Of a stretch of DNA of 64,000 nt, positions 1-64,000 are shown in pieces. Under the pieces are notes generated by a model that saw only the letters and a program-made list of their open reading frames with translations, was not told the origin of the DNA and ran no database searches. This stretch comes from Brevundimonas sp. M20 (lineage in GTDB: Bacteria > Pseudomonadota > Alphaproteobacteria > Caulobacterales > Caulobacteraceae), in NCBI RefSeq assembly GCF_006547065.1, contig NZ_CP041243.1, positions 496,001 to 560,000 on the forward strand. Reading direction: 5' to 3'. The translations under genes and the position numbers were made by a program. Each line of letters opens with the position of its first letter. Within the stretch, counting starts at the first letter, position 1.

Positions 1-36
1 TGACTACGAATTGATCAGCACGTTTTTGGACCTGCG

Positions 37-1434
37 ATGACCCAGACTCTCAAAACCAAAGTCCTCATCATCGGCGCGGGCACCGGCGGCTATGTCGCGG
101 GCATTCGCTGCGGCCAGCTGGGCCTCGACACCGTGCTGGTGGATGGCGGCAACGGCCTCGGCGGGACCTGCCTGAACGTCGGCTGCATTCCGTCCAAGGC
201 CATCATCCACGCGGCCAACAAGTTCGAGACGGTGGCCAAGGCCGCTGACGGCGGGACGCTGGGCATCACGGCGGCCAAGCCGGCCATCGACCTGAAGCAG
301 ACCGTCGAGTGGAAGGACGGCATCGTCAGGAAGCTGAACAACGGCGTCGCGGCCCTGCTGAAGAAGGCCAAGGTCAAGGTCATCAACGGCTGGGCGACCT
401 TCGCCGACGCCAAGACCTGCACGGTGAAGACCGCCGACGGCGACATCACCATCACCGCCGAGCACGTCATTCTGGCCACCGGCTCCGAGCCGGTCGAACT
501 GCCCTTCCTGCCCTTCGGCGGCGACGTGATCTCGTCCACCGAGGCCCTGTCGTTGCCGGACGTGCCGAAGAAGCTGGTCGTCGTCGGCGGCGGCTATATC
601 GGGCTGGAGCTGGGCATCGCCTTCCGCAAGCTGGGGGCCGAAGTCGCCATCGTGGAAATGGCCGACCGCCTGCTGCCGCTGTACGACAAGGCCCTGACCG
701 AGCCGGTCGCCAAATGGCTGCAGAAGCACGGCGTCGAACTGCACCTCGGCGCCAAGGCGGGTTCGTTCGAGAACGGGGCCCTGAACGTCACCGGCGCCGA
801 TGGTCAGGCGCTGAAGATCAAGGCCGACAAGGTGCTGGTCACCGTCGGTCGCAAGCCGCGCACCAAGGGCTTCGGGCTGGAGAACATGGGCGTGGCCATG
901 GCCGGGCCGTTCGTGAAGATCGACGACCGCTGCGCCACCTCGATGAAGAACGTCTGGGCGGTCGGCGACCTGACCGGCGAACCCATGCTGGCCCACAAGG
1001 GCTCGGCGCAGGGCGAGGTCGTCGCCGAGATCATCGCCGGCCATGACCGGAAGTTCGACCCGGTCACCATCGCCGCCGTCTGCTTCACCGAGCCGGAGAT
1101 CGTCTCGGCGGGTCTCGGGCCGCAGGACGTCACGGGCCGCGACGATGTGATCCAGGCCGTCTTCCCCCTGATGGCCATCGGCCGGGCGCTGGCCATCGAA
1201 GCCGGCGAGGACGGCGGTTTCGTCCGTGTTCTGGCGTCCAAGACCGACCATCGCCTGCTGGGCGTGCAAGCCGTCGGGCAGCACGTCTCGGAACTGTCCA
1301 ACAGCTTCGCCCAGATGCTGGAAATGGGCGCTGTGCTTGAGGACGTGGCCGGAACCATCCACGTCCACCCGACGCTCGGCGAGGCTTTCCATGAGGCGTC
1401 CCTGCGGGCGCTGGGGCATGCGATCCACATCTAG
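37..1434 (+). CDS. lpdA: dihydrolipoyl dehydrogenase (E3)
   Basis: A 465-aa flavoprotein disulfide reductase that reoxidises dihydrolipoamide on 2-oxoacid dehydrogenase complexes with NAD+. Seen: an N-terminal FAD dinucleotide fold GAGTGG (about residues 13-18), the redox disulfide GGTCLNVGC with Cys45/Cys50, a second NAD fold GGGYIGLE near 187, the FAD-binding VWAVGD segment near 305, and the C-terminal HVHPTLGE active-site His/Glu motif. Full family length. The ATG at 37 gives the usual N-terminus. Partner E1/E2 genes are not in the window, so the complex served (pyruvate, 2-oxoglutarate or branched-chain) is unknown. Its TAG stop abuts a heptamer hairpin repeat. Confidence 0.96.
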
Positions 1435-1533
1435 GGATTAGGGATTAGGGATTAGGGGAGAGGAGCGGGTTGGCGCCGGCGATCGCTGCAGCGCGCCATC
1501 GACCTGATCCCCAATCCCCAGTCCCTAATCCCT
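1434..1533. repeat. heptamer hairpin element, copy 1 (GGGATTA type)
   Basis: The left arm has three exact GGGATTA units (1434-1454). The right arm carries the complementary units in degenerate form (1509-1533, AATCCCC, AGTCCCT, AATCCCT). The core between them is GC-rich. The first G of the element is also the last base of the lpdA TAG stop. The core, about 1463-1493, resembles the core of copy 2 (21009-21035): both contain GAGCGGG followed by GCGCCGGCG and GCAGCG. See the other copies at 20957, 25044, 47437 and 60514. Confidence 0.85.
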
Positions 1534-1569
1534 CCTCGTCGTCGAACCGTCACATCACCACCGGCCTCT

Positions 1570-1587
1570 CCGTCACAAACCTGTGGT
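1570..1587 (+). promoter_or_regulatory. possible Pho box upstream of pstS-like gene
   Basis: CCGTCAC, a 4-nt AAAC spacer and CTGTGGT form two imperfect 7-mers in the Pho-box arrangement (consensus CTGTCAT-like repeats 11 nt apart). They lie 40 nt before a phosphate-binding protein gene. The second repeat matches poorly, so this is a weak call resting partly on context. Confidence 0.35.
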
Positions 1588-1626
1588 CCAAGCCCTGCGA
1601 ACCTAGGCTTTGTCCGGAGACTGACG

Positions 1627-2679
1627 ATGACCCGCGCCCTGCTCGCCGCCGCCTCGGCGGTCGCCCTGCTCGCCCTCGGCGCCTGCGGCGACAACAACAC
1701 CGCCACCCGCTCGGGCATCTGGGCCGCCGGCTCCTCGACGGTCTTCCCCTTCGCCACCCGCGTGGCCGAGAATTTCCAGCGCACCCAGGGCGGCGCCGCG
1801 CCGCGCGTTGAGGCGCTGGGCACCGGCGGCGGCATTCAGGCCTTCTGTCAGGGCGTCGGCCCGACCACCCCGGACATCGCCAACGCCTCGCGCCCGATGA
1901 AGAAGTCGGAGTTCGAGCTGTGCCAGAAGAACGGCGTCACCGACATCGTCGAGATCAAGATCGGCTATGACGGCATCGTCATCGCCACCGCCCGCACCGG
2001 CAACAGCTTCAACTTCCGTCTGGAAGACATCTATCTGGGTCTGGCCAAGGACGTTCCGGGCGCCGACGGCGCCTTCGTGCCGAACCCGGCCACCACCTGG
2101 AATCAGGTGAACCCGGCCCTGCCGAACCAGCGCATCCAGGTCTACGGCCCGCCGCCCACCTCGGGCACCCGCGACGCCTTCCTGGAGCTGGGCATGGCGC
2201 CGGGCGCCAAGCTGATCCCGGCTCTGGCCGCCCTGGCTGATGCCGACAAGGAGCGCTTCGAGACCCTCGCCCACACGGTTCGCGAGGACCAGCAGTGGAT
2301 CGACTCGGGCGAGAACGACAACGCCATCGTCCAGACCCTGACCCGCACGCCGGGGTCGCTGGGCGTGTTCGGCTTCTCGTTCCTCGAGCAGAACATGGAC
2401 ACGGTGAAGGCCGAGACCATCAACGGCGTGGCCCCCTCGGCCGACACCATCGCGGACGGCACCTATCCGCTGGCGCGCAGCCTCTACATCTATGTGAAGA
2501 AGCAGCACGTCGGCGTGACGCCGGGCCTTGAGCAGTTCGTCATGGAGTTCATGTCGGAAGCCTCCGCCGGTCGCGGCGGCTATCTGCAGGACCGGGGTCT
2601 GGTGCCGCTCCCGGAAGACCAGCTGGCCGCCCAGCGCGCCATCGCCCAGGCGCTGACGGTCATGACCGCGCCGAACTGA
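1627..2679 (+). CDS. pstS: PstS-family phosphate-binding lipoprotein
   Basis: A 350-aa periplasmic substrate-binding protein of the phosphate ABC transporter type. Seen: a lipoprotein signal with lipobox LGAC (Cys20), the GSSTVFPF phosphate-loop segment near 37-44, the AlGtGGGiqaFCqG region near 60-75, the SRPMKKSE segment, a GTRDAFLEL segment near 180, and the C-terminal YPLARSLYIYVKK. These are typical of PstS-like proteins. The pstCAB genes are not adjacent (a glycosyltransferase follows on the other strand), so this may be a stand-alone paralogue of a pst-operon copy. A strong terminator follows. Confidence 0.88.
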   Translation: MTRALLAAASAVALLALGACGDNNTATRSGIWAAGSSTVFPFATRVAENFQRTQGGAAPRVEALGTGGGIQAFCQGVGPTTPDIANASRPMKKSEFELCQKNGVTDIVEIKIGYDGIVIATARTGNSFNFRLEDIYLGLAKDVPGADGAFVPNPATTWNQVNPALPNQRIQVYGPPPTSGTRDAFLELGMAPGAKLIPALAALADADKERFETLAHTVREDQQWIDSGENDNAIVQTLTRTPGSLGVFGFSFLEQNMDTVKAETINGVAPSADTIADGTYPLARSLYIYVKKQHVGVTPGLEQFVMEFMSEASAGRGGYLQDRGLVPLPEDQLAAQRAIAQALTVMTAPN

Positions 2680-2704
2680 GTTCGGACGTCGCCTGAAAAA
2701 ACAG

Positions 2705-2734
2705 AAGGCCCCGGAGCGATCCGGGGCCTTTTTG
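2705..2734 (+). terminator. rho-independent terminator
   Basis: An 11-bp perfect stem AAGGCCCCGGA / TCCGGGGCCTT with a GCGA tetraloop is followed by a T run. It lies 25 nt after the pstS-like stop. Confidence 0.9.
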
Positions 2735-2773
2735 TTTTCCTCTTCATTCTCCCTGGAGGGGAGAACGACGATA

Positions 2774-3859
2774 TCACGCCGCCGCCCGTCTCCGCAGGCG
2801 GGCGATCCGGCGCAGGCGGCGCCAGAAGCGGCCGCGGTCCGGTTCGGGATAGGGCTGCAAGTTCTCGATGAACTGCTCGGCTGAGGCCCGCCAGCTGAAC
2901 TTCTCGGCATAGGCGCGGACGGTGGCCCGGTCGCATTCCAGCGCCTTCAGACAGGCGGTGCGCAGGTCCTCGTCGATGGCCCCGGCGTCCGAGCCCGGAA
3001 TGATGTCGATCGGGCCGTGGGCCGGATAGGCGGCGACCGGGGTGCCGGTGGCCATGGCCTCGAGGATCACCAGACCGAAGGTGTCGGTCCAGCTGGGGAA
3101 AACGAAGACGTCGGCGTCGCGGAAGCATCGCGCCAGTTCCTCGCCGAAGCGGGCGCCGAGGAATTTCGCTTCCGGATACTTGGCCTGAAGCTCCTCGCGC
3201 GCCGGACCGTCGCCGACCACGATCTTGGTGCCCGGCAGGTCCTGTTCGAGGAAGGATTCGATGTTCTTCTCGACTGCCACGCGGCCGACATTGAGGAAGA
3301 AGGGACGCGGCCAGTCCTTGCCGCCCAGCTCGTCATAGATGCGCGGCAGATCGGGGTTGAACTGCTCGGTGTCCACGCCCCGCGTCCACGGCGAGACGTT
3401 GCGGAAGCCGTGTGCCGTCAGCTCGTCACGCAGGGTCGGGGTGGCGACCATCAGCCGTCCCGACGGCTTGTGGAACCACTTCATATAGGCGTAGCCGACC
3501 TGCACCGGGATCGGGAATCGGGCCGAGACGTACTCGGGGAATTTGGTGTGGTAGCTGGTCGTGAACGGTAGCTTCCATTCCACGCAGATGCGGCGCGTGG
3601 CGATGCCGATGGGGCCTTCGGTGGCGATGTGAACAGCCTCGGGCTCAAAGGCGCGCAGGCGCTCGCGAATCTCTTCCTCCGCGCCCAGCGCCAGCCGGAT
3701 CTCCGGATAGGTGGGGCAGGGGATGGTCTTGAATTGGCTCGGCTCAACGACCTCCACCTCATGACCCATGGCGCGGCATTCCGCCGTGATCCGGGACAGG
3801 GTGCGGACGACGCCGTTGACCTGGGGCTCCCAGGCGTCGGTGGCCAGAACGATGCGCAT
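2774..3859 (-). CDS. GT4 family glycosyltransferase
   Basis: A 361-aa cytosolic GT-B glycosyltransferase (Glycos_transf_4 plus Glycos_transf_1). Seen: N-terminal TDAWEPQVNGVVRTL, typical of the GT4 subgroup acting on lipid acceptors (MgtA/alpha-mannosyltransferase-like); a GVDTEQFNP segment; nucleotide-sugar region VGDGPAREEL; and the EX7E-type motif FGLVILEAMATGTPVAAY near 260-278. The C-terminus is Arg-rich (RFWRRLRRIARLRRRAAA), possibly for membrane association. Donor and acceptor cannot be read from sequence. No partner gene adjoins it. Confidence 0.85.
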   Translation of the reverse strand: MRIVLATDAWEPQVNGVVRTLSRITAECRAMGHEVEVVEPSQFKTIPCPTYPEIRLALGAEEEIRERLRAFEPEAVHIATEGPIGIATRRICVEWKLPFTTSYHTKFPEYVSARFPIPVQVGYAYMKWFHKPSGRLMVATPTLRDELTAHGFRNVSPWTRGVDTEQFNPDLPRIYDELGGKDWPRPFFLNVGRVAVEKNIESFLEQDLPGTKIVVGDGPAREELQAKYPEAKFLGARFGEELARCFRDADVFVFPSWTDTFGLVILEAMATGTPVAAYPAHGPIDIIPGSDAGAIDEDLRTACLKALECDRATVRAYAEKFSWRASAEQFIENLQPYPEPDRGRFWRRLRRIARLRRRAAA

Positions 3860-3944
3860 GTGGGCCGAAAGGCTCCGCCGTTGATCGGATGAATGGTCTA
3901 GCGCTTCGCGATGACGTTGGCGAGACGAAGCTACAGCGGCCCCA

Positions 3945-4406
3945 TTAAAGAGGCAGGGCCGTCGTCGCCTTCACCTCTTCGAGAACGGCATAGGTTCGGG
4001 TCTCTCGGACCCCCGGCATCCGCACCAGAACGTCGCCCAGGAAGGCGCGATAGGCGTCCATGTCGCCGACGCGGGCCTTGATCAGATAGTCGAAGCCGCC
4101 GGCGACCATATGGCACTCCAGCACCTCGGGCTGGCGGCGCACGGCCTCGGCGAAGGCCTCGAACATGTCGCCGGTAGTGCGGTCCAGCAGGACCTCGACG
4201 AAGATCATCAGGCCCCGCCCCACCTTCGCCGGGTCGATCAGGGCGGCGTAGCCGGTGATGACCTTCTTCTCGCGCAGCCGCCGGACCCGTTCGAAGCAGG
4301 CGGCGGGCGACAGATTGCAGCGCCGCGCCAGTTCCGCGTTGGAGATACGGCCGTCCTCCTGCAGGGCCTTGAGCAGGCGGCGGTCGACGGGATCAAGCTT
4401 TTCCAT
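3945..4406 (-). CDS. putR: Lrp/AsnC-family regulator, probable PutR
   Basis: A 153-aa Lrp-type protein. The N-terminal winged HTH (residues about 5-62, with ISNAELARRCNLSPAACFERVRRL) is followed by an AsnC ligand-binding RAM domain (about 68-145, including MVAGGFDYLIKARVGD). The ATG at 4406 gives the canonical MEKLDPVDRRLL start; the upstream open frame is a shadow of putA. It is divergent from putA with 109 nt between starts. In other alphaproteobacteria an Lrp-type activator in this position induces putA with proline, and the same role is inferred here, supported by putA lacking its own DNA-binding domain. Confidence 0.9.
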   Translation of the reverse strand: MEKLDPVDRRLLKALQEDGRISNAELARRCNLSPAACFERVRRLREKKVITGYAALIDPAKVGRGLMIFVEVLLDRTTGDMFEAFAEAVRRQPEVLECHMVAGGFDYLIKARVGDMDAYRAFLGDVLVRMPGVRETRTYAVLEEVKATTALPL

Positions 4407-4515
4407 CGGTTCAGACCCTGTGTGGCCGAACGATCTTCGACTCTGCGGTCCATCATACGATGCACATTCGGAGTTGTCCGCCATATATGGCCGATCACAC
4501 AGGATATCCGCGCCC
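4407..4515. promoter_or_regulatory. putR-putA divergent promoter region with palindrome
   Basis: The 109-nt divergent intergenic region contains a perfect 12-bp palindrome GCCATATATGGC at 4480-4491, 25 nt before the putA ATG. It is AT-richer than its surroundings. It is a candidate operator or promoter core for the Lrp-type regulator. The placement is read from sequence and the function is inferred. Confidence 0.5.
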
Positions 4516-7500
4516 ATGACCACCGTCGCCTTCACCCCCTCGAGCGTCGCCGGCTGGGATACGCTGGACCACGGCAAATTCGCCGATGAGACCGCGACCG
4601 TTCGCGGCCTGCTGGACCGCACGCCGCTTGACGCCGCCGAACGCGCCGCCGTGCTGGCCTCGGCCACCGATCTGGTCGAGCGCGCCCGCCGCAGCGTGAA
4701 GAAGCAGGGCGTGGTCGAAAGCTTCCTGCAGGAGTTCTCGCTGGGCACCCGCGAGGGTCTGGCCCTGATGTGCCTGGCCGAAGCCCTGCTGCGCACTCCG
4801 GACGAAGAGACCCGCGACCGCCTGATCGCAGAGAAGATCGGTTCGGCAGACTGGGCCTCGCACCTCGGCCAATCTGACAGCCTGTTCGTCAACGCCTCGA
4901 CCTGGGGCCTGATGCTGACCGGCAAGCTAGTGGATGTCGACGAGGAGGCGAAGACGGACCTGCCCGGCTTCCTGAAGCGCATCGTCGGCCGTCTGGGCGA
5001 GCCGGTGATCCGCGAGGCCGTCGCCGCCGCCGTCCGCATCATGGGCGAGCAGTTCGTGGTCGGCCGCACCATCGAGGCGGCGCTGAAGCGCTCGAACAAG
5101 GAAGGCTGGCTGTGCTCGTTCGACATGCTGGGCGAGGGCGCCCGCACCGCCCATGACGCCGAACGCTATGAGAAGATCTATGCCGACGCCATCGAGGCCG
5201 TGGGCAAGACCGCCAAGGGTCAGGGGCCGGAAGTCGGCCACGGCGTCTCGGTCAAGCTGTCGGCCCTGTCGCCCCGCTATGAGGCGGTGCACGAGGATCG
5301 CGTCTGGTCCGAGCTGTATCCGCGCGTGAAGCGCCTCGCCCTGATCGCCGCGAAGTACGACATCAACTTCACCATGGACGCGGAGGAGGCCGACCGCCTC
5401 GCCCTGTCGCTGAAGCTGCTGGACCGGCTCGCCAACGAGGCGGAGCTGGGCGAATGGAGGGGCCTCGGTCTGGCCGTGCAGGCCTATCAGAAGCGCTGCC
5501 CGGAAGTGATCCGTCGCGTGGCCGAGCTGGCGAAGACCTCGGGCCGTCGCCTGATGGTCCGTCTTGTCAAGGGCGCCTACTGGGACACCGAGATCAAGCG
5601 GGCCCAGCAGTTCGGCCGCACCGACTATCCGGTCTTCACCACCAAGGCCGCGACCGATCTGAACTATCTGGTCTGCGCCCGACTGATGATCGAGGCCGCG
5701 CCGCATATCTACAGCCAGTTCGCGACCCACAACGCCCACTCGCTGGCCGCCGTTTACAAGATGGCGTCGGAGCGCGGTGTGAAGATCGAGTTCCAGCGGC
5801 TGCACGGCATGGGCGAGGCCCTGTACGACGCCGCCCGCGACGCCTTCGGGCCGGTGACCGTGCGCGCCTACGCCCCTGTCGGCGGGCATGAGGACCTGCT
5901 GCCCTATCTGGTGCGTCGCCTGCTGGAGAACGGCGCCAACTCCAGCTTCGTCCACGCCCTGCTGGACGAGCGCGTCCCCGCCGCGGCCGTCGCCGCCGAC
6001 CCCATCACGACCGTCGAGGCTCATCCCGACCGTCACGCCAAGATCCCCGTTCCGAAGGATATGTACATGGACCGCCAGAACTCGCTCGGCCGCGACTACT
6101 CCCAGCTCGCCGACCGCGAGCGGCACGCCCTCGCCCTTCAGAAGGTGGACAGCGAGAAGCTGACCTCCGGCCCGATCATCGGCGGCAAGCTGAAGGCGGG
6201 AACGAACGCGCAGGACGTGACCAATCCGTTCGACACGACGCAGGTGCTGGGTCACGTCTCGGAAGCTTCGGCGGAAGACATTGATGCGGCCGTGGACGCC
6301 GCCGCCCGCGCCCAGATCGTCTGGGACCGCAAGGGCGGCGCGGGCCGCGCCCCGGTGCTGCGCGCCATGGCCGACGCGCTGGAAGCCGACATGGATCGTC
6401 TGGTCGCCCTGCTGTCGCGCGAAGCCGGCAAGACCCTGAACGACGGCGTCGCCGAGGTGCGCGAGGCGGCCGACTTCTGCCGCTACTACGCCATGCTGGC
6501 GGAGCGTGACTTCGGCGGCGCGCAGGAGCTGAAGGGCCCGGTGGGCGAGATCAACTCGCTGGTCCTGCACGGTCGCGGGATCTTCGCCTGCATCAGCCCG
6601 TGGAACTTCCCGCTGGCCATCTTCACCGGCCAGATCGCGGCCGCCCTGGCCGCCGGCAACGCCGTGCTGGCCAAGCCCGCCGAGCAGACCCCGCTGATCG
6701 CCGCCGAGGCTGTGCGCCTGTATTACAAGGCCGGTCTGGACGCCAATCTGCTGGCCCTCGTTCCGGGGCGCGGCGAGACCGTCGGCGCGGCTCTGGTCTC
6801 GCACCCCGGCATCGACGGCGTCGCCTTCACCGGCGGCACCGACACGGCCAATCTGATCAACCGCTCGCTGGCCGCGCGTCAGGGCGCCATCATCCCCTTC
6901 ATCGCCGAGACCGGCGGCCTGAACGGCATGTTCGTGGACACCACGGCGCTGAAGGAACAGGTGATCGACGACGTCATCCTGTCGGCCTTCGGTTCGTCGG
7001 GCCAGCGCTGCTCGGCCCTGCGTATGCTCTACGTCCCGAACGAGGCGGCGGACGCCCTGATCGAGGGCCTGAAGGGCGCGCTGGCGGCGCAGGTCGTGGG
7101 CGACCCGACCGATCCGTCCACCGACATCGGCCCGGTCATCGACGCCGACGCCAAGGCCATGCTGGAGGCCCACCTGACCCGCCTCGAAGGCGATGCGAAG
7201 ATCATCGCCCGCGCTGAACTGCCCGCCGGCTCGGAGAAGGGCCACCTGTTCGCCCCGACCATCGCCGAGATCCCGACCGCCGACTATCTGGAGCGCGAGG
7301 TCTTCGGCCCGATCCTGCACATCTGCCGTTACGAGCCGTCGAAGCTGAAGGAGACGGCGTCGAAGCTGGCGCAGCGCGGCTACGGCCTGACGCTGGGCGT
7401 GCACAGCCGCATCGAGGCCTTCGCCGAGGAAGTCACCCGTCTGGTCCCGGCGGGCAATGTCTACATCAACCGCTCGATCATCGGCGCGGTGGTCGGGGTC

Positions 7501-7641
7501 CAGCCCTTCGGCGGCGAGGGCCTGTCGGGCACCGGCCCCAAGGCCGGCGGCCCCTACAGCCTGATCCGCTATGCGTCCGAAAAGGCCATCAGCAACAACA
7601 TCTCCGCCCAAGGCGGCGACCCGGCGCTGTTGAACCTGTAG
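4516..7641 (+). CDS. putA: bifunctional proline dehydrogenase / P5C dehydrogenase PutA
   Basis: A 1041-aa enzyme that oxidises proline to glutamate via P5C in one polypeptide. The N-terminal half is the FAD proline dehydrogenase barrel (FTMDAEEADRL, RLMVRLVKGAYWDTEIKRAQ, FATHNAHSLAAV, EFQRLHGMGEALYD). The C-terminal half is an aldehyde dehydrogenase (SPWNFPLAIFTGQI near 695, catalytic Glu in IAETGGLNGM near 798, catalytic Cys in SSGQRCSALR near 834, FGPILHICRY, FGGEGLSGTGPKAGG). It is a short-type PutA without the N-terminal ribbon-helix-helix repressor domain of E. coli PutA. The start at ATG 4516 was chosen because the longer open frame upstream runs through putR. Confidence 0.97.
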   Translation: MTTVAFTPSSVAGWDTLDHGKFADETATVRGLLDRTPLDAAERAAVLASATDLVERARRSVKKQGVVESFLQEFSLGTREGLALMCLAEALLRTPDEETRDRLIAEKIGSADWASHLGQSDSLFVNASTWGLMLTGKLVDVDEEAKTDLPGFLKRIVGRLGEPVIREAVAAAVRIMGEQFVVGRTIEAALKRSNKEGWLCSFDMLGEGARTAHDAERYEKIYADAIEAVGKTAKGQGPEVGHGVSVKLSALSPRYEAVHEDRVWSELYPRVKRLALIAAKYDINFTMDAEEADRLALSLKLLDRLANEAELGEWRGLGLAVQAYQKRCPEVIRRVAELAKTSGRRLMVRLVKGAYWDTEIKRAQQFGRTDYPVFTTKAATDLNYLVCARLMIEAAPHIYSQFATHNAHSLAAVYKMASERGVKIEFQRLHGMGEALYDAARDAFGPVTVRAYAPVGGHEDLLPYLVRRLLENGANSSFVHALLDERVPAAAVAADPITTVEAHPDRHAKIPVPKDMYMDRQNSLGRDYSQLADRERHALALQKVDSEKLTSGPIIGGKLKAGTNAQDVTNPFDTTQVLGHVSEASAEDIDAAVDAAARAQIVWDRKGGAGRAPVLRAMADALEADMDRLVALLSREAGKTLNDGVAEVREAADFCRYYAMLAERDFGGAQELKGPVGEINSLVLHGRGIFACISPWNFPLAIFTGQIAAALAAGNAVLAKPAEQTPLIAAEAVRLYYKAGLDANLLALVPGRGETVGAALVSHPGIDGVAFTGGTDTANLINRSLAARQGAIIPFIAETGGLNGMFVDTTALKEQVIDDVILSAFGSSGQRCSALRMLYVPNEAADALIEGLKGALAAQVVGDPTDPSTDIGPVIDADAKAMLEAHLTRLEGDAKIIARAELPAGSEKGHLFAPTIAEIPTADYLEREVFGPILHICRYEPSKLKETASKLAQRGYGLTLGVHSRIEAFAEEVTRLVPAGNVYINRSIIGAVVGVQPFGGEGLSGTGPKAGGPYSLIRYASEKAISNNISAQGGDPALLNL

Positions 7642-7654
7642 GCCTGATCTCACC

Positions 7655-7862
7655 GGCTCACCTCCCCGTCGCCCCTTCAAGGCGATGGGGAGGACAGATC
7701 GGCGACTTCGCCGATCAGGTGGGGGCGGCGCAGGAGGTGGACGGTTAGCCGCCGACACCGGTGTTCGAGGCGTCTCCTGCCCTGACGGAGCCGCCCTCTC
7801 CTGATCGCCGCTGACGCGTCGATCTGTCCTCTCCATTCGCCTTCGCGAACGGAGAGGTGAGC
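7655..7862. repeat. mosaic of intergenic palindromic repeats
   Basis: The gap between putA and map holds an inverted repeat (CTCACCTCCCC... with ...GGTGGGGG) and the motif GGCGACTTCGCCGATCAGGTGGG. Segment 7751-7817 recurs near 45572-45638. Segment 7830-7862 (CCTCTCC ... GGAGAGGTGAG) matches the 'CTCTCC/GGAGAGGTGA' theme of the repeats at 27951 and 37410. No gene is seen. Confidence 0.7.
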
Positions 7863-7881
7863 GCCAGCTGCAATCTCAGCC

Positions 7882-8649
7882 CTACGCCGCCGCCTTCTCC
7901 TCGGCCCGGAGCGTCAGCACCCGCACGCCGGTCTTCGTGACCGCGACGGTATGCTCGAACTGGGCCGACAGCTTTCCGTCGACGGTTGTGACGGTCCAGC
8001 CGTCGTCGCCGGTCTCGACGCCCGCGCGGCCCTGATTCAGCATCGGCTCGATGGTGAAGGTCATGCCCTCGCGCAGGGTCAGGCCCCGGCCAGGCTTGCC
8101 GAAATGCAGGACCTGCGGGTCTTCGTGCATCTCGCGCCCGATGCCGTGCCCGCAGTAGTCGCGCACGACCGAATAGCCGGCCTTTTTCGCATGGCTTTCG
8201 ATGGCGAAACCGATGTCGCCCAGCGTCGCGCCCGGCTTCACCGCCCGTATGCCCTTCCACATCGCTTCATAGGTGGTCCGCACCAGCCGCTTCGCCGGCG
8301 CCGCCACTTCCCCGATGAGATAGGTCTTGGAGGAGTCGGCGATGAAGCCGTTCTTCTCCAGCGTGATGTCCAGATTGACGATGTCGCCGTTTTTCAGAAT
8401 CTCCTCCGTCGACGGCACGCCGTGGCAGACCACCTCATTGATCGAGCAGTTCAGCACGAAGCCGTAGCCGTACTGGCCCTTGGACGCGGGCCGCGACTTC
8501 AGGTCGTTGACGATGAAGGCCTCGACCCGGTCGTTGACCTCCATGGTGCTCATGCCGGTTAGCGGCAGGGTGTCGATGTGGGCGAATACGGACGCCAGCA
8601 GACGCCCGGACTCGGCCATCAGTTCGATCTCTTCGGGCGTCTTGGTCAT
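7882..8649 (-). CDS. map: type I methionine aminopeptidase
   Basis: A 255-aa metalloenzyme that removes N-terminal Met from nascent proteins. All five metal ligands are visible: Asp in NLDITLEKNGF, Asp in IADSSKTY, His in CGHGIGREMHEDP, Glu in FTIEPML, and Glu in AQFEHTVAVT. Full length for the type I class. It overlaps the upstream ParD-like gene by 4 nt (ATGA), so the two are probably co-translated. No ribosomal or secY neighbours are present, so this may be an accessory copy rather than the housekeeping one; that is inference and needs the rest of the genome. Confidence 0.95.
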   Translation of the reverse strand: MTKTPEEIELMAESGRLLASVFAHIDTLPLTGMSTMEVNDRVEAFIVNDLKSRPASKGQYGYGFVLNCSINEVVCHGVPSTEEILKNGDIVNLDITLEKNGFIADSSKTYLIGEVAAPAKRLVRTTYEAMWKGIRAVKPGATLGDIGFAIESHAKKAGYSVVRDYCGHGIGREMHEDPQVLHFGKPGRGLTLREGMTFTIEPMLNQGRAGVETGDDGWTVTTVDGKLSAQFEHTVAVTKTGVRVLTLRAEEKAAA

Positions 8650-8858
8650 GCCGCCACCGTCGCGGTCGGGGAGGCGTCGACGCCCGCCGCCTTCAGCTCA
8701 CGGGCGGCCAGTTCCTGAAAGGTCAGGCCGGGGTTCAATTCGCCCAGCATGCCGATCCGCATCCAGAAGGCCGCCTGTCCGTTGATGGACCGGCACGACG
8801 CCTTGCTGGCCCGGCGCAACTGCTCGTGCAGCTCGTCCTCGATGTTGACGATGCCCAT
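8646..8858 (-). CDS. ParD-like (RHH-type) protein upstream of map
   Basis: A 70-aa protein resembling the ParD-like antitoxin family: N-terminal MGIVNIEDELHEQLRRAS followed by an amphipathic region (SINGQAAFWMRIGMLGELNP) as in ribbon-helix-helix proteins. It is first in a two-gene unit with map (ATGA overlap). Two overlapping palindromes lie 16-41 nt upstream of the start, as expected for an autoregulating RHH protein. It may be an antitoxin-like regulator of the adjacent aminopeptidase; no classic toxin (ParE, RelE) is next to it. Confidence 0.7.
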   Translation of the reverse strand: MGIVNIEDELHEQLRRASKASCRSINGQAAFWMRIGMLGELNPGLTFQELAARELKAAGVDASPTATVAA

Positions 8859-8873
8859 GGGGCGAACTCCGAC

Positions 8874-8899
8874 TATACGTTTCGTATATGCGGCATATA
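8874..8899 (-). promoter_or_regulatory. double palindromic operator upstream of parD-like/map
   Basis: Two perfect inverted repeats overlap: TATACG-TTT-CGTATA (8874-8888) and TATATGC-G-GCATATA (8885-8899). They sit just upstream of the ParD-like start at 8858. The AT-rich block stands out in this GC-rich context. It is likely the autoregulatory operator and promoter of the unit (inferred). Confidence 0.65.
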
Positions 8900-9304
8900 G
8901 GTCTGACCGGGTGGTTTCAAGGCGGGGTCAGCGCCGTGTCAACCACGCAGGCGATGGCCGATCCTCCTCTCGCCGTGATGACGACGGGCATATCGAACCG
9001 TCCGCTACCGGTCTTGAGGGTCACGCTATCGTCCTCCGCCGGGGTCATCCGCAGGGGGCAGTTTCCAAGAACCTACCGCGTTGCAGGGCCTGTGTGTTCG
9101 CCTCGCCTGCGGCGAGGCAGGTCGCGAAGGGAGTTACGATGACCAGATCAACCCTCCCATGAAATCCCCCTCCTCCCATGACGGAGTGGCGTGAAAGGGG
9201 AGTGAACTCTTGGGCGGGGGCGGCGCCGTTGATACCGCTGGTTGATCCGTGAGTTCCGGCCCGCTAGGGCTAACGAGCTTGGCTTTTGAACTTCCGGGTG
9301 GAAT
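8900..9304. other. intergenic stretch without a supported gene
   Basis: About 400 nt. Short open frames exist on the plus strand but have no recognisable protein character and no good ribosome binding site. Near 9160-9215 there is a degenerate repeat-like segment (CCCCCTCCTCCCATGACGGAGTGG...) similar in flavour to the other intergenic repeats. The promoter of the following lipoprotein gene should lie in its right half. Confidence 0.5.
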
Positions 9305-10204
9305 ATGTCGTATCTTCAAAAGGCTGCCTTGGCCGTCACCTTGGCTGTTAGCCTTATGGTCTCAGGTTGCGGGCTCGGTGGTCCTGCTGCCGGAACTTGC
9401 CTGAGCGAAGATTCTCAAGCCGTGATCATAGATCTCGTGCGAGAAGAAGTTGAGAAGCGAGCCGCCCGCGACTTGCGTGACGGTGATCGCCAGATCGCGT
9501 CGATGGCCAATCTGCGCGCCAGTCTGGCCCTCATCCAACTCGCCATCGAGGACGTCCGGACCTCGAAAGAAGACCCTGACAGCAGTCGCAAATTTTGCGC
9601 GGGGTCGTTTAAGGCCGTGTTCCCGGCAGCGATGATTGCGGACGCGGAGAAGAGCTATGAATTGATCGGCGCGGGCACGATTGAAACCCTTGCGGATCAG
9701 TACGGGGTTGAGCGGTCAGCCGATACCTTCACCTACGATCTCGATTTCTCGGTCCAGCCCACCGATGACGGTAAGAAAATCTACGGAGAGATCGAGCAGC
9801 CGGATTCGCTGGTGAACTTCCTCGCTGAAATGGTCGTCGCGCACCTGGCGAGTGGAGAAATCCAGAGGGTCAAGACAGCGGAGGCGCAGGCTGCGGCGGA
9901 ACAGGACCGGTTGAACCTCGAAGCCCAGACCGCCCAGCGGCAGGCCGTGCTCTCCGAGGCTCGCACCGAGTATGACCTGTCCCGCCAGACCCTGACCGCG
10001 ATGTGGGATGCCATGCCCAAGGATGCCCAGGATCAGCTTACCGCGAACCAGACCGCTTGGAACCAGCGCAAGCGCGCCGACTGCAATCTGGAGGCCGCCC
10101 AGTACTCGACCGAGCCCACCGAGCGCGAGGCCGCGCGGATGCGTTGCGATGCGCGAATGACGCGCGAGCGGGTAAGCGCCTTGAGGAGTTGGGCCGGCTA
10201 CTGA
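9305..10204 (+). CDS. lipoprotein with C-terminal LprI/DUF1311-like region
   Basis: A 299-aa predicted lipoprotein: signal peptide with lipobox VSGC (Cys22). The middle domain (about 30-190) has no family I recognise. A helical, Gln/Ala-rich stretch about 195-235 is probably coiled coil. The C-terminal segment about 235-295 (MWDAMPKDAQDQL...AWNQRKRADCNLEA...RCDARMTRERVSAL) has the spacing of LprI/DUF1311 lysozyme-inhibitor-like domains, with two cysteines. Base composition is somewhat less GC-rich than its neighbours. It stands alone on the plus strand. Role unknown, perhaps envelope protection. Confidence 0.72.
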   Translation: MSYLQKAALAVTLAVSLMVSGCGLGGPAAGTCLSEDSQAVIIDLVREEVEKRAARDLRDGDRQIASMANLRASLALIQLAIEDVRTSKEDPDSSRKFCAGSFKAVFPAAMIADAEKSYELIGAGTIETLADQYGVERSADTFTYDLDFSVQPTDDGKKIYGEIEQPDSLVNFLAEMVVAHLASGEIQRVKTAEAQAAAEQDRLNLEAQTAQRQAVLSEARTEYDLSRQTLTAMWDAMPKDAQDQLTANQTAWNQRKRADCNLEAAQYSTEPTEREAARMRCDARMTRERVSALRSWAGY

Positions 10205-10212
10205 CGACCGCT

Positions 10213-10455
10213 CTAGCGAGTTGACTCAAAGCTCTTCTCTTCGGTCAGCGGGGCGATGAACAGCCGGTCACAGCGGTCATTCTCGTCCTTCAGGGGGATG
10301 ACCTCGAAGCCGTCGGCGGCGGCCTCGACCTGTTCGGCGAGGGCGCTGAACGCCGCCTCATGGCCTTCACGACCGTAGAGCAGATAGCCGTCCCGGGCGT
10401 CGATGACGCCATAGGACGGACCGCCTTCGAGGAGGGTGTCGATGTCCATGGTCAT
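10213..10455 (-). CDS. small hypothetical protein
   Basis: An 80-aa soluble protein starting MTMDIDTLLEGG; a longer frame (101 aa, from 10518) would overlap the upstream HMG-CoA lyase end. No family recognised. It is acidic with a predicted alpha/beta mix (GYLLYGREGHEAAFSALAEQVEAAADGFEVIPL). Directly downstream of the HMG-CoA lyase gene on the same strand, so possibly the last gene of that operon. Confidence 0.55.
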   Translation of the reverse strand: MTMDIDTLLEGGPSYGVIDARDGYLLYGREGHEAAFSALAEQVEAAADGFEVIPLKDENDRCDRLFIAPLTEEKSFESTR

Positions 10456-10502
10456 AGGAAGGGAAAGCCGAAGCCCCGATCCGGTTTCAAACGGCCAAGG
10501 TC

Positions 10503-11420
10503 TCAGCCCTTCGGCCATCCGCCCGCGCGGCTGAGCGCGCTCGGAGCCGGACGGCCTATCTTCTCGCCGATCCAGCGGGCCGTTCCGATCAACTGGTCGA
10601 GGTCGTAGCCGGTCTCGAACCCGGCCCGTTCGAGCATGTAGACCAGATCCTCGGTGGCGATATTACCGGTCGCGCCGGGGGCGAAGGGGCAGCCGCCGAT
10701 GCCGCCGACAGAGGCGTCAAGGATGTCCACGCCCGCTTCCACGCCCGCATAGGCGTTGGCCAGACCGGTGTTGCGGGTGTCGTGGAAATGCAGGCGCAGG
10801 ATCGCCTCCGGCGCGGCCTTGCGGGCGGCCTCGACCTTGCGGGTGACGGCCCAAGGGTCACCGACGCCGATGGTGTCGGCCAGGGCGATCTCCTCGACGC
10901 CCAGGGCCGCGATCCGGCCGACCAGACCGGCCACCTGATCGACCCCGACCTCGCCGTCGAAGGGGCAGCCCCAGACGCAGGACAGGGTGGCCGACAGGGA
11001 CGGTGCGTCGCCGGTCGCGGAGCCCGCATTGGCCCGACCGGTGATGATCCCGGCCAGCATCTCGACCTGCTGGTCCACGGTCAGACCCTGATTCCTGAGC
11101 CCGAAGCCGTCGGTGGCGGACATGGCGACGTTCACCTCATCCACCGCCGTGCCGAGGGCCCGGTCATAGCCCTTGCCGTTCAGGACCAGACCGATGCGGC
11201 TGCGGCCCTCCTGGTGCGGCAGGGCGGCCATGACCTCTTCAGCCCCGGCCATCTGCGGGACGTACTTCGGATGGACGAAGCTGACGGCCTCGATCCGACG
11301 CGCGCCGGCGGCCTCGAGCCGTTGGACGAAGTCGGCGCGGACGGCGGGCTCGAGCACCGCCTTCTCGTTCTGCAGGCCGTCGCGGGGGCCGACCTCGACG
11401 ATGGTGATGCGGCGGCTCAT
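10503..11420 (-). CDS. mvaB: hydroxymethylglutaryl-CoA lyase
   Basis: A 305-aa TIM-barrel lyase that splits HMG-CoA into acetoacetate and acetyl-CoA, the last step of leucine degradation. Seen: VEVGPRDGLQNE (catalytic Arg/Asp, residues about 8-19), the metal-binding HFHDTRNTG near 205, and the family signature SVGGIGGCPFAPGATGN near 238-254 with the active-site Cys. Normal length. It overlaps the upstream membrane glycosyltransferase gene by 4 nt (ATGA) although the functions look unrelated. Confidence 0.94.
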   Translation of the reverse strand: MSRRITIVEVGPRDGLQNEKAVLEPAVRADFVQRLEAAGARRIEAVSFVHPKYVPQMAGAEEVMAALPHQEGRSRIGLVLNGKGYDRALGTAVDEVNVAMSATDGFGLRNQGLTVDQQVEMLAGIITGRANAGSATGDAPSLSATLSCVWGCPFDGEVGVDQVAGLVGRIAALGVEEIALADTIGVGDPWAVTRKVEAARKAAPEAILRLHFHDTRNTGLANAYAGVEAGVDILDASVGGIGGCPFAPGATGNIATEDLVYMLERAGFETGYDLDQLIGTARWIGEKIGRPAPSALSRAGGWPKG

Positions 11421-13093
11421 TGGCCCGGCGCCGTCGTCAGGGCCGCGCCGGTGGGGGCGTAGAGGAACAGGTCCACGTCATCCCCCTGCGAGTAGTTGTG
11501 GCCGCGCACTTCGCGCACCACCCGGCCGGTGACGCCGATCCGGGCCGTGGCCGCGCGGAAGGCTTCGGCCTCACGCTCCTCGACGATGACCGGGCGGCCC
11601 TCGGCCAGAGCCTTGGCGGCGCCCTCGGCGTCGGTCAGCTCGGTGTCCCGCCCGGTCAGGAAGACGAAGCTGGGCTCGTGATAGCCGGCGATGGCGACAG
11701 GGCCGGGGCGACCCTGACGTGGGTGCAGGTCATTGTCGTACAGCGCCTTGTCGAGCTGGGGCGAGACCGACAGCGGGCGCAACTGGCGCAGGGTGCCCGC
11801 CAGCGCGCCGTGTGCGACGACACCCAGGGTGATGCTGACCAGCACGGCGGTGACCGCCGCCCGGTGCATCAGCAGGAAGGCCCCGATCAGGCCCGCCAGA
11901 ACGGCGAAGACGATGGTGATGGTGGCCCAGGTCTGGGCGGTCGACTTGCCGAACTCGGTCAGGCCATAGACCACGCCCGCCGCCAGCAGGACGCCGACGA
12001 AGACGGACAGCCCGGCCCCGGTCCAGCGCGAGACCTTGCCGATGGGCCGGGTCAGGGCCGCGGCCGCCAGCAGGGCTAGGGCGCCGAAGGTGGGCAGGTT
12101 GTAGTGGATCAGCTTGGTCGGGGTCAGCTCGAAGATGATCCACGCCGGGACCAGCCAGCAGACGAGGAAGCGGATCGTCGGCTCGGCCCGACGATGCCAG
12201 CCGGTCGAGACCGCGGCAGGCAGCAGCAGGGTGGCCGGGAAGAAGGTGATCAGCGAGGCGATCAGATAGTAGCCCGGGGGGGCGCCGTGGCTTTCGTGGC
12301 CGCCCGCGATCTTGGGCGCCAGATCGCCCGCGATGGCCTCCCGCCAGAAACCGCCGTCGGTGGCGATGGTGATGGCGATGGCCCATGGCCCCACGAGCAG
12401 CGCCACCAGCGGCAGTCCCCAGCCCCAGCCGAGCCGCTTCAGCCAGCGGAAGTCGCGGTCCCAGGCCGAGACCAGCAGCATGGCCGGTGCGATGACGATC
12501 AGGCCGATCGGGCCCTTGATCAGGATCGACAGCCCCAGCCCGAACCAGAACATCAGCTTGTGAGGTCGTTGTGGAGCCTCTCCGGCCTTCGAGGCCAGAT
12601 AGATGCGCGCCAGCCCGGCCATGGCGAGGGTGACGGCTCCGCACAGCATGGCGTCCGTCTTGGCGATGCCGGCCTCGGTGGAGAGCAGGAAGGAGGCGCC
12701 CATGATGGCGCCCGCCAAGAAGCCCGCCCGGTTGCCGAACATGGCCTGCCCCACCCAGGCGATGGCGGCGGCGGCCATCATGGCGCCGAGGATGGAGGGG
12801 ATGCGGTAGGGCTGGATGTCCCGGTTCTCGACCCTGGACGTGGCGGCCACGGCGGCGGCCTGCATCCAGTAGATGCCGACCGGCTTTTTCCAGCGCGGAT
12901 CGTCCTGGAAGCGGATGTCGACGTAGTCGCCGCTCTCCAGCATCTGGGAGGTCGCCTGGGCGTAGCGGCTCTCGTCCCGATCCAGCGGCGGCAACAGCGC
13001 CAGCACGGGCAGTCCAGCGAACAGGGCGATCAGCGCCGCCAGCAAGGGGCCGCGCCATCCGGCGATGTATTTGTCGAGGTCGGGACGGATCAT
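11417..13093 (-). CDS. ArnT/PMT-like membrane glycosyltransferase
   Basis: A 558-aa integral membrane GT-C enzyme of the ArnT/PMT group, which move a sugar from undecaprenyl phosphate to lipid A or protein in the periplasm. Seen: PLDRDESRYAQATSQMLESGDYVDIRF near 35-62, whose Asp-Glu pair is the metal/catalytic motif of the family; WKKPVGIYWMQ; then about 10-12 hydrophobic segments; and a C-terminal periplasmic region from about 430. A GT2 synthase that could make its lipid-linked donor is encoded divergently 92 nt away, supporting a two-component glycan-modification system. Confidence 0.85.
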   Translation of the reverse strand: MIRPDLDKYIAGWRGPLLAALIALFAGLPVLALLPPLDRDESRYAQATSQMLESGDYVDIRFQDDPRWKKPVGIYWMQAAAVAATSRVENRDIQPYRIPSILGAMMAAAAIAWVGQAMFGNRAGFLAGAIMGASFLLSTEAGIAKTDAMLCGAVTLAMAGLARIYLASKAGEAPQRPHKLMFWFGLGLSILIKGPIGLIVIAPAMLLVSAWDRDFRWLKRLGWGWGLPLVALLVGPWAIAITIATDGGFWREAIAGDLAPKIAGGHESHGAPPGYYLIASLITFFPATLLLPAAVSTGWHRRAEPTIRFLVCWLVPAWIIFELTPTKLIHYNLPTFGALALLAAAALTRPIGKVSRWTGAGLSVFVGVLLAAGVVYGLTEFGKSTAQTWATITIVFAVLAGLIGAFLLMHRAAVTAVLVSITLGVVAHGALAGTLRQLRPLSVSPQLDKALYDNDLHPRQGRPGPVAIAGYHEPSFVFLTGRDTELTDAEGAAKALAEGRPVIVEEREAEAFRAATARIGVTGRVVREVRGHNYSQGDDVDLFLYAPTGAALTTAPGQ

Positions 13094-13184
13094 GGATGCA
13101 GTCCTACCACGCCGGTTCCGGCGCCGTCATGCAGTGTGCGGAGCATGGCTCCCGTCCGGGCGCGAAACCGGCTAGAGAGCGATT

Positions 13185-13913
13185 ATGACCGAAGCCGCTC
13201 CCGACATCTCCGTCGTCGTTCCCGTCCATGACGAGGAGGGCGCCGCCGGCCCGCTGGCCCGCGAGATCGCCGCCGCCTTCGCCGGGCGCTCGTTCGAGAT
13301 GGTGTTCGTCAACGACGCCTCGAAGGACCGGACGCTGGATGAGCTGCGCGCCCTGCAGGGCGAGCTGCCGCAGCTGCGGGTGCTGAGCCATGGCTCCAAC
13401 GCGGGCCAGAGCCGCGCCGTGCGGACCGGGGTGCTGGCCGCGCGGGGCGCCATCGTCGTCACGCTGGACGGCGATGGGCAGAACCCGCCCGCCGACGCGC
13501 CCAAGCTGGCCGACCTGCTGGCCGCCTCGCCGCCGAACGTGGCGCTGGTGGGCGGCGTGCGCGCCAGGCGGCAGGACTCGGAGGCCAAGCGCTGGGCCTC
13601 GCGCTGGGCCAACCGCATCCGCAAGAACCTGCTGTCGGACGATGCCGACGACACCGGCTGCGGGCTGAAGGCCTTCCGTCGGGACGTCTTCCTGCGCCTT
13701 CCGTACTTCGACCACATCCATCGCTATCTGCCCGCCCTGATGATCCGCGAGGGGTATGAGAACCGCTACCTCGATGTCGACCACCGCCATCGCGAGACCG
13801 GGCGATCGAAGTATACGAACTGGGGGCGGCTGATGGCCTCCTTCTCGGACCTGCTGGGCGTGATGTGGCTCAAGTCCCGGTCGCGCAAGCCGGGCGCGAT
13901 CAGCGAGTTCTGA
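13185..13913 (+). CDS. GT2 glycosyltransferase (DPM1/ArnC-like)
   Basis: A 242-aa GT-A enzyme. Seen: N-terminal ISVVVPVHDEEG, VNDASKDRTLDEL, the donor-binding DGDGQNPP near 103-110, and DTGCGLKAFRRDVF near 158-171. This matches polyprenyl-phosphate sugar synthases. It lacks the C-terminal transmembrane pair of ArnC/GtrB, so it is probably peripheral to the membrane. It is divergent from the ArnT-like transferase and likely supplies its undecaprenyl-phosphate sugar; the sugar is unknown. Confidence 0.87.
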   Translation: MTEAAPDISVVVPVHDEEGAAGPLAREIAAAFAGRSFEMVFVNDASKDRTLDELRALQGELPQLRVLSHGSNAGQSRAVRTGVLAARGAIVVTLDGDGQNPPADAPKLADLLAASPPNVALVGGVRARRQDSEAKRWASRWANRIRKNLLSDDADDTGCGLKAFRRDVFLRLPYFDHIHRYLPALMIREGYENRYLDVDHRHRETGRSKYTNWGRLMASFSDLLGVMWLKSRSRKPGAISEF

Positions 13914-14017
13914 GCCCGGTTCGCCTGCCGGGGGAGCGGGCGTAGCGGTATGGAGCGATCCGGGGTATCTATCGTTAACAAGCGCGGCCGTGAGCGGCCG
14001 GGAATGGAGCCTCGCCG

Positions 14018-14458
14018 ATGCTGGTCGCCTTGCCGCTGCTGCTGATCCCGGTGGTCCTGTACAACATCGTGGTGCTGTCGAACGTCATGTCGGGCGGGGA
14101 TGTGAACCTGGCCGCGGGCGGCGCCGACGCCATTCTGCGCGACCCGATGTTCTCGATCCCGATGGCTTCGGGGACCAGCTGGAACGTGGGGGTGGGCGAC
14201 CTGATCCTGCTGCTGTCGCTGATCCTGCTGTTCTTCGAGCTGCTGAAGTCGACCTCCAGCCAGAAAGTCGCGATCGTCAATCACGCCCTGTCGATGGTGC
14301 TGTTCATCATCGTGCTGGTCGAGTTCCTGCTGATGAAGGGCTTCGCCACCTCGACCTTCTTCCTGATCGTGGTGATGGTCATGCTGGACGTGCTGGCCGG
14401 TTTCATCGTGACGATCATCTCGGCCCGGAAGGATCTGGACTTCGGCGGCGGCGCGTAG
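14018..14458 (+). CDS. four-helix membrane protein, unknown
   Basis: A 146-aa protein with about four hydrophobic helices (residues 1-22, 58-78, 88-108, 112-135) and a short polar loop between helices 1 and 2. The ATG at 14018 directly begins the first helix. No recognised domain. It follows the GT2 gene on the same strand by about 100 nt. Function unknown; possibly a helper of envelope glycan modification, on position alone. Confidence 0.75.
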   Translation: MLVALPLLLIPVVLYNIVVLSNVMSGGDVNLAAGGADAILRDPMFSIPMASGTSWNVGVGDLILLLSLILLFFELLKSTSSQKVAIVNHALSMVLFIIVLVEFLLMKGFATSTFFLIVVMVMLDVLAGFIVTIISARKDLDFGGGA

Positions 14459-14472
14459 GGGCTCCTTTTTGG

Positions 14473-14636
14473 GGCCTAACGCTCGCGACGCGGTCGCTCG
14501 CTGCTTGAGGCCCGTTGTTTGACGGCGCTTGTGTCGGGCGCCCCTCCACCACGTTTCGCGCGGTCCCCCTCCCCTGAAGGGGGAGGAACTTGTTCCGGCC
14601 TCAAGGAGCGAGGCTCCGCGAGCCGAGCGTTAGGCC
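14473..14636. repeat. long inverted repeat enclosing a second palindrome
   Basis: Outer arms are a perfect 13-bp inverted repeat GGCCTAACGCTCG (14473-14485) / CGAGCGTTAGGCC (14624-14636), with further pairing inside (GCTTGAGGCC / GGCCTCAAGG). Nested inside is a 'CCCCTCCACC ... GGTCCCCCTCCCC' segment of the same family as 27951-28070 and 37410-37548. It looks like one repeat inserted in another. Confidence 0.75.
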
Positions 14637-14638
14637 AC

Positions 14639-14707
14639 TCAGGTAAATGCCACGAAGATCAGGGTCACGACGGTGATGTCGAAGGCGCGGGTCAGGAAGC
14701 GGGGCAT
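14639..14707 (-). CDS. possible 22-aa membrane peptide
   Basis: A short open frame reading MPRFLTRAFDITVVTLIFVAFT then TGA: two arginines and a single hydrophobic stretch. It lies between the repeat at 14473 and the phaR region. Codon choice resembles neighbouring genes, but there is no clear Shine-Dalgarno, so it may be chance. Confidence 0.3.
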   Translation of the reverse strand: MPRFLTRAFDITVVTLIFVAFT

Positions 14708-14764
14708 GACGGGTTCCGGAACGGGTCGATCTGACCTGTCGCCAGCAAGGACCGTGCCGGGCGT

Positions 14765-15112
14765 CTAGATGTCGGTGTCTTCCGTGCGGCCCGGTTTGGG
14801 GCGGCGGTCGACAGTTCCGGAATACTCGGTTCCCAGATAGGCGCTGCGGGCCGCGTCCAGCACGGGCTGACCGCCCTTGAGCCCGCGCTTCTGGCCGGTC
14901 TGTCCCATCATCTGGGCGGTGAAGATGGCCGCCGAGCCGTCCGGGTGCGGGGTCGCGGCAGCTCTTGCCGGGGGCTGGGCCTCTTCTGCCGCAGTCTCGA
15001 CCGGCACCAGGGCGCGCGACGTCGAGCCGGCCCGGCGCTGGCGCTCCCGGCGTTCGGACGCGCGCCGCTCCGGAGCCTCCACCGGGCCGATGCCGTCGAC
15101 CGGCCGGGTCAT
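14765..15112 (-). CDS. hypothetical protein translationally coupled to phaR
   Basis: A 115-aa hydrophilic, low-complexity protein: an Arg/Glu-rich N-terminus (ERRASERRERQRRAG) and a Gly/Lys-rich C-terminus (QTGQKRGLKGGQPVL). No signal peptide, membrane helix or known domain. It overlaps the phaR stop by 4 nt (ATGA), so it is co-expressed with phaR. Possibly a disordered accessory protein; function unknown. Confidence 0.65.
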   Translation of the reverse strand: MTRPVDGIGPVEAPERRASERRERQRRAGSTSRALVPVETAAEEAQPPARAAATPHPDGSAAIFTAQMMGQTGQKRGLKGGQPVLDAARSAYLGTEYSGTVDRRPKPGRTEDTDI

Positions 15113-15708
15113 CCCTTGGACAGCTTGTCCAGCTGGGCGCGCATCTCGTCCATCTGGCGGCGCATGTCCTCCAGCGGATCGGGCGCGCCGGGCTCTTCAG
15201 CGGCGGGAGCCGGGGTCTGGGCCGGTGTGGCCTGGCGGGCGACGCCGCCGAAGCCGGGCCACATCTTCATGGCTTCCGCGAACATGGCCATGTTCCGCTT
15301 CACCGCCTCGTCCATCAAACCGGCGCCGGGGGCGCCGCCGAAGGCCTTGGAGAACTGGCCGCGGATCTGCTCCTGCTGGCGGGTGAAGTTGTCGAGCGAC
15401 ATCTCCAGATAGGAGGGCAGGACCCCCTGCATATGGCCGCCGTAGTAGCCGATCAGCTGGCGCAGGAACTGGACGGGCAGCAGGGCCTCGCCGCGGCTTT
15501 CTTCCTCGAAGATGATCTGGGTCAGGATCTGACGGGTCAGGTCCTCATTGGTCTTCGCATCGAAGACCACGAATTCGGTCCCCTCGCGGACCATTCGCGC
15601 GAGGTCTTCCAGTGTGACGTAGGCCGAAGTCGCCGTGTTGTAGAGCCGCCGGTTGGCGTACTTCTTGATGACGACGTTGTCTCCCGCACCGGACTTCTTG
15701 TCAGCCAC
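15109..15708 (-). CDS. phaR: polyhydroxyalkanoate synthesis regulator PhaR
   Basis: About 199 aa. The N-terminal PHB/PHA accumulation regulator DNA-binding domain is clear (VVIKKYANRRLYNTATSAYVTLEDLARMV, residues about 10-40), followed by PHB_acc repeats (GTEFVVFDAKTNEDLTRQILTQIIFEEE; QFLRQLIGYYGGHMQG...YLEMSL) and a proline-rich tail with a C-terminal coiled segment (DMRRQMDEMRAQLDKL). Start chosen at GTG 15708 because GGAACGGGGA lies just upstream; an alternative GTG is at 15738. PhaR represses phasin/PHB genes and senses PHB granules. A thiolase gene lies nearby on the other strand. Confidence 0.93.
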   Translation of the reverse strand: MADKKSGAGDNVVIKKYANRRLYNTATSAYVTLEDLARMVREGTEFVVFDAKTNEDLTRQILTQIIFEEESRGEALLPVQFLRQLIGYYGGHMQGVLPSYLEMSLDNFTRQQEQIRGQFSKAFGGAPGAGLMDEAVKRNMAMFAEAMKMWPGFGGVARQATPAQTPAPAAEEPGAPDPLEDMRRQMDEMRAQLDKLSKG

Positions 15709-15876
15709 GCGCTGTCCCCGTTCCTGTTGCAACGCCACAGTGTCCGCGTTGCGAGTGCGAAAGTCTAGACCATTATCGGTTCGGACCGAAACGGTTCGAA
15801 ATCAGATAATGGTTCAGAATCAACATCTTGAGCGAAATCTGAATTCAAATTCGGCTGCATTCGAACCGATTTCGCT

Positions 15877-16593
15877 CTAGCCAGCCATTGCCGCGGGCGC
15901 GAGGACGACGCCGACCAGCACGGCGGCCCAGTGGACCGTGGCGCCGGTGACGACGAAGCCGTGCCAGATGGCGCGCCGGAACTTCACCTTGGGGCTGATG
16001 AAGACGAAGACGCCGGCGGTGTAGATCAGTCCGCCGATGACCAGCAGGGTCAGGGCGGCCGGGTGGACGGTCTCGATCATCGGCTTGAGGGCGATGACCA
16101 CCAGCCAGCCGAAGGCCACGTAGATGGCGCTCCAGAAGGCGTCGGAGAGGCGCGGCAGCAGCACCTTGGCGAAGGCCCCGGACAGGCCGACGACCCAGAC
16201 CAGCAGGGTGAAGCCGATGGCCCACCACCCCTCGAACCGCTGCGTGGTGAAGGGGGTGTAGCTGCCCGCGATCATCAGGAAGATGGCCGCCTCGTCCAGT
16301 CGTCGCAGGACCGGACGGGCCGCGCAGGGGCGTATCTGGTTGTAGAGGGTCGAGGCGCTGAGCATGCCGACCAGACACAGGGCATAGATGGCCGTGGCCA
16401 CCGCCGCGCCGACCCCGGCGTAGACCATCGCCAGCACCGCCAGCAGGCCGCCGCCCACCACGGCGAGGGTCAGTCCGACGACGTGTACGACCAGATCCGC
16501 CGTCTTTTCGGCGGGTGACACGTAGTGCTCGATCATGTCGAGCTCGTCTGGGGTGCAGACGTGACGGAGGAGCCGTTTCAGACGCATCAGCAT
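15877..16593 (-). CDS. HlyIII/PAQR-family membrane protein
   Basis: A 238-aa seven-helix membrane protein of the hemolysin III family. Seen: EHYVSPAEKTADLVVHVVGL at the start of the helical region, SASTLYNQ, RRLDEAAIFLMIAGSYTPF, and the C-terminal HGFVVTGATVHWAAV with the conserved histidines. The ATG at 16593 follows GAAGGGA and was preferred to a longer frame. The SxxxH position of the family reads STLYN here, so one usual histidine is Asn. The activity of bacterial members is not well defined (possibly hydrolase or lipid sensing); 'hemolysin' is historical. Confidence 0.88.
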   Translation of the reverse strand: MLMRLKRLLRHVCTPDELDMIEHYVSPAEKTADLVVHVVGLTLAVVGGGLLAVLAMVYAGVGAAVATAIYALCLVGMLSASTLYNQIRPCAARPVLRRLDEAAIFLMIAGSYTPFTTQRFEGWWAIGFTLLVWVVGLSGAFAKVLLPRLSDAFWSAIYVAFGWLVVIALKPMIETVHPAALTLLVIGGLIYTAGVFVFISPKVKFRRAIWHGFVVTGATVHWAAVLVGVVLAPAAMAG

Positions 16594-16741
16594 GGTCCCT
16601 TCAAGACCGGACTGCGTACTTCGTTCCTGCGAATATGGCGGGAAGCCGGTGACTATCCGGTGAATCCGCCGCGGGGGGCTGACGAACGTGCTGCGATGCG
16701 GCAAAAGCGCCACAAGATTATTCCCCGTGGAGTGAATTTAA

Positions 16742-17917
16742 ATGACGGACGTTGTCATCGTCTCGGCCGCCCGCACCCCGGTCGGCAGCTTTCTGGGCAC
16801 CCTGTCCAGCCTGAGCGCCGCGCAGTTGGGTTCGGTCGCCATCAAGGCCGCGCTGGAACGCGCGGGTGTCGCGCCCGAAGAGGTGGACGAGGTGGTGCTG
16901 GGCCATGTCCTGCAGGCGGCGAACGGACAGGGGCCTGGCCGCCAGGCGTCCATCGGCGCGGGGCTGCCGAAGGAGACCCCGGCCTGGACCCTGAACCAGA
17001 TCTGCGGCTCGGGCCTGCGCGCGGTGGCCGTGGGCGCCCAGCAGATCGCGACGGGCGACGCGAGGATCGTCGTCGCCGGCGGACAGGAGAGCATGAGCCA
17101 GGCGGTGCACGCCCAGCAGCTGCGCGGCGGCCAGAAGATGGGCGACGTCACCCTGATCGACACCATGATCAAGGACGGCCTGTGGGACGCCTTCAACGGC
17201 TATCACATGGGCCAGACGGCAGAGAACATCGCGGCGAAGTTCGACATCGCCCGCGAGGCGCAGGACCGGTTCGCCCTGGCCAGTCAGCACAAGGCCGAGG
17301 CGGCGCAGCTGGCGGGCCGTTTCGATGACGAGATTACTCCGGTGGTCATCGCCTCGAAGAAGGGCGACACGGTTGTCGAGAAGGATGAGTACATCCGCCA
17401 CGGCGCGACCCTCGAGGCGATGGAGAAACTGCGTCCGGCCTTCAACAAGGAGGGCAGCGTCACCGCCGCCAACGCCTCGGGCCTGAACGACGGCGCGGCG
17501 GCTCTGGTGCTGATGAGCGCGGACGAGGCGAAGGCACGGGGCCTGACCCCGCTGGCGCGCATCGCGTCGTCGGCCACGGCGGGCGTCGATCCGGCGGTGA
17601 TGGGCACGGGCCCGATCCCGGCGTCGAAAAAGGCGCTGGAGAAGGCCGGCTGGACCGTCGCCGATCTGGACCTGATCGAGTCCAACGAAGCCTTCGCCGC
17701 CCAGTCGCTGTGCGTGGTCAAGGAACTGGGCCTCGACCCGGACAAGGTGAACGTCAACGGCGGCGCCATCGCTATCGGTCACCCGATCGGCGCCTCGGGC
17801 GCGCGCATCCTGACGACCCTGCTGTTTGAAATGCAGCGCCGGGACGCGAAGAAGGGGCTGGCGACCCTGTGCATCGGCGGCGGCATGGGCGTCGCCATGT
17901 GCGTCGAGCGGGCCTAG
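16742..17917 (+). CDS. phaA: acetyl-CoA C-acetyltransferase (thiolase)
   Basis: A 391-aa biosynthetic/degradative thiolase condensing two acetyl-CoA to acetoacetyl-CoA. The three catalytic motifs are present: nucleophile Cys in [11 protein letters not shown] near 88-92, His in [17 protein letters not shown] near 347, and Cys in [11 protein letters not shown] near 377. Length is standard. Close to phaR, suggesting service to PHB metabolism, but phaB and phaC are not here, so atoB-type roles (acetoacetate from leucine) are equally possible. Confidence 0.94.
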
Positions 17918-18014
17918 CGAAATCGGTCGTGCCGGATGTTGTCCGGTACGGCCCGGATTTCGCGTCTGTGTTCCGGGTTCAGAATGTCAAAGATCGGGTC
18001 CGGAGACGGACCCG
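17918..18014 (+). terminator. two hairpins after thiolase gene
   Basis: A first imperfect hairpin starts directly after the stop (CGAAATC 17918-17924 pairing with GATTTCG 17956-17962, with an inner GTGCCGGA/TCCGGTAC stem). A second, perfect 8-bp stem follows: CGGGTCCG-GAGA-CGGACCCG (17995-18014). Neither has a T tract, so they may be RNA 3'-end stabilisers or weak terminators. Confidence 0.5.
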
Positions 18015-18056
18015 GTCATTGAAGCACGCCCATGCGTCAAAAACGGACGTACCGGC

Positions 18057-18248
18057 TCAGCCGGGGTCGCGGGCGAAGACGTGCAGGGGCTCGCCGGCGC
18101 GGTGCAGCTCCACATGGCTGTAGTCGCGGGTGAGCAGCAGGCGGACGCGAGCCAGCTCGCGGGCTTCGCTCTCGTCGATGGCGTCGAGGGTCTCTTCAGT
18201 CGGGTCGCCGCCCGAGATGTAATGCAGGCGAAGGCTGAAGGCGGACAT
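18057..18248 (-). CDS. small hypothetical protein
   Basis: A 63-aa soluble protein starting MSAFSLRLHYISGGDPTEETLDAID. Acidic helix (DESEARELARVRLLL) then a strand-rich end (SHVELHRAGEPLHVFARD). A longer 79-aa frame is open upstream, but the ATG at 18248 fits the protein better. Resembles in size and plan the 76-aa gene at 34195 (short strand, acidic linker, Ala-rich helix, strand); true homology is unproven. Function unknown. Confidence 0.55.
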   Translation of the reverse strand: MSAFSLRLHYISGGDPTEETLDAIDESEARELARVRLLLTRDYSHVELHRAGEPLHVFARDPG

Positions 18249-18403
18249 GGCTTTATCCCGTGTCTGGATGGAGCGGGAGTGTTCGAACGGCCCCATTATT
18301 CAGGCGGGGCGGGCCAATGTCTCTCAGTCGCGACGCGCTCAGGGGTACACCCGGCTCGCGATGAACGGACTATGCCCGATTTGCTCCGGGAAAGCCAGTT
18401 AAA

Positions 18404-19210
18404 TCAACTGTGTACGCTACCGGACTGATCGATCCGATCCAGCGCCGACCAGCCGAAATCCAGCAGGGGTCTGGAGGACGCCGCGAAGCTCGCCAGCGTG
18501 GCCGGAAGGTCCGCAGAGGCGATTTCGGCGCCCGTGAGAGGGCGGGAGACGAGCCAGCGGGTGCGCTTCAGCGCCGGTTCCAGATCGGTCCCGGCCTGAT
18601 CCTCGAACCCCTTGGGCATGCGTTTGACCGGGGCGCCGGGATCGAGCGTCAGCCCGGCCTTGGCCAGGGCGGCCTCGACGGCGGCCCAGCGGGCGGGTTG
18701 GGCGACGATGAAGCGGCGGACCGCGTCGATGTGGGGCCGCTCGTCCAGATAGAAGCCGCAGGCGACAAAGGGACCGTTGCCGAAGGGCCCGTCGTCAGCG
18801 CCTTGCGCCTGCGCCGAGGGATGGGTGGACGGGTCCAGCGGGTCGATGCTGTCCGGATCGAAGCCGGGGCGCGAGCCGCCCTCGGGCTCGATGTGGATGT
18901 ACATCATGCCGGGGCTCATCTTCCGGCCGTCGCGGGTCAGGGTGCAGGAGACGTGGGTCTTGTAGGGCCGCTTGTCCTTCGCGAAGCGGGTGTCGCGGTG
19001 GATGCGGAAGACGCTGCGCTTCGGGTCGCCGGACAGGGGCAGGTCCAGCGCCGCGCAGGCGGTCGAGGTCTCGGCGATCAGGGCCGCCAGCGCGGGCTTG
19101 AGGCCGTCGTCATAGGCGGCGCGGTGGGCGGCGAACCAGTCGCGGTCGTTGTTGGCGGCCAGTCCGGTCAGGAAGGCCAGGTCGGCGGAGGCGAAGCCGG
19201 AAAAGGTCAT
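18404..19210 (-). CDS. DUF2461 (TIGR02453) family protein
   Basis: A 268-aa cytosolic protein of the DUF2461 family. Seen: the family start FSGFASADLAFLTGLAANNDRDWFAAHR, then FRIHRDTRFAKDKRPYKTHV near 68-87, and MMYIHIEPEGG near 101-111, all hallmarks of the family. About 25-30 residues longer than compact members because of a polar insert (PGFDPDSIDPLDPSTHPSAQ) after the IHIEPEGG strand. The biochemical role of the family is unknown. Confidence 0.85.
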   Translation of the reverse strand: MTFSGFASADLAFLTGLAANNDRDWFAAHRAAYDDGLKPALAALIAETSTACAALDLPLSGDPKRSVFRIHRDTRFAKDKRPYKTHVSCTLTRDGRKMSPGMMYIHIEPEGGSRPGFDPDSIDPLDPSTHPSAQAQGADDGPFGNGPFVACGFYLDERPHIDAVRRFIVAQPARWAAVEAALAKAGLTLDPGAPVKRMPKGFEDQAGTDLEPALKRTRWLVSRPLTGAEIASADLPATLASFAASSRPLLDFGWSALDRIDQSGSVHS

Positions 19211-19290
19211 GGCGTCAGCAATATCCGGGACGGCGTTGCGGGTGAAGCGGGGCTTCCCATATGCGCCTGAACCTGTTGCGGATGGCGAAG

Positions 19291-19962
19291 ATGACCAAAC
19301 CCCTGAAGATCGATTTCGTGTCGGACGTCGTCTGTCCGTGGTGCGTGGTGGGCCTGGGCGGCCTGGAGACCGCGCTGGACAAGCTGAAGTCCGAGGGCAT
19401 CGAGGCGGAGATCGCCTTCAAGCCGTTCGAGCTGAACCCGCAGATGGCGCCCGAGGGCGAGAACATCGTCGAGCACATCGGCCGCAAATACGGATCGACG
19501 CCGGAGCAATCGGCGCAGAACCGGGCCATGATCATCGAGCGGGCCGGGTCGGTGGGCTTTGACATGCGAATGACCGCCGACAGCCGGATCTGGAACACCT
19601 TCGACGCCCACCGCCTGCTGCACTGGGCCGGGGAGACGGCGCCGGACAAACAGGGGGCGCTGAAGAAGGCCCTGTTCCGCATCCACTTCACCGAGGGCCG
19701 CAACCTGACCGACGCGGGCGAGCTGACCGCGGCCGCGCAGGCCGTGGGCCTGAACCGCGCCGAGGCCGCCGAGGTGCTGGCGTCGGACCGCTATGTGCAG
19801 GCGGTGCGGTCCGAAGAAGCCCTGTGGCAGTCGCGCGGCATCAGCTCGGTCCCCGCCGTGGTGGTCGAGGGCAAATACCTGATCTCGGGCGGCCAGCCGC
19901 CGGAGGTGTTCGAACAGGCCCTGCGGAACATCGCGAAGGAAGAGGCGGCGGGGGCTTCCTGA
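19291..19962 (+). CDS. DsbA/FrnE-family thiol oxidoreductase
   Basis: A 223-aa (from ATG 19291) thioredoxin-fold protein of the FrnE/2-hydroxychromene-2-carboxylate isomerase group. Seen: N-terminal LKIDFVSDVVCPWCVVG with the CPWC redox motif, KPFELNPQM, a helical insert about 75-165, and the cis-Pro loop SVPAVVVEGKYLISGGQPP near 185-203. Cytosolic: no signal peptide. Earlier in-frame ATGs at 19261 and 19282 are possible starts; the chosen one gives the family's typical N-terminus. Probably a cytosolic disulfide isomerase or stress protein. Confidence 0.88.
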   Translation: MTKPLKIDFVSDVVCPWCVVGLGGLETALDKLKSEGIEAEIAFKPFELNPQMAPEGENIVEHIGRKYGSTPEQSAQNRAMIIERAGSVGFDMRMTADSRIWNTFDAHRLLHWAGETAPDKQGALKKALFRIHFTEGRNLTDAGELTAAAQAVGLNRAEAAEVLASDRYVQAVRSEEALWQSRGISSVPAVVVEGKYLISGGQPPEVFEQALRNIAKEEAAGAS

Positions 19963-19977
19963 TCTCCTGATTGCTTT

Positions 19978-20176
19978 CGTCATCCTCCAGCGCTCCGCAG
20001 GAGCGACCGGGGGACCCAGCGGCGCGCGAGAGCGCGACCCGAAGGGCGGCGCGTAGCAGCCAAGCTGCCGGGAGCGCTCGCGCCTGAACGTCAGACACGA
20101 GTCTTTCGCCGCCGTCGCGGCGCCGCTGGGTCCCGGATCGCGCGCCCGCTGCGCGAGCGCTTGTCCGGGATGACGA
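19978..20176. repeat. long imperfect inverted repeat
   Basis: Outer arms CGTCATCCTCC... and ...TCCGGGATGACG, inner arms GACCCAGCGGCGC... and ...GCGCCGCTGGGTCCCGGATCGCG, enclosing about 60 nt. This 'CGTCATCC / GACCCAGCGGCG' palindrome has the look of a dispersed intergenic repeat of alphaproteobacteria. It lies between two convergent genes. Confidence 0.7.
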
Positions 20177-20204
20177 TAGCTTTTGAGGACGTTCGGACAC
20201 CCCC

Positions 20205-20888
20205 TCACGGCGGCCCCATGAAGGGCGCGCCGCCCGGCAGACCGGGCAGGACCCCCGTGGACGGGGGAGACGCCGGAGACGATGAAAATACACCGTCTAT
20301 CCCGTCTATGTCGTCTATGCCGTCTATCGGATCGGCGATCACATCAGCCTCGCGGCGGCGGATGTCCGCCTCCATGATCCGGGTTTCTTCGCGCAGGCCC
20401 TTCATCAGGGCTTCGGTGGCGGCGCGGGCCTTTTCTTCGGCTCTGGCCTGTCGGGTTTTGGCCAGCCACTGGCGGCGCTCGATTTCCGCCGCCTCGGACT
20501 GGATGACGTTGTGCACGCGGCGCCAGCGCAGGGCCTCCATGGCGTTGCCGTGCAGGACGGCGCGCATCATCCGCTGGAAGGCGACGACCGACAGCTCGCC
20601 CAGCGGGATCTGCTCCAGATCGCCGTCGACGCTCTCCTCCAGCGCCAGCCCCTCGTCATCGCGGTCCAGCCCGTTGGGCGTGGTCCACGGCTGGTCCGTG
20701 CGCCGCCAGCCCTCCTCGGCCGCCCGCTTGCGCAAGGTGCTCAGGCCCACGCCGTGACGACGGCAACAGGCGGGCGCCGACCACCCGGCCAGATAGTCCG
20801 CCCGGACCTGCTCCCAGACCTCATCGGGGGCGGAGTGGAGGCCCGCGTCCGCGGGGACGGAAGGGGCGGTGGGGGATGTGTCGTTCAC
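20205..20888 (-). CDS. HTH protein resembling phage terminase small subunits
   Basis: A 227-aa protein from GTG 20888, which has GGAGG 6 nt upstream; a 235-aa ATG start at 20912 is the alternative. Residues about 20-60 (VWEQVRADYLAGWSAPACCRRHGVGLSTLRKRAAEEGW) look like the homeodomain-like HTH of terminase small subunits and similar phage proteins. The middle is a long Arg/Glu/Ala-rich helix, probably coiled coil. The tail has a four-fold I-D-(G/D) repeat encoded by a 9-bp tandem repeat, then a Pro-rich end. No large terminase or other phage gene adjoins it. A DNA-binding role is inferred. Confidence 0.65.
   Translation of the reverse strand: MNDTSPTAPSVPADAGLHSAPDEVWEQVRADYLAGWSAPACCRRHGVGLSTLRKRAAEEGWRRTDQPWTTPNGLDRDDEGLALEESVDGDLEQIPLGELSVVAFQRMMRAVLHGNAMEALRWRRVHNVIQSEAAEIERRQWLAKTRQARAEEKARAATEALMKGLREETRIMEADIRRREADVIADPIDGIDDIDGIDGVFSSSPASPPSTGVLPGLPGGAPFMGPP
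20293..20328. repeat. 9-bp tandem repeat inside the HTH gene
   Basis: Four units of (C/T)CGTCTAT(C/G). Read on the minus strand they encode an Ile-Asp-Gly/Asp repeat near the C-terminus of the HTH protein. Unit number could vary between strains without frameshift. Confidence 0.85.
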
Positions 20889-20956
20889 GGGAGCCTCCGG
20901 GTCTGGAGGCATTATGGAACGGCGGTACGTCGTTTTTGGACGTAGGGGGGAGGGGA

Positions 20957-21066
20957 GGGATTAGGGACTAGGGATTAGGGATTAGAAGGGCGAAAATTCG
21001 TGCTCCGGGAGCGGGCGCCGGCGCCTGCGGCAGCGACCTAATCCCTAATCCCTAGTCCCTAATCCC
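20957..21066. repeat. heptamer hairpin element, copy 2 (perfect arms)
   Basis: Left arm 20957-20984 is GGGATTA, GGGACTA, GGGATTA, GGGATTA. Right arm 21039-21066 is the exact reverse complement, including the variant second unit, so the 28-bp arms are perfectly mirrored around a 54-nt GC-rich core. The right end supplies the last codons and the TAG stop of the small minus-strand gene at 21059. Confidence 0.92.
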
Positions 21067-21280
21067 TTTCAATCCGCCCGATCCTCAACACCCCCACGCT
21101 CAGCTCATCGACGTGCAGCCGCCGCACGCGGGCCCCCTTCACCTTGAGTTGGCCGATCTTCAGCACCCCGATCGCCAGCATCCCGGCACCGACCGCCCCG
21201 ACCGACGCCGCCCCGGCGGCCGTGGCCCCGACAGCGGAAGCCTTGCGGGCGGTGGAACGGAGCGTGCGGGGCTGGGGCAT
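21059..21280 (-). CDS. small hypothetical protein with Gly/Ala-rich hydrophobic segment
   Basis: A 73-aa protein. A basic N-terminus (PRTLRSTARKAS) is followed by a Gly/Ala/Val-rich stretch (GATAAGAASVGAVGAGMLAIGVL, residues about 18-40) that could span or associate with the membrane, then repeated short strands (LKIGQLKVKGARVRRLHVDELSVGVLRIGRI). The alternating I-G-x-L-x-V pattern suggests a small beta structure. The final residues and stop lie in the heptamer hairpin. Function unknown. Confidence 0.5.
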   Translation of the reverse strand: MPQPRTLRSTARKASAVGATAAGAASVGAVGAGMLAIGVLKIGQLKVKGARVRRLHVDELSVGVLRIGRIERD

Positions 21281-21597
21281 AGGCCGGAGGATGCGCCGAT
21301 GGGGGCGGGGCGCAAGGGTTTCCTTCTCACCTTGCGTTAGAAGGTGGATCCCGGAGCGAGACAGATGAGGGGGATCCGCTCCGCACCCACCTCTCTGGCC
21401 CTCTTCCCACTCCTTTCTCTCTCAATGTCAGAAGAGAAGGAGGCGTGTTTGCGAACCGGGACGCCTCTGCCCTCGATACAGGAAGTGGTTGACGAAGGTG
21501 GCCGTCCCAAGGACTTCCACGCTGGCAGAAAAGAGCGCGAGACATGCGGTCGCTGCATGCGCCCGACTGCCAGCGATTGAGGATTTGGAGCTCGGGA
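21281..21597. other. intergenic stretch, no supported gene
   Basis: Holds an imperfect palindrome around 21343-21405 (GGATCCCGGAGCG ... GGGGATCCGCTCCG). Several short open frames exist on both strands but none has a good start context or family character. From about 21540 the base composition shifts toward the AT-richer segment that carries the next gene. Confidence 0.45.
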
Positions 21598-22779
21598 CTA
21601 AGACTTCGTGGCTAGACCGGGATTTCGTCGTCGTCTGGCCGGATTTGCCAGAGCAGATTCAGCAGATTCGGCGCTATCAACCGTCTTCTTAGTAATCATC
21701 ACGCCCGAAATCGCACTATCGCCCTTCTTGCTCGGCGGAGGGCGCCGCAACGTTGATAGGGTAACTGCTCGGTCCCACCCAATCCTTTCTAAGAAGGCGT
21801 CGAATGAAAAATCCTTCTCGATCCCATCCATAAACTGATCGATCCAGCGATAATATTGCCAACTTTTCCCTGAAAATAACGATCTAAGCTTGTATTTCAC
21901 AGAAACAGAAATGCTTGCTGAAAACGTTTTCGTTTCTATCTTGTTTCGACCCAAGTAAAGTGGTTCAAACAGGGTTGATGTGTTGGTGTTAAAGCCAGAG
22001 CATTTGGCGTTTATTGTAAGATCAAATCTGCTATTAGATAAAACTATTGATCCGTCTGAAATCTTTTTCACAACAGAGTTTATTGGAAGTGTCAGCTCAA
22101 ATCGCTCGTATATTTCGCCATTCTCGCCGTATGCTAGGACGACCTCTTCATCAGGATCGTCGGGTGCGGCTTGATTCATGAACGCGGGTCGGTCTTTCAT
22201 GAGTCTAGAGAACAATTCTAAGAATCTGTTTTCTAGCAATATTTGAGGAAGATCTTTTCGCCCCAGTTTGGTTATCAGCGGATCGTCTTCATTTCCACCC
22301 AGTTCGCGGCCGAGTTCATGGGAGAGATTTTTGAGGGCAAAATACTCAATAGACTCTTCGATGATCGCGTTAAATTCGCCTCTCGTGGTAACGAGGTGAC
22401 CTTTCTCAAGGGATTCTACCCAGAGTTTCTTTTGGGCCGGGTTTTCGCTAAACAAGCCGACAATGGAATCGTAACTTGCCTGTCCAAACTCGTACCGGTG
22501 CACACGAATAATGTCGTGGCTTTCTTGGTCGCATATTATAACGCCTTTAGCTTCAAAGCTTCGGTTTAGAGAAAGAAAGTGCCTTCTCACGACTAGAGAA
22601 ATGGCCAGTAATATAAGTATGGAGCCGCAGGCGAGCGTGATGGCGGAAGCTAAATTCCATTCTCCAAGTACTGGTGCTGTGGCCACTTCGACGCCGATGG
22701 ACAAGAGAGCTGCTACGATGAGCAATTCGAGAATGCCTGATTGCACTTCGATAAGTGTGCGTGTCCGTCCACGAGCCAT
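21598..22779 (-). CDS. orphan two-helix membrane protein in AT-rich patch
   Basis: A 393-aa protein from ATG 22779 (GGGGGGA about 7 nt upstream). Two N-terminal membrane helices (about 12-32 and 42-64) are followed by a roughly 310-residue soluble, presumably cytosolic part with no domain I recognise; landmarks are KNLSHELGRELGG near 150 and an Arg/Pro-rich tail with SAESAESAL. Base composition and codon use (TTA, ATA, AAT, AGA) are visibly unlike the surrounding genes, suggesting horizontal acquisition. A decayed thiC fragment lies just upstream. No partner gene is seen; function unknown. Confidence 0.75.
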   Translation of the reverse strand: MARGRTRTLIEVQSGILELLIVAALLSIGVEVATAPVLGEWNLASAITLACGSILILLAISLVVRRHFLSLNRSFEAKGVIICDQESHDIIRVHRYEFGQASYDSIVGLFSENPAQKKLWVESLEKGHLVTTRGEFNAIIEESIEYFALKNLSHELGRELGGNEDDPLITKLGRKDLPQILLENRFLELFSRLMKDRPAFMNQAAPDDPDEEVVLAYGENGEIYERFELTLPINSVVKKISDGSIVLSNSRFDLTINAKCSGFNTNTSTLFEPLYLGRNKIETKTFSASISVSVKYKLRSLFSGKSWQYYRWIDQFMDGIEKDFSFDAFLERIGWDRAVTLSTLRRPPPSKKGDSAISGVMITKKTVDSAESAESALANPARRRRNPGLATKS

Positions 22780-22904
22780 TGCGGTCCCCCCCAAATTCCC
22801 GATGCAACCGTAGCGGTATTCCGAAAGGCTTCCAAGGTTTAGGCGAGAACCAGCGATCCCAGCTGGACTCAGTCGGGCAGCTTTCTGGCGCGAGAGTTGG
22901 CCTC

Positions 22905-23069
<165 letters not shown>

Positions 23070-23155
23070 CTAGACCCTGGAGCCGGGCGCGTCCGGTTGG
23101 GGCGGGCTGGTGTGGCGTCGGGGCGAGCTCCGGCGGTGAGTGGAGGACCTCCCCG

Positions 23156-23614
23156 ATGATGAAGAGTGTGTTGGCCGCCGTTGCGCTGGCGGCGATGGTT
23201 CCGGCTGTGCCCGCGGTGGCGCAGGATGCGTCGCAGAGCCCGGTGTTCGGGGCGGTGACGCTGAGCGCCGGGTTTGATGATGATCCGCTGCAGCGGCGGT
23301 TCCGGGCGGGCGGGCCGAACAATGCGTCGCGGCTGCCGGGGGGCTGCTCGGGCTATGTCGGGACGGCGCCGGACTTTCGCGTGACCTATACGGCGGGGCG
23401 TGCGCCGCTGATTTTCCGCAGCGTGTCGCTGGCGGACACGACGCTGGTGATCAACGGGCCGGACGGGCGCTGGTACTGCGATGACGACAGCTTCGGCGAT
23501 CTGGACGCCGAGTACCGGTTCAACAGCCCGCAGAGCGGCGTCTATGACGTGTGGATCGGCACGGTCGCGCGCGGCGAGGCCGATGCGACCCTGGTGGTGA
23601 CCGAACGCCCCTGA
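23156..23614 (+). CDS. secreted single-domain protein (PPC-like)
   Basis: A 152-aa protein with a cleavable signal peptide (residues 1-22, ending AVPAVA). The mature part is one beta-rich domain: SVSLADTTLVINGPDGRWYCDDDSF near 93-116, then SPQSGVYDVWIGT near 128-140 and a final VVTERP. The same domain occurs twice in the protein at 53261. The DTTL(V)xxxPDGxWYCDDDS and GxYDxWxG motifs recall bacterial pre-peptidase C-terminal domains. Three Cys: two may pair near 64 and 113. GGAGGA precedes the ATG. Extracytoplasmic role unknown. Confidence 0.8.
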   Translation: MMKSVLAAVALAAMVPAVPAVAQDASQSPVFGAVTLSAGFDDDPLQRRFRAGGPNNASRLPGGCSGYVGTAPDFRVTYTAGRAPLIFRSVSLADTTLVINGPDGRWYCDDDSFGDLDAEYRFNSPQSGVYDVWIGTVARGEADATLVVTERP

Positions 23615-23644
23615 GTGTCAGGCCGAGGCTTCGGCTGAAGATCG

Positions 23645-23676
23645 AGGGCGTCCCCGGCGTGGTCCGGGGACGCCCT
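23645..23676. terminator. hairpin between convergent genes
   Basis: A 13-bp perfect stem AGGGCGTCCCCGG / CCGGGGACGCCCT with a 6-nt loop lies between the convergent secreted-protein gene and thiC. The T tract is weak (TTCAC). A likely two-way terminator. Confidence 0.7.
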
Positions 23677-23687
23677 TTCACTGTGGG

Positions 23688-25700
<2,013 letters not shown>

Positions 25701-25771
25701 TCAAAGCGTTTGAGGTCCGCCGACGTCGGGCGTGCGGGTCCTGTGGCGTGAGGCCGTGACCCGAAGCGTAC

Positions 25772-25868
25772 TCATCCCTTCGCCGGCATGACCCGGATCA
25801 GGTTCGACGGGTCAGAGGGCTACCTCAATCTCAGCGGCTCGAATGCCGCCCCCCGGAGAACGGAAGCA
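25772..25868 (-). promoter_or_regulatory. TPP riboswitch (THI box)
   Basis: Read on the minus strand the conserved TPP aptamer blocks are in order: GGGGGGCGGC, CTGAGAT, GACCCGTCGAACCTGATC, CGGGTCATGCCGGCGAAGGG. It ends about 80 nt before the thiC start. Thiamine pyrophosphate binding is expected to turn thiC off. Confidence 0.95.
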
Positions 25869-25901
25869 GCCTTACGCCTCCGGGGGGATCGGTTCAACGG
25901 A

Positions 25902-26450
25902 TCAGTTGCGGCTGGGGAAGATGCCGTAGACGGCGATGCAGTAGTTGTTGACGAGGAAGGGCTGGTCGATCCCGACGGGCTGGCTGCCCCCGGCGGGCGT
26001 CAGATCGTTCATGGCGTTCATCGTGCCGCCCGCGGGGGCGTAGATGTGAACCGTCACGGCGTCGCCCGCGGTGGGGTCGCTGCCGTTCGCGCCGCTGAGC
26101 CACTCGCCCGCGCCGGGGGCGGGCAGGGTGGCTGACTGGAAGCTGGCCATCATCATATGGGTGTGCATGGGCAGGTTCTGCGACGTCAGGGTGACCGTCT
26201 CGAAACCGCCGGTCTGGCCCATGCTGTAGCTGTGCCCGAAGTAGGTCGCCCCTTGGCCGAGAAGCGTGCGGCCGCGGGTGTCGGGGATGGCGAAGGTGGT
26301 GACGCCGTCGCCGCCGTAGGTGGTGCCGATGAGGGCGAAGAGCGCATCGTACTGGGCGATGGACAGGAGCCTGCCGTTGCAGATCATCCAGCCGCGTGGG
26401 GCGAAATCGAAGCCGAAAGGCTGGATCGAGCCGATGAAGACCTCACTCAT
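25902..26450 (-). CDS. phage tail collar / Mdp-type protein (second copy)
   Basis: A 182-aa tail-collar-domain protein (microcystin-dependent-protein family). Seen: IGSIQPFGFDFAPRGWMICNGRLLSI (residues about 6-31), YDALFALIGTTYGGDGVTTFAIPDTRGRTLLGQG near 34-67, and LPMHTHMM near 93-100. The C-terminal 50 residues (GSQPVGIDQPFLVNNYCIAVYGIFPSRN) match the upstream paralogue almost exactly in plan. The family is often encoded in tandem sets outside prophages and exported or assembled on fibres; its role is unclear. Confidence 0.88.
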   Translation of the reverse strand: MSEVFIGSIQPFGFDFAPRGWMICNGRLLSIAQYDALFALIGTTYGGDGVTTFAIPDTRGRTLLGQGATYFGHSYSMGQTGGFETVTLTSQNLPMHTHMMMASFQSATLPAPGAGEWLSGANGSDPTAGDAVTVHIYAPAGGTMNAMNDLTPAGGSQPVGIDQPFLVNNYCIAVYGIFPSRN

Positions 26451-26480
26451 GAGGGATTCTCCCTGAAAAGATGAATGAAG

Positions 26481-27029
26481 TCAGTTGCGCGACGGGAAGA
26501 TGCCCGTGGTCGCGATGCAGTAGTTCACCACCAGGAAGGGCTGCATGATGTTGAACGGCTGCGATCCGCCCGCGATGCCGATCGCGTTGGGCGCCAGGGT
26601 CGTGCTGGCCGGGCCGGGGCCGTAGACATGGACATTGACGGCGTCGCCGCTGGTCGGATCCGAACCGTTGGCGGACGCCAGGACGACGGTGGAGCCGGGC
26701 TCGTTGGTGGTGGCGGCGTTGGTCGTACCCATCAGGCCGTGGGTGTGCTGGGGCATCTGGGTCTGGATCAGGGTGGTGGTCTCCACCCCGGCCATCTCGC
26801 CCATGGAATAGGTCGTGCCGGTAGTGCTGGGGCCCTGACCCAGGATGGTGCGGCCGTTCAGGTTGGGCAGGGCGAAGGTGTTCTGGCCATTGCCGCCGTA
26901 GGTCGTGCCCAACAGCGAGAACAGGGCGGTATTGCTGGCGATCGCCAGAATCTGGCCGCTGCAGAACATCCAGCCGCGCGGCGCCCACTGGAACGCGAAC
27001 GGCTGGATCGTGCCGATGTAGATATCCAT
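26481..27029 (-). CDS. phage tail collar / Mdp-type protein (first copy)
   Basis: A 182-aa paralogue of the next gene, same length. Seen: IGTIQPFAFQWAPRGWMFCSGQILAI, LFSLLGTTYGGNGQNTFALPNLNGRTILGQG and MPQHTHGLMG. The central 100-150 region (Thr/Asn/Gly-rich) is the most divergent and may be the exposed part; the ending FNIMQPFLVVNYCIATTGIFPSRN is conserved. First gene of a two-gene unit (30 nt spacing). No other phage genes nearby, so it is a domesticated collar-like protein rather than a prophage. Confidence 0.88.
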   Translation of the reverse strand: MDIYIGTIQPFAFQWAPRGWMFCSGQILAIASNTALFSLLGTTYGGNGQNTFALPNLNGRTILGQGPSTTGTTYSMGEMAGVETTTLIQTQMPQHTHGLMGTTNAATTNEPGSTVVLASANGSDPTSGDAVNVHVYGPGPASTTLAPNAIGIAGGSQPFNIMQPFLVVNYCIATTGIFPSRN

Positions 27030-27256
27030 GAAAACCTCCCCGACGAGGGCTTTTGCCGCCCCCGACCTGTGCCCCGCGCCCCCAATGACGTCAGGTTGCT
27101 TGTTGGCCTATCAATGCACGAATTTCGGGAATGGCAATGGCTCAGGGTTGTGTCGTGGGGAGAATTCGCACGACTGTCGTATTGGCGGTGGGGTGGGGAC
27201 GCCAGCGATGGAACGGCGACGGCGTCCGCTATCCGAGCGCAGGGGGCGCCGCTCGG

Positions 27257-27868
27257 TCAGTCCGGGAAGGCGACCAGCAGGCGGTCCAGCGCGGTTTCGA
27301 TGCGGGTCCAGCCCGCGTCGTCCAGGGCCACGCCGCCGACGCCGGGGCGGGCGTCCGCCGACAGGGCCAGATGCTGGACGGCGGCCAGAAGCACGGCGTT
27401 GAGCGCGGCGGGATCGCCCTCGGGCGGGACGCGCAGGCGGGGACGACGCTCCCGCATCCACGCCTGAAGCAGGGCCGCGCGCTCGTCCTCGATGCGGGTC
27501 AGCAGGGGCGAGGTCTCGACCAGCGCCCAGGCCATCAGACGCAGGGTCAGGGGGCTGGAGCGCAGCGCGGCGACCCAGGCCGAGAGGCTGAGCCGGGCGA
27601 AGGCGCGCAGGGACTCGGTCTCGACGGCGGGCGTCCGGTTCAGGCTGTCGGCCAGACTGGCGTGGGCGCGGGCGGCGATGCGGCCGACGACGCCGTCGGC
27701 GCCCTCGAAATAGCGATAGACCAGTTTGCGATCACAGCCCGCCTCGGAGGCCAGGGTCTGGACGTTCAGGCCCGGAAAGCCGTCACGCAGCAGGATACGC
27801 TCGCCCGCCTCGACGATGGCGGCTTCGGTCGCGCTTCGGTCGCGCAGGCGGAGAGGCGATTCGGCCAT
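27257..27868 (-). CDS. TetR-family transcriptional regulator
   Basis: A 203-aa TetR-type repressor. The N-terminal HTH is clear (TEAAIVEAGERILLRDGFPGLNVQTLASEAGCDRKLVYRYFEGADGVVGRI, residues about 14-63), followed by an all-helical ligand/dimer domain (about 70-200). The ATG at 27868 is used; the long open frame upstream is a shadow of plus-strand genes. Not adjacent to an obvious target; the upstream region is repeat-filled. Regulon unknown. Confidence 0.9.
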   Translation of the reverse strand: MAESPLRLRDRSATEAAIVEAGERILLRDGFPGLNVQTLASEAGCDRKLVYRYFEGADGVVGRIAARAHASLADSLNRTPAVETESLRAFARLSLSAWVAALRSSPLTLRLMAWALVETSPLLTRIEDERAALLQAWMRERRPRLRVPPEGDPAALNAVLLAAVQHLALSADARPGVGGVALDDAGWTRIETALDRLLVAFPD

Positions 27869-27922
27869 GCCGCCACTCTCGGGCCGGGCGGGTGAGTCGG
27901 GCAAGGGGAATGGGGCGCCTTG

Positions 27923-28070
27923 GGGTGTGGGGTGTGGGGTGTGGGGCGTCACCCCTCCACCATGCTTCGCCTTGCGGCTCGCATGGTCCCCCTCCCCAGC
28001 TTCACTGGAGAGGTGATGGCGACAGTTCACCTCTCCACGCACCGGAGAGACGGAGAGGTAGGGGGATGCC
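27923..28070. repeat. half heptamer element joined to a CCCCTCCACC palindrome
   Basis: 27923-27950 is three GGGTGTG units plus GGGCGTC, the same unit as in thiC, but no complementary right arm follows. It runs straight into 27951 'ACCCCTCCACCATGCTTCGCC...GGTCCCCCTCCCC' and paired 'GGAGAGGTGA / TCACCTCTCC' segments. The second part recurs inverted at 37410-37548. The stretch between the TetR and BLUF genes (27869-28327) is otherwise noncoding. Confidence 0.7.
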
Positions 28071-28079
28071 GGACAAGGT

Positions 28080-28127
28080 GCGGCCCCGGTCTGCGTCGGG
28101 GGGCGTGGCAGGGACCGGGGCCGCTTT
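28080..28127. terminator. GC-rich hairpin
   Basis: Perfect 12-bp arms GCGGCCCCGGTC (28080-28091) / GACCGGGGCCGC (28113-28124) with a 21-nt loop and a short TTT. No gene ends immediately before it, so it may be a repeat or an attenuator in the BLUF leader rather than a true terminator. Confidence 0.5.
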
Positions 28128-28327
28128 ATGCGGACTTTGTCGAGCGCGCATCGCCGCAAGGTCCGATGCGATAACAGCGAATGACGAGTTCGGTTCCGGA
28201 CACAGGCGCGGCTTTTGCGTCTTTTTGTCAGGCCCTGTGTCGGCTTCCGTACGGAGGCTTGATTTTTCAATGTCTTGTTGGAGCGGGCGGCGCGGGTTGC
28301 TATTGCAGAGGTCAAGCTGGAGCGCGC

Positions 28328-28732
28328 ATGCCGAACCCACTGGACCGCCTGATCTATCGCAGCGTCTCGACGCGGCCGACCCATGTGCTGGCCAATCTGG
28401 CCGAGTTGCTGGGGGAGGCGCAGCGCAACAATGCGCGCGCGGGCCTGACCGGGGCGCTGGCCGTGCACGGCGATGAGTTCCTGCAGGTGATCGAGGGCGA
28501 TCCCGGCATGCTGGATACGCTGTTGCGACGGCTGGAGCGGGACAAGCGGCATCGGGACATCGTGTTGCTGGAGCGTCGACGCATCGACGAGCGCCGGTTC
28601 GAGGGCTGGAGCATGGCCAGCGCACGGATCACGCCCGATCTGGCGCCCGAACTGGCCACCCTGATGAACGACCGGTCGCCGGCGCCCGAGAGGCTGGTGA
28701 TGTTGATGCAGAAGGCGGTCGGGCGCGCCTGA
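28328..28732 (+). CDS. short BLUF-domain blue-light sensor
   Basis: A 134-aa stand-alone BLUF protein binding FAD. Seen: LIYRSVST with the light-reaction Tyr10, AQRNNARAGLTGAL (flavin-contacting Asn, about 37-50), EFLQVIEGD with the conserved Gln near 58, DKRHRDIVLLERRRI, and RFEGWSMA near 100. The C-terminal 30 residues form the usual short helical cap, with no output domain, so it must act through a partner. Start ATG 28328 gives the family N-terminus. The nearest genes are a TetR regulator and a desulfhydrase. Confidence 0.9.
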   Translation: MPNPLDRLIYRSVSTRPTHVLANLAELLGEAQRNNARAGLTGALAVHGDEFLQVIEGDPGMLDTLLRRLERDKRHRDIVLLERRRIDERRFEGWSMASARITPDLAPELATLMNDRSPAPERLVMLMQKAVGRA

Positions 28733-28792
28733 ACCCCTTGGGGACCGGCGCTGATCGGAGTACCGGAGGATGTCGCAAACGGAGCCCCGATC

Positions 28793-29791
28793 ATGCACCT
28801 CGCCCGCTTTCCCCGTGTCCGACTGGCGCATCTGCCGACGCCGCTGGAGCCGCTGCCGCGACTGGGCGAGGCGCTGGGCGTCGAGCTGTGGATCAAGCGC
28901 GATGACTGCACCGGGCTGGCCGGGGGCGGCAACAAGACCCGCAAGCTGGAGTTCCTGCTGGGCGAGGCGTTCGAGCAGGACGCCGATACGCTGGTGACGC
29001 AGGGGGCGGTGCAGTCGAACCACGTGCGGCAGACCGCGGCGGCCGCCGCCGCGCACGGGCTGAAGTGCGAGATCATTCTGGAGGAGCGCACCGGCTCGAC
29101 CGCGACCGACTATGTCGAGAACGGCAATGTGCTGCTGGACCGGCTGTTCGGGGCCGGCATCCGGCGCGTGCCGGGCGGGACGGACATGGTCGCCGAGCTT
29201 GAGAAGACCGCGGCGGATGTACGGGCGCGGGGCGGCAAGCCCTATGTGATCCCGGGCGGCGGCTCGAACGCCGTGGGCGCGCTGGGCTATGTCGACTGCG
29301 CGCGCGAGATCGTGGTCGGGGCCGATGAGCTGGACGTGCGCATCGACCGGATCGTGACGGCCACGGGCAGCGCCGGGACCCACGCGGGTCTGGTGGCCGG
29401 GCTGGCGGTGATGGGGGCGGACATTCCGGTGCTGGGCATCGGGGTGCGGGCGCCGAAGCCGAAGCAGGAGGAGAACGTCCTGAAGCTGGCCCGCGAGACG
29501 GCGGCCTTGCTGGGACGGCCCGATGCGGTGACGCCGGAGATGGTCGTGGCCGACTGCGACCATGTCGGGGGCGGTTATGGCATCGTCGATAGCGCGGTGA
29601 TCGAGGCCCTGACGCTGGCGGCGCGGACGGACGGGATCGTGCTGGACCCGGTCTATACGGGCAAGGCGATGAAGGGACTGATCGCCCTGGCGAAGGCGGG
29701 CCGGTTCGAGGGGGAGACGGTGGTCTTCCTGCACACCGGCGGGGCGCAGGGGCTGTTCGGGTATGAGAGTGAGATCGGGGGATCGCTGTGA
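28793..29791 (+). CDS. PLP-dependent D-cysteine desulfhydrase / L-cysteate sulfo-lyase family
   Basis: A 332-aa fold-type II PLP enzyme of the ACC-deaminase/D-cysteine desulfhydrase group. Seen: [22 protein letters not shown], typical of the DcyD/CuyA branch; PLP lysine in AGGGNKTRK (Lys48); [14 protein letters not shown] near 76; [26 protein letters not shown] (phosphate loop); and C-terminal [14 protein letters not shown]. DcyD makes pyruvate, H2S and NH3 from D-cysteine; CuyA does the equivalent with L-cysteate. Sequence alone does not separate them. Head of a short operon. Confidence 0.87.
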
Positions 29792-30150
29792 AGCGTGCGC
29801 TGGGCGGGATGATCGGGCTGGCGCTGGTTCTGGCGACGCCGGCGATGGTCCTCGGGCAGGAAACGGCCTCTCCGCCGCACCCGATCCAAACGCCTGCGCC
29901 GCCCAGCCAGCCGCCCTCGTTGTCGTCCGCCCTCGAGCCGGGCGAGGGGCGGGTGGTGCTGAACTGCGGGGTGCAGCAGGACGGCAGCGTCACGGACTGC
30001 CGGGTCGAGTCGGAGGAGCCGGCGGGGCAAGGGTTCGGACCCGCGGCGCTGCGGGTGGCGGCTCAGACCCGGCTGTCCGAAGAGCAGGCTCGCAGAGCCG
30101 GGATCGGGGCCCGGGTCCGCTGGACCACGCGCTTCCGGCTGGACGATTGA
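29788..30150 (+). CDS. secreted TonB-C-like small protein
   Basis: A 120-aa exported protein from GTG 29788, overlapping the previous stop by 4 nt. Signal peptide about residues 1-23 (ATPAMVLGQ), a Pro-rich linker, then a short domain ([27 protein letters not shown]...AALRVAAQ) with the C-x(n)-DG-x-(V/L)-x-DC-xVE pattern of TonB C-terminal-like proteins. Two Cys may form a disulfide. The gene at 45228 has the same domain. It has no membrane anchor for a real TonB; function unknown. Confidence 0.7.
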
Positions 30151-30160
30151 GGGGCGTGGG

Positions 30161-30823
30161 GTGACCCGAACCCTCGGCATTCTCGGCGGCATGGGCCCTG
30201 TCGCGACGACGGCCTTCATGGCGCGGGTGCAGGCGCTGACGCCGGCGACGCGGGATGAGGATCACATCCGCATGCTGGTGGACCTGAATCCGCATGTGCC
30301 GAACCGGCATACGCAGCCGGAGGCGGCAGGGGTGACGCTGGGCGAGATGGCCGCGCGGCTGCGGGACGCCGGGGCGCAGGTGCTGGCCATGCCGTGCAAT
30401 ACGGCCCACGCCCATGCCGACGCGATCCGGGCGGCGGGGCTTCCGTTCATCGACATGATCGGCGCGACGGTGGAGGTCGCGGCGGCGACCGGCGCGACGC
30501 GGATCGGGGTGCTGGCCACGCCGGGCGGGGAGGCGCTGTACGCCGGTGCGCTGGCGAAAGCGGGGCTTCAGATCGTGCGGCTGGAGGGCGCGGACCGGGA
30601 AGCCTTCATGACGGCGGTGTTCGCGGTGAAGGCGGGCGACGACGGTGAGGGGCCGCGCGGCGAGATGCGGCGGTTGGCGGCGGCGCTGGTCAGCGCGGGG
30701 GCCGGGGCGGTGATCGCGGGCTGTACGGAGGTGCCGCTGCTGCTGCGGGCGGGAGGGGTGAGCGCGCCGCTGGTGGACTCGGCGGAGGTGCTGGCGGCGG
30801 CCTGTGTGGAGGCGTGCGGCTGA
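30161..30823 (+). CDS. aspartate/glutamate racemase family protein
   Basis: A 220-aa Asp/Glu racemase. Seen: N-terminal LGILGGMGPVAT (about 5-16), first catalytic Cys in LAMPCNTAHAHAD near 82, second Cys in VIAGCTEVPLLL near 187. GTG start. The two-Cys arrangement is intact, so a cofactor-independent racemase (aspartate-type) is likely. It follows the D-cysteine desulfhydrase-like gene in the same direction, suggesting a D-amino-acid theme. Confidence 0.87.
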   Translation: MTRTLGILGGMGPVATTAFMARVQALTPATRDEDHIRMLVDLNPHVPNRHTQPEAAGVTLGEMAARLRDAGAQVLAMPCNTAHAHADAIRAAGLPFIDMIGATVEVAAATGATRIGVLATPGGEALYAGALAKAGLQIVRLEGADREAFMTAVFAVKAGDDGEGPRGEMRRLAAALVSAGAGAVIAGCTEVPLLLRAGGVSAPLVDSAEVLAAACVEACG

Positions 30824-30863
30824 AGGGCTTGCCCCCGCACGCGACCCGCTGCACATCCGTGCG

Positions 30864-31799
30864 GTGACCAAACTTTCGCTGATTATCGACTGCGACCCCG
30901 GCGTGGATGACGCCGTGGCGCTGATGCTGGCCTTCGGAGCTGATGCGTTCGAGCTGCTGGCCGTGACCACGGTGGGCGGCAATGTGCCGGTGGTGAAGAC
31001 CGCGCGGAATGCGCGGATGCTGAGGCAGATCGCGGGCCGTCCGGACGTGCCGGTGTTCATGGGCGCGGAGCAGCCGCTGGCGCGGACCCTGGGCACGGCG
31101 ACCGACTTTCACGGGCCGGAAGGGACAGGTGATCTGGCGCCGTTTGAGCCCGATCTTCCGTGCGCGGACGGTCATGCGGCGGACGCCATCGTCGAACTGG
31201 TGATGAGCCGCCCGGCGAAGTCGGTGGCGATGGCCGTGCTGGGGCCGATGACCAATCTGGCGCTGGCGATCCGCAAGGAACCGGCGCTGGCCGAACGGCT
31301 GGGGCCGGTGGCGGTCATGGGCGGCGCGCGCAGCGAGGGCGGCAACATCACCGCCTCGGCCGAGTTCAACATCTGGGCCGACCCGGAGGCGGCTGCCGAG
31401 GTGCTGGCGACCGGGGCGGAGGTGGTGCTGTTCGGGCTGGACGCGACCCATCAGGTGCGGGCGACCGAGGCGCAGATCGCGGCGGTGGAGGCCATTGGTA
31501 CTCCGATGGCGGAGACGGCGGCGAGCATGCTGCGCTTCTCGCAGCGGGTGGAGCGGACGATCGTCGGCTGGGACGCCTCGCCCCTGCATGATCCCTGCCC
31601 GGTGGCCTGGCTGCTGAAGCCGGAGCTGTTCGAGCTGAAGGACTGTCTGGTGCGGGTGGAGACGCAGAGCGATCTGACGCGCGGCCATACGGCGGTGGAG
31701 TTCCGCGAAGCGGTGGCGGGCGAGCCGCTGAAGCATCGCTGGGCGGTGAGGGCCGACGCGGACGGGGTGTTCGCGCTGATCGGGGAGAAGGTCGCATGA
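30864..31799 (+). CDS. nucleoside hydrolase
   Basis: A 311-aa inosine/uridine-preferring nucleoside hydrolase from GTG 30864; an earlier in-frame GTG at 30804 would overlap the racemase gene. Seen: the calcium-binding Asp cluster IIDCDPGVDDAVAL near 5-18, TTVGGNVPV, LGPMTNLALAI near 128, GGNITASAEFNIWADPEAA near 150-168, and HDPCPVAWLL near 235. It releases ribose and free base. The next gene, ribokinase, overlaps it by 4 nt, giving a coherent ribose-salvage pair. Confidence 0.93.
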   Translation: MTKLSLIIDCDPGVDDAVALMLAFGADAFELLAVTTVGGNVPVVKTARNARMLRQIAGRPDVPVFMGAEQPLARTLGTATDFHGPEGTGDLAPFEPDLPCADGHAADAIVELVMSRPAKSVAMAVLGPMTNLALAIRKEPALAERLGPVAVMGGARSEGGNITASAEFNIWADPEAAAEVLATGAEVVLFGLDATHQVRATEAQIAAVEAIGTPMAETAASMLRFSQRVERTIVGWDASPLHDPCPVAWLLKPELFELKDCLVRVETQSDLTRGHTAVEFREAVAGEPLKHRWAVRADADGVFALIGEKVA

Positions 31800-32641
31800 G
31801 GATCACGGTCGTCGGGTCGATCAATCTGGATTTCGTGGCGACGGCGCCGAAGCTGCCGCGCGCGGGCGAGACGGTGACGGGGGGCGTGCTGGCCCGGCAT
31901 CCGGGCGGCAAGGGCGCCAATCAGGCGCTGGCGGCGCAGCGGCTGGGGGCGGACGTCTGCCTGATCGGGCGCGTCGGGCGGGACTCCATGGCCGAGGAGG
32001 CGCTGGCCCTGTTGCTGGCGGACGACGTGGACATCGGCGGGGTGCTGGCGGATGCGGAGCAGCCGACCGGCGTGGCCCTGATCGCGGTGGACCCGGACGG
32101 CGAGAACCAGATCGTGGTCGCGGCGGGGGCCAACCACAGCGCCTTCCCCGAACAGCTTCCGGCCCGGATCGAGGGGCCGCTGATCCTGCAACTGGAGCTG
32201 CCGATCGAGACGGTCGAGGCGGCGGTGGGCCGGGCGACGGACTTCGTTTGCGTGAACCTGGCGCCGGCGCAGCCGGTGTCGGACCAGCTGCTGCGACGGG
32301 CCGATCTGATCGTGGTCAATGAGACCGAGGCGGCCTTCTATGGTGATCTGCTGCATCACGGCGGCGGACGGGTGGTGGTGACGCAGGGCGCGGCGGGGGC
32401 GACCCTGTTCCAGCGCGGAGTCGAACTGGCCCACGCCACGCCGCCCAAGGTGCGGGCGGTGGATGCGACGGGGGCGGGCGACTGCTTCGTCGGGGCGATC
32501 TGCGTGGCCCTGCTGGAAGGCCTGGAGCCGGAGGCGGCGCTGAGCTTCGCCTGCGCGGCGGGGGCCATCGCGGCGACCCGCCCGGGCGCCCAGCCGTCCA
32601 TGCCGACCCGCGAGGAGGTCGAGGCGATCCTTGAAGGCTAG
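31796..32641 (+). CDS. rbsK: ribokinase
   Basis: A 281-aa PfkB-family sugar kinase. Seen: GSINLDFVATAPKLPRAGETV (residues about 7-27), HPGGKGANQALAAQRLGADV, the PfkB signature DATGAGDCFVGAI near 222-234 with catalytic Asp, and GAIAATRPGAQPSMPT at the C-terminus. It phosphorylates D-ribose freed by the upstream hydrolase (ATGA overlap). Its stop overlaps the stop of the convergent Crp/Fnr gene by 4 nt. Confidence 0.94.
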   Translation: MRITVVGSINLDFVATAPKLPRAGETVTGGVLARHPGGKGANQALAAQRLGADVCLIGRVGRDSMAEEALALLLADDVDIGGVLADAEQPTGVALIAVDPDGENQIVVAAGANHSAFPEQLPARIEGPLILQLELPIETVEAAVGRATDFVCVNLAPAQPVSDQLLRRADLIVVNETEAAFYGDLLHHGGGRVVVTQGAAGATLFQRGVELAHATPPKVRAVDATGAGDCFVGAICVALLEGLEPEAALSFACAAGAIAATRPGAQPSMPTREEVEAILEG

Positions 32642-33336
32642 GCCGCTTCGCCCGTTTCGGCGTGGTGGACGGTGATCTTGCGGTAGCATTCGCAGGCGGA
32701 GGCCTCGAGCGCCGAGCGGCTGAGGACCTGAATTTTGCCGCGCGCATAGCGGACGGCGCCGTTGGCCTGGAGGGTCTGGGCGGCCTCGTTCACCGTCGTC
32801 CGCTGGGAGCCCAGCATGGCGGCCATGTATTCCTGCGTCAGCTGGATGGTGTCGCTGTCGGCGCGGTCGTGGCAGCGGAGCAGCCATTTCGCCAGACGGC
32901 GCTCGGCCTGATGCAGGGCGTGGCAGGCGGCGGTCTGTTCCAGCTCGCGCTGGATGCCGGCGTGATAGAGGGCCAGCATCCGGCGGATGGCCGGGCGCTC
33001 GTTGGCCAGGGCGCGAACGCGGCCCGCGTCGATGCGCATGGCCTCGCCCGTCAACTGGATGGTCTGACGCGAGCCGGAGCGCATGGGGATGGTGGTGGCT
33101 TCGATTCCGGCGACGCCCTCACGCCCGACCATGAAGGCCTCGACCGAGCGACCGTCGGCCATCTCGTTCACCGTCGAGATGATGCCGGACAGGGGGAAGT
33201 GGACGGCCTCGATCATCTGGCCTGGCGTGATCAGATCCTCGCCGAGCTGGAAGCGGATGCGGGTGGCGGAGGTCAGCAGGGCCGCCCGGTCCGGCGGCGG
33301 CAGACTGTCCAGCAGGAGATTGGCGGGTTCGGTCAC
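32638..33336 (-). CDS. Crp/Fnr-family regulator (copy A)
   Basis: A 232-aa regulator. N-terminal cyclic-nucleotide-binding-type beta roll (about 20-120, with ITPGQMIEAVHFPLSGIISTV), a long dimer helix (ELEQTAACHALHQAERRLAKWLLRCHDR), and a C-terminal winged HTH (LTQEYMAAMLGSQRTTVNEAAQTLQANGAVRYARGKIQVL). No Fnr-type N-terminal Cys cluster, and the cAMP-contact RE/S motif is not evident, so the signal is unknown. It and the neighbouring copy are close paralogues. Confidence 0.9.
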   Translation of the reverse strand: MTEPANLLLDSLPPPDRAALLTSATRIRFQLGEDLITPGQMIEAVHFPLSGIISTVNEMADGRSVEAFMVGREGVAGIEATTIPMRSGSRQTIQLTGEAMRIDAGRVRALANERPAIRRMLALYHAGIQRELEQTAACHALHQAERRLAKWLLRCHDRADSDTIQLTQEYMAAMLGSQRTTVNEAAQTLQANGAVRYARGKIQVLSRSALEASACECYRKITVHHAETGEAA

Positions 33337-33413
33337 AGGAGCGTCCTTTCGTCAGGAAAGAAGGCGGCGGCTGAACCCGACATAACCGCCAGAGGGGGCG
33401 CCGGTTCCGACGG

Positions 33414-34106
33414 TCAGAGCGTCAGGTGGAAGACGTCGGCGGCGCGGTAGCACTCACAGGCCGCCCGTTCGAGCGCGGCCCGATCCGTCACGGTGATGCG
33501 GCCGCGCGAATAGGTGATGGCGCCGAGCTTCAGCAGGTTCTGGGCGGCCTCGTTCATCGTGGTGCGCTGGGAGCCGAGCATGGAAGCCATATACTCCTGC
33601 GTCAGGTTGAAGGCGGCGCCGTCGACACGGTCGTGGCAACGCAGCAGCCATTTGGCCAGCCGCTGCTCGGCCCGGTGCAGGGCGTTGCAGGCGGCGGATT
33701 GTTCCAGCTCGGCCTGAAGCGCGGCCAGATAGACCGACAGGACTTCGCGAATGGCCGGACGTTCCGCGACCAGGGCGCGCAGGCGGGCGGCGTCAATGCG
33801 ACGGGCGGCGCCGGCCATCTGGGCGACATTGCGGGTGAAGGCCGGCTGTGGAACGGCGGCGGCCAGACCGCCCGCCACGCCCTCGAAACCGACCATGACG
33901 GTTTCGACCGTTCGACCGTCGTGCAGAACCGCCACGGCGGAGACGATCCCCTGATCGATGAAATAGACGTGGTCGATCGGGTCGCCCGGCTCGTGGAAAA
34001 TCTGGCCGGGCGGAAACTCGACCGGAACAGTGTGCGCGAGCAGCGCCGCGCGGTCCGCCGGTCCGAGCGCTGCGATGAGTCGGTTGCCCGCCTGAATCCC
34101 GTTCAT
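33414..34106 (-). CDS. Crp/Fnr-family regulator (copy B)
   Basis: A 230-aa paralogue of the gene downstream. Same architecture: beta roll (PGQIFHEPGDPIDHVYFIDQGIVSAV, about 30-56), dimer helix (QAELEQSAACNALHRAEQRLAKWLLRCHDR) and winged HTH (LTQEYMASMLGSQRTTMNEAAQNLLKLGAITYSRGRITVT), ending in a matching ACECYR segment. The two genes are 77 nt apart and probably arose by tandem duplication. The HTH recognition helix (GSQRTTV/MNEAA) is nearly identical in both, so overlapping target sites are expected; the sensor halves have diverged. Confidence 0.9.
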   Translation of the reverse strand: MNGIQAGNRLIAALGPADRAALLAHTVPVEFPPGQIFHEPGDPIDHVYFIDQGIVSAVAVLHDGRTVETVMVGFEGVAGGLAAAVPQPAFTRNVAQMAGAARRIDAARLRALVAERPAIREVLSVYLAALQAELEQSAACNALHRAEQRLAKWLLRCHDRVDGAAFNLTQEYMASMLGSQRTTMNEAAQNLLKLGAITYSRGRITVTDRAALERAACECYRAADVFHLTL

Positions 34107-34194
34107 GTCCGGCGGATAGGATGATCCGACGCCCTGCGTCTGTCGGAAGTCGACTTAAGCGTGACTTTGGAGGCAAGCGCGCGCGGACAAGGGC

Positions 34195-34425
34195 TCAGCG
34201 CAGTCCGTGAAGGCCGGAACGGGCGTTCAGGAAAGCCTCGTCAGGGCGTTCCATGCGCGTGATCAGCCGGGTGTCGGCGAAGACTTCGACGGCGGTCACG
34301 GCGGGCGTGTCACGCAGGACGGAGAGGGCGGTCTGAACCGCGGCGCCGTCGTCGGCGGATTCGACCTCGCGGACCGACGGATCGGAGCCCCTGTCGGCGT
34401 GGAAGAGCAGTCGGTACAGCGCCAT
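34195..34425 (-). CDS. small hypothetical protein
   Basis: A 76-aa soluble protein (MALYRLLFHADRGSDPSVREVESADDGAAVQTAL...). Strand, acidic linker, Ala-rich helix, then TAVEVFADTRLITRME strands. No known domain. Lies between the Crp/Fnr pair and the M16 peptidase. Similar in plan to the 63-aa gene at 18057. The ATG at 34425 is taken as start. Confidence 0.6.
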   Translation of the reverse strand: MALYRLLFHADRGSDPSVREVESADDGAAVQTALSVLRDTPAVTAVEVFADTRLITRMERPDEAFLNARSGLHGLR

Positions 34426-34560
34426 TCCCCTGCCTTAGGGCTTTGCGGGGGGAGGGGTCTGCCCGGCAGCCGACTTTCATTACGAAGTTGCAATCCGATG
34501 ATCGCCGGGCCGCTGTTAGGGTCGCGACCGATCTGTTCAGTTCAGTCCTTGGGGGACCTC

Positions 34561-37401
34561 ATGATGATCCGCACCGCCGCCCTGCTGGGCGCTTCGCTGC
34601 TGGCGCTGACCGCGCCGGCCTTCCCGGTTCTGGCGCAGGAGGCCGCGACCATCAGCGTGCCGCCTTTGCAGTACACGCACCGGACGCTGGCCAACGGACT
34701 GAACGTCTATTCCATGCCCGACGCGAGCGCCGGCACGGTGACGGTGCAGGTCTGGTACGACGTGGGCGGCAAGGACGATCCGGAGGGCCGCAGCGGCTTC
34801 GCCCACCTGTTTGAACACATCCTGAGCCGCAAGACGGTGAACCTTCCCTACGGCCAGATCTCGACCATCGTCGAGAACGCGGGCGGGACGCGCAACGCCT
34901 CCACCGGTCAGGACATGACCAACTACTACGAGACGGTGCCGCCCCAGTATCTGGAGACGATGCTGTGGACCCACGCCGAGCGGATGGCCCGGCCGGTGGT
35001 GGACGAGGCGGTGTTCAACGCCGAGCGCGACATCGTGAAGGAAGAGCTGCGCCAGCGGGTCTATGCGCCGCCTTACGGTCGTCTGGGCACCTTCGTGATC
35101 GGGGACAATGAGTTCGACCAGTCGATCTATCGCCGCAGCGTGATCGGCTCGATCGAGCAGCTGAATTCGGCGACCATCGAGGACGCCCGCGCCTTCCACG
35201 AGGCCTATTACCGCCCGTCGACCGCGACCCTGATCGTGTCGGGCAATTTCGATCAGGCGCAGCTGGACGCCTGGGTCGATCAGTATTTCGCGGGCATCCG
35301 GAATCCGGATCGTCCGGTGCCGGTGTTCGAACGTCCGGTCTCGCCGCCGCGCACCGAGCCGCGTCTGGTCGAGGCCTATGCGCCGAACGTGCCCCTGCCG
35401 GCCATCGCGGCCATCTATCCGGGCGTGGCGGCGAGCCATCCGGATGCGGCGGCGCTGGACGTGCTGGCCGGGATCATGTCGCGGGGCGAAAGCTCGCGCC
35501 TGTATCAGTCGCTGGTCTACGGCAGCCAGCTGGTCACGGGCGCCGGGCTGAGCTCGGGGTCGATGGAGGAGGCCGGGACGGTCACCGTCAATGCGACGGT
35601 GGCTCAGGGCAAGTCTATCGCTGACGTCGAGGCGGCGCTGGACGTCGAGCTGGACCGCATCCGCAATGAGCCGGTGACCGCCGCCGAACTGGCCGAGGCC
35701 AAGATGGAGATCGTGGCCTCGGAACTGCGTCAGCGCGAGACCGCGTCGGGCCGGGCCTTCATCCTGGGCCGGGCCCTGGTGGCGGAGAATGATCCGCGCG
35801 CGCCGGATAACCGGCTGGCGGCGATCCAGGCGGTGACGGCGGCGGACGTGCAGCGCGTGGCGCGGACCTATCTGAACGAACGGGCGCGGGTCTCGGTCCG
35901 CTATCAGGACGAGAGCCAGCGTCCGGCGGGCGTCAGCGAGGACAGCTGGAAGAACCCCGCGCCGATGCCGACCTTCGTCAGCGTGCCGCCCGCGATCCTG
36001 CCGCCCAACGAACTGCTGCCGGAAGGCCAGCGGATGGCGCCGCCGGAGCCGGGCGCGCCCCGGGCGATGGCGGCCCCCGTGATCGCCGAGCGCACCCTGT
36101 CGAACGGCCTGCGGGTGATCGCGGCCAGGTCGACCGATCTGCCGATCATCAACGCCCAGCTGGTCATCGCGGGCGGGGCTGCGGCGGACCCGGCGGATCG
36201 CGCCGGTCTGGCCTCGATGACGGCGGGGCTGGCGAGCGACGGGGCCGGCGGCCGCTCGGCCCCTGAGATCGCCCGCACGCTGGAGGCGCTGGGCGCCAAT
36301 ATCGGCGGCGGAGCGAGCGCGGACGCGACCACGGTCTTCATGTCGTCGCCTGTGGCCTCGGCCGATCAGGTGGGGGCGGTGCTGGCCGACGTGGTCCAGC
36401 GCCCCGACTTCGCCGAGGCCGAGGTGGCGCGCAACCGGACGCGGGCGGTGAACGGCCTGCGGGTCAATCTGCGCCAGCCGGGGCCGCTGGCCGGTCTGGT
36501 GCTGAACCGTCTGGCCTTCGGCGACGCCCCCTATGGCGCGCCGAACTCGGGCACGCCGACCAGCATCGGCGCCATCACGCGCGATGATCTGGTGGCCTTC
36601 CATGACCGCTGGTGGCGGCCGGACAACGCCGCCCTGATCATCACCGGAGGCATGGAGCCGGAGGAGGCCTTCGCCTTCGCCGAGCGGACGCTGGGCGGAT
36701 GGGAACGGCCCGCGGGCGCCGCGCCGACGGTGACGAACCGGTCGGGCGCGGTCCTGCCGCCGCGCGTGGTGGTGGTGGACCTGCCGGGCGCCGGTCAGGC
36801 CGCGGTGGCGGCGGCGGTGCGCGCGCCGGGTCGTTCGGACGAGGCCTACTATCCGCTGGCGGTGGTCAACAGCATCATCGGCGGCGGTCAGAACGGCCAC
36901 CTGTTCCAGGAGGTGCGGGCCAAGCGCGGCCTGAGCTACGGCGCCAACTCCTCGCTACAGGCGCGGGTGGACGGCGGCCTGCTGACCGCAACGACCCAGA
37001 CCAAGAACGAGAGCGCCGCCGAGGTGGTGGGTCTGGTGCTGGCCGAGTTCGACCGGCTGCGCACGGAGCCGGTGACGGCGCAGGCGGTGACTGACCGCGA
37101 AGCCTTCGTGACCGGGAACTTCTCGCGCAGCGTGGAGACGACGGGCGGGCTGGGCGGGGTGCTGGCGGACGCCGTCACCTATGGTCTGCCGCTGAGCGAG
37201 GTGCAGACCTATGCGGGCCGCATCAACGCCAACACGCCCGAAACCGTGCGGGCGACGGCGCAGGCCGTCAGCTCGGAACAGGCCTATGTGGTCGTGGTCG
37301 GTCAGGCCGCGATGTTCATCGACGCCCTGCGCGCGGCGCACCCCGATCTGGTGGTGATTCCGGCGGCGGAGCTGAATCTGGACAGCGCGACGCTGCGCTG
37401 A
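34561..37401 (+). CDS. two-domain M16 (insulinase-like) zinc peptidase
   Basis: A 946-aa secreted protein: signal peptide about residues 1-26 (ending VLAQ). The first M16 half has the inverted zinc motif HxxEH in FAHLFEHIL near 84 and the downstream Glu in NAERDIVKEELRQR near 158. The second half (from about 510, ERTLSNGLRVIAARSTDLPI) keeps the fold and the substrate-binding region (KRGLSYGANSS near 795) but has no HxxEH, as in other active/inactive M16 fusions. Likely periplasmic peptide degradation. ATG 34561 chosen; the upstream open frame lacks a signal. Confidence 0.94.
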   Translation: MMIRTAALLGASLLALTAPAFPVLAQEAATISVPPLQYTHRTLANGLNVYSMPDASAGTVTVQVWYDVGGKDDPEGRSGFAHLFEHILSRKTVNLPYGQISTIVENAGGTRNASTGQDMTNYYETVPPQYLETMLWTHAERMARPVVDEAVFNAERDIVKEELRQRVYAPPYGRLGTFVIGDNEFDQSIYRRSVIGSIEQLNSATIEDARAFHEAYYRPSTATLIVSGNFDQAQLDAWVDQYFAGIRNPDRPVPVFERPVSPPRTEPRLVEAYAPNVPLPAIAAIYPGVAASHPDAAALDVLAGIMSRGESSRLYQSLVYGSQLVTGAGLSSGSMEEAGTVTVNATVAQGKSIADVEAALDVELDRIRNEPVTAAELAEAKMEIVASELRQRETASGRAFILGRALVAENDPRAPDNRLAAIQAVTAADVQRVARTYLNERARVSVRYQDESQRPAGVSEDSWKNPAPMPTFVSVPPAILPPNELLPEGQRMAPPEPGAPRAMAAPVIAERTLSNGLRVIAARSTDLPIINAQLVIAGGAAADPADRAGLASMTAGLASDGAGGRSAPEIARTLEALGANIGGGASADATTVFMSSPVASADQVGAVLADVVQRPDFAEAEVARNRTRAVNGLRVNLRQPGPLAGLVLNRLAFGDAPYGAPNSGTPTSIGAITRDDLVAFHDRWWRPDNAALIITGGMEPEEAFAFAERTLGGWERPAGAAPTVTNRSGAVLPPRVVVVDLPGAGQAAVAAAVRAPGRSDEAYYPLAVVNSIIGGGQNGHLFQEVRAKRGLSYGANSSLQARVDGGLLTATTQTKNESAAEVVGLVLAEFDRLRTEPVTAQAVTDREAFVTGNFSRSVETTGGLGGVLADAVTYGLPLSEVQTYAGRINANTPETVRATAQAVSSEQAYVVVVGQAAMFIDALRAAHPDLVVIPAAELNLDSATLR

Positions 37402-37409
37402 AGGGGGGC

Positions 37410-37548
37410 GACCCCTCCGTCTCTCCGGCTTCGCCGTCGAGCCACCTCCCCACTGCGTGGAGAGGTGAACGCGAACTCTCACCTCTCCACCGAAGGTGGG
37501 GAGGGGGACCGTGCGAGCCGTAGGCGAAGCATGGTGGAGGGGTTGCGG
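37410..37548. repeat. CCCCTCCACC palindromic repeat, inverted copy
   Basis: Imperfect palindrome between convergent genes: GACCCCTCCG...CCACCTCCCCACTGCGTGGAGAGGTGA then TCACCTCTCCACC...GGTGGGGAGGGGGACC...GGCGAAGCATGGTGGAGGGGTT. The right half is the reverse complement of the start of 27951-28070 with few changes. Confidence 0.8.
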
Positions 37549-38223
37549 CTACTTCGACGCGCGGAAGGCCGCGATGGCGTCGACGGTCTTGCGGACCTGG
37601 GCCTCGATGCTCGCCCAGTCGCCGGCTTTCACGGCGGCGTCGGTGATGAGTTTGGAGCCCATGCCGGCGGCGACGATGCCCGAGCCGAACCATTTGGCGA
37701 TGCTGGCGTCATCCGGATCGACGCCGCCGGTCGGCATGATCTTGGTCCAGGGCATGGGGCCGAGCACCGCCTTGACGAAGTCCGGGCCGCCGACGCTGGC
37801 GCCCGGGAACAGCTTGACGATCTCGCAGCCCAGCTCGTGCGCCTGACCGATCTCGGTGACCGAGCCGCAGCCGGGGAAGTAGGCGGTCATGCGGCGGTTG
37901 CAGACCTTGGCCACGTCTTCCACCAGACAGGGGCTGACGATGAAGCGGGCGCCGCGGTTCAGGAACATCGCGGCGGTCGGGGCGTCGATGACCGAGCCGA
38001 TGCCGAGAATGATGTCCGGGTCGGTCTTCTGAAGCTCGCGCGCCAGTTCGCCGAACAGGTCGACGGCGAAATCGCCCCGGTTGGTGAACTCGATGGCCCT
38101 GGCCCCGCCGCGCGCACAGGCGCGGATCACGTTCAGGCAGACCTCCGGGTCCGCATGATAGAAGACGGGGGCGACGCCCTGCGCCTCGAGGGCGTTGAGA
38201 ACGGTCAGGCGGTCGTGGCGCAT
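37549..38223 (-). CDS. eda: KDPG / 4-hydroxy-2-oxoglutarate aldolase
   Basis: A 224-aa class I aldolase that cleaves KDPG to pyruvate and glyceraldehyde-3-phosphate, the last Entner-Doudoroff step. Seen: catalytic Glu in RAIEFTNRGD near 45, GIGSVIDAPTAAMFLNRGARFIVSPCLVEDV near 83-113, the Schiff-base Lys in EIVKLFPGASVGG near 144, and MPTGGVDPDDASIAKWFGSG. The ATG at 38223 follows GGAG and is preferred to a GTG at 38247. Separated from zwf-pgl-edd-glk, which lies 10 kb downstream. Confidence 0.9.
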   Translation of the reverse strand: MRHDRLTVLNALEAQGVAPVFYHADPEVCLNVIRACARGGARAIEFTNRGDFAVDLFGELARELQKTDPDIILGIGSVIDAPTAAMFLNRGARFIVSPCLVEDVAKVCNRRMTAYFPGCGSVTEIGQAHELGCEIVKLFPGASVGGPDFVKAVLGPMPWTKIMPTGGVDPDDASIAKWFGSGIVAAGMGSKLITDAAVKAGDWASIEAQVRKTVDAIAAFRASK

Positions 38224-38243
38224 TTCAATCTCCGCTCCGGCTG

Positions 38244-38259
38244 TCACCGGTGTCGGTGA
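38244..38259. promoter_or_regulatory. small palindrome upstream of eda
   Basis: TCACCG-GTGT-CGGTGA, 6-bp perfect arms with a 4-nt spacer, starts 21 nt upstream of the eda ATG. Candidate operator for a sugar-responsive regulator. Short enough to occur by chance in GC-rich DNA. Confidence 0.3.
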
Positions 38260-38397
38260 TCTGTTTATCCCGGTGGATGCGGGAAGCGAAAGGACCGGGC
38301 CGCGGAACTTATTGTTTCGGGGATGGCCGAAGGTTCTGATTGCGATTCACCGTTCCTTACGCCCGGCCCTTCAGATTGGGCGCGCAGAAGCGGGGGC

Positions 38398-39063
38398 ATG
38401 GGATTGAAGCGCGGGCTGTTGTGCGGGGCGATGCTGTTGCTGATGGGCGCCGGTTGCGACCTGCCCGAACGGCAGGACGACGCATTGATCGTCTATCGGA
38501 CCCAACTGGGCGACAGGGTGTGGGGCTTCCCTAAAGCCTACATCGCGCCGTTGGCCCGCAATGATCCCGTTGCGCGTTGTCTCAGAACGACGAAAACGAC
38601 CGTCCTTCTGGAAGGGGCCACACCTGAGTTCGTTGGTCTGACGCCTCAGACCCGCGACAAGTTTTTTGGCCGGAACTTCGATATCGTTCATGTCCTGATC
38701 TCGCACAGGGGCGCCGGGGCAGAGGCGGCGGTCCAACGCGCTGTGGAGGTTCGCCGGCGCGACGGTGTGGTCATCGCCCGTCATGAGACGCCGAACGGTG
38801 TCCATATCGAGCGGAGAATTCGGCATAACGAAATGGTCGATGAGTTGCCGAGCAAGGAGGCTGCTCTGGTTCAGTGCGCCCGGACCAGCACGGTGCCCAA
38901 TCCCTACTGCAGAGCTTTCTTCGCCCATGACGGCCTGATGCTGAAGGTCTCCTTCGACGCGGACCACAAGGCGCGAGCGGACGAAATTCTGGCGAGGATC
39001 AAGGCTCGCATGGACGAGTGGCGCGTCGGTCGGACCGATCTGGCGCCGTGCCCGGTGCGGTAG
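38398..39063 (+). CDS. putative lipoprotein, unknown
   Basis: A 221-aa protein with a lipoprotein-like N-terminus (MGLKRGLLCGAMLLLMGAGC, Cys20 followed by Asp, suggesting inner-membrane retention if the E. coli +2 rule applies). The mature part has several Cys (ARCLRTT, VQCART, NPYCRAFF, CPVR) and no domain I recognise. The ATG at 38398 was chosen because it starts the signal; the upstream open frame has none. Lower GC than neighbours. Function unknown. Confidence 0.68.
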   Translation: MGLKRGLLCGAMLLLMGAGCDLPERQDDALIVYRTQLGDRVWGFPKAYIAPLARNDPVARCLRTTKTTVLLEGATPEFVGLTPQTRDKFFGRNFDIVHVLISHRGAGAEAAVQRAVEVRRRDGVVIARHETPNGVHIERRIRHNEMVDELPSKEAALVQCARTSTVPNPYCRAFFAHDGLMLKVSFDADHKARADEILARIKARMDEWRVGRTDLAPCPVR

Positions 39064-39081
39064 TTCCGGGGGACGGAGAGC

Positions 39082-39894
39082 TCAGCCCTTCGCCAGTTCC
39101 ACCACCCGCCGCACCATCGCGCTGTCTGCATCGAGCAGCGGGCCCAGAACGGTGAAATGGTTCAGGCCGGGGAGGGCTTCGTAGCGGGTCTGGACGCCGT
39201 TGTTGGCCCAGTGGTCGGCCATCATTTTCGACTGGCGCAGGAACTCCGGGCTTTCGTCGGCGCCGACGAGGCAGTCCAGCACCGTACCGCCCGGCGTCGA
39301 GCCGTTGGGGATGGGCCAGAAGATGGGGGACAGGGCGGCGGCCTCGTTGGCGTCGAGGTCCAGCGCGGTGTTGATCGAGGTTCCGATCAGGGGGCGAAGG
39401 TCGAAGACGCCGCTGATGGCGATGGCGGCGGAGGCGCGGGCCTCGGACAGCATGCAGGCCGACATATGCCCGCCCGCCGAGTGGCCGAAGACGACCGGGC
39501 GTTTGCCGCCGTTGCGGGCGCGGATCAGGTCCACAGCCTCGCGCACCTGTTTGAGGATGGTCCCGAGCCGCACGGTCGGCGCCAGATCATAGGAGGGGAC
39601 GGCCAGGCTGACGCCGTGATGGAGCAGGGCGGGGGCGAGGCCGCTGAACCAGTCCTTGTCCAGCGCCTGCCAGTAGCCGCCGTGCAGGAAGACGACGATA
39701 GGCGCGTCCGGACCGGCGGAGAACAGGTCCATCACCTCGCGCGGGCCGGGGCCGTAGGCGATGACCTCGGGCGGATGCGCGGCGCGGGCGGCCTCGGCGG
39801 CGGCCTTCCACTGACCCATGGCCTGCATGTGGTCGGGCACGCGGGCGCGGTTGTTGTATTCGGCTTCGAAGTCGATCTCGGTCTTACCCGTCAC
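39082..39894 (-). CDS. alpha/beta hydrolase, kynurenine formamidase-like
   Basis: A 270-aa hydrolase from GTG 39894; the open frame upstream overlaps the divergent Lrp-type gene. Seen: HGGYWQALDKD near 75 (oxyanion HGGxW of the arylformamidase/KynB-like group), nucleophile elbow FGHSAGGHMSA near 143, and C-terminal LPGLNHFTVLGPL with the catalytic His. Likely a small-acyl amidase/esterase; N-formylkynurenine is one possible substrate, but no other kyn genes adjoin. Confidence 0.85.
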   Translation of the reverse strand: MTGKTEIDFEAEYNNRARVPDHMQAMGQWKAAAEAARAAHPPEVIAYGPGPREVMDLFSAGPDAPIVVFLHGGYWQALDKDWFSGLAPALLHHGVSLAVPSYDLAPTVRLGTILKQVREAVDLIRARNGGKRPVVFGHSAGGHMSACMLSEARASAAIAISGVFDLRPLIGTSINTALDLDANEAAALSPIFWPIPNGSTPGGTVLDCLVGADESPEFLRQSKMMADHWANNGVQTRYEALPGLNHFTVLGPLLDADSAMVRRVVELAKG

Positions 39895-39940
39895 GTCGCC
39901 ATCCGCTAGACAGCCTCCGAAAGCCGGAGGAACCGCCGCC

Positions 39941-40198
39941 ATGATGACCGCCATCTTCGTCTTCATCAAATGCGAGCTGGGCCACGCCAATGACGTGGCG
40001 GCCGACATCGTGGACAATGTCGAGTACGTCTCGGAGGTCTATTCGACCTCGGGTCAGTACGACCTGCTGGCCAAATTCTCGCTGCCGAAGGATCTCGACA
40101 TCGGGACCTTCGTGACCAAGTCGGTGCAAACCCGCCCGAACATCCGCGACAGCTTCACCGTCATCACCTTCTCGCCCTTCCTGCCGACCGCTCGATGA
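39941..40198 (+). CDS. stand-alone AsnC/Lrp ligand-binding (RAM) domain protein
   Basis: An 85-aa protein consisting only of the Lrp/AsnC effector-binding fold: TAIFVFIKCELGHANDVAADIVDNVEYVSEVYSTSGQYDLLAKFSLP...FVTKSVQTRPNIRDSFTVITF. No HTH, so it does not bind DNA itself; such proteins usually form dimers or higher oligomers that bind small molecules. GGAGG precedes the ATG. Divergent from the hydrolase gene with 46 nt between starts. Confidence 0.88.
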   Translation: MMTAIFVFIKCELGHANDVAADIVDNVEYVSEVYSTSGQYDLLAKFSLPKDLDIGTFVTKSVQTRPNIRDSFTVITFSPFLPTAR

Positions 40199-40302
40199 GC
40201 GGAGACGCCGTTCTGGCGATGCCGGGACTGCCCGCGCTGATGAGGCAGGCGCTGGCGGCGTCGGGGCTGACGGGCGAACCGCTTCTGACGCCCGTGGGGT
40301 GA
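40195..40302 (+). CDS. 35-aa open frame coupled to RAM-domain gene
   Basis: ATGA overlap with the previous stop and a 35-residue frame (MSGDAVLAMPGLPALMRQAL...). The overlap suggests a real coupled gene, but it is very short and has no recognisable family. It may be a truncated leftover of a longer downstream gene. Confidence 0.35.
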   Translation: MSGDAVLAMPGLPALMRQALAASGLTGEPLLTPVG

Positions 40303-40331
40303 TGCTTTGGAAATGTTCGGGGGGAGTGAAC

Positions 40332-40781
40332 ATGCAGGGAAGAGTTCTTCTGATCGTCTTGTTCGCCGTGGGTCTGGTGATCGGCGTGAAGGTGAGGCGC
40401 TGGCGCGATGTGTTCATCGCCTGCGCGTGCGCGTCGGGGGTCTGGGCGGTTCTGGTGACCGGCGTGCTGGTGCTTCAGGGGGCGGACAGACAGTACGGGT
40501 TCACCCCGGCGCTGTTCACGACGCCGGCGATGTTCTTGCTGGTCTCGGCCATAGCCTCCGCGACATTCGCGCTGAGGGGCGGGGGACGGCGTTCCGGCGC
40601 CGTGACTGATCCAGCGGTAGGCGCAAGGTCTCAGCGCTTGCGTTTGGGCCTGCCCTCTTCCGCCGCCTCTTCGGCCTCGTCGTCATCGCCGACCTTTTCC
40701 TCGACCGTGGCGGACAGGCGCTGGAAGACGCCCAGGCCAACCAGCACCAACACCGAGACGGCGATCATGGCGGCGGGATAG
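40332..40781 (+). CDS. small membrane protein with read-through tail
   Basis: About 149 aa from ATG 40332 (GGGGAG upstream). The first about 90 residues contain three hydrophobic helices (VLLIVLFAVGLVIGV; FIACACASGVWAVLVTGVLVL; MFLLVSAIASATFAL). The rest is Ser/Arg/Thr-rich and overlaps the 3' end of the convergent gene by 151 nt, so the tail is antisense-derived and may mean the original stop was lost. Function unknown. Confidence 0.5.
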   Translation: MQGRVLLIVLFAVGLVIGVKVRRWRDVFIACACASGVWAVLVTGVLVLQGADRQYGFTPALFTTPAMFLLVSAIASATFALRGGGRRSGAVTDPAVGARSQRLRLGLPSSAASSASSSSPTFSSTVADRRWKTPRPTSTNTETAIMAAG

Positions 40782-41134
40782 CCCATCAGGGCGACGTCCT
40801 CGCGGGCCGTCTTGAACACCAGAACCAGCCCTTCGAGGAACAGGGCGATGATGATGGTGGAGAGGAATTTGGTCAGGCTGCGCCGGGCTTCCGACGCGCT
40901 GCGCCGTTCGGAGCCGCGTCGCACCTCGTCCTCGAACAGGTATTTGGCCACGTCGAAGACGGCGATGGCGACGATGACATAGCCGAGGGTGTCGAGCACG
41001 GCGTCGGCGACGCTGTCGGTGTCGCTGGTGAAGGCGCCCACCGCCTCGCGCAGGCCGACCCCCACCAGGGCGAGGGCGAGCAGCAGCAGGAGCAGGCTGG
41101 CGGCGGCGAAGACGGCGCGGGTGATCAGGCTCAT
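40631..41134 (-). CDS. three-helix membrane protein
   Basis: A 167-aa protein with helices at about 5-30, 46-66, 90-110 and 118-138, and an acidic then basic C-terminal tail (GDDDEAEEAAEEGRPKRKR). The loop between helices 2 and 3 is charged (EDEVRRGSERRSASEARRSLTKF). Conserved in style with uncharacterised alphaproteobacterial GNAT-like-operon membrane proteins, but I do not recognise a named family. Convergent with the gene at 40332. Confidence 0.75.
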   Translation of the reverse strand: MSLITRAVFAAASLLLLLLALALVGVGLREAVGAFTSDTDSVADAVLDTLGYVIVAIAVFDVAKYLFEDEVRRGSERRSASEARRSLTKFLSTIIIALFLEGLVLVFKTAREDVALMGYPAAMIAVSVLVLVGLGVFQRLSATVEEKVGDDDEAEEAAEEGRPKRKR

Positions 41135-41282
41135 GGGCGCCTAACGCGGTCACCGGGGCGAGCGTTGCCGTGGCCGCGGCCTCCCCGTCTGCGAGAGGGA
41201 GGAAAACACCGTAGTCAAACGAGACTTATCGCTGCTAACCTTCGTCCAAGAGCTCCGGCAAACGGACATCAAGGGTTGGAAA

Positions 41283-42467
41283 ATGGCTGATCTGGACGCA
41301 TTCCGCGCCGAGGTGCGCGCGTGGTTGCAGGAGAACTGTCCGCCGGAGGTGCGCGGGCCGCTGGACAATGAGGAAGACCGGGTCTGGGGCGGGCGAAACG
41401 CCGAGTTCAAGACCTCGGCGCACAAGCTCTGGATGGAGCGGATGGGCGCGCGCGGCTGGACCGCGCCGGAGTGGCCCAAGGAATACGGCGGCGGCGGACT
41501 GAGCCGCGAGGAGGCCAAGGTGCTGGCGTCCGAACTGCGCCGCATCGACGCCCAGATGGCGCTGTCGAGCTTCGGCATCTGGATGCTGGGGCCGGCGCTG
41601 CTGCAGTTCGGCACCGAGGAACAGAAGAAGCGCTTCCTGCCCGAGATCGTGCGCGGCGAAATCCGATGGTGCCAGGGCTATTCGGAGCCGGGCGCGGGGT
41701 CGGACCTCGCCAATGTGCAGACGAAGGCGGAGGATCGCGGGGACCACTGGATCGTCAACGGCCAGAAGATCTGGACGTCCTATGCCGACAAGGCCGACTG
41801 GATCTTCTGTCTGGTGCGGACCGACCCGGAGGCGCCCAAGCATCTGGGCATTTCCTTCGTGCTGTTCGACATGGCGACCAAGGGCGTCACGACCAAGCCG
41901 ATCACCCTGATCAGCGGCAAGAGCCCGTTCTGCGAGACCTTCTTCGATGACGTGCGCGTCGAGAAGGAGAACCTGGTCGGGACGCTGAACCGGGGCTGGG
42001 ACGTGGCCAAGGCGCTGCTGGCCCATGAGCGGACGATGATCGGCGCCATCGGCGACGCGGGCGGCGGACGGCCGCTGGGGCAGGTGGCGACGGACTCGAT
42101 CGGCAGCGATGAGGAAGGTCGTCTGGACGACCTGATGCTGCGCGCCAGGGTGGCCGAGCTGGAGATCGACGCGGCCGCCTTCCGTCTGGCGATGGAGCGG
42201 GCGGGCGATCAGATGAAGGCGCGTCAGGCCCATCCGGCCATCGCCTCGATGCTGAAATACTACGGCTCGGAGCTGAACAAGCGCCGCCATGAACTGCTGA
42301 TGGCGGCCGGCGGCGCGGACGCGCTGGAGTGGGAAGGCGAGCGGTCACGCGAGGGCACGGTCGCCCGCGACTGGCTGCGCACCAAGGCCAACTCCATCGA
42401 AGGCGGCACCAGCGAGGTGCAGCTGAACATCATCGCCAAACACCTGCTGCAGCTGCCGGGAGCCTGA
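41283..42467 (+). CDS. acyl-CoA dehydrogenase (A)
   Basis: A 394-aa FAD acyl-CoA dehydrogenase of the long-chain/FadE-like class. Seen: WTAPEWPKEYGGGGLSREEAKVL near 59-81, the FAD-contact CQGYSEPGAGSDLANVQTKA near 128-148, VNGQKIWTSYADKADW, and the C-terminal NSIEGGTSEVQLNIIAKHLLQLPG. It is the first of a set with a small membrane protein and a second dehydrogenase (2 nt and 1 nt gaps), so all three are probably one operon. Confidence 0.93.
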   Translation: MADLDAFRAEVRAWLQENCPPEVRGPLDNEEDRVWGGRNAEFKTSAHKLWMERMGARGWTAPEWPKEYGGGGLSREEAKVLASELRRIDAQMALSSFGIWMLGPALLQFGTEEQKKRFLPEIVRGEIRWCQGYSEPGAGSDLANVQTKAEDRGDHWIVNGQKIWTSYADKADWIFCLVRTDPEAPKHLGISFVLFDMATKGVTTKPITLISGKSPFCETFFDDVRVEKENLVGTLNRGWDVAKALLAHERTMIGAIGDAGGGRPLGQVATDSIGSDEEGRLDDLMLRARVAELEIDAAAFRLAMERAGDQMKARQAHPAIASMLKYYGSELNKRRHELLMAAGGADALEWEGERSREGTVARDWLRTKANSIEGGTSEVQLNIIAKHLLQLPGA

Positions 42468-42468
42468 C

Positions 42469-42768
42469 GTGGCGCAGGACATGCCGTGGTGGCGCGCCAT
42501 CGCTCTTGTCGGCGTCGTGCTGTGGCTGATCGGCGCGATGTTCGTGTCGCTGAGCTACATCGGGATGCTGGCCTGGGCCTGGCCGAACTTCGTGGAGACG
42601 GCCCTGACGATCCAGGTGCTGGCCTGGACGGTCGTGCTGGCGCCGATCCTCGGCATCGCCCTGGCTGTGATCCTGTCGAAGACCCTGAAGAAACACGCCC
42701 TGACCGCGATCACGACGACGCTTGTGATCCAGTTGGTCGCCCTTTTCACCCCCATGCTGGTGAGTTGA
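42469..42768 (+). CDS. small membrane protein between two acyl-CoA dehydrogenases
   Basis: A 99-aa protein from GTG 42469. Three hydrophobic segments (IALVGVVLWLIGAMFVSLSYIGML; LTIQVLAWTVVLAPILGIALAVIL; ITTTLVIQLVALFTPMLV). It starts right after the first dehydrogenase stop and ends just before the second starts. No recognised domain. Perhaps a membrane anchor for the dehydrogenases; that is only positional inference. Confidence 0.72.
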   Translation: MAQDMPWWRAIALVGVVLWLIGAMFVSLSYIGMLAWAWPNFVETALTIQVLAWTVVLAPILGIALAVILSKTLKKHALTAITTTLVIQLVALFTPMLVS

Positions 42769-42769
42769 T

Positions 42770-43891
42770 ATGCCCCTGATCCTGACCGAAGAGCAGACCA
42801 TGCTGAAGGAGGCCGCCGACGGCTTCCTGAGCGAGCACGCGCCCATCACCCACCTGCGCAAGCTGCGCGACAGCCGCGACGCCGACGGGGTGTCGCGCGA
42901 GCTGTGGAAGGCGTTCGGCGAGATGGGTTTCGCCGGGGTCATCATCCCCGAGGAACATGGCGGATCGGCGCTGGGCGCCGTGGAAGCTGGTGTCGTGGCC
43001 GAGGCGCTGGGGCGGACCCTGACGCCGTCGCCCTTCATGGGCTCGGGCGTGCTGTCGGCCAAGGTGCTGGTGGACGGCGGCTCGGCGGAACAGCAGGCCG
43101 AATGGTTGCCGAAGATCGCGGCGGGCGAGGCGATCCTGTCGCTGGCCGTCGATGAGGGCGCCAAGCATGCGCCGTCGAAGATCGCCACCGTCGCCGAGCG
43201 CGCGGGCAACGGGTTCAAACTGAACGGCGCCAAGGGCTTCGTGCTGGACGGCCACGTCGCCGACGCCCTGATCGTCGCGGCCCTGACCGAGAACGGCCTG
43301 ACCCTGTTCCTCGTCGATCCGAAGACGAAGGGTGTCGAGATCGAGCGGACGGTGATGGTCGACGCCCACAATGCGGCGCGGGTGACGCTGACGGACGTCG
43401 AGGTCGATGCGGACGCCGTGATCGGCTCGGTGGATGAAGGCGAGGCCCTGTTGGAGGGTGCGTTGAATCTGGGCCGGGCCTGCGCGGCGGCGTCGCTGAA
43501 CGGCGCGGGCGATCAGGCCTTCCAGACGACGATGGAATACCTGCGGACCCGCAAACAGTTCGGCAAGCTGATCGGCGAGTTCCAGGCGCTGCAACACCGG
43601 GCGGCGCACTTGTACAGCGAGATCGAGATCGCCCGCGCGGCGGTGATCGGCGCCCTGCAGGCGCTGGACGCCGGCAAGGAGAAGGCCCCGCTGGCGGTGT
43701 CGGTCGCCAAGGCCAAGGCCGGGCGCGTCGCCGAACTGGCGGTGCAGGAGGCGGTGCAGATGCACGGCGGCGTCGGCATGACCGACGAGTTCGACGTCGG
43801 CCTGTTCATGAAACGGGTCCGGGTGCTGAACGAACTGCTGGGCGACGCCGGGTTCCATCAGGAACGGATGGCGCAGAGCCAAGGGTTCTAG
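42770..43891 (+). CDS. acyl-CoA dehydrogenase (B)
   Basis: A 373-aa acyl-CoA dehydrogenase paralogue, shorter and more divergent than the upstream one. Seen: LTEEQTMLKEAADGFL at the N-terminus, GFAGVIIPEEHGGSALGAVEAGVVAEALG near 50-78, LRTRKQFGKLIGEFQALQHRAA near 256-277, and MHGGVGMTDEFDVGLFMKR near 333. The FAD-contact stretch around 120-140 is poorly conserved. Such pairs often form heteromeric enzymes (as in FadE subunits for sterol or branched substrates), which fits here; substrate unknown. Confidence 0.9.
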   Translation: MPLILTEEQTMLKEAADGFLSEHAPITHLRKLRDSRDADGVSRELWKAFGEMGFAGVIIPEEHGGSALGAVEAGVVAEALGRTLTPSPFMGSGVLSAKVLVDGGSAEQQAEWLPKIAAGEAILSLAVDEGAKHAPSKIATVAERAGNGFKLNGAKGFVLDGHVADALIVAALTENGLTLFLVDPKTKGVEIERTVMVDAHNAARVTLTDVEVDADAVIGSVDEGEALLEGALNLGRACAAASLNGAGDQAFQTTMEYLRTRKQFGKLIGEFQALQHRAAHLYSEIEIARAAVIGALQALDAGKEKAPLAVSVAKAKAGRVAELAVQEAVQMHGGVGMTDEFDVGLFMKRVRVLNELLGDAGFHQERMAQSQGF

Positions 43892-43964
43892 GACTTTTTC
43901 GACCAGATGCAGCCGTAGAAGCGTCACAATAAGCAAGGGAAATGCGCGCAGGAGGAGTTTGCTC

Positions 43965-45218
43965 ATGCGCGTACTCGCACTGGCCGGGCTTGCGGCCTTT
44001 ATCGCCGCTCCGGTTCTGGCCCAGACCCCGACACCGGCTCTGACGCCGGCGGAGGTGTTCGCCGAGGCGCGGGCGGCTTGCGCGGCGGACGGGGACCTTT
44101 GGGGCGTCGAGCTGTGCACGCCCGTGCTGCTGGTCGATCCGGCGACCCGGACGATCCATACGGACCACAGGGGGACGAGCGACGCCCTGCAGTCCGACGA
44201 CGACCTGTTCACAGCAACGCTGCCGGGAACGGTCAACATCGCCAATACGTCGCTGGACTGGGACGGGGTGCGCTGGGCGATGCTGATGCAGCCCCTTCCG
44301 CAGGATCCCGTGCGACGGCGGGCGCTGATGGCGCATGAGCGTTGGCACGGGGTGCAGGAGGCGCTCGGCCTTCCCGCCCGGTCTCCGACCCCGGCGCATC
44401 TGGACAGCGAGGACGGTCGCGCCCTGATGCGGCTGGAGTGGCGCGCGCTGGCGGCGGCGCTGAACGCGGACAGTGACGCCGCACGGCGGCAGGCGGTGTC
44501 CGATGCACTGGCCTTCCGGGCCGCCCGGCGGGCGTTGGGGAGCGCCGAGGACGAGCGGGCGCTGGAGATGAATGAGGGGCTGGCCGAATACACCGGGCTG
44601 AGGCTGTCAGGCGGGGATGCGAAGGCGCTGGCGGTGGCGGCGCTGGGTTCGGCGGAGGGCGGGGCGACCTATGTGCGTAGCTTCGCCTATGCGTCCGGAC
44701 CGGCCTATGGCCTGCTGCTGGATCAGGCGGCGCCGGAATGGCGGCGAGGTCTGAAGGGGACCGATGATCTGGGCGTCCTACTGGCGACGGCGATGGGGCT
44801 GACGGCGGGAGAAACCGTGTCCGCCGACACGCGATACGGCGGGGCGGCGATCCGGATGGAGGAGGCCCTGCGCGCGGAACAGGCGCGGGTGGTCGCGGCG
44901 GGTTGGACGGCGAAGCTGGTGGACGGACCGCGCTTGCGGCTGCCGTTCCTGTCGATGCAGATCGCCTTCGATCCCGGCAAGATCATCGCCCTGCCGCCGC
45001 ATGGCTCGGTCTATCCGACGCTGAGGGTGGTGGACGCCTGGGGCGTGCTGGAGGTCACCGACGGCGCCCTGATCGACGACAACTGGAGCGGGGTCACGGT
45101 GGTGGCGCCTGCGTCGGCGGAGGCGGTTGAAGGGCCGGGCTGGACGCTGAGGTTGAACGACGGGTGGCTGCTGACGGCCGGGGAGCGGGACGGGGACTTC
45201 CGGCTGGAGATGGAGTAG
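43965..45218 (+). CDS. secreted protein with HExxH motif, putative metallopeptidase
   Basis: A 417-aa exported protein (signal about residues 1-20, ending VLAQ) from ATG 43965 with AGGAGGAG 7 nt upstream. Contains HERWH (HExxH zinc motif) in RALMAHERWHGVQEAL near 123-138 and, about 80 residues on, EMNEGLAEYTGLRL, whose Glu could be the third ligand as in gluzincins. The C-terminal third (about 300-417) is beta-rich. I do not recognise a named family. The motif and spacing suggest a periplasmic metalloprotease, but activity is unproven. Confidence 0.7.
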   Translation: MRVLALAGLAAFIAAPVLAQTPTPALTPAEVFAEARAACAADGDLWGVELCTPVLLVDPATRTIHTDHRGTSDALQSDDDLFTATLPGTVNIANTSLDWDGVRWAMLMQPLPQDPVRRRALMAHERWHGVQEALGLPARSPTPAHLDSEDGRALMRLEWRALAAALNADSDAARRQAVSDALAFRAARRALGSAEDERALEMNEGLAEYTGLRLSGGDAKALAVAALGSAEGGATYVRSFAYASGPAYGLLLDQAAPEWRRGLKGTDDLGVLLATAMGLTAGETVSADTRYGGAAIRMEEALRAEQARVVAAGWTAKLVDGPRLRLPFLSMQIAFDPGKIIALPPHGSVYPTLRVVDAWGVLEVTDGALIDDNWSGVTVVAPASAEAVEGPGWTLRLNDGWLLTAGERDGDFRLEME

Positions 45219-45227
45219 GGAACGCCC

Positions 45228-45566
45228 ATGCTGCTCGCTGCCCTCGCTGTTCTCGCCCTTCAAAGTCCCCAAGTGGTGGACGGGGTGATCGTCAGCCCGC
45301 GATGGGCGGCGACGCCTCCGTCCGAGGCCCTGATCCCAATGGTCACCGAGTGGCCCGCGCAGGCGGATGCGGAACTGCTGTGTTCGGTTCTGGCCGACGG
45401 CGCCCTGCACGACTGTGTCGTGGAGCGGTCCAGTCCGCCGGGAGATGAGCGGGTGACGCGCCACGCCCTGCATCTAAGCCAGTTCTTCCGCCTTCACCCA
45501 AGGCTTGCGAATGGCCGGTCGGTCAGGGGGCTGAAGGTGCGGTTGCCGCTGCGGTGGGAGAGCTGA
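45228..45566 (+). CDS. secreted TonB-C-like small protein
   Basis: A 112-aa protein with a short hydrophobic N-terminus (MLLAALAVLALQ), directly downstream of the HExxH gene by 9 nt. The core DAELLCSVLADGALHDCVVERSSPPGDERVTRHALHLSQFF matches the pattern of the 29788 gene (two Cys, DG, DC, VE, Pro, then Ala helix). Resembles the C-terminal domain of TonB-type proteins. Function unknown; might be a partner of the HExxH protein. Confidence 0.68.
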   Translation: MLLAALAVLALQSPQVVDGVIVSPRWAATPPSEALIPMVTEWPAQADAELLCSVLADGALHDCVVERSSPPGDERVTRHALHLSQFFRLHPRLANGRSVRGLKVRLPLRWES

Positions 45567-45571
45567 GGGCT

Positions 45572-45638
45572 GTCGGCGCCGGTGTTCGAGGCGTCTCCGG
45601 CCTCGACGAAGCCGCCGTCTCCTGATCGACGCTGCCGC
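45572..45638. repeat. dispersed repeat shared with 7751-7817
   Basis: GTCGGCGCCGGTGTTCGAGG... closely matches GCCGACACCGGTGTTCGAGG... at 7751: shared blocks include CCGGTGTTCGAGGCGTCTCC, GAAGCCGCC or GGAGCCGCC, and TCTCCTGATCG. Both copies follow a plus-strand gene. A mobile-looking intergenic unit, no coding role seen. Confidence 0.75.
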
Positions 45639-45727
45639 GCCATTCTCCGCAAACTCCTTAGCGGCCTGTGCGGGGGTGGCCCGCCCCCGGGCGCGCCTGC
45701 TAAACCTCCCGCAAGGGAGAGCATCAC

Positions 45728-47029
45728 ATGACGACGCGAGCCAACGCGCCTCAGTACCTCAGCGGCTTCGGCAATCATTTCGCGACCGAGGCCGTGCCGG
45801 GCGCGCTGCCCGAGGGGCGGAATTCGCCGCAGCGGGCGCCGATGGGGCTGTATGCGGAGCAGCTGTCGGGGACGGCGTTCACCGCGCCGCGCACCGAGAA
45901 CCGCCGCAGCTGGCTGTATCGCCTGCGTCCGTCGGCGCAGCATCCGGCCTACAGGCCCTTCCCGCAGAAGCTGGTGCGCTCCGGCCCCTTCCATGAGGCG
46001 CCGCCGAGCCCGAACCGGATGCGCTGGGATCCCCTGCCGCTGCCGACCGAACCGACCGACTGGGTCGAGGGGCTGGTGACCTATGGCGGGACCGGGGATG
46101 CGGAGGCGCTGACCGGCGTCGGCATCCACCTGTACGCCGCCAACCGGTCGATGACCGACCGGGTCTTCTATTGCGCCGACGGTGAAATGCTGATCGTGCC
46201 GCAGCAGGGCGAGCAGGCCTTCGTCACCGAGATGGGATGCATCGACGCCCGGCCGGGCGAGATCGTGGTCATCCCGCGCGGCGTGCGCTTCCGGGTCGAG
46301 GTCTCCGGGCCGGTGCGCGGCTATGTCTGCGAGAACTATGGCGCGGCCTTCCGCCTGCCGGATCTGGGACCGATCGGTTCGAACGGCCTGGCCAATCCGC
46401 GGGACTTCCAGACCCCGGTGGCGGCGTTCGAGGACGTGGATCGTCCGACCGAGTGCATCCAGAAATTCGGCGGGCGTCTGTACGTCACCACGTTCGATCA
46501 CAGCCCGCTGGATGTGGTCGGCTGGCACGGCAACTACGCGCCCTGCAAATACGATACGGCGAAGTTCAACACGATCGGGACGGTCAGTTTTGACCACCCG
46601 GACCCCTCGATCTTCACGGTGCTGACCAGCCCGTCGGATACGCCGGGGACGGCCAACTGCGACTTCGTCATCTTCCCGCCGCGCTGGATGGTGGCCGAGG
46701 ACACCTTCCGCCCGCCGTGGTTCCACCGGAACGTCATGAGTGAGTTCATGGGACTGGTGACGGGCGAATACGACGCCAAGGAGGGCGGCTTCGCCCCCGG
46801 CGGCGCCAGCCTGCACAATTGCATGAGCGGGCACGGGCCGGATCAGGCGTCCTATGACAAGGCGGTCGCCGCCGAGCTGAAGCCGGTGAAGATCGAGAAC
46901 ACCCTGGCCTTCATGTTCGAGACCCGAATGCCGATCCGCACCACGGAATGGGCGCAAACCTCGCCGACGATGCAGCTGGACTACGACGACGTCTGGACCG
47001 GCTTTGAAAAAGGACAAGTGAACCCATGA
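45728..47029 (+). CDS. hmgA: homogentisate 1,2-dioxygenase
   Basis: A 433-aa cupin-type ring-cleaving dioxygenase of tyrosine/phenylalanine breakdown, converting homogentisate to maleylacetoacetate. Seen: [21 protein letters not shown] at the start, [28 protein letters not shown] near 256-282, the iron-ligand segment [17 protein letters not shown] near 332-348 (His and Glu), and [11 protein letters not shown] near 363 (His). Full length. No maleylacetoacetate isomerase or fumarylacetoacetase in the window. Overlaps the next gene by 4 nt. Confidence 0.96.
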
Positions 47030-47421
47030 AGCGCGTGATCATCGCGGTTGCGGCCCTGTTCGCCGTCGCCTGCCAGCCGATGCCGGCGACGGACAACGCC
47101 TCGGCCTCGCCCGCGCCGCAGCCGACGCAGGCCAGCGCCGCCGGGACGACCGACGCGGCCCTATGTGATCGCGCGGGCGGCAAGATGCTGCCGCAGGGCC
47201 GGATGCAGTCGGTGCGCTGCGTGATCACCTACACGGACGCGGGCCGGCGCTGCACGACGGGCTCGGACTGTCAGGGCGACTGCCGGATCGAGGAAGCCGC
47301 CTCGGGCACGCCGCAGGCGGGCGCCGCCGCGGTCGGTACCTGCCAGCGCACCAGCAGCCGCTTCGGCTGCTACACCACGGTCGAGAACGGCAAGGCCGAG
47401 GCGACGATCTGCGTCGACTGA
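47026..47421 (+). CDS. Cys-rich lipoprotein
   Basis: A 131-aa predicted lipoprotein: lipobox AVAC (Cys16), a Ala/Pro/Ser-rich linker, then a domain with about eight Cys ([48 protein letters not shown]), probably several disulfides. Starts with ATGA overlap to hmgA, so co-transcribed, though no metabolic link is evident. Function unknown. Confidence 0.78.
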
Positions 47422-47436
47422 GTACCTCGTGTGGTT

Positions 47437-47529
47437 GGTGATTGGGTGATTGGTGATTGCCTGAAGTGAAGGGCAGCCAATCGAGCCGTCGGTCGGCCCA
47501 CCTTCACCAATCACCAGTCACCAATCACC
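47437..47529. repeat. heptamer hairpin element, copy 3 (GGTGATT type)
   Basis: Left arm GGTGATT, GGGTGATT (8-nt variant), GGTGATT (47437-47458). Right arm, read in reverse complement, GGTGATT, GGTGACT, GGTGATT (47509-47529). Core of about 50 nt. Lies between the Cys-rich lipoprotein gene and a terminator. Confidence 0.85.
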
Positions 47530-47549
47530 TCCCGGTCTGGCCCAAGCAA

Positions 47550-47579
47550 AAGGCCCCGTCGCGAGAGCGGCGGGGCCTT
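47550..47579 (-). terminator. rho-independent terminator
   Basis: Nine-bp perfect stem AAGGCCCCG / CGGGGCCTT with a 12-nt loop. On the minus strand the stem is followed by TTTTG, so it most naturally ends the small lipoprotein gene at 47607. Confidence 0.8.
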
Positions 47580-47606
47580 CGTCGTTCGTCCGTGGACGGA
47601 ACGAGC

Positions 47607-47885
47607 TTACTGCGCCGGGGCCGGCGGCGTGGTCATTTCACCCGACGGCGTGGTGCTGGGGGTGTTGGAGGTGGTCATGCCGCCATCGGCGTTGCCGCCC
47701 TGTTGCTCGATACGGTCAGCCTCGGTGTTGAGGGCCTTTTCCTCGGCCTCGTTCGGCGTGGCGGCGGCCTGCGCTTCCAGTTGGTCGGCGGTGGCTTCAG
47801 CCTGCTTGTCGGCGGCGCTTTCGCCACAGGCGGCAAGGCCGGCGAAGGCGAAGGCGGCGGTAGCGGCGATGATCATCTTACGCAT
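47607..47885 (-). CDS. small coiled-coil lipoprotein
   Basis: A 92-aa predicted lipoprotein from ATG 47885 (the longer frame upstream lacks a signal). Lipobox GLAAC (Cys20), then a Ala/Glu/Gln-rich helix (ADKQAEATADQLEAQAAATPNEAEEKALNTEADRIEQQG), probably coiled coil, and a Thr/Pro-rich tail. Small lipoproteins of this kind are common in Caulobacterales envelopes. Function unknown. Confidence 0.78.
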   Translation of the reverse strand: MRKMIIAATAAFAFAGLAACGESAADKQAEATADQLEAQAAATPNEAEEKALNTEADRIEQQGGNADGGMTTSNTPSTTPSGEMTTPPAPAQ

Positions 47886-47982
47886 AGGAACAGTCCCTTT
47901 TTTCTCTTCCTGGGACCGGACCAACCTGCGGGAGTCAAAAAGGTTCACGCCGCCGTGAGGGCGACGTGAACCTGATCGTTGA

Positions 47983-48960
47983 TTATTCCGACGCGGCGAA
48001 GGCCACGCGGGCGGCGCCCAGAAGGGCGGCGTGCTTGTGCAGGATCACATGGGTCGGGATGGCGGCCATGTAGTCCTTGAACCGGCCCTTGCGCTCGAAC
48101 CGCTCGCGGAAGGGGCTGGCCTTGAGGAAGGGCAGGATGCGCGGAGCGATCCCGCCGGCGATATAGACGCCGCCGCGCGCGCCGGTGGTCAGGGCGATGT
48201 CGCCGGCCACGGCGCCCAGCAGGGCGCAGAAGCGGGCCAAGGTGGCGCCGCAGTGGCTGTTCGGGTTTTCCAGCGCCTCGGCGGTGATCTGGGCCGGGTC
48301 GTCGATGTGGGTCTCGCGACCGTCGATCTCGGCCAGGGCGCGGTGCATGTTCAGCAGGCCGGGGCCGCAGATCAGGCGCTCGATCGAGACGCGGTCATAG
48401 CGGCGGCGCAGGATGCGCAGGATTTCGTCCTCGATCGGGTCGCCCGGGGCGAAGCAGGCGTGGCCGCCCTCGGACGGCATGGCCAGTTCATTGCCGCGCG
48501 CATCGCGCACCAGAGCCGAGACGCCGAAGCCGGTGCCCGGCCCGAGCACGGCGATGGCCGCGTGCGGGTCGCCCTCTTCCGGCCCGCCCAGCGACGCCAG
48601 CTCGGCCTGCGGGACAACGGGAGCGCCCCAGGCCAGAGCCTCGAAATCGTTGATCAGGCGGACGGGCTTGAGGCCGAGCGTGCCCAGCTCGGTTTCCGAC
48701 ACCCGCCAGGGCGAGTTGGTCAGGTCGATCTCGCCGTCGGTGACCGGACCGGCCACGGCGATGACGCCGCCGGTCGGCTTGACCTCGCAGCCGTCGATGA
48801 AGGCCTTCACGCCTTCGAGGAAGGTCGGATAGGTCTCCGCCGGGAAGCTTTCATGGTGCTCGAGCACCGGCTTGCCGTTGACCATGTGGGCGATGGCGAA
48901 GCGGGCGTTGGTGCCGCCGACGTCGCCGACGAGCAGGGTGCGGTCCCAGTTGATGGTCAT
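47983..48960 (-). CDS. glk: glucokinase
   Basis: A 325-aa GLK-family glucokinase from ATG 48960. Seen: LVGDVGGTNARFAI near 10-23 (phosphate 1), VIAVAGPVTDGEIDLTNSPW near 66-85, LINDFEALAWG near 102 (catalytic Asp), AVLGPGTGFGVSAL near 135, and VYIAGGIAPRILPFL near 265. Last gene of the zwf-pgl-edd-glk run, 64 nt after edd. It primes glucose for the pathway, implying uptake as free sugar rather than by PTS. Confidence 0.94.
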   Translation of the reverse strand: MTINWDRTLLVGDVGGTNARFAIAHMVNGKPVLEHHESFPAETYPTFLEGVKAFIDGCEVKPTGGVIAVAGPVTDGEIDLTNSPWRVSETELGTLGLKPVRLINDFEALAWGAPVVPQAELASLGGPEEGDPHAAIAVLGPGTGFGVSALVRDARGNELAMPSEGGHACFAPGDPIEDEILRILRRRYDRVSIERLICGPGLLNMHRALAEIDGRETHIDDPAQITAEALENPNSHCGATLARFCALLGAVAGDIALTTGARGGVYIAGGIAPRILPFLKASPFRERFERKGRFKDYMAAIPTHVILHKHAALLGAARVAFAASE

Positions 48961-49024
48961 GGCCTTGTTCCTCCTGCCCGCTTGTCCCCGTCTGCGCGGG
49001 GATGAGCGGAATAAACAATATGCG

Positions 49025-50917
49025 TCACGCGTCGACAGCCCGGTCGACGATGTTCGGATCGGGCGGGGTGTCTTCGTTAACGGGCGCGCCGTGCGGCACG
49101 GCGAAGCAGACGGAGGCGCCTTCCTCGGCGGTCGAGACGACATGGCGGAAGGCCCCGAACAGCTCGCGGCCGTATCCCCATGCGGAACCGGTGGCGTGAG
49201 CCTCGGTGCGGTGGGCGGCGGGGCGGGCGGTCAGATCAGCGACGCCCACGGTGCTCAGCACCCCGGCCTCGGCGTCCAGACGGATGATGTCGCCGTCCCG
49301 CACATGCGCCAGAGGGCCGCCCGCGAGGGCTTCAGGCGATACGTGGATGGCGGCGGGCGTCTTGCCCGAGGCGCCGGACATGCGGCCGTCGGTGACGAAG
49401 GCGACCCTGAAGCCCTTGTCCTGAAGCACGGACAGGGCGGGTGACAGGCTGTGCAGTTCCGGCATCCCGTTGGCGCGGGGGCCCTGGAAGCGCAGGACCA
49501 CGACGACGTCGCGGTTCAGCTTGCCGTCCTTGAAGGCCTGAAGGGCCTCTTCCTGCGATTCGAAGACAGCGGCGGGGGCCTCGACGATGCGGTTCTCCGG
49601 CTTGACCGCCGAGACCTTGATGACCGCGCGGCCCAGATCGCCCTTCACGAGGCGCAGGCCGCCGTCCTTCTGGAACGGATCGGAGGCGGGACGCAGGATG
49701 TCGGTGTCCAGGCTTTGCGCCACGCCGTCGCGCCACATCAGTTCGCCGTCGACCATGGACGGTTCCTGGAAATAGGCGTCCAGACCCTTGCCCATGACGG
49801 TTTCGACGTCGGCGTGGATGTTGCCGTGCTCGGCCAGTTCGCGGGTGACGAAGGCGACGCCGCCGGCGGCCTGGAAGGCGTTCACGTCCGCCGAGCCGTT
49901 CGGATAGACGCGGGCCAGAAGCGGGGTCGCCGAGGACAACTGGTCCATGTCGGTCCAGTCGATGATCACGCCCGCGGCGCGCGCCATGGCGACCAGATGG
50001 ATGGCGTGGTTGGTCGAGCCGCCGGTGGCCAGCAGGGCCACGATCATGTTGACGATCGACTTCTCGGAAATGACGTCGGCCATACGGCCTGAGTCGGTGC
50101 GAGCCAGCTCGACCGAGCGCCTGGCGGCGGCGGCGGTCAGGGCGTCGCGCAGGCCGGTCTCCGGGTGCACGAAGGCGGTCGAGGGCAGATGCAGACCGGC
50201 CATCTCCATCATCATCTGGTTGGAGTTGGCGGTGCCGTAGAAGGTGCAGGTGCCGGGCGAGTGGTAGGAGCCGATCTCGCTTTCCAGCAGGGTCTGACGA
50301 TCCACCTGATTTTGCGCGTAGAGGGCGCGGACGCGGGCCTTCTCGGCATTGGGGATGCCCGACGGCATCGGACCGGCCGGGGCGAAGATCACCGGCAGGT
50401 GGCCGAAGGCCAGGGCGCCGATGAACAGCCCCGGGACGATCTTGTCGCAGACCCCAAGCATCATGGCGGCGTCGAAGGCGTCATGGGTCAGGGCGACGCC
50501 GGTGGACATGGCGATGACGTCGCGGCTGAACAGCGACAGCTCCATGCCCGGGCGACCTTGGGTGACGCCGTCACACATGGCGGGCGTGCCGCCGGCGACC
50601 TGGGCCGTCGCGCCGACCTCGCGCGTGGCGGCGCGGATGATCTCGGGGAAGCGCTCGAATGGCTGGTGGGCCGAGAGCATGTCGTTGAAGGCGGTGACGA
50701 TGCCGACGTTCGGCTGCTTGCCGCCCATGGCGGTGAGCTTGTCGGCGAGGGTCTGGCCCGCGAAGGCGTGGGCCCAGTTGGCGCAGGACAGCTTGGCGCG
50801 ACCCGAGCCGCTGTCGCGGGCGGCGTCCATGCGGCGCAGGTAGTCCGTGCGGGTGGTCCGGGAACGCTCGACGATGCGGGCGGTGACCTCGGCCACGACG
50901 GGATGGAGCTTGGGCAT
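49025..50917 (-). CDS. edd: 6-phosphogluconate dehydratase
   Basis: A 630-aa IlvD/Edd family iron-sulfur dehydratase making KDPG, the key Entner-Doudoroff enzyme. Seen: [17 protein letters not shown] near 72-88, the cluster Cys in [23 protein letters not shown] near 109-131, [35 protein letters not shown] near 220-240, [17 protein letters not shown] near 510-530. Its start shares one base with the pgl stop (TGATG), so translation is coupled. Confidence 0.96.
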
Positions 50918-51627
50918 CAGGCGGCGGCCTCCGTCCAGAGGACTTCGAGCGGAACGCTCGCGGCGATCAGGGCGGCGATGGGCTGGGTCGCGGGATCGCC
51001 CGCGGCCTCGCGCTCGAACACGGCGCGCTTCTGTTTGCCGGTCAGGGCCAGAACCACCCGGCGGGCCTGCATCAGGTACGGCAGGTTGATCGACAGGCGC
51101 TCAAGGCTGGGGGCCAGACCGTCGCGGCCTCGGGGAACGCCAAGCACGGTCGGCTTGAGCGTGGGGGTGAGCAGGGTCTTCAGCGTCGGGCTTTCGGGGA
51201 ACATAGAGCAGATATGGCCATCCTCCCCCATGCCGAGAAGAACGGCGTCGAGACGGTCGGTCTCGGCGGCCAGAGCGTGGGCGGCGACGATGGCGGCGCG
51301 GTCGACGGTGACCTCCGGGGTGTACAGGGGCACGAAGCGGGCGGCTGCGGCTGAGCCGGTCAGCAGGGTCTGCTTCATCAGTGCGGCGTTGGACTCCGGC
51401 GAGGTCTCCGGAACGTAGCGCTCGTCCACCAAGGTCACCGCGACCTTCGACCAGTCGAGCGAGGCGGCGGCCATCAGGCGGTAGATGGGCGAGGGGGTCG
51501 AACCGCCCGCGCCCGCGAACACGCCCTTGCCGGTTTCGGCGATGGCGGCGGACAGGGTGTCAGTCAGGCGGGCGGCGCCGGCGTCGGCCCAACTCGCTCC
51601 ATCAGCAAAGACTTCGATCTCAGGCAT
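50917..51627 (-). CDS. pgl: 6-phosphogluconolactonase
   Basis: A 236-aa lactonase from ATG 51627 (an ATG three codons earlier at 51636 is possible). Seen: [17 protein letters not shown] near 38-54, [22 protein letters not shown] near 64-85, and [17 protein letters not shown] near 130-146, all family hallmarks. It overlaps the zwf end by 8 nt and touches edd, locking the order of the pathway genes. Confidence 0.94.
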
Positions 51628-53080
51628 CGCTGACATTCCACTCCCGCCCCGTGCGCGCCATCAGCATGTCGGAAGAGTCGGGGCCCCAGGTTCCGGCGAC
51701 GTATACCTGCGGCTTCACATCGCCGTCGGCCCAGGCCTCGGAGACCTCGTCGACCCATTTCCACGCGGCCTCGGCCTCGTCGCGACGGACGAAGAGGGTG
51801 CTGTCGCCGTGCAGGGCGTCGAGCAACAGGCGCTCGTAGGCGATGCGGCGGCGCGGCGCGGCGTCCCCCTTTCCGCCGACGCCCCACGACAGGCTCATCT
51901 TGATCGGTTGAAGCTGCATGCGCTGGTCCAGGCCGGGACGCTTGTTCATCACCGTCAGGGAGATGTCTTCCTCGGGCTGCAGCTCGATGATCATGCGGTT
52001 GGCCTGCACGTCGCCGCGGTCGTCGCGGTCGAAGATGGAGTGCGGCAGCGGCTTGAACTGGATGACGATCTCGGTGCGCTTCTCGGGCAGGCGCTTGCCG
52101 GTGCGCATGAAGAAGGGCACGCCCGCCCAGCGCCAGTTGTCGATATCGGCGCGGATGGCGACGAAGGTTTCGGTGTCCGAATCCTGACCGCGTTCCTCGT
52201 CATAGCCCTTGACCGGTTTGCCCTCGACGGTCCCGGCCACGTACTGGCCGCGCACGGTGACGCGTTCGGCTTCCTCGTGGGTGATGGGGCGCAGGGAGCG
52301 CAGGACCTTGACCTTCTCATTGCGAACCGAGTCCGGGTCGAGGTCGGACGGCGGCTCCATGGCGACCAGACACAGCAGCTGGAGCATGTGGTTCTGCAGC
52401 ATATCCCGCAGGGCGCCGTACTCATCGTAGTAGGGCCAGCGATCACCGACGCCGACCGTCTCGCCGATGGTGATCTGGACGTGGTCGATGGACAGGTTGT
52501 TCCACAACGGTTCGAATACGGTGTTGCCGAAGCGCAGGGCGATCAGGTTCTGGACCGTCTCCTTGCCGAGGTAGTGGTCGATGCGGAAGACCTGATCCTC
52601 TCGGAAGGCCTGGCCCACGGCGTCGTCGATCTCGCGGAAGCTGGCGAGGTCGCGGCCGACCGGCTTCTCCAGCACCACGCGGCAGTTCCGGTCGGCCAGA
52701 CCGGCGTCCTTCATCGCGGTGACGATGCGGGCGTAGAGGGAGGGAGAGACCGCCAGGAAGGAGGTGATCTCGCCGTCGCCGCACATGGCCTTGAGCGGCT
52801 TCAGACTGTCGGCGCTGGTGGCGTCGACGGGCAGGTATTCGAGGCGGGCCTCCATGCGGGCCCAGGCGGCGTCGGTCCAGGCGTTGTCGGCGCGGGCCTT
52901 GCTCTCGACCGTGGCGCGGACCTTGGCGACGTACTCGTCGCGGCTTTCGTCGGAGCGGGCGGCGCCGATGATCTTCAGATCGTCGGCCAGCAGGCCCTCG
53001 TGGTCGAGGAAATAGAGCGAAGGCAACAGCATCCGCATGGCGAGGTCGCCGCCGCCGCCGAACAGGACCAGGGCCGCCAT
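51620..53080 (-). CDS. zwf: glucose-6-phosphate 1-dehydrogenase
   Basis: A 486-aa dehydrogenase, first committed step of the operon. Seen: nucleotide motif LFGGGGDLAMRML (residues about 6-18; the family usually reads GASGDLA), the active-site RIDHYLGKETVQNL near 170-183, and EPPSDLDPDSVRNEKVKVL near 245. Full length. First gene of zwf-pgl-edd-glk. A perfect 8-bp palindrome lies 23 nt upstream of its start. Confidence 0.96.
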   Translation of the reverse strand: MAALVLFGGGGDLAMRMLLPSLYFLDHEGLLADDLKIIGAARSDESRDEYVAKVRATVESKARADNAWTDAAWARMEARLEYLPVDATSADSLKPLKAMCGDGEITSFLAVSPSLYARIVTAMKDAGLADRNCRVVLEKPVGRDLASFREIDDAVGQAFREDQVFRIDHYLGKETVQNLIALRFGNTVFEPLWNNLSIDHVQITIGETVGVGDRWPYYDEYGALRDMLQNHMLQLLCLVAMEPPSDLDPDSVRNEKVKVLRSLRPITHEEAERVTVRGQYVAGTVEGKPVKGYDEERGQDSDTETFVAIRADIDNWRWAGVPFFMRTGKRLPEKRTEIVIQFKPLPHSIFDRDDRGDVQANRMIIELQPEEDISLTVMNKRPGLDQRMQLQPIKMSLSWGVGGKGDAAPRRRIAYERLLLDALHGDSTLFVRRDEAEAAWKWVDEVSEAWADGDVKPQVYVAGTWGPDSSDMLMARTGREWNVSDA

Positions 53081-53102
53081 TCGTGCTCCTTCACTTATTT
53101 GA

Positions 53103-53121
53103 ACCCTTCAGGATGAAGGGT
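53103..53121 (-). promoter_or_regulatory. palindrome upstream of zwf operon
   Basis: ACCCTTCA-GGA-TGAAGGGT, 8-bp perfect arms, begins 23 nt upstream of the zwf ATG. Either an operator for the Entner-Doudoroff operon or a leader hairpin. It does not resemble the HexR site of pseudomonads. Confidence 0.5.
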
Positions 53122-53201
53122 CTTTGGCCGCTTCCGCGCGCGGAGCCAACCGCCGGGCGCGCGCTGAAACACCATGTGACGGTCAAGGTGAGAAAGCGAA
53201 A

Positions 53202-53230
53202 CGGGCGTCAGGGTCAATCCCCGACGCCCG
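53202..53230 (-). terminator. terminator of the two-domain secreted protein gene
   Basis: Stem CGGGCGTC / GACGCCCG with a 13-nt loop. On the minus strand it is followed by GTTTCGCTTTCTC. It starts 31 nt after the stop of the gene at 53261. Confidence 0.6.
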
Positions 53231-53260
53231 TCAGCGGTTCCGAAAGCGGGACGTGCTGGC

Positions 53261-54148
53261 CTACGGCACCTCGGTGACCAGCAGGGTCGCCGGGTTGTTG
53301 CTGCCGCTGTAGACGCCGACCCAGATGTCATAGACGCCCGACGACGGCTTGGAGAAGTAGACCTGGGCGTTGGTGCCGCCGCCCGAGTCGTCGTCGCAGT
53401 ACCACTGACCGTCGGGAGCGTTGACCACCAGCGTCGTGTCCGAGCCTGACTGCGTCTGGATGGCGAGCGGCAGGGAGCCGGCGGTGTAGGTGATCTGGTA
53501 GTCCGGCGCGACGGCGATGATGCCGCGGCACGAGGACGAGACGACGGAGGCCTGGATGCTGCCGCCCGCGGTCAGGCTGACCCGGTGGGGGTCGGGGGTG
53601 AAGCCCGAGCTGAGGTAGGTTTCGCCATAGGTCGCCCGGGCGCTGGTGTCCGGATAGCCACCGTCACCGCCGCCACCGCCGCCACCGTCGCCCGTCAGTT
53701 CGGTGATGGTCAGGGTCGCCGAAGCCGTGCCGCCGCCGAAGGTGCCGACCCAGATGTCATAGGTTCCGGAACGGGGCGTGTTGAAGGTGACCTGCGGGTT
53801 GGTTCCGCCGTTGGAGTCGTCGTCGCAGTACCAGAGGCCGTCCGGACCGTTGACGACCAGGGTGGTGTCCGAGGAGGCGCTGGCGACGATGTAGAGCGGC
53901 AGCGAACCGGCGTCGTAGGTCAGCTCGTAATCCGGCGCGCGGGCGATGGAGCCGGTGCAGGGCGAGCCGAGGTTCGAGGCGTCGATGGAGCCACCGGCGG
54001 TCAGGCTGACCGTATGCGGATCGGGGGTGAAGCCGGAGCTGAGTCGCACCGAGCCGTAGGTGGCGCGGGCGGAGGTGTCCTGCGCATGGGCGGCCGGAGC
54101 CACCAGAAGAACCGCGGCCGTCGCGGCGATGATGGACCTGAACAGCAT
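53261..54148 (-). CDS. secreted protein with two PPC-like domains
   Basis: A 295-aa exported protein (signal about residues 1-22, ending AHAQ). Two copies of one beta domain: residues about 28-152 and 168-295. Each has TYG.V/T.LSSGFTPDPH, SLTAGGSI.AS, one CxG segment, SDTTLVVN.PDG.WYCDDDS.GGTN and SGTYDIWVG or SGVYDIWVG. They are joined by a Gly-rich linker (GDGGGGGGGDGG). The same domain is alone in the 23156 protein. Similar to bacterial pre-peptidase C-terminal domains; may bind a surface ligand. Function unknown. Confidence 0.82.
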   Translation of the reverse strand: MLFRSIIAATAAVLLVAPAAHAQDTSARATYGSVRLSSGFTPDPHTVSLTAGGSIDASNLGSPCTGSIARAPDYELTYDAGSLPLYIVASASSDTTLVVNGPDGLWYCDDDSNGGTNPQVTFNTPRSGTYDIWVGTFGGGTASATLTITELTGDGGGGGGGDGGYPDTSARATYGETYLSSGFTPDPHRVSLTAGGSIQASVVSSSCRGIIAVAPDYQITYTAGSLPLAIQTQSGSDTTLVVNAPDGQWYCDDDSGGGTNAQVYFSKPSSGVYDIWVGVYSGSNNPATLLVTEVP

Positions 54149-54149
54149 A

Positions 54150-54167
54150 TTTCACTCCCCGGTGAAA
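54150..54167 (-). promoter_or_regulatory. RBS-containing hairpin before the 53261 gene
   Basis: TTTCAC-CGGGGA-GTGAAA on the minus strand: 6-bp perfect arms, with the Shine-Dalgarno GGGGAGTG in loop and arm, 2 nt before the ATG. A possible RNA-level control of translation; short enough to be chance. Confidence 0.35.
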
Positions 54168-54271
54168 AAATTGGCAGAACAACGTTTGCATGACGCCGTG
54201 AATCCGACAAGCCGAAGCGGGCGTGCAGGAGACTCTTGGCGTTTTCCGGTGGATCGCACTACTTGCGAAAC

Positions 54272-55480
54272 ATGACAAAGGTTCTGATCATCGGCGCGGG
54301 ACACGCGGGCGGTACGGCGGCGGCGCTGCTGCGCCAGTATGGACATGAGGGCGCGATCGTTCTGGCCGGTGACGAGGCCGCGCCCCCCTATCAGAGGCCA
54401 CCGCTGTCGAAGGCCTGGCTGAAGGGCGAGGCCGATCTGGAGGCGCTGCTGCTGCGGCCCGAGAGCTTCTATGTCGAACAGAACATCACCCTGAGAACCG
54501 GGGTGACCGCGACGGCCATCGACCGGACGATGAAGACGGCGACGTTCAGCGACGGGACGGTAGAACCCTATGACGTGCTGATCCTGGCGACGGGATCGAC
54601 GGCGCGTCGGCTGGCCATTCCGGGGGCGGATCGTCCGGACCTGCTGGAGCTGCGCACGCTGGTGGATGCGGAGAAGCTGAAGGCGGCGCTAGGGCCGGGC
54701 AAGCGTCTGGCGGTGGTCGGCGGCGGCTATGTGGGGCTGGAGGCGGCGGCATCCGCCCGCGCTCTGGGCGCCGAGGCGGTGGTCATCGAGCGGATGGACC
54801 GGGTGCTGGCGCGCGTCGCCTCGGAAACCCTGTCAGCCTTCTTCACCGGCTATCATCGCAGCCACGGGGTGGAGATCCTGACCTCGGCGGAGGTGACCGG
54901 GTTCGAGGATGCCGGCGTGCGGCTGGCGGACGGGCGGTTGATCGAGGCCGATGTCGTGCTGGTGGGCGTCGGCGCGCTGGCCAATGAAGGGTTGGCGCGG
55001 GCGGCCGGACTGGACTGCCTGAACGGGGTGGTGGTGGATGCGGAGGCCCGGACGTCGGACCCGTCGATCTTCGCCATCGGTGACATGACCTACCGGCCCG
55101 TGCCGGTCCACGGCGGCGCCATGCATCGTCTGGAAAGCGTGCCCAATGCGCTGGAGCAGGCCAAGCAGGCGGCTTCGGCCATCGTCGGGCGCGCGGCTCC
55201 GGCTCCGGAAGTCCCGTGGTTCTGGTCGGACCAGTATGATCTGAAGCTGCAGATCGCCGGACTGCCGAACGAGGCGGATCGTCAGGTGGTGCGCGGCGAT
55301 GCGGCGACCGGCGGCTTCGCGGTCTTTCATCTGGCGGGAGACCGGATCGTGAGCGTCGAGGCGGTCAATGCGCCCGCCGAGTTCATGGCCGGACGTCTGA
55401 TGATCGGCAAGCAGACGCCGGTGGATGCGGACCGGCTGGCCGATCCCTCCGTGACGATGAAGGCGGTGGCGGCAGGCTGA
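54272..55480 (+). CDS. ferredoxin reductase-type FAD/NAD oxidoreductase
   Basis: A 402-aa reductase of the rhodocoxin/putidaredoxin-reductase class. Seen: FAD fold LIIGAGHAGGTAAALLRQ (about 4-21), YQRPPLSKAWLKGE near 40-53, LATGSTARRL near 103, NAD fold VVGGGYVGLEAAASARALG near 143-161, and FAIGDMTYRPVPVHG near 266. The C-terminal domain is typical. It would pass electrons from NADH to a [2Fe-2S] ferredoxin for an oxygenase, which is not encoded nearby. ATG 54272 chosen. Four nt from the convergent EAL gene end. Confidence 0.92.
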   Translation: MTKVLIIGAGHAGGTAAALLRQYGHEGAIVLAGDEAAPPYQRPPLSKAWLKGEADLEALLLRPESFYVEQNITLRTGVTATAIDRTMKTATFSDGTVEPYDVLILATGSTARRLAIPGADRPDLLELRTLVDAEKLKAALGPGKRLAVVGGGYVGLEAAASARALGAEAVVIERMDRVLARVASETLSAFFTGYHRSHGVEILTSAEVTGFEDAGVRLADGRLIEADVVLVGVGALANEGLARAAGLDCLNGVVVDAEARTSDPSIFAIGDMTYRPVPVHGGAMHRLESVPNALEQAKQAASAIVGRAAPAPEVPWFWSDQYDLKLQIAGLPNEADRQVVRGDAATGGFAVFHLAGDRIVSVEAVNAPAEFMAGRLMIGKQTPVDADRLADPSVTMKAVAAG

Positions 55481-55483
55481 GCG

Positions 55484-57019
55484 TCAGTTCCGCGCGGCGA
55501 TGGCGTCGGTCTCGGCCGATGGACCGTTCAGGCGCTCGATCAGCAGGTCCAGCGGCCTGGGGCGGCCGATCAGATAGCCCTGCGCCATGTCACAGCCCAT
55601 GCCGCGCAGCAGGGACAGGGCGGTCGGCGTTTCGACGCCTTCGGCGGTGATCTTCAGGCCCAGACCGTGGGCCAGATCGATGGTCGACTTGACGAGCAGG
55701 GCGTCGCGGCCGGACTGGTCCATGTCGAGCACGAAGCTCTTGTCGATCTTCAGTTCATCGGCCTGGATGCGCTTCAGATAGGTCAGGGACGACAGGCCCG
55801 AACCGTAGTCGTCCAGCGAGATCAGCACCCCGGCGGCGGACAGGCGGTCGATGACGGCCAGGGCGCGTTCGGGGTCGTGCATGACCGCCGTCTCGGTGAT
55901 CTCGAAACACAGGCGTGCGCCGGAGGCGCTGATCTGCTCCAGCGCGAAGTCGGCGAAGCTGTCGTCGGACAGCAAGCGGCCCGAGATGTTGATCGAGACG
56001 ATGACCTCATGCCCGGCGGCGGCCATGACGGCCTGATCAAGAATGGCCTGACGCACCACCCATTCGGTCAAAGGGCGGATGTGGCCGGTTTCCTCGGCCA
56101 TGCTGACGAACAGGTCCGGCGGAACCTCACCCCGACGCGGGTGTGTCCAGCGGGCGAGGGCCTCCACACCGGTAATACGCTCGGCGCGGAAGTCGTATTT
56201 GGGCTGATAGGCCAGAGAGAACTCGCCGTTGTCGAGCGCGGCCATCAGTTCGGAGATCAGGGACAGGTTCCCGGCCGGATCACCGTAGGCGGCGGCGTCG
56301 AAACCGGCGGCGGAACGGCGTAGACGGCGGGCGCGCTCGACGGCGATGGCGGCCCGGTCGACAGGGGATGTCAGATGGGCGCCGGTCTCGCCCCTGTGGG
56401 CGACCCCGGCGGTCAGGGCGATGTCGACGGGCGCGCCGGAGACATCGAACGGGGCGCGGGCGGCGTCGGACAGAGTGGTGGCGATGGAAAGAGCTTCGTC
56501 CTCATCCTTCGCGACGACGACGAGGCCCAGCACGGCGGCGCTGACGCGGGATATGGAGGCGCCGGACAGGGCGGCCAGACGGCGCCCGACAGCATTCACC
56601 AGACGGGCCGTGGCGTCGTAGCCGATCGCGTCCCGGACCACCTCGAAGCGGTCGATGCCGACAAGGATGACCCACAGGCCGTCCTGCGAGGCGGCCAGAC
56701 GCTCCAGCGCCAGCCGGTTGGGCAGGCCCGTCTCCTGATCATGCAGGGCGATGTGGGTCAGTCGCTCCTCGCGGTCGCGCACGTCGCGTATCATGGTCCT
56801 GAACCCGATCAGCAGGACGATGAGGGCGACCACGGCGAAGGACAGGCCGCCAAACACCGCCGCCTCATGCGGCTTCATCGCGTCGGTGATCGGATGCAGC
56901 AGGGGCAGGAGCAGGGCCGAGATCAGCAGGGCCGCCCCGAACAGGCCGGCGCACAGGATCGCCAGCCGTGTCCGGACCCGACCGAAGCGCGGCAGGCGTG
57001 GCAGGGCCGGGGGCGGCAT
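55484..57019 (-). CDS. membrane GGDEF(degenerate)-EAL c-di-GMP phosphodiesterase
   Basis: A 511-aa protein from ATG 57019: two N-terminal helices (about 15-40 and 50-72), a GGDEF domain (about 90-235) whose active loop has lost the GG(D/E)EF motif (ISRVSAAVLGLVVV), and an EAL domain (about 245-500). EAL catalytic residues look intact: GVEALARW, SINISGRLL, CFEITETAV, LDDYGSGLSSL, ELKIDKSFV and AEGVETPT. It should therefore degrade c-di-GMP, with the GGDEF half regulatory. Divergent from the TonB receptor gene. Confidence 0.92.
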   Translation of the reverse strand: MPPPALPRLPRFGRVRTRLAILCAGLFGAALLISALLLPLLHPITDAMKPHEAAVFGGLSFAVVALIVLLIGFRTMIRDVRDREERLTHIALHDQETGLPNRLALERLAASQDGLWVILVGIDRFEVVRDAIGYDATARLVNAVGRRLAALSGASISRVSAAVLGLVVVAKDEDEALSIATTLSDAARAPFDVSGAPVDIALTAGVAHRGETGAHLTSPVDRAAIAVERARRLRRSAAGFDAAAYGDPAGNLSLISELMAALDNGEFSLAYQPKYDFRAERITGVEALARWTHPRRGEVPPDLFVSMAEETGHIRPLTEWVVRQAILDQAVMAAAGHEVIVSINISGRLLSDDSFADFALEQISASGARLCFEITETAVMHDPERALAVIDRLSAAGVLISLDDYGSGLSSLTYLKRIQADELKIDKSFVLDMDQSGRDALLVKSTIDLAHGLGLKITAEGVETPTALSLLRGMGCDMAQGYLIGRPRPLDLLIERLNGPSAETDAIAARN

Positions 57020-57275
57020 CAGCGCGTCTCCGGTCGTTGCTGGAGGCGGGATGTGGGGATGCGCGGGCGGTCGGCGGGGCCACGCCCGATCCGGGTCGAC
57101 CAATACTGGCAGACGGACCGCGATTTCACGCGCCCAATCTGCTCGATACAGGTGAATCCTCCGTAAAGCGCTGTTCCGCAAGCGGAATGCGAGGCAGACG
57201 CAATCGCGAGCGACGGCGCGGCGATTGTCGGGGGACATTCCGTCACCTTGACGCGCCCTCGGGACACTCGACGAA

Positions 57276-57296
57276 TTTTGAGAATGCGTCTCAAAA
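57276..57296 (+). promoter_or_regulatory. Fur-like box upstream of TonB receptor
   Basis: TTTTGAGA-ATGCG-TCTCAAAA, 8-bp perfect arms with a 5-nt centre, 75 nt before the receptor ATG. The core TGAGAATGCGTCTCA matches the dyad form of Fur boxes (GAGAAT...ATTCTC). Iron repression of the receptor is inferred. Confidence 0.75.
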
Positions 57297-57370
57297 ATGG
57301 TTGCGATGAGGAGGGAAGATGATATTGCGACCCGCTCGCAGAGATCATTCCCCTCCCCGGAACCGCTCCC

Positions 57371-59674
57371 ATGACCAACCGCGCCGATGCGCTTCGTTCG
57401 CTTCTTTTCGCTTCCAGCGCCGCCGGCATGCTGCTGGCCGCCGCTCCGGCCCTCGCCGGTGATCCGGTGGTCGAGACGGCCGGCCCCCAGCAGGATCGCG
57501 AAGCGACGACCCTGGGCACTGTGACGGTGACGGGCGAGCGCGCCCGCCGCGAGCCGCAATCGCCCGAGTTCGTCGCGCCGCTGGTCGATACGCCGCGTTC
57601 GGTCACGATCATTCCGCACCAGATCATCGAGCAGACCGCCGCGACGTCGTTGCAGGACATTCTGCGCACGTCGCCGGGCATCACCTTCGGCGCCGGCGAA
57701 GGCGGTCAGCCGCTGTCGGATCGTCCGTTCATCCGCGGCCAGTCGTCGGGCAACAATATCTTCGTGGACGGCATCCGCGACACCGGCGGCCAGCAACGCG
57801 AAGTCTTCAATCTGGAGCAGGTCGAGGTCATCAAGGGGGCGGACTCGGTCTATTCGGGCCGCGGCTCGGGCGGCGGGTCGATCAACCTGGGCTCCAAGGT
57901 GCCGCGCCTGCAGAATTTCAGCCGCTACAGCGTCGGTCTGGGCACCGACAGCTATCTGCGCGGCACGGTCGACCAGAACTGGGCGCTGACCGATAACTCG
58001 GCCCTGCGCCTGAACCTGATGGCCGCCGAGGGCGACGTCCCGGGCCGTGACTCGGTCGATTACGACAAGTGGGGCCTGGGCCTGTCCTATGCGATCGGTC
58101 TGGGTCAGGCGACGACCCTGACCGCCAGCTACTATCATCTGGATTCAAACCAGATGCCTGACTACGGCATCCCGCTGTTCACCAAGATCGGCACGCGCAC
58201 GACCGACAGCGGCATTCTGGATGTGCCGTACAGCAGCTTCTACGGCCTGTCAGACCGCGATTATCTGAACAATACGGTCGACAGCTTCACCGTCGCGGTC
58301 GAGCACCGGTTCAGCGAGACCCTGCGCATCCGCAACGTGACGCGCTACTCCGAGACGCTGAACGACTACATCGTCACGAACCCCGGCGACGGCGGCGCGG
58401 CCCAGTTCGTGGCGGGCGAATGGTGGATGAAGCGTGGGACCAAGACGCGCTGGAACCCGGTCGACACCCTGGCCAATGTCACGGACCTGACCGGCGCCTT
58501 CTCAACGGGCTCGATCCGCCACAACTTCAATGTGGGTCTGGAGCTGGCCCGCGAGAAGAACCGCAACGCGGCCTATTCGACCTACACCACGGCCGGTTCG
58601 GCCTGCCCGGCGGGCTTCGTGCTGACGACCGCGACCCTGAACAGCCTCGGCGCCGGCGACTGCACCCGCGTCTATGCGCCGAACACCGGCGACTCATGGA
58701 CGGGCGTCATCAACCGCGGCCCGACCAGCCAGAGCACGACCGAGACGGTCGGCGTCTACGCCTTCGACAGCATCAATCTGACGGATCGCCTGATCCTGAA
58801 CCTGGGCCTGCGCTGGGACAGCTATTCGGTCGAGGGCGTGAACCGCTCGGCCACCGCGACCGCCGGCGTCTATGGCGCTGTCACCGAGACACAGACGCCC
58901 TCGGCGGACTGGGACTTCGTCAACTACCAGATCGGTCTGGTTTACAAGCCGACCAGCAACACCAGCGTCTATGCGTCGTATTCGACCTCCTCGACGCCGC
59001 CGACCATCGCCGCCGGCGACCAGAACACCGCCCCGACCGCGGCGCAGTCGATCCTCGATCCGGAAGAGACCACCAGCTACGAGATCGGCGCCAAGGCCAG
59101 CCTGTTCCATGACCAGCTGCAACTGAGCGCCGCGATCTTCCGTCTGGACCGTGAGAACGCCGTGACCCAGACCACGCCGGTCGTGGTTCAGGACGGTGAG
59201 GTGCGGGTACAGGGTCTGGAGCTGGGCGTGTCGGGCAACATCACGCCGGAATGGCAGGTGTTCGGCGGCTACACCTGGATGGATTCGGAGCTGATCAAGG
59301 GCGCCCTGACCACGGGCGGTCTGCCGAACCCGCTGAACGGTCAGCGTCTGGCCAATACGCCGGAGCATTCGTTCAGCCTGTTCACCACCTATCGCGTGAT
59401 GCCGAAGCTGAGCCTCGGCGGCGGGCTGTACTACGTCTCCGACAGCTTCGGCGGGAACCAGGGCGGCGCCGGCGGCGGCACGAACCGGATCTATGCGCCG
59501 GAATACACCCGCGTGGACCTGTTCGCCTCGTATGAAATCAACGACACGGCCTCGCTGCAGCTGAACATCCAGAACGCGGGTGATGAGGAGTACATCATCC
59601 GGACCAACGGCGTGCACCACGCCGATGTGGCCCCGGCTCGTCAGGCGCTGCTGACGCTGAACCTGCGCTACTAG
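57371..59674 (+). CDS. piuA: TonB-dependent siderophore receptor (Fiu/PiuA-like)
   Basis: A 767-aa outer-membrane receptor: signal peptide about 1-29, TonB box region TLGTVTVTGERA near 48, plug domain (DTPRSVTIIPHQIIEQTAATSLQDILRTSPGITFGAGEGG near 74-113, RPFIRGQSSGNNIFVDGIRD, VEVIKGADSVYSGRGSGGGSIN near 152-173), then a 22-strand barrel ending in the required aromatic residue (LTLNLRY). The AEGG and RGQSSGNNIFVDG plug motifs are typical of catecholate receptors such as Fiu/PiuA. PiuC follows, fitting that assignment. Confidence 0.93.
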   Translation: MTNRADALRSLLFASSAAGMLLAAAPALAGDPVVETAGPQQDREATTLGTVTVTGERARREPQSPEFVAPLVDTPRSVTIIPHQIIEQTAATSLQDILRTSPGITFGAGEGGQPLSDRPFIRGQSSGNNIFVDGIRDTGGQQREVFNLEQVEVIKGADSVYSGRGSGGGSINLGSKVPRLQNFSRYSVGLGTDSYLRGTVDQNWALTDNSALRLNLMAAEGDVPGRDSVDYDKWGLGLSYAIGLGQATTLTASYYHLDSNQMPDYGIPLFTKIGTRTTDSGILDVPYSSFYGLSDRDYLNNTVDSFTVAVEHRFSETLRIRNVTRYSETLNDYIVTNPGDGGAAQFVAGEWWMKRGTKTRWNPVDTLANVTDLTGAFSTGSIRHNFNVGLELAREKNRNAAYSTYTTAGSACPAGFVLTTATLNSLGAGDCTRVYAPNTGDSWTGVINRGPTSQSTTETVGVYAFDSINLTDRLILNLGLRWDSYSVEGVNRSATATAGVYGAVTETQTPSADWDFVNYQIGLVYKPTSNTSVYASYSTSSTPPTIAAGDQNTAPTAAQSILDPEETTSYEIGAKASLFHDQLQLSAAIFRLDRENAVTQTTPVVVQDGEVRVQGLELGVSGNITPEWQVFGGYTWMDSELIKGALTTGGLPNPLNGQRLANTPEHSFSLFTTYRVMPKLSLGGGLYYVSDSFGGNQGGAGGGTNRIYAPEYTRVDLFASYEINDTASLQLNIQNAGDEEYIIRTNGVHHADVAPARQALLTLNLRY

Positions 59675-59696
59675 GCCTAACGGTCTTCTGGCGTAG

Positions 59697-59747
59697 AACC
59701 CGGGGGGTTCAGGTGTCTTCCCTGATGACCTGATCCCCCGGGTTTTT
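59697..59747 (+). terminator. terminator after TonB receptor
   Basis: Stem AACCCGGGGG / CCCCCGGGTT with an internal AGGT...ACCT pairing and a T run (TTTTT). It partially separates the receptor from piuC, whose start follows 36 nt later. Confidence 0.85.
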
Positions 59748-59782
59748 CCGCGTCCGGAGACAGGCGCAACAAGGAGGCGGCC

Positions 59783-60460
59783 ATGCTGCTGCACATTCCC
59801 GAAGTGTTCACCAAGGCCGAGGTCGCGGCCCTGCGCGCGACGCTGGACAAGGGCCCCTGGGCGGACGGCAACGTCACCTCGGGGCACCAGTCGGCGACGG
59901 CCAAGGTGAACCAGCAACTGCCGGAAGATTCGGCGGAGGCGCGCGAGGTCGGCGGGCTGATCCAGCAGGCGCTGAACGCCAATCCGATGTTCGTGTCGGC
60001 GGCCCTGCCGCACACGGTCTTTCCGCCCCTGTTCAACCGCTATCAGGGCGGGGAGCATTTCGGGGTGCATGTCGACAATGCAATCCGCCAACGCGGGAAC
60101 ACTCGCATCCGCAGCGACCTGTCCTGCACACTCTTCCTGTCCGAGCCCGAGGACTATGACGGCGGCGAGCTGATCATCGAGGAGATGTACGGGCCGCAGT
60201 CGGTGAAGCTGCCCGCCGGCGATCTGGTGCTGTATCCGTCCAAGAGCCTGCACCGGGTGACGCCGGTGACGCGCGGGCAGCGGGTGTCGAGCTTCTTCTG
60301 GCTGCAGAGCCTGATCCGGGATGACGCCGACCGCGAGACCCTGTTCCGACTGGACGTCGCGATCCAGCGCGTCAGTCTGGACAAGGGGCCCAAGGATCAG
60401 GCCGTGCTGGAGCTGACGGCGGTCTATCACAACCTGATGCGCCGCTGGGCGGAGGTGTGA
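59783..60460 (+). CDS. piuC: PiuC/YbiX-type Fe(II)/2-oxoglutarate dioxygenase
   Basis: A 225-aa PKHD-type hydroxylase. Seen: metal-binding [14 protein letters not shown] near 91-104 (His and Asp), [20 protein letters not shown] near 116-135, and [24 protein letters not shown] near 155-178 (third His and 2-oxoglutarate Arg). The family is iron-regulated and paired with Fiu/PiuA-type receptors, where it may modify the siderophore or its uptake. Rightward neighbour of the receptor gene, as here. Confidence 0.92.
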
Positions 60461-60513
60461 GGGGGCGGCTGGCTCGGGCGGTGGTGCGTGGACGGCAGGC
60501 GCCGTGCGGGCAA

Positions 60514-60623
60514 GTGATTAGTGGTTAGTGATTAGTGGTTCGCGGCGTCACGGGCTGTTGTCGTCCTGGAACCGGCTGCAGGCCCAGCCACCCACTAATC
60601 ACTAATCACTAACCACTAGTCAC
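60514..60623. repeat. heptamer hairpin element, copy 4 (GTGATTA type)
   Basis: Left arm GTGATTA, GTGGTTA, GTGATTA, GTGGTT (60514-60540). Right arm in reverse complement GTGACTA, GTGGTTA, GTGATTA, GTGATTA (60596-60623). The distinctive second unit (GTGGTTA) occupies the same rank in both arms. Core about 55 nt. Lies between convergent genes. Confidence 0.9.
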
Positions 60624-60664
60624 TTTCCGGGCTCACTGCCCGCCGTCCAAGCGCGGTCAGGGCG

Positions 60665-62026
60665 TCAGTAGACATCCCGCCGATACCTGCCCGCTTCGGT
60701 CAGACCCAGCAGGCCCTCGGCGCCGATGACGGTTTCTAGCGCCTCGTGGACGCCTTTGGACATCCCTTCAAGGCTGCCGCAGACCATGATCACGGCTCCG
60801 CGTGACAGCCAGTCCTTGAGCGCGCCAGCCTGTTCGGTGATCAACGTCTGGACATAGCGGCCGTCCCCTGCGTCGCGCGAGAAGACGCGATCAAGGCGGG
60901 TGAGCAGGCCGGAGGACAGCATCGCTTCCAGTTCATCGTCCAGCAGGGCGTCGTGGGCGCGGGTGCGCTCGCCGAACATCAGCCAGGCGCCGCCGTGGGC
61001 CTGACCCTCGCGGGCCTTGAGGTGGGCGCGCAGACCGGCCAGACCCGTGCCGTTGCCGATCAGGATCAGGGGCGTGGCGGCGTCGGGTCCGTGGAAGCTG
61101 CGGTTGACACGGATGCGCATGCCGACCTCGGCGCCGGGCTGGAGGTCGCCCGTCAGCCAACCGGAGGCCAGGCCGGGCGTGCCGTCCGGACGGGTCATGC
61201 GGCGGATGATGAACTCGGCCCGGCCGGCGGAGGGCAGGGAAGCGACGGAATACTCGCGGCTGCCCTGAGTGGGGTCGGGCAGGCCGATCTCGGCGATGTC
61301 GCCCGCGACCCAGTGGGGCGTGTGATCGATGGGTTCAAAGGCCAGCAGATGGACCTCGCCGCCGGGGCTGCCGGGGTTGAGCAGGCGGCGCTCGACCAGC
61401 CGCCAGCGGTCATAGGCGGGCGGCGTCCAGTCGGCCTGAACCGTCGAGCCGGTGATCAGGCCCAGCTGATGCTGCCAGTGGCGGACGGCGCCGGTGTCGC
61501 CGTTATCGACCTCGACGTGATCGAACAGGGGTTCGGCGCCCGAGCGCTTCAGCCAGCTGTCCAGCGCGCGGCCGAAACCGCAGTATTCGGCGTAGGTGCT
61601 GTCGCCGAGCGCCAGCAGGCCATAGGACAGGCCCGACAGATCGGCGGGGGCCTTCATCACGGTGCGGACGAACCACGACATGCTGTCGGGGGGATCGCCC
61701 TCGCCGGTGGTGGAGGCGATGACCAGCAGGCGTCCGGCGGCCTTCAGCTCGGCGGGTTCGAGATCGCCCAACAGGACCACGCGTGCGGGCGTTCCGGCGT
61801 CGGACAGGCTTTTGGCCGTCATCCACGCCAGTTCCTCGGCCAGACCGGTCTGGCTGGCGAAGGCCACCAGAACGGTGTCGGCGCCGTCCGGGCCGGACAG
61901 GGCCGCGGCCTTGCGCGCGGCGGCGCGTCTGGCCAGCGCGCGGGTGACGATCACCGCGAATATGCTTAGCAGCCACAGGCCGACCGCGACGGCGGCCCAC
62001 ATCAGACGCACGGGATCGGTGGTCAC
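60665..62026 (-). CDS. membrane-anchored flavodoxin/FNR (CysJ/CPR-like) reductase
   Basis: A 453-aa diflavin reductase: N-terminal membrane helix (about 9-28), flavodoxin domain binding FMN (FASQTGLAEELAWMTAK near 55-71; ASTTGEGDPPDSM near 103; LALGDSTYAEYCGFGRALD near 137), FAD/NADPH domain (REYSVASLPSAGRAEFIIRR near 256; GNGTGLAGLRAHLKA near 324; MVCGSLEGMSKGVHEAL near 411). ATGA overlap with ApbE upstream. In iron-assimilation clusters such a reductase feeds electrons to a PepSY/DUF2271-type membrane system; inferred here. Confidence 0.9.
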   Translation of the reverse strand: MTTDPVRLMWAAVAVGLWLLSIFAVIVTRALARRAAARKAAALSGPDGADTVLVAFASQTGLAEELAWMTAKSLSDAGTPARVVLLGDLEPAELKAAGRLLVIASTTGEGDPPDSMSWFVRTVMKAPADLSGLSYGLLALGDSTYAEYCGFGRALDSWLKRSGAEPLFDHVEVDNGDTGAVRHWQHQLGLITGSTVQADWTPPAYDRWRLVERRLLNPGSPGGEVHLLAFEPIDHTPHWVAGDIAEIGLPDPTQGSREYSVASLPSAGRAEFIIRRMTRPDGTPGLASGWLTGDLQPGAEVGMRIRVNRSFHGPDAATPLILIGNGTGLAGLRAHLKAREGQAHGGAWLMFGERTRAHDALLDDELEAMLSSGLLTRLDRVFSRDAGDGRYVQTLITEQAGALKDWLSRGAVIMVCGSLEGMSKGVHEALETVIGAEGLLGLTEAGRYRRDVY

Positions 62027-63027
62027 GCGCCCTCTTCCAACATGGCCCGGAAGGCCGGAGTGACGGTTTCAGTGAGCGCGCCGTCGGCGCCGCGCACGAC
62101 GAAGGCGGCGGCGATCTTCATGTCGGTGGCGAAGGCCGGGCCTTCTGTCGGGCCCATGACGGTCAGGGCCGTGGCCATGGCGTCCGCATACATCGCGGTG
62201 TCGGTCAGTACGGTGACCCCCGCGACGCCGTTTTCGATCGGGCGACCGGTGCGGCCGTTGAGCGTGTGGCTGTAGCGGCGGCCTTCGACGGCGTAGCCGC
62301 GGACCCAGTCGCCGGAGGTGGCGACGGCGAGGTCGAACAGGGCGACGACGGTGCGAGGCGCGGGGGCTCCCGGCGGCTGTTGCAGCTCGACCCACCAGGG
62401 GTGGCCGTCCGGCTTCACCCCGCGACCGCGCAGTTCGCCGCCGATCTCGACCAGATGATGCCCGGCGCCCATATCGGAGAGCACTTCGGACAGGCGGTCG
62501 ACGGCGTGGCCCTTGGCGATGCCGGACAGGTCGAGCTTCAGCCCGCCGATCTGCTGGACCGCGCGACGGTCGCGATTGAGGCGCAGGCGGTTCCAGCCGG
62601 AGACGGCGGCAGCGGCGGCGATCTCATCGTCGGAGGGAAGAGGGGAGGCGTCGGCGGGACGCGGACCGGGCGGGCCGAAGCCCCAGACATCGACCAGGGC
62701 GCCGAGGGTCGGGTCGACCGCGCCGTCGGTGTCGTCCGCCAGATCGAGCGAGCGGGTCAGCACCTGCCAGAAGGGTTCGGACACCGCCCAGAAACCTTCA
62801 GGCGCGGCGTTGAAGCGCGCCAGTTCGGAGCGACTGTCCCAATGGCTGAACAGGGCGATGAGTCGGGCCAGTTCCCCGTCGATGGCGGACTGGAAGGCGG
62901 CGCGCTCGGCGCCGTGCGGCGGGACCAGACGGACGGACCAGTCGGTGCCCATGGTCTGCCCTGCGAAATCCCAGATCAGGGCCGACGGCGGACGGGCCGG
63001 GGCGCGACCGTGGGTCGGGATCAGCAC
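62023..63027 (-). CDS. apbE: FAD:protein FMN transferase (ApbE)
   Basis: An ApbE flavinyltransferase of about 334 aa from GTG 63027; a GTG at 63063 is possible but lies in a strong hairpin. Seen: GQTMGTDWSVRL, DPTLGALVDVWGFG near 118, LDLSGIAKGHAVDRL near 155-169, EIGGELRGRG, VATSGDWVRGY, SHTLNGRTGRP near 244 and AMYADAMATALTVMG near 268. It attaches FMN covalently to Thr in target proteins outside the cytoplasm. No typical signal peptide is evident at this start. It sits with a flavin reductase and DUF4198/DUF2271-type genes. Confidence 0.9.
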   Translation of the reverse strand: MLIPTHGRAPARPPSALIWDFAGQTMGTDWSVRLVPPHGAERAAFQSAIDGELARLIALFSHWDSRSELARFNAAPEGFWAVSEPFWQVLTRSLDLADDTDGAVDPTLGALVDVWGFGPPGPRPADASPLPSDDEIAAAAAVSGWNRLRLNRDRRAVQQIGGLKLDLSGIAKGHAVDRLSEVLSDMGAGHHLVEIGGELRGRGVKPDGHPWWVELQQPPGAPAPRTVVALFDLAVATSGDWVRGYAVEGRRYSHTLNGRTGRPIENGVAGVTVLTDTAMYADAMATALTVMGPTEGPAFATDMKIAAAFVVRGADGALTETVTPAFRAMLEEGA

Positions 63028-63054
63028 CCTGTTCGCAGGGCGCGGAACAGCATC

Positions 63055-63079
63055 GCCGCCCACGATGATCGTGGGCGGC
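63055..63079. repeat. strong intergenic hairpin
   Basis: GCCGCCCACGA-TGA-TCGTGGGCGGC: 11-bp perfect arms, 3-nt loop, no T run on either strand. Between the DUF4198 gene and apbE on the same strand. It could set apbE expression relative to the upstream gene. Confidence 0.6.
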
Positions 63080-63113
63080 GCGCTGTGGCGTGAGAGGGGG
63101 CCTCCCGGACGGG

Positions 63114-63914
63114 TCAGGGCAGGACTTCCAGGGCGCCGTTGTACTGGGCGTTGGCGGCCATCTGCCCGCCTTGGGCCGCGGTGCGGACCGAGGTGTTGAT
63201 CCAGTACATGCCGGCCTCGGGCCAGGTGACGGTGAAGGAGCCGTCGGCGCCGGTGGTGACGGTCATCTCTTCGGGGTTGTCGCGGTAGCGGGTGCCGCCG
63301 CGCGCGATGGTGACTTCCTGATTGGCGACGGGCTGGCCGTCACGGATGAATTTGAAGGTGGCGGCCTCACCGGCGGCGAGGGCGTTCGGGTGGGTCACCG
63401 GGATCAGCTCGATGCCTTCATTGGTCGGAGCCAGCGCGCCGGTCGAGGTGGCGCCGAGGGTGACGAAGGTCTCGATGCGGCTGTTGTTGCGGGTGGCGAC
63501 GACGTCGGTGGCGTCCGCCGGAATGTTGGCGGCCATTTCAGCCTCGGTCCCGCGCCAGCGCTTCTGCTCACCGCCCTGTTTGTAGCTGACGATCACGCCG
63601 CCCATGACGTTGGCGACACGATAGGTGCCCTGCTGGGTCAGGTGCAGGTCGAAGGTGGAACGGTAGCGGGCGCGGCCCATGTTTTCGGCCTGAACGGTTG
63701 AGCCGTCCGGGGCGGTGATGGTCAGGCCGGACAGGTTCATCGCGGCGTGATCGGGAATGAAGACGCCGTTGGACATGCCGGCGTCGAAGCCGACCCAGGC
63801 CTCGGCGCCCGAGAGCGAGGTCGAGGTCGGGGCCAGCCAGGCGCGGTGAGCCTGGGCCGAGAGCGGCAGGGCGAGGGCGGCGAGCGCCGCGATGAGAGCG
63901 AGGGACTTCTTCAT
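63114..63914 (-). CDS. DUF4198 periplasmic protein
   Basis: A 266-aa exported protein: signal peptide about 1-22 (PLSAQA) followed by HRAWLAPTSTSL, the characteristic HRxWLxP start of DUF4198. Then SGAEAWVGFDAGMSNGVFIPDHAAMN near 35-60 and a C-terminal beta domain with VTIARGGTRYRDNPEEMTVTTGADGSFTVTWPEAGMYWI near 205-243. DUF4198 proteins accompany TonB-dependent and metal-uptake genes and may bind metal or present ligand. Next to apbE and a DUF2271-like gene, consistent with an iron-assimilation cluster. Confidence 0.9.
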   Translation of the reverse strand: MKKSLALIAALAALALPLSAQAHRAWLAPTSTSLSGAEAWVGFDAGMSNGVFIPDHAAMNLSGLTITAPDGSTVQAENMGRARYRSTFDLHLTQQGTYRVANVMGGVIVSYKQGGEQKRWRGTEAEMAANIPADATDVVATRNNSRIETFVTLGATSTGALAPTNEGIELIPVTHPNALAAGEAATFKFIRDGQPVANQEVTIARGGTRYRDNPEEMTVTTGADGSFTVTWPEAGMYWINTSVRTAAQGGQMAANAQYNGALEVLP

Positions 63915-63926
63915 GGCAGGCTTCCT

Positions 63927-64000
63927 TTAGCGGGTGACGGCGACGGTGACGGCGCCGAGTTCACGGGTCCCGGCCGCGCGGCCGGTGTTGGGAGCGCCCC
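63927..64000 (-). CDS. C-terminal end of a DUF2271-like gene (partial)
   Basis: The last 24 codons of a minus-strand gene cut by the window edge, ending RAAGTRELGAVTVAVTR then TAA, 13 nt before the DUF4198 start. The ending and the position beside DUF4198 and ApbE resemble DUF2271 proteins, but too little is visible to be sure. Confidence 0.5.
   Translation of the reverse strand, partial: GAPNTGRAAGTRELGAVTVAVTR

Follow-up and report, generated by a model that had tools for sequence, protein, structure and literature searches.

The closest described systems to the hairpin discussed here are the intervening sequences (IVSs) of 23S rRNA, the heptamer repeats of Xanthomonas and Nostoc and the REP sequences associated with RAYT genes. 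In Coxiella, the termini of the 23S rRNA IVS form a stem of 28 bp, with tandem GACAGAT heptamers just 5' of the S23 ORF; this IVS is called a selfish element, and mobility of IVSs in general has been conjectured (PMC4990558). As described by Rehm (2015), the GGGAATC and GGGGA(C/T)T heptamers are intergenic and G-rich, occur as convergent inverted pairs (70 and 75 in two Xanthomonas genomes) and are treated as G4-forming, their role being left open; they were defined as (GGGANTN)n with at least two units, at least one of them GGGAATC. Regarding the RAYT-REP system, the gene is always flanked by inverted palindromic repeats, gene-less copies are dispersed, and the protein and the repeat coevolve (PMC2817692). 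The IVS protein belongs to PF05635, the 23S rRNA IVP or S23 family ('four helix bundle'), which is called functionally uncharacterised. In addition, a resemblance of this family to Avd has been noted (PMC10053308).

The focal hairpin is located at 20956-21067 of the window, which is the whole stretch of 64,000 nucleotides that was analysed (G000:C1:496001-560000, G000 being this genome of 3,315,348 bp), and ORFs flank it on either side. Its left arm (20956..20985, plus strand, AGGGATTAGGGACTAGGGATTAGGGATTAG) consists of the units GGGATTA, GGGACTA, GGGATTA and GGGATTA, followed by a core of 52 nt (20986..21037) and by the right arm (21038..21067, minus strand), where the same units are mirrored. 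A sequence-only reading of this DNA had described the arms as exact reverse complements, including the variant unit, and this is confirmed over 30 nt at 100%. That reading recognised no named family with such an architecture; likewise, no named family was found to which the hairpin belongs, and an Rfam scan of the window at the gathering score gave no match at the hairpins and no rRNA, the sole match being a TPP riboswitch at 25757-25865 on the minus strand. The foot of the hairpin reads AGGGATTA. None of the relatives compared showed the focal site in an empty version. The cores of GGGATTA hairpins are mostly dissimilar among themselves, and the right inner edge of the focal core, GCGGCAGCGAC(C), has a weak resemblance, seen by eye, to the subterminal motif TCGATGCCGC of GTGATTR hairpins, which occurs at 8/10 or better in 2 of 11 GGGATTA hairpins (null mean 0.28).

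Similar to the IVSs, whose terminal inverted repeats of ~28 bp contain heptamers, the focal arms are built of four heptamers over 30 nt. The IVSs of Coxiella, Leptospira and others also hold a PF05635-type ORF between their terminal inverted repeats, as do the gene cassettes of this genome described below, but not the focal hairpin, whose core is too short for such a gene. Compared to the IVSs, the present elements are intergenic, many per genome and mostly without a gene, and the heptamers of their two flanking arms differ by IVP clade; no rRNA location was seen among the sites whose flanks were inspected. The repeats of Rehm share the arrangement of intergenic G-rich heptamers in inverted pairs, and Xanthomonas campestris encodes an IVP (XCC0516, PDB 2GSC). 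The focal arms fit GGGANTN, as GGGATTA or GGGACTA, but contain no GGGAATC; moreover, no linked gene is named in the part of that work consulted, whereas the heptamers of the present elements vary with the IVP and may be poor in G-tracts. As in a MITE, the GGGATTA arms of the focal hairpin are shared with a gene-bearing cassette (G000:C1:2984233-2984705).

The same reading proposed a family of six members in the window, of which five hairpins stand, while the sixth is a solo TGGGGTG array (27920..27949, plus strand) with no partner arm found. Besides the focal one, there is another GGGATTA hairpin at 1433..1533 (arms 1433-1457 and 1509-1533, 88% complementary), a GGGTGTG hairpin at 25044..25154, a GTGATTG hairpin at 47431..47529 and a GTGATTA/GTGGTTA hairpin at 60509..60628, so that GGGATTA is the only heptamer used twice. 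These are less perfect than the focal hairpin, with 84, 86 and 88% complementarity in the three that were scored, the one at 47431 not being among them. The idea of a dispersed family beyond chance was borne out, as the same detector, run on the window itself, found five period-7 hairpins, compared to 1, 0, 1, 0, 0 and 0 in six dinucleotide shuffles of it (two in total). Throughout ~552 kb of the genome, a sample formed by the window and by stretches many of which were picked around matches, 49 period-7 inverted repeats were found, among which some GC-rich ones are probably false; the G-rich arm is on the left in 44, and 40 passed stricter filters. The density in stretches chosen without regard to matches was 3 hairpins per 220 kb, which extrapolates to roughly 45 hairpins in the whole genome; when the 5 hairpins of the 64-kb window are counted as well, the figure rises to 93.

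A linked transposase or reverse transcriptase had been expected for these hairpins; instead, the linked gene found is PF05635. At 2984233-2984705, a whole gene lies between two GGGATTA arms, and its product matches PF05635 (E 1.3e-34) and TIGR02436 ('four helix bundle protein'). This genome has five PF05635 gene places, one of them frameshifted, and inverted arrays bracket all five (5/5), four being scored for arms and the frameshifted one judged by eye. Besides GGGATTA, the cassettes use GTGATTA/GTGGTTA (G000:C1:1970122), GGGTGTC/G (G000:C1:1047265), alternating GGAATTA/GGGCGTA (G000:C1:2287890-2288148), where the gene is frameshifted and the arms are still mirrored, and AGTGAGC with a broken period (L098). 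Four of the five units recur in gene-less hairpins, as GGGATTA, GTGATTR, GGGTGTG and GGAATTA, and the window hairpins at 25044 and 60509 have units similar to those of the cassettes at 1047265 and 1970122, respectively. When pseudo-genes were used as a control in the same genome, arms were present in 7/400, none with period 7. The structural model of the IVP from the GGGATTA cassette (pLDDT 92.9) matches best 2GSC (XCC0516) and 2RLD, followed more weakly by Avd. Compared with Avd chains, some of them in a DGR reverse transcriptase complex, it gives a TM by query of 0.73-0.80 with Foldseek E values of 0.007-0.08, and the Avd profile matches the IVP weakly, below the cut-off.

This association is also observed outside the genome, whose host is very likely a Brevundimonas, since loci from two genomes of its genus have 100% identity to contigs bearing that name. 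The PF05635 gene is present in 32 of 61 genomes of the genus, and inverted arms with a score of at least 16 were found in 44/52 genus loci (52 of the 57 matches listed, five fragment rows being left out), vs 21/200 swapped-partner pairs, where the left and right sides come from different loci. Named loci across phyla have arms of at least 16 in 61/75 and of at least 14 in 68/75, vs 28/400 and 50/400 swapped pairs; this set is the best 80 of a longer list, 75 of them having enough flank and at least three of the 80 repeating genus loci. Arms of at least 16 were seen in Alpha- and Betaproteobacteria, Cyanobacteria, Planctomycetes, Acidobacteria and one of four Caldilineaceae, while those of a Bacteroidales locus and of a Clostridia locus reach 14 and not 16. 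On plasmids, arms of at least 16 were found in 15/16 loci, a set with related members and without its own control; in viral contigs, arms of at least 14 were present in 27 of the 32 tested out of 34 loci, also without a control and with several near-identical contigs, and four of the five misses seem to come from a single virus (two being 100% identical). One viral contig (L404) carries a tandemly duplicated IVP cassette with an array between the copies. In cyanobacterial plasmids (L424, L428 and L430), IVP cassettes are found in CRISPR operons, twice as cas6-IVP-cas4 and once as cas10/cmr2-IVP-cmr3.

The period of the arrays is mostly 7, with the loci L162, L182, L183, L208, L216, L221 and L226 of Mesorhizobium having period 8 and GGGGAGTA-like units. 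Among 110 period-7 cassettes, the unit consensus is A (90%), G (99%), G/T, N, N, N, T (64%), and 109 of them have their G-rich arm on the 5' side. In the AGTGGCG clade (L104, L106, L107, L109, L113, L121 and L133), the array enters the gene and encodes the N-terminus, MSGEWRVASGEV... and variants. Close IVP pairs mostly sit in homologous surroundings, suggesting that the cassettes are fairly stable.

Co-variation between protein and repeat is observed as well. Across 108 cassettes with homologous-flank pairs removed, protein distance correlates with heptamer distance (Mantel r 0.31, 0/2000 permutations), with r 0.43 in the genus alone. At protein distances of 0.2-0.4, the heptamers differ on average at 1.6-1.7 positions, compared to 2.9 in distant pairs, and just 40 of 269 non-orthologous pairs in that range have exactly the same heptamer; hence, related proteins tend to have similar heptamers. 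Regarding single residues, Y63 of the GGGATTA-type protein lies in the first turn of helix 3 in the model. Among 134 cassettes, a Tyr aligned to Y63 goes with GG units in 78/78 and a non-Tyr with non-GG units in 47/56, by a rotation-free score, since the rotation of the heptamer is sometimes ambiguous (AGTCGGC or CGGCAGT). This column is the best of all, with 93% agreement compared to 81% for the next one, and on the tree only three changes of Tyr and GG coincide (expected 0.49, P 0.009). The agreement holds in 15/16 viral loci that were unused when the column was found, some of them close relatives of earlier loci. In the plasmid set, Tyr is found with GG in 5/6 loci having arms (the sixth, at 0.49, has AGGGAAA units), and 5/9 non-Tyr proteins also have GG, so that only 'Tyr implies GG' survives and not the converse. 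XCC0516 carries Tyr at this position, fitting the GGGAATC units of Xanthomonas.

The arrays of each genome were also compared with its resident IVPs. Of eight genomes with an AGGCA(A/G)(C/T)-type IVP, seven have AGGCAGT arrays, vs 9 of 53 others (P 1.8e-4), a count that includes cassette arms, six of the seven (all but G060) showing matches elsewhere among the matches listed. GGGATTA arrays are present in 3/3 genomes with a GGGATTA-type IVP vs 12/58 others (P 0.013), these 12 being genomes where no GGGATTA-type IVP was found. In addition, AGTGGCG and AGGCAGT units are present in G000, which has no cassette of either type. The GTGATTR gene-less hairpins also have inner edges in common: the inner-edge motif is found in 10/22 (null mean 1.14, maximum 5 in 200 shuffles), both edges are shared by 6 of the 22 (null mean 0.22), and two of the eight genus GTGATTR cassettes, L099 and L141, match these edges at 8/10 and 6/7. 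These motifs were read by eye off the same hairpins and tested against mononucleotide shuffles, making this evidence partly circular and supportive only.

Site polymorphism is observed at several places. In G058, which carries an AGGCAGT cassette of its own (L137), the focal site has AGGCAGT arms, a different core and, by eye, the same left boundary; the site is 68% identical over the aligned stretch, its orthology being judged from the right flank. At the paralogous site of G000 (1771098), the arms are of the GGGGTGT type, and the G058 counterpart is again AGGCAGT. The E1 site (2247812-2247918) has in G012 a core that is common to G000, G010, G021 and G018 (0/1000 shuffles each) and, by eye, to G032 and G014. 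Meanwhile, its arms are GGGATTA-type in five genomes, GGGTCGA in G021 and AGGGGCT/AGGTTCT in G018, matching the unit of a resident IVP cassette in three of the seven shared-core genomes (G000, G021 and G018); the IVPs found in G010, G012 and G014 use other units, none was found in G032, and five other genomes have no heptamer element at E1. Among 30 genomes, the L100 site holds an IVP cassette in three, a gene-less GGGCTTA/GGAATTA hairpin in G058, 0-29 nt in eight, another inverted repeat in six and other sequence in 11, one being unanchored. Occupied and empty versions were seen at L100 and E5, with diverged and inexact boundaries. Judging from these alignments, fixed sites are either empty or occupied by a gene cassette or by a hairpin without a gene, depending on the species. 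Regarding exact empty sites, none emerged: two Calothrix plasmids have the same genes around their IVP, and three viral flank scans returned the same contigs and one ~67%-identity relative without the cassette at the junction. Another family of inverted repeats, GGTTCATCACAACGAACACAACGA...TCGTTGTGTTCGTTGTGATGAACC, whose arms themselves contain short repeats, is located at IVP-type element sites of other species, as seen in L358, L359, L362, L364, L368 and L370 (NUDIX/kdsB site) and in G025 and G010 at E2.

Considering these observations together, the focal hairpin is likely a non-autonomous, REP/MITE-like, gene-less member of an IVP element family, and IVPs are likely distant structural relatives of the Avd of DGRs. 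The heptamer arrays would be the terminal inverted repeats of the element, and we infer that the IVP, a pentamer in a solved relative, binds the tandem AGKNNNY units, thus recognizing and perhaps pairing the two arms. It may then promote in trans the spread or upkeep of hairpins bearing its own heptamer, as proposed for RAYT proteins and REPs, while host replication or repair may supply the catalytic step. The drift of the heptamer and the drift of the protein would be coupled, giving rise to 'dialects'. These observations are consistent with a gene-bearing element being paired with gene-less copies in a REP/RAYT-like manner, but the protein here is a four-helix bundle and not a known nuclease.

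A broader proposal, which is tentative and possible rather than probable, is that IVPs are sequence-specific partners of tandem heptamer arrays in bacteria, phages and plasmids, forming a new class of protein and repeat with a readable code. Each clade would 'speak' one AGKNNNY heptamer, the Tyr at Y63 would go with GG, and hairpins would be rewritten to the resident dialect, although such rewriting fits in only 3/7 genomes at E1. If true, the excess of heptamers in bacteria, the 23S rRNA IVSs and the orphan 'four helix bundle' proteins would be explained together, and it would suggest an origin of DGR Avd by recruitment from elements of this kind.

The alternative that survives best, although unlikely, is active arm-to-arm copying without a dedicated protein, through hairpin-templated synthesis, quasipalindrome template switching or gene conversion. 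The sequence-only reading had concluded that the arms must be copied from each other, and the focal hairpin and the one at 2256880 are indeed perfect over 29-30 nt, variants included. At sites E1 and E4, both arms carry another heptamer together between species, a concerted change suggesting that the arms are coupled over long times. Moreover, 89 of 118 left-arm deviations are mirrored in GTGATTR hairpins (background 0.23), which had been preselected by their mirroring; the first test on the same hairpins gave an own mean of 0.82 compared to a cross mean of 0.64 (0/5000 permutations) and was set aside because of that selection, and its version for GGGATTA hairpins was not significant (P 0.125). 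When gene-less hairpins were chosen by one arm, own arms were compared with other arms of the same heptamer, resulting in P = 0.61 for GGGATTA (n = 11) and P = 0.07 for GTGATTR (n = 21); among the IVP cassettes, which were picked by gene, the own-arm score exceeds the mean cross score in 37/77. Own arms being no better matched than foreign arms with the same heptamer, the conclusion is unsupported in general, and copying as a general rule was rejected. The outer order ATTA-ACTA recurs in both arms at 95463 and 2256880 and in the left arm at 2987223; thus, a terminal-repeat feature of the family as a whole is the simplest account of the mirrored variant, which, given the comparison of own and foreign arms, is not in itself evidence of arm copying. 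Copying would also leave unexplained the constant period, the AG polarity and the link to PF05635.

It seems quite improbable that the hairpins are RNA stem-loops, i.e., bidirectional terminators or processing sites under selection on pairing. No excess of sense-strand G.U mismatches was found between cassette arms (144 vs 134, P 0.59), which argues against selection on an RNA stem, and pairing alone requires neither heptamers nor a linked gene; the lack of Rfam matches at the window hairpins points in the same direction. The Coxiella 23S rRNA IVS does fold and is cut by RNase III (PMC4990558), and hairpins are commoner between convergent genes (16/37 classed vs 89/446 gene pairs, P 0.003, with crude ORF calls), an enrichment that is as expected for insertions tolerated there.

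A retroelement, where the IVP acts like Avd with a reverse transcriptase in trans and the hairpins spread as cDNA, would draw on the resemblance of the model to Avd chains and on the sub-cut-off profile match. However, the reverse transcriptase family PF00078 has no match in the whole of G000, compared to matches in 3 of 14 control genomes, and this origin is similarly doubtful.

Plain simple-sequence repeats, arising by polymerase slippage and kept as G-quadruplexes, are very unlikely. Among long repeats, heptamers are reported to be the commonest class in most of the genomes studied, slippage and G4 formation having been proposed (PMC4692102, PMC4679880), but units such as GTGATTG, AGTTGTT and AGCTTTT have no G-tracts of three, and in many phyla the arrays flank PF05635 genes as oriented inverted pairs. 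Finally, MITEs derived from REP/RAYT or IS200/IS605 elements share the layout of a gene between inverted repeats with gene-less copies (PMC2817692) and are extremely improbable, being contradicted for G000 by the lack of any match to the Y1 transposase PF01797 (found in 5 of 14 control genomes), by a focal foot without the GT(A/G)G head and by a linked gene that is PF05635, a four-helix-bundle protein and not an HUH/Y1 nuclease; the arms, moreover, are tandem heptamers on either side of a core.

Earlier work described the gene-bearing IVS elements and the inverted heptamer pairs separately. The unification of the two, along with the dialects and the chromosomal copies that lack the gene, appears to be new in the literature searched, where the Coxiella IVS paper (PMC4990558) was the only one found to join PF05635 to heptamer arrays, most subscription journals and bioRxiv lying outside the search. 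The heptamer repeats, reportedly the commonest class of long repeat in most bacterial genomes of one survey, and PF05635 seem to belong to a single system, observed here in Proteobacteria, Cyanobacteria, Planctomycetes, Acidobacteria and others. This points to a candidate residue for specificity and puts the 23S rRNA intervening sequences and Avd in a new light, and elements of this kind may help to explain why such repeats are common in bacteria.

Some minor features were also noted around the focal hairpin. The gene on its left (window 20205-20912) has an 81% copy at G000:C1:1771098-1771822, and each of the two ends at a heptamer hairpin, in different dialects. On the other side, a stretch of 53 nt at ~21320-21373 of the window has 81-89% identity to many places in most genomes of the genus. 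In addition, an 83% inverted repeat with 40-nt arms is located at 14473-14636 of the window, and a similar one is found at G000:C1:2830950-2831103.
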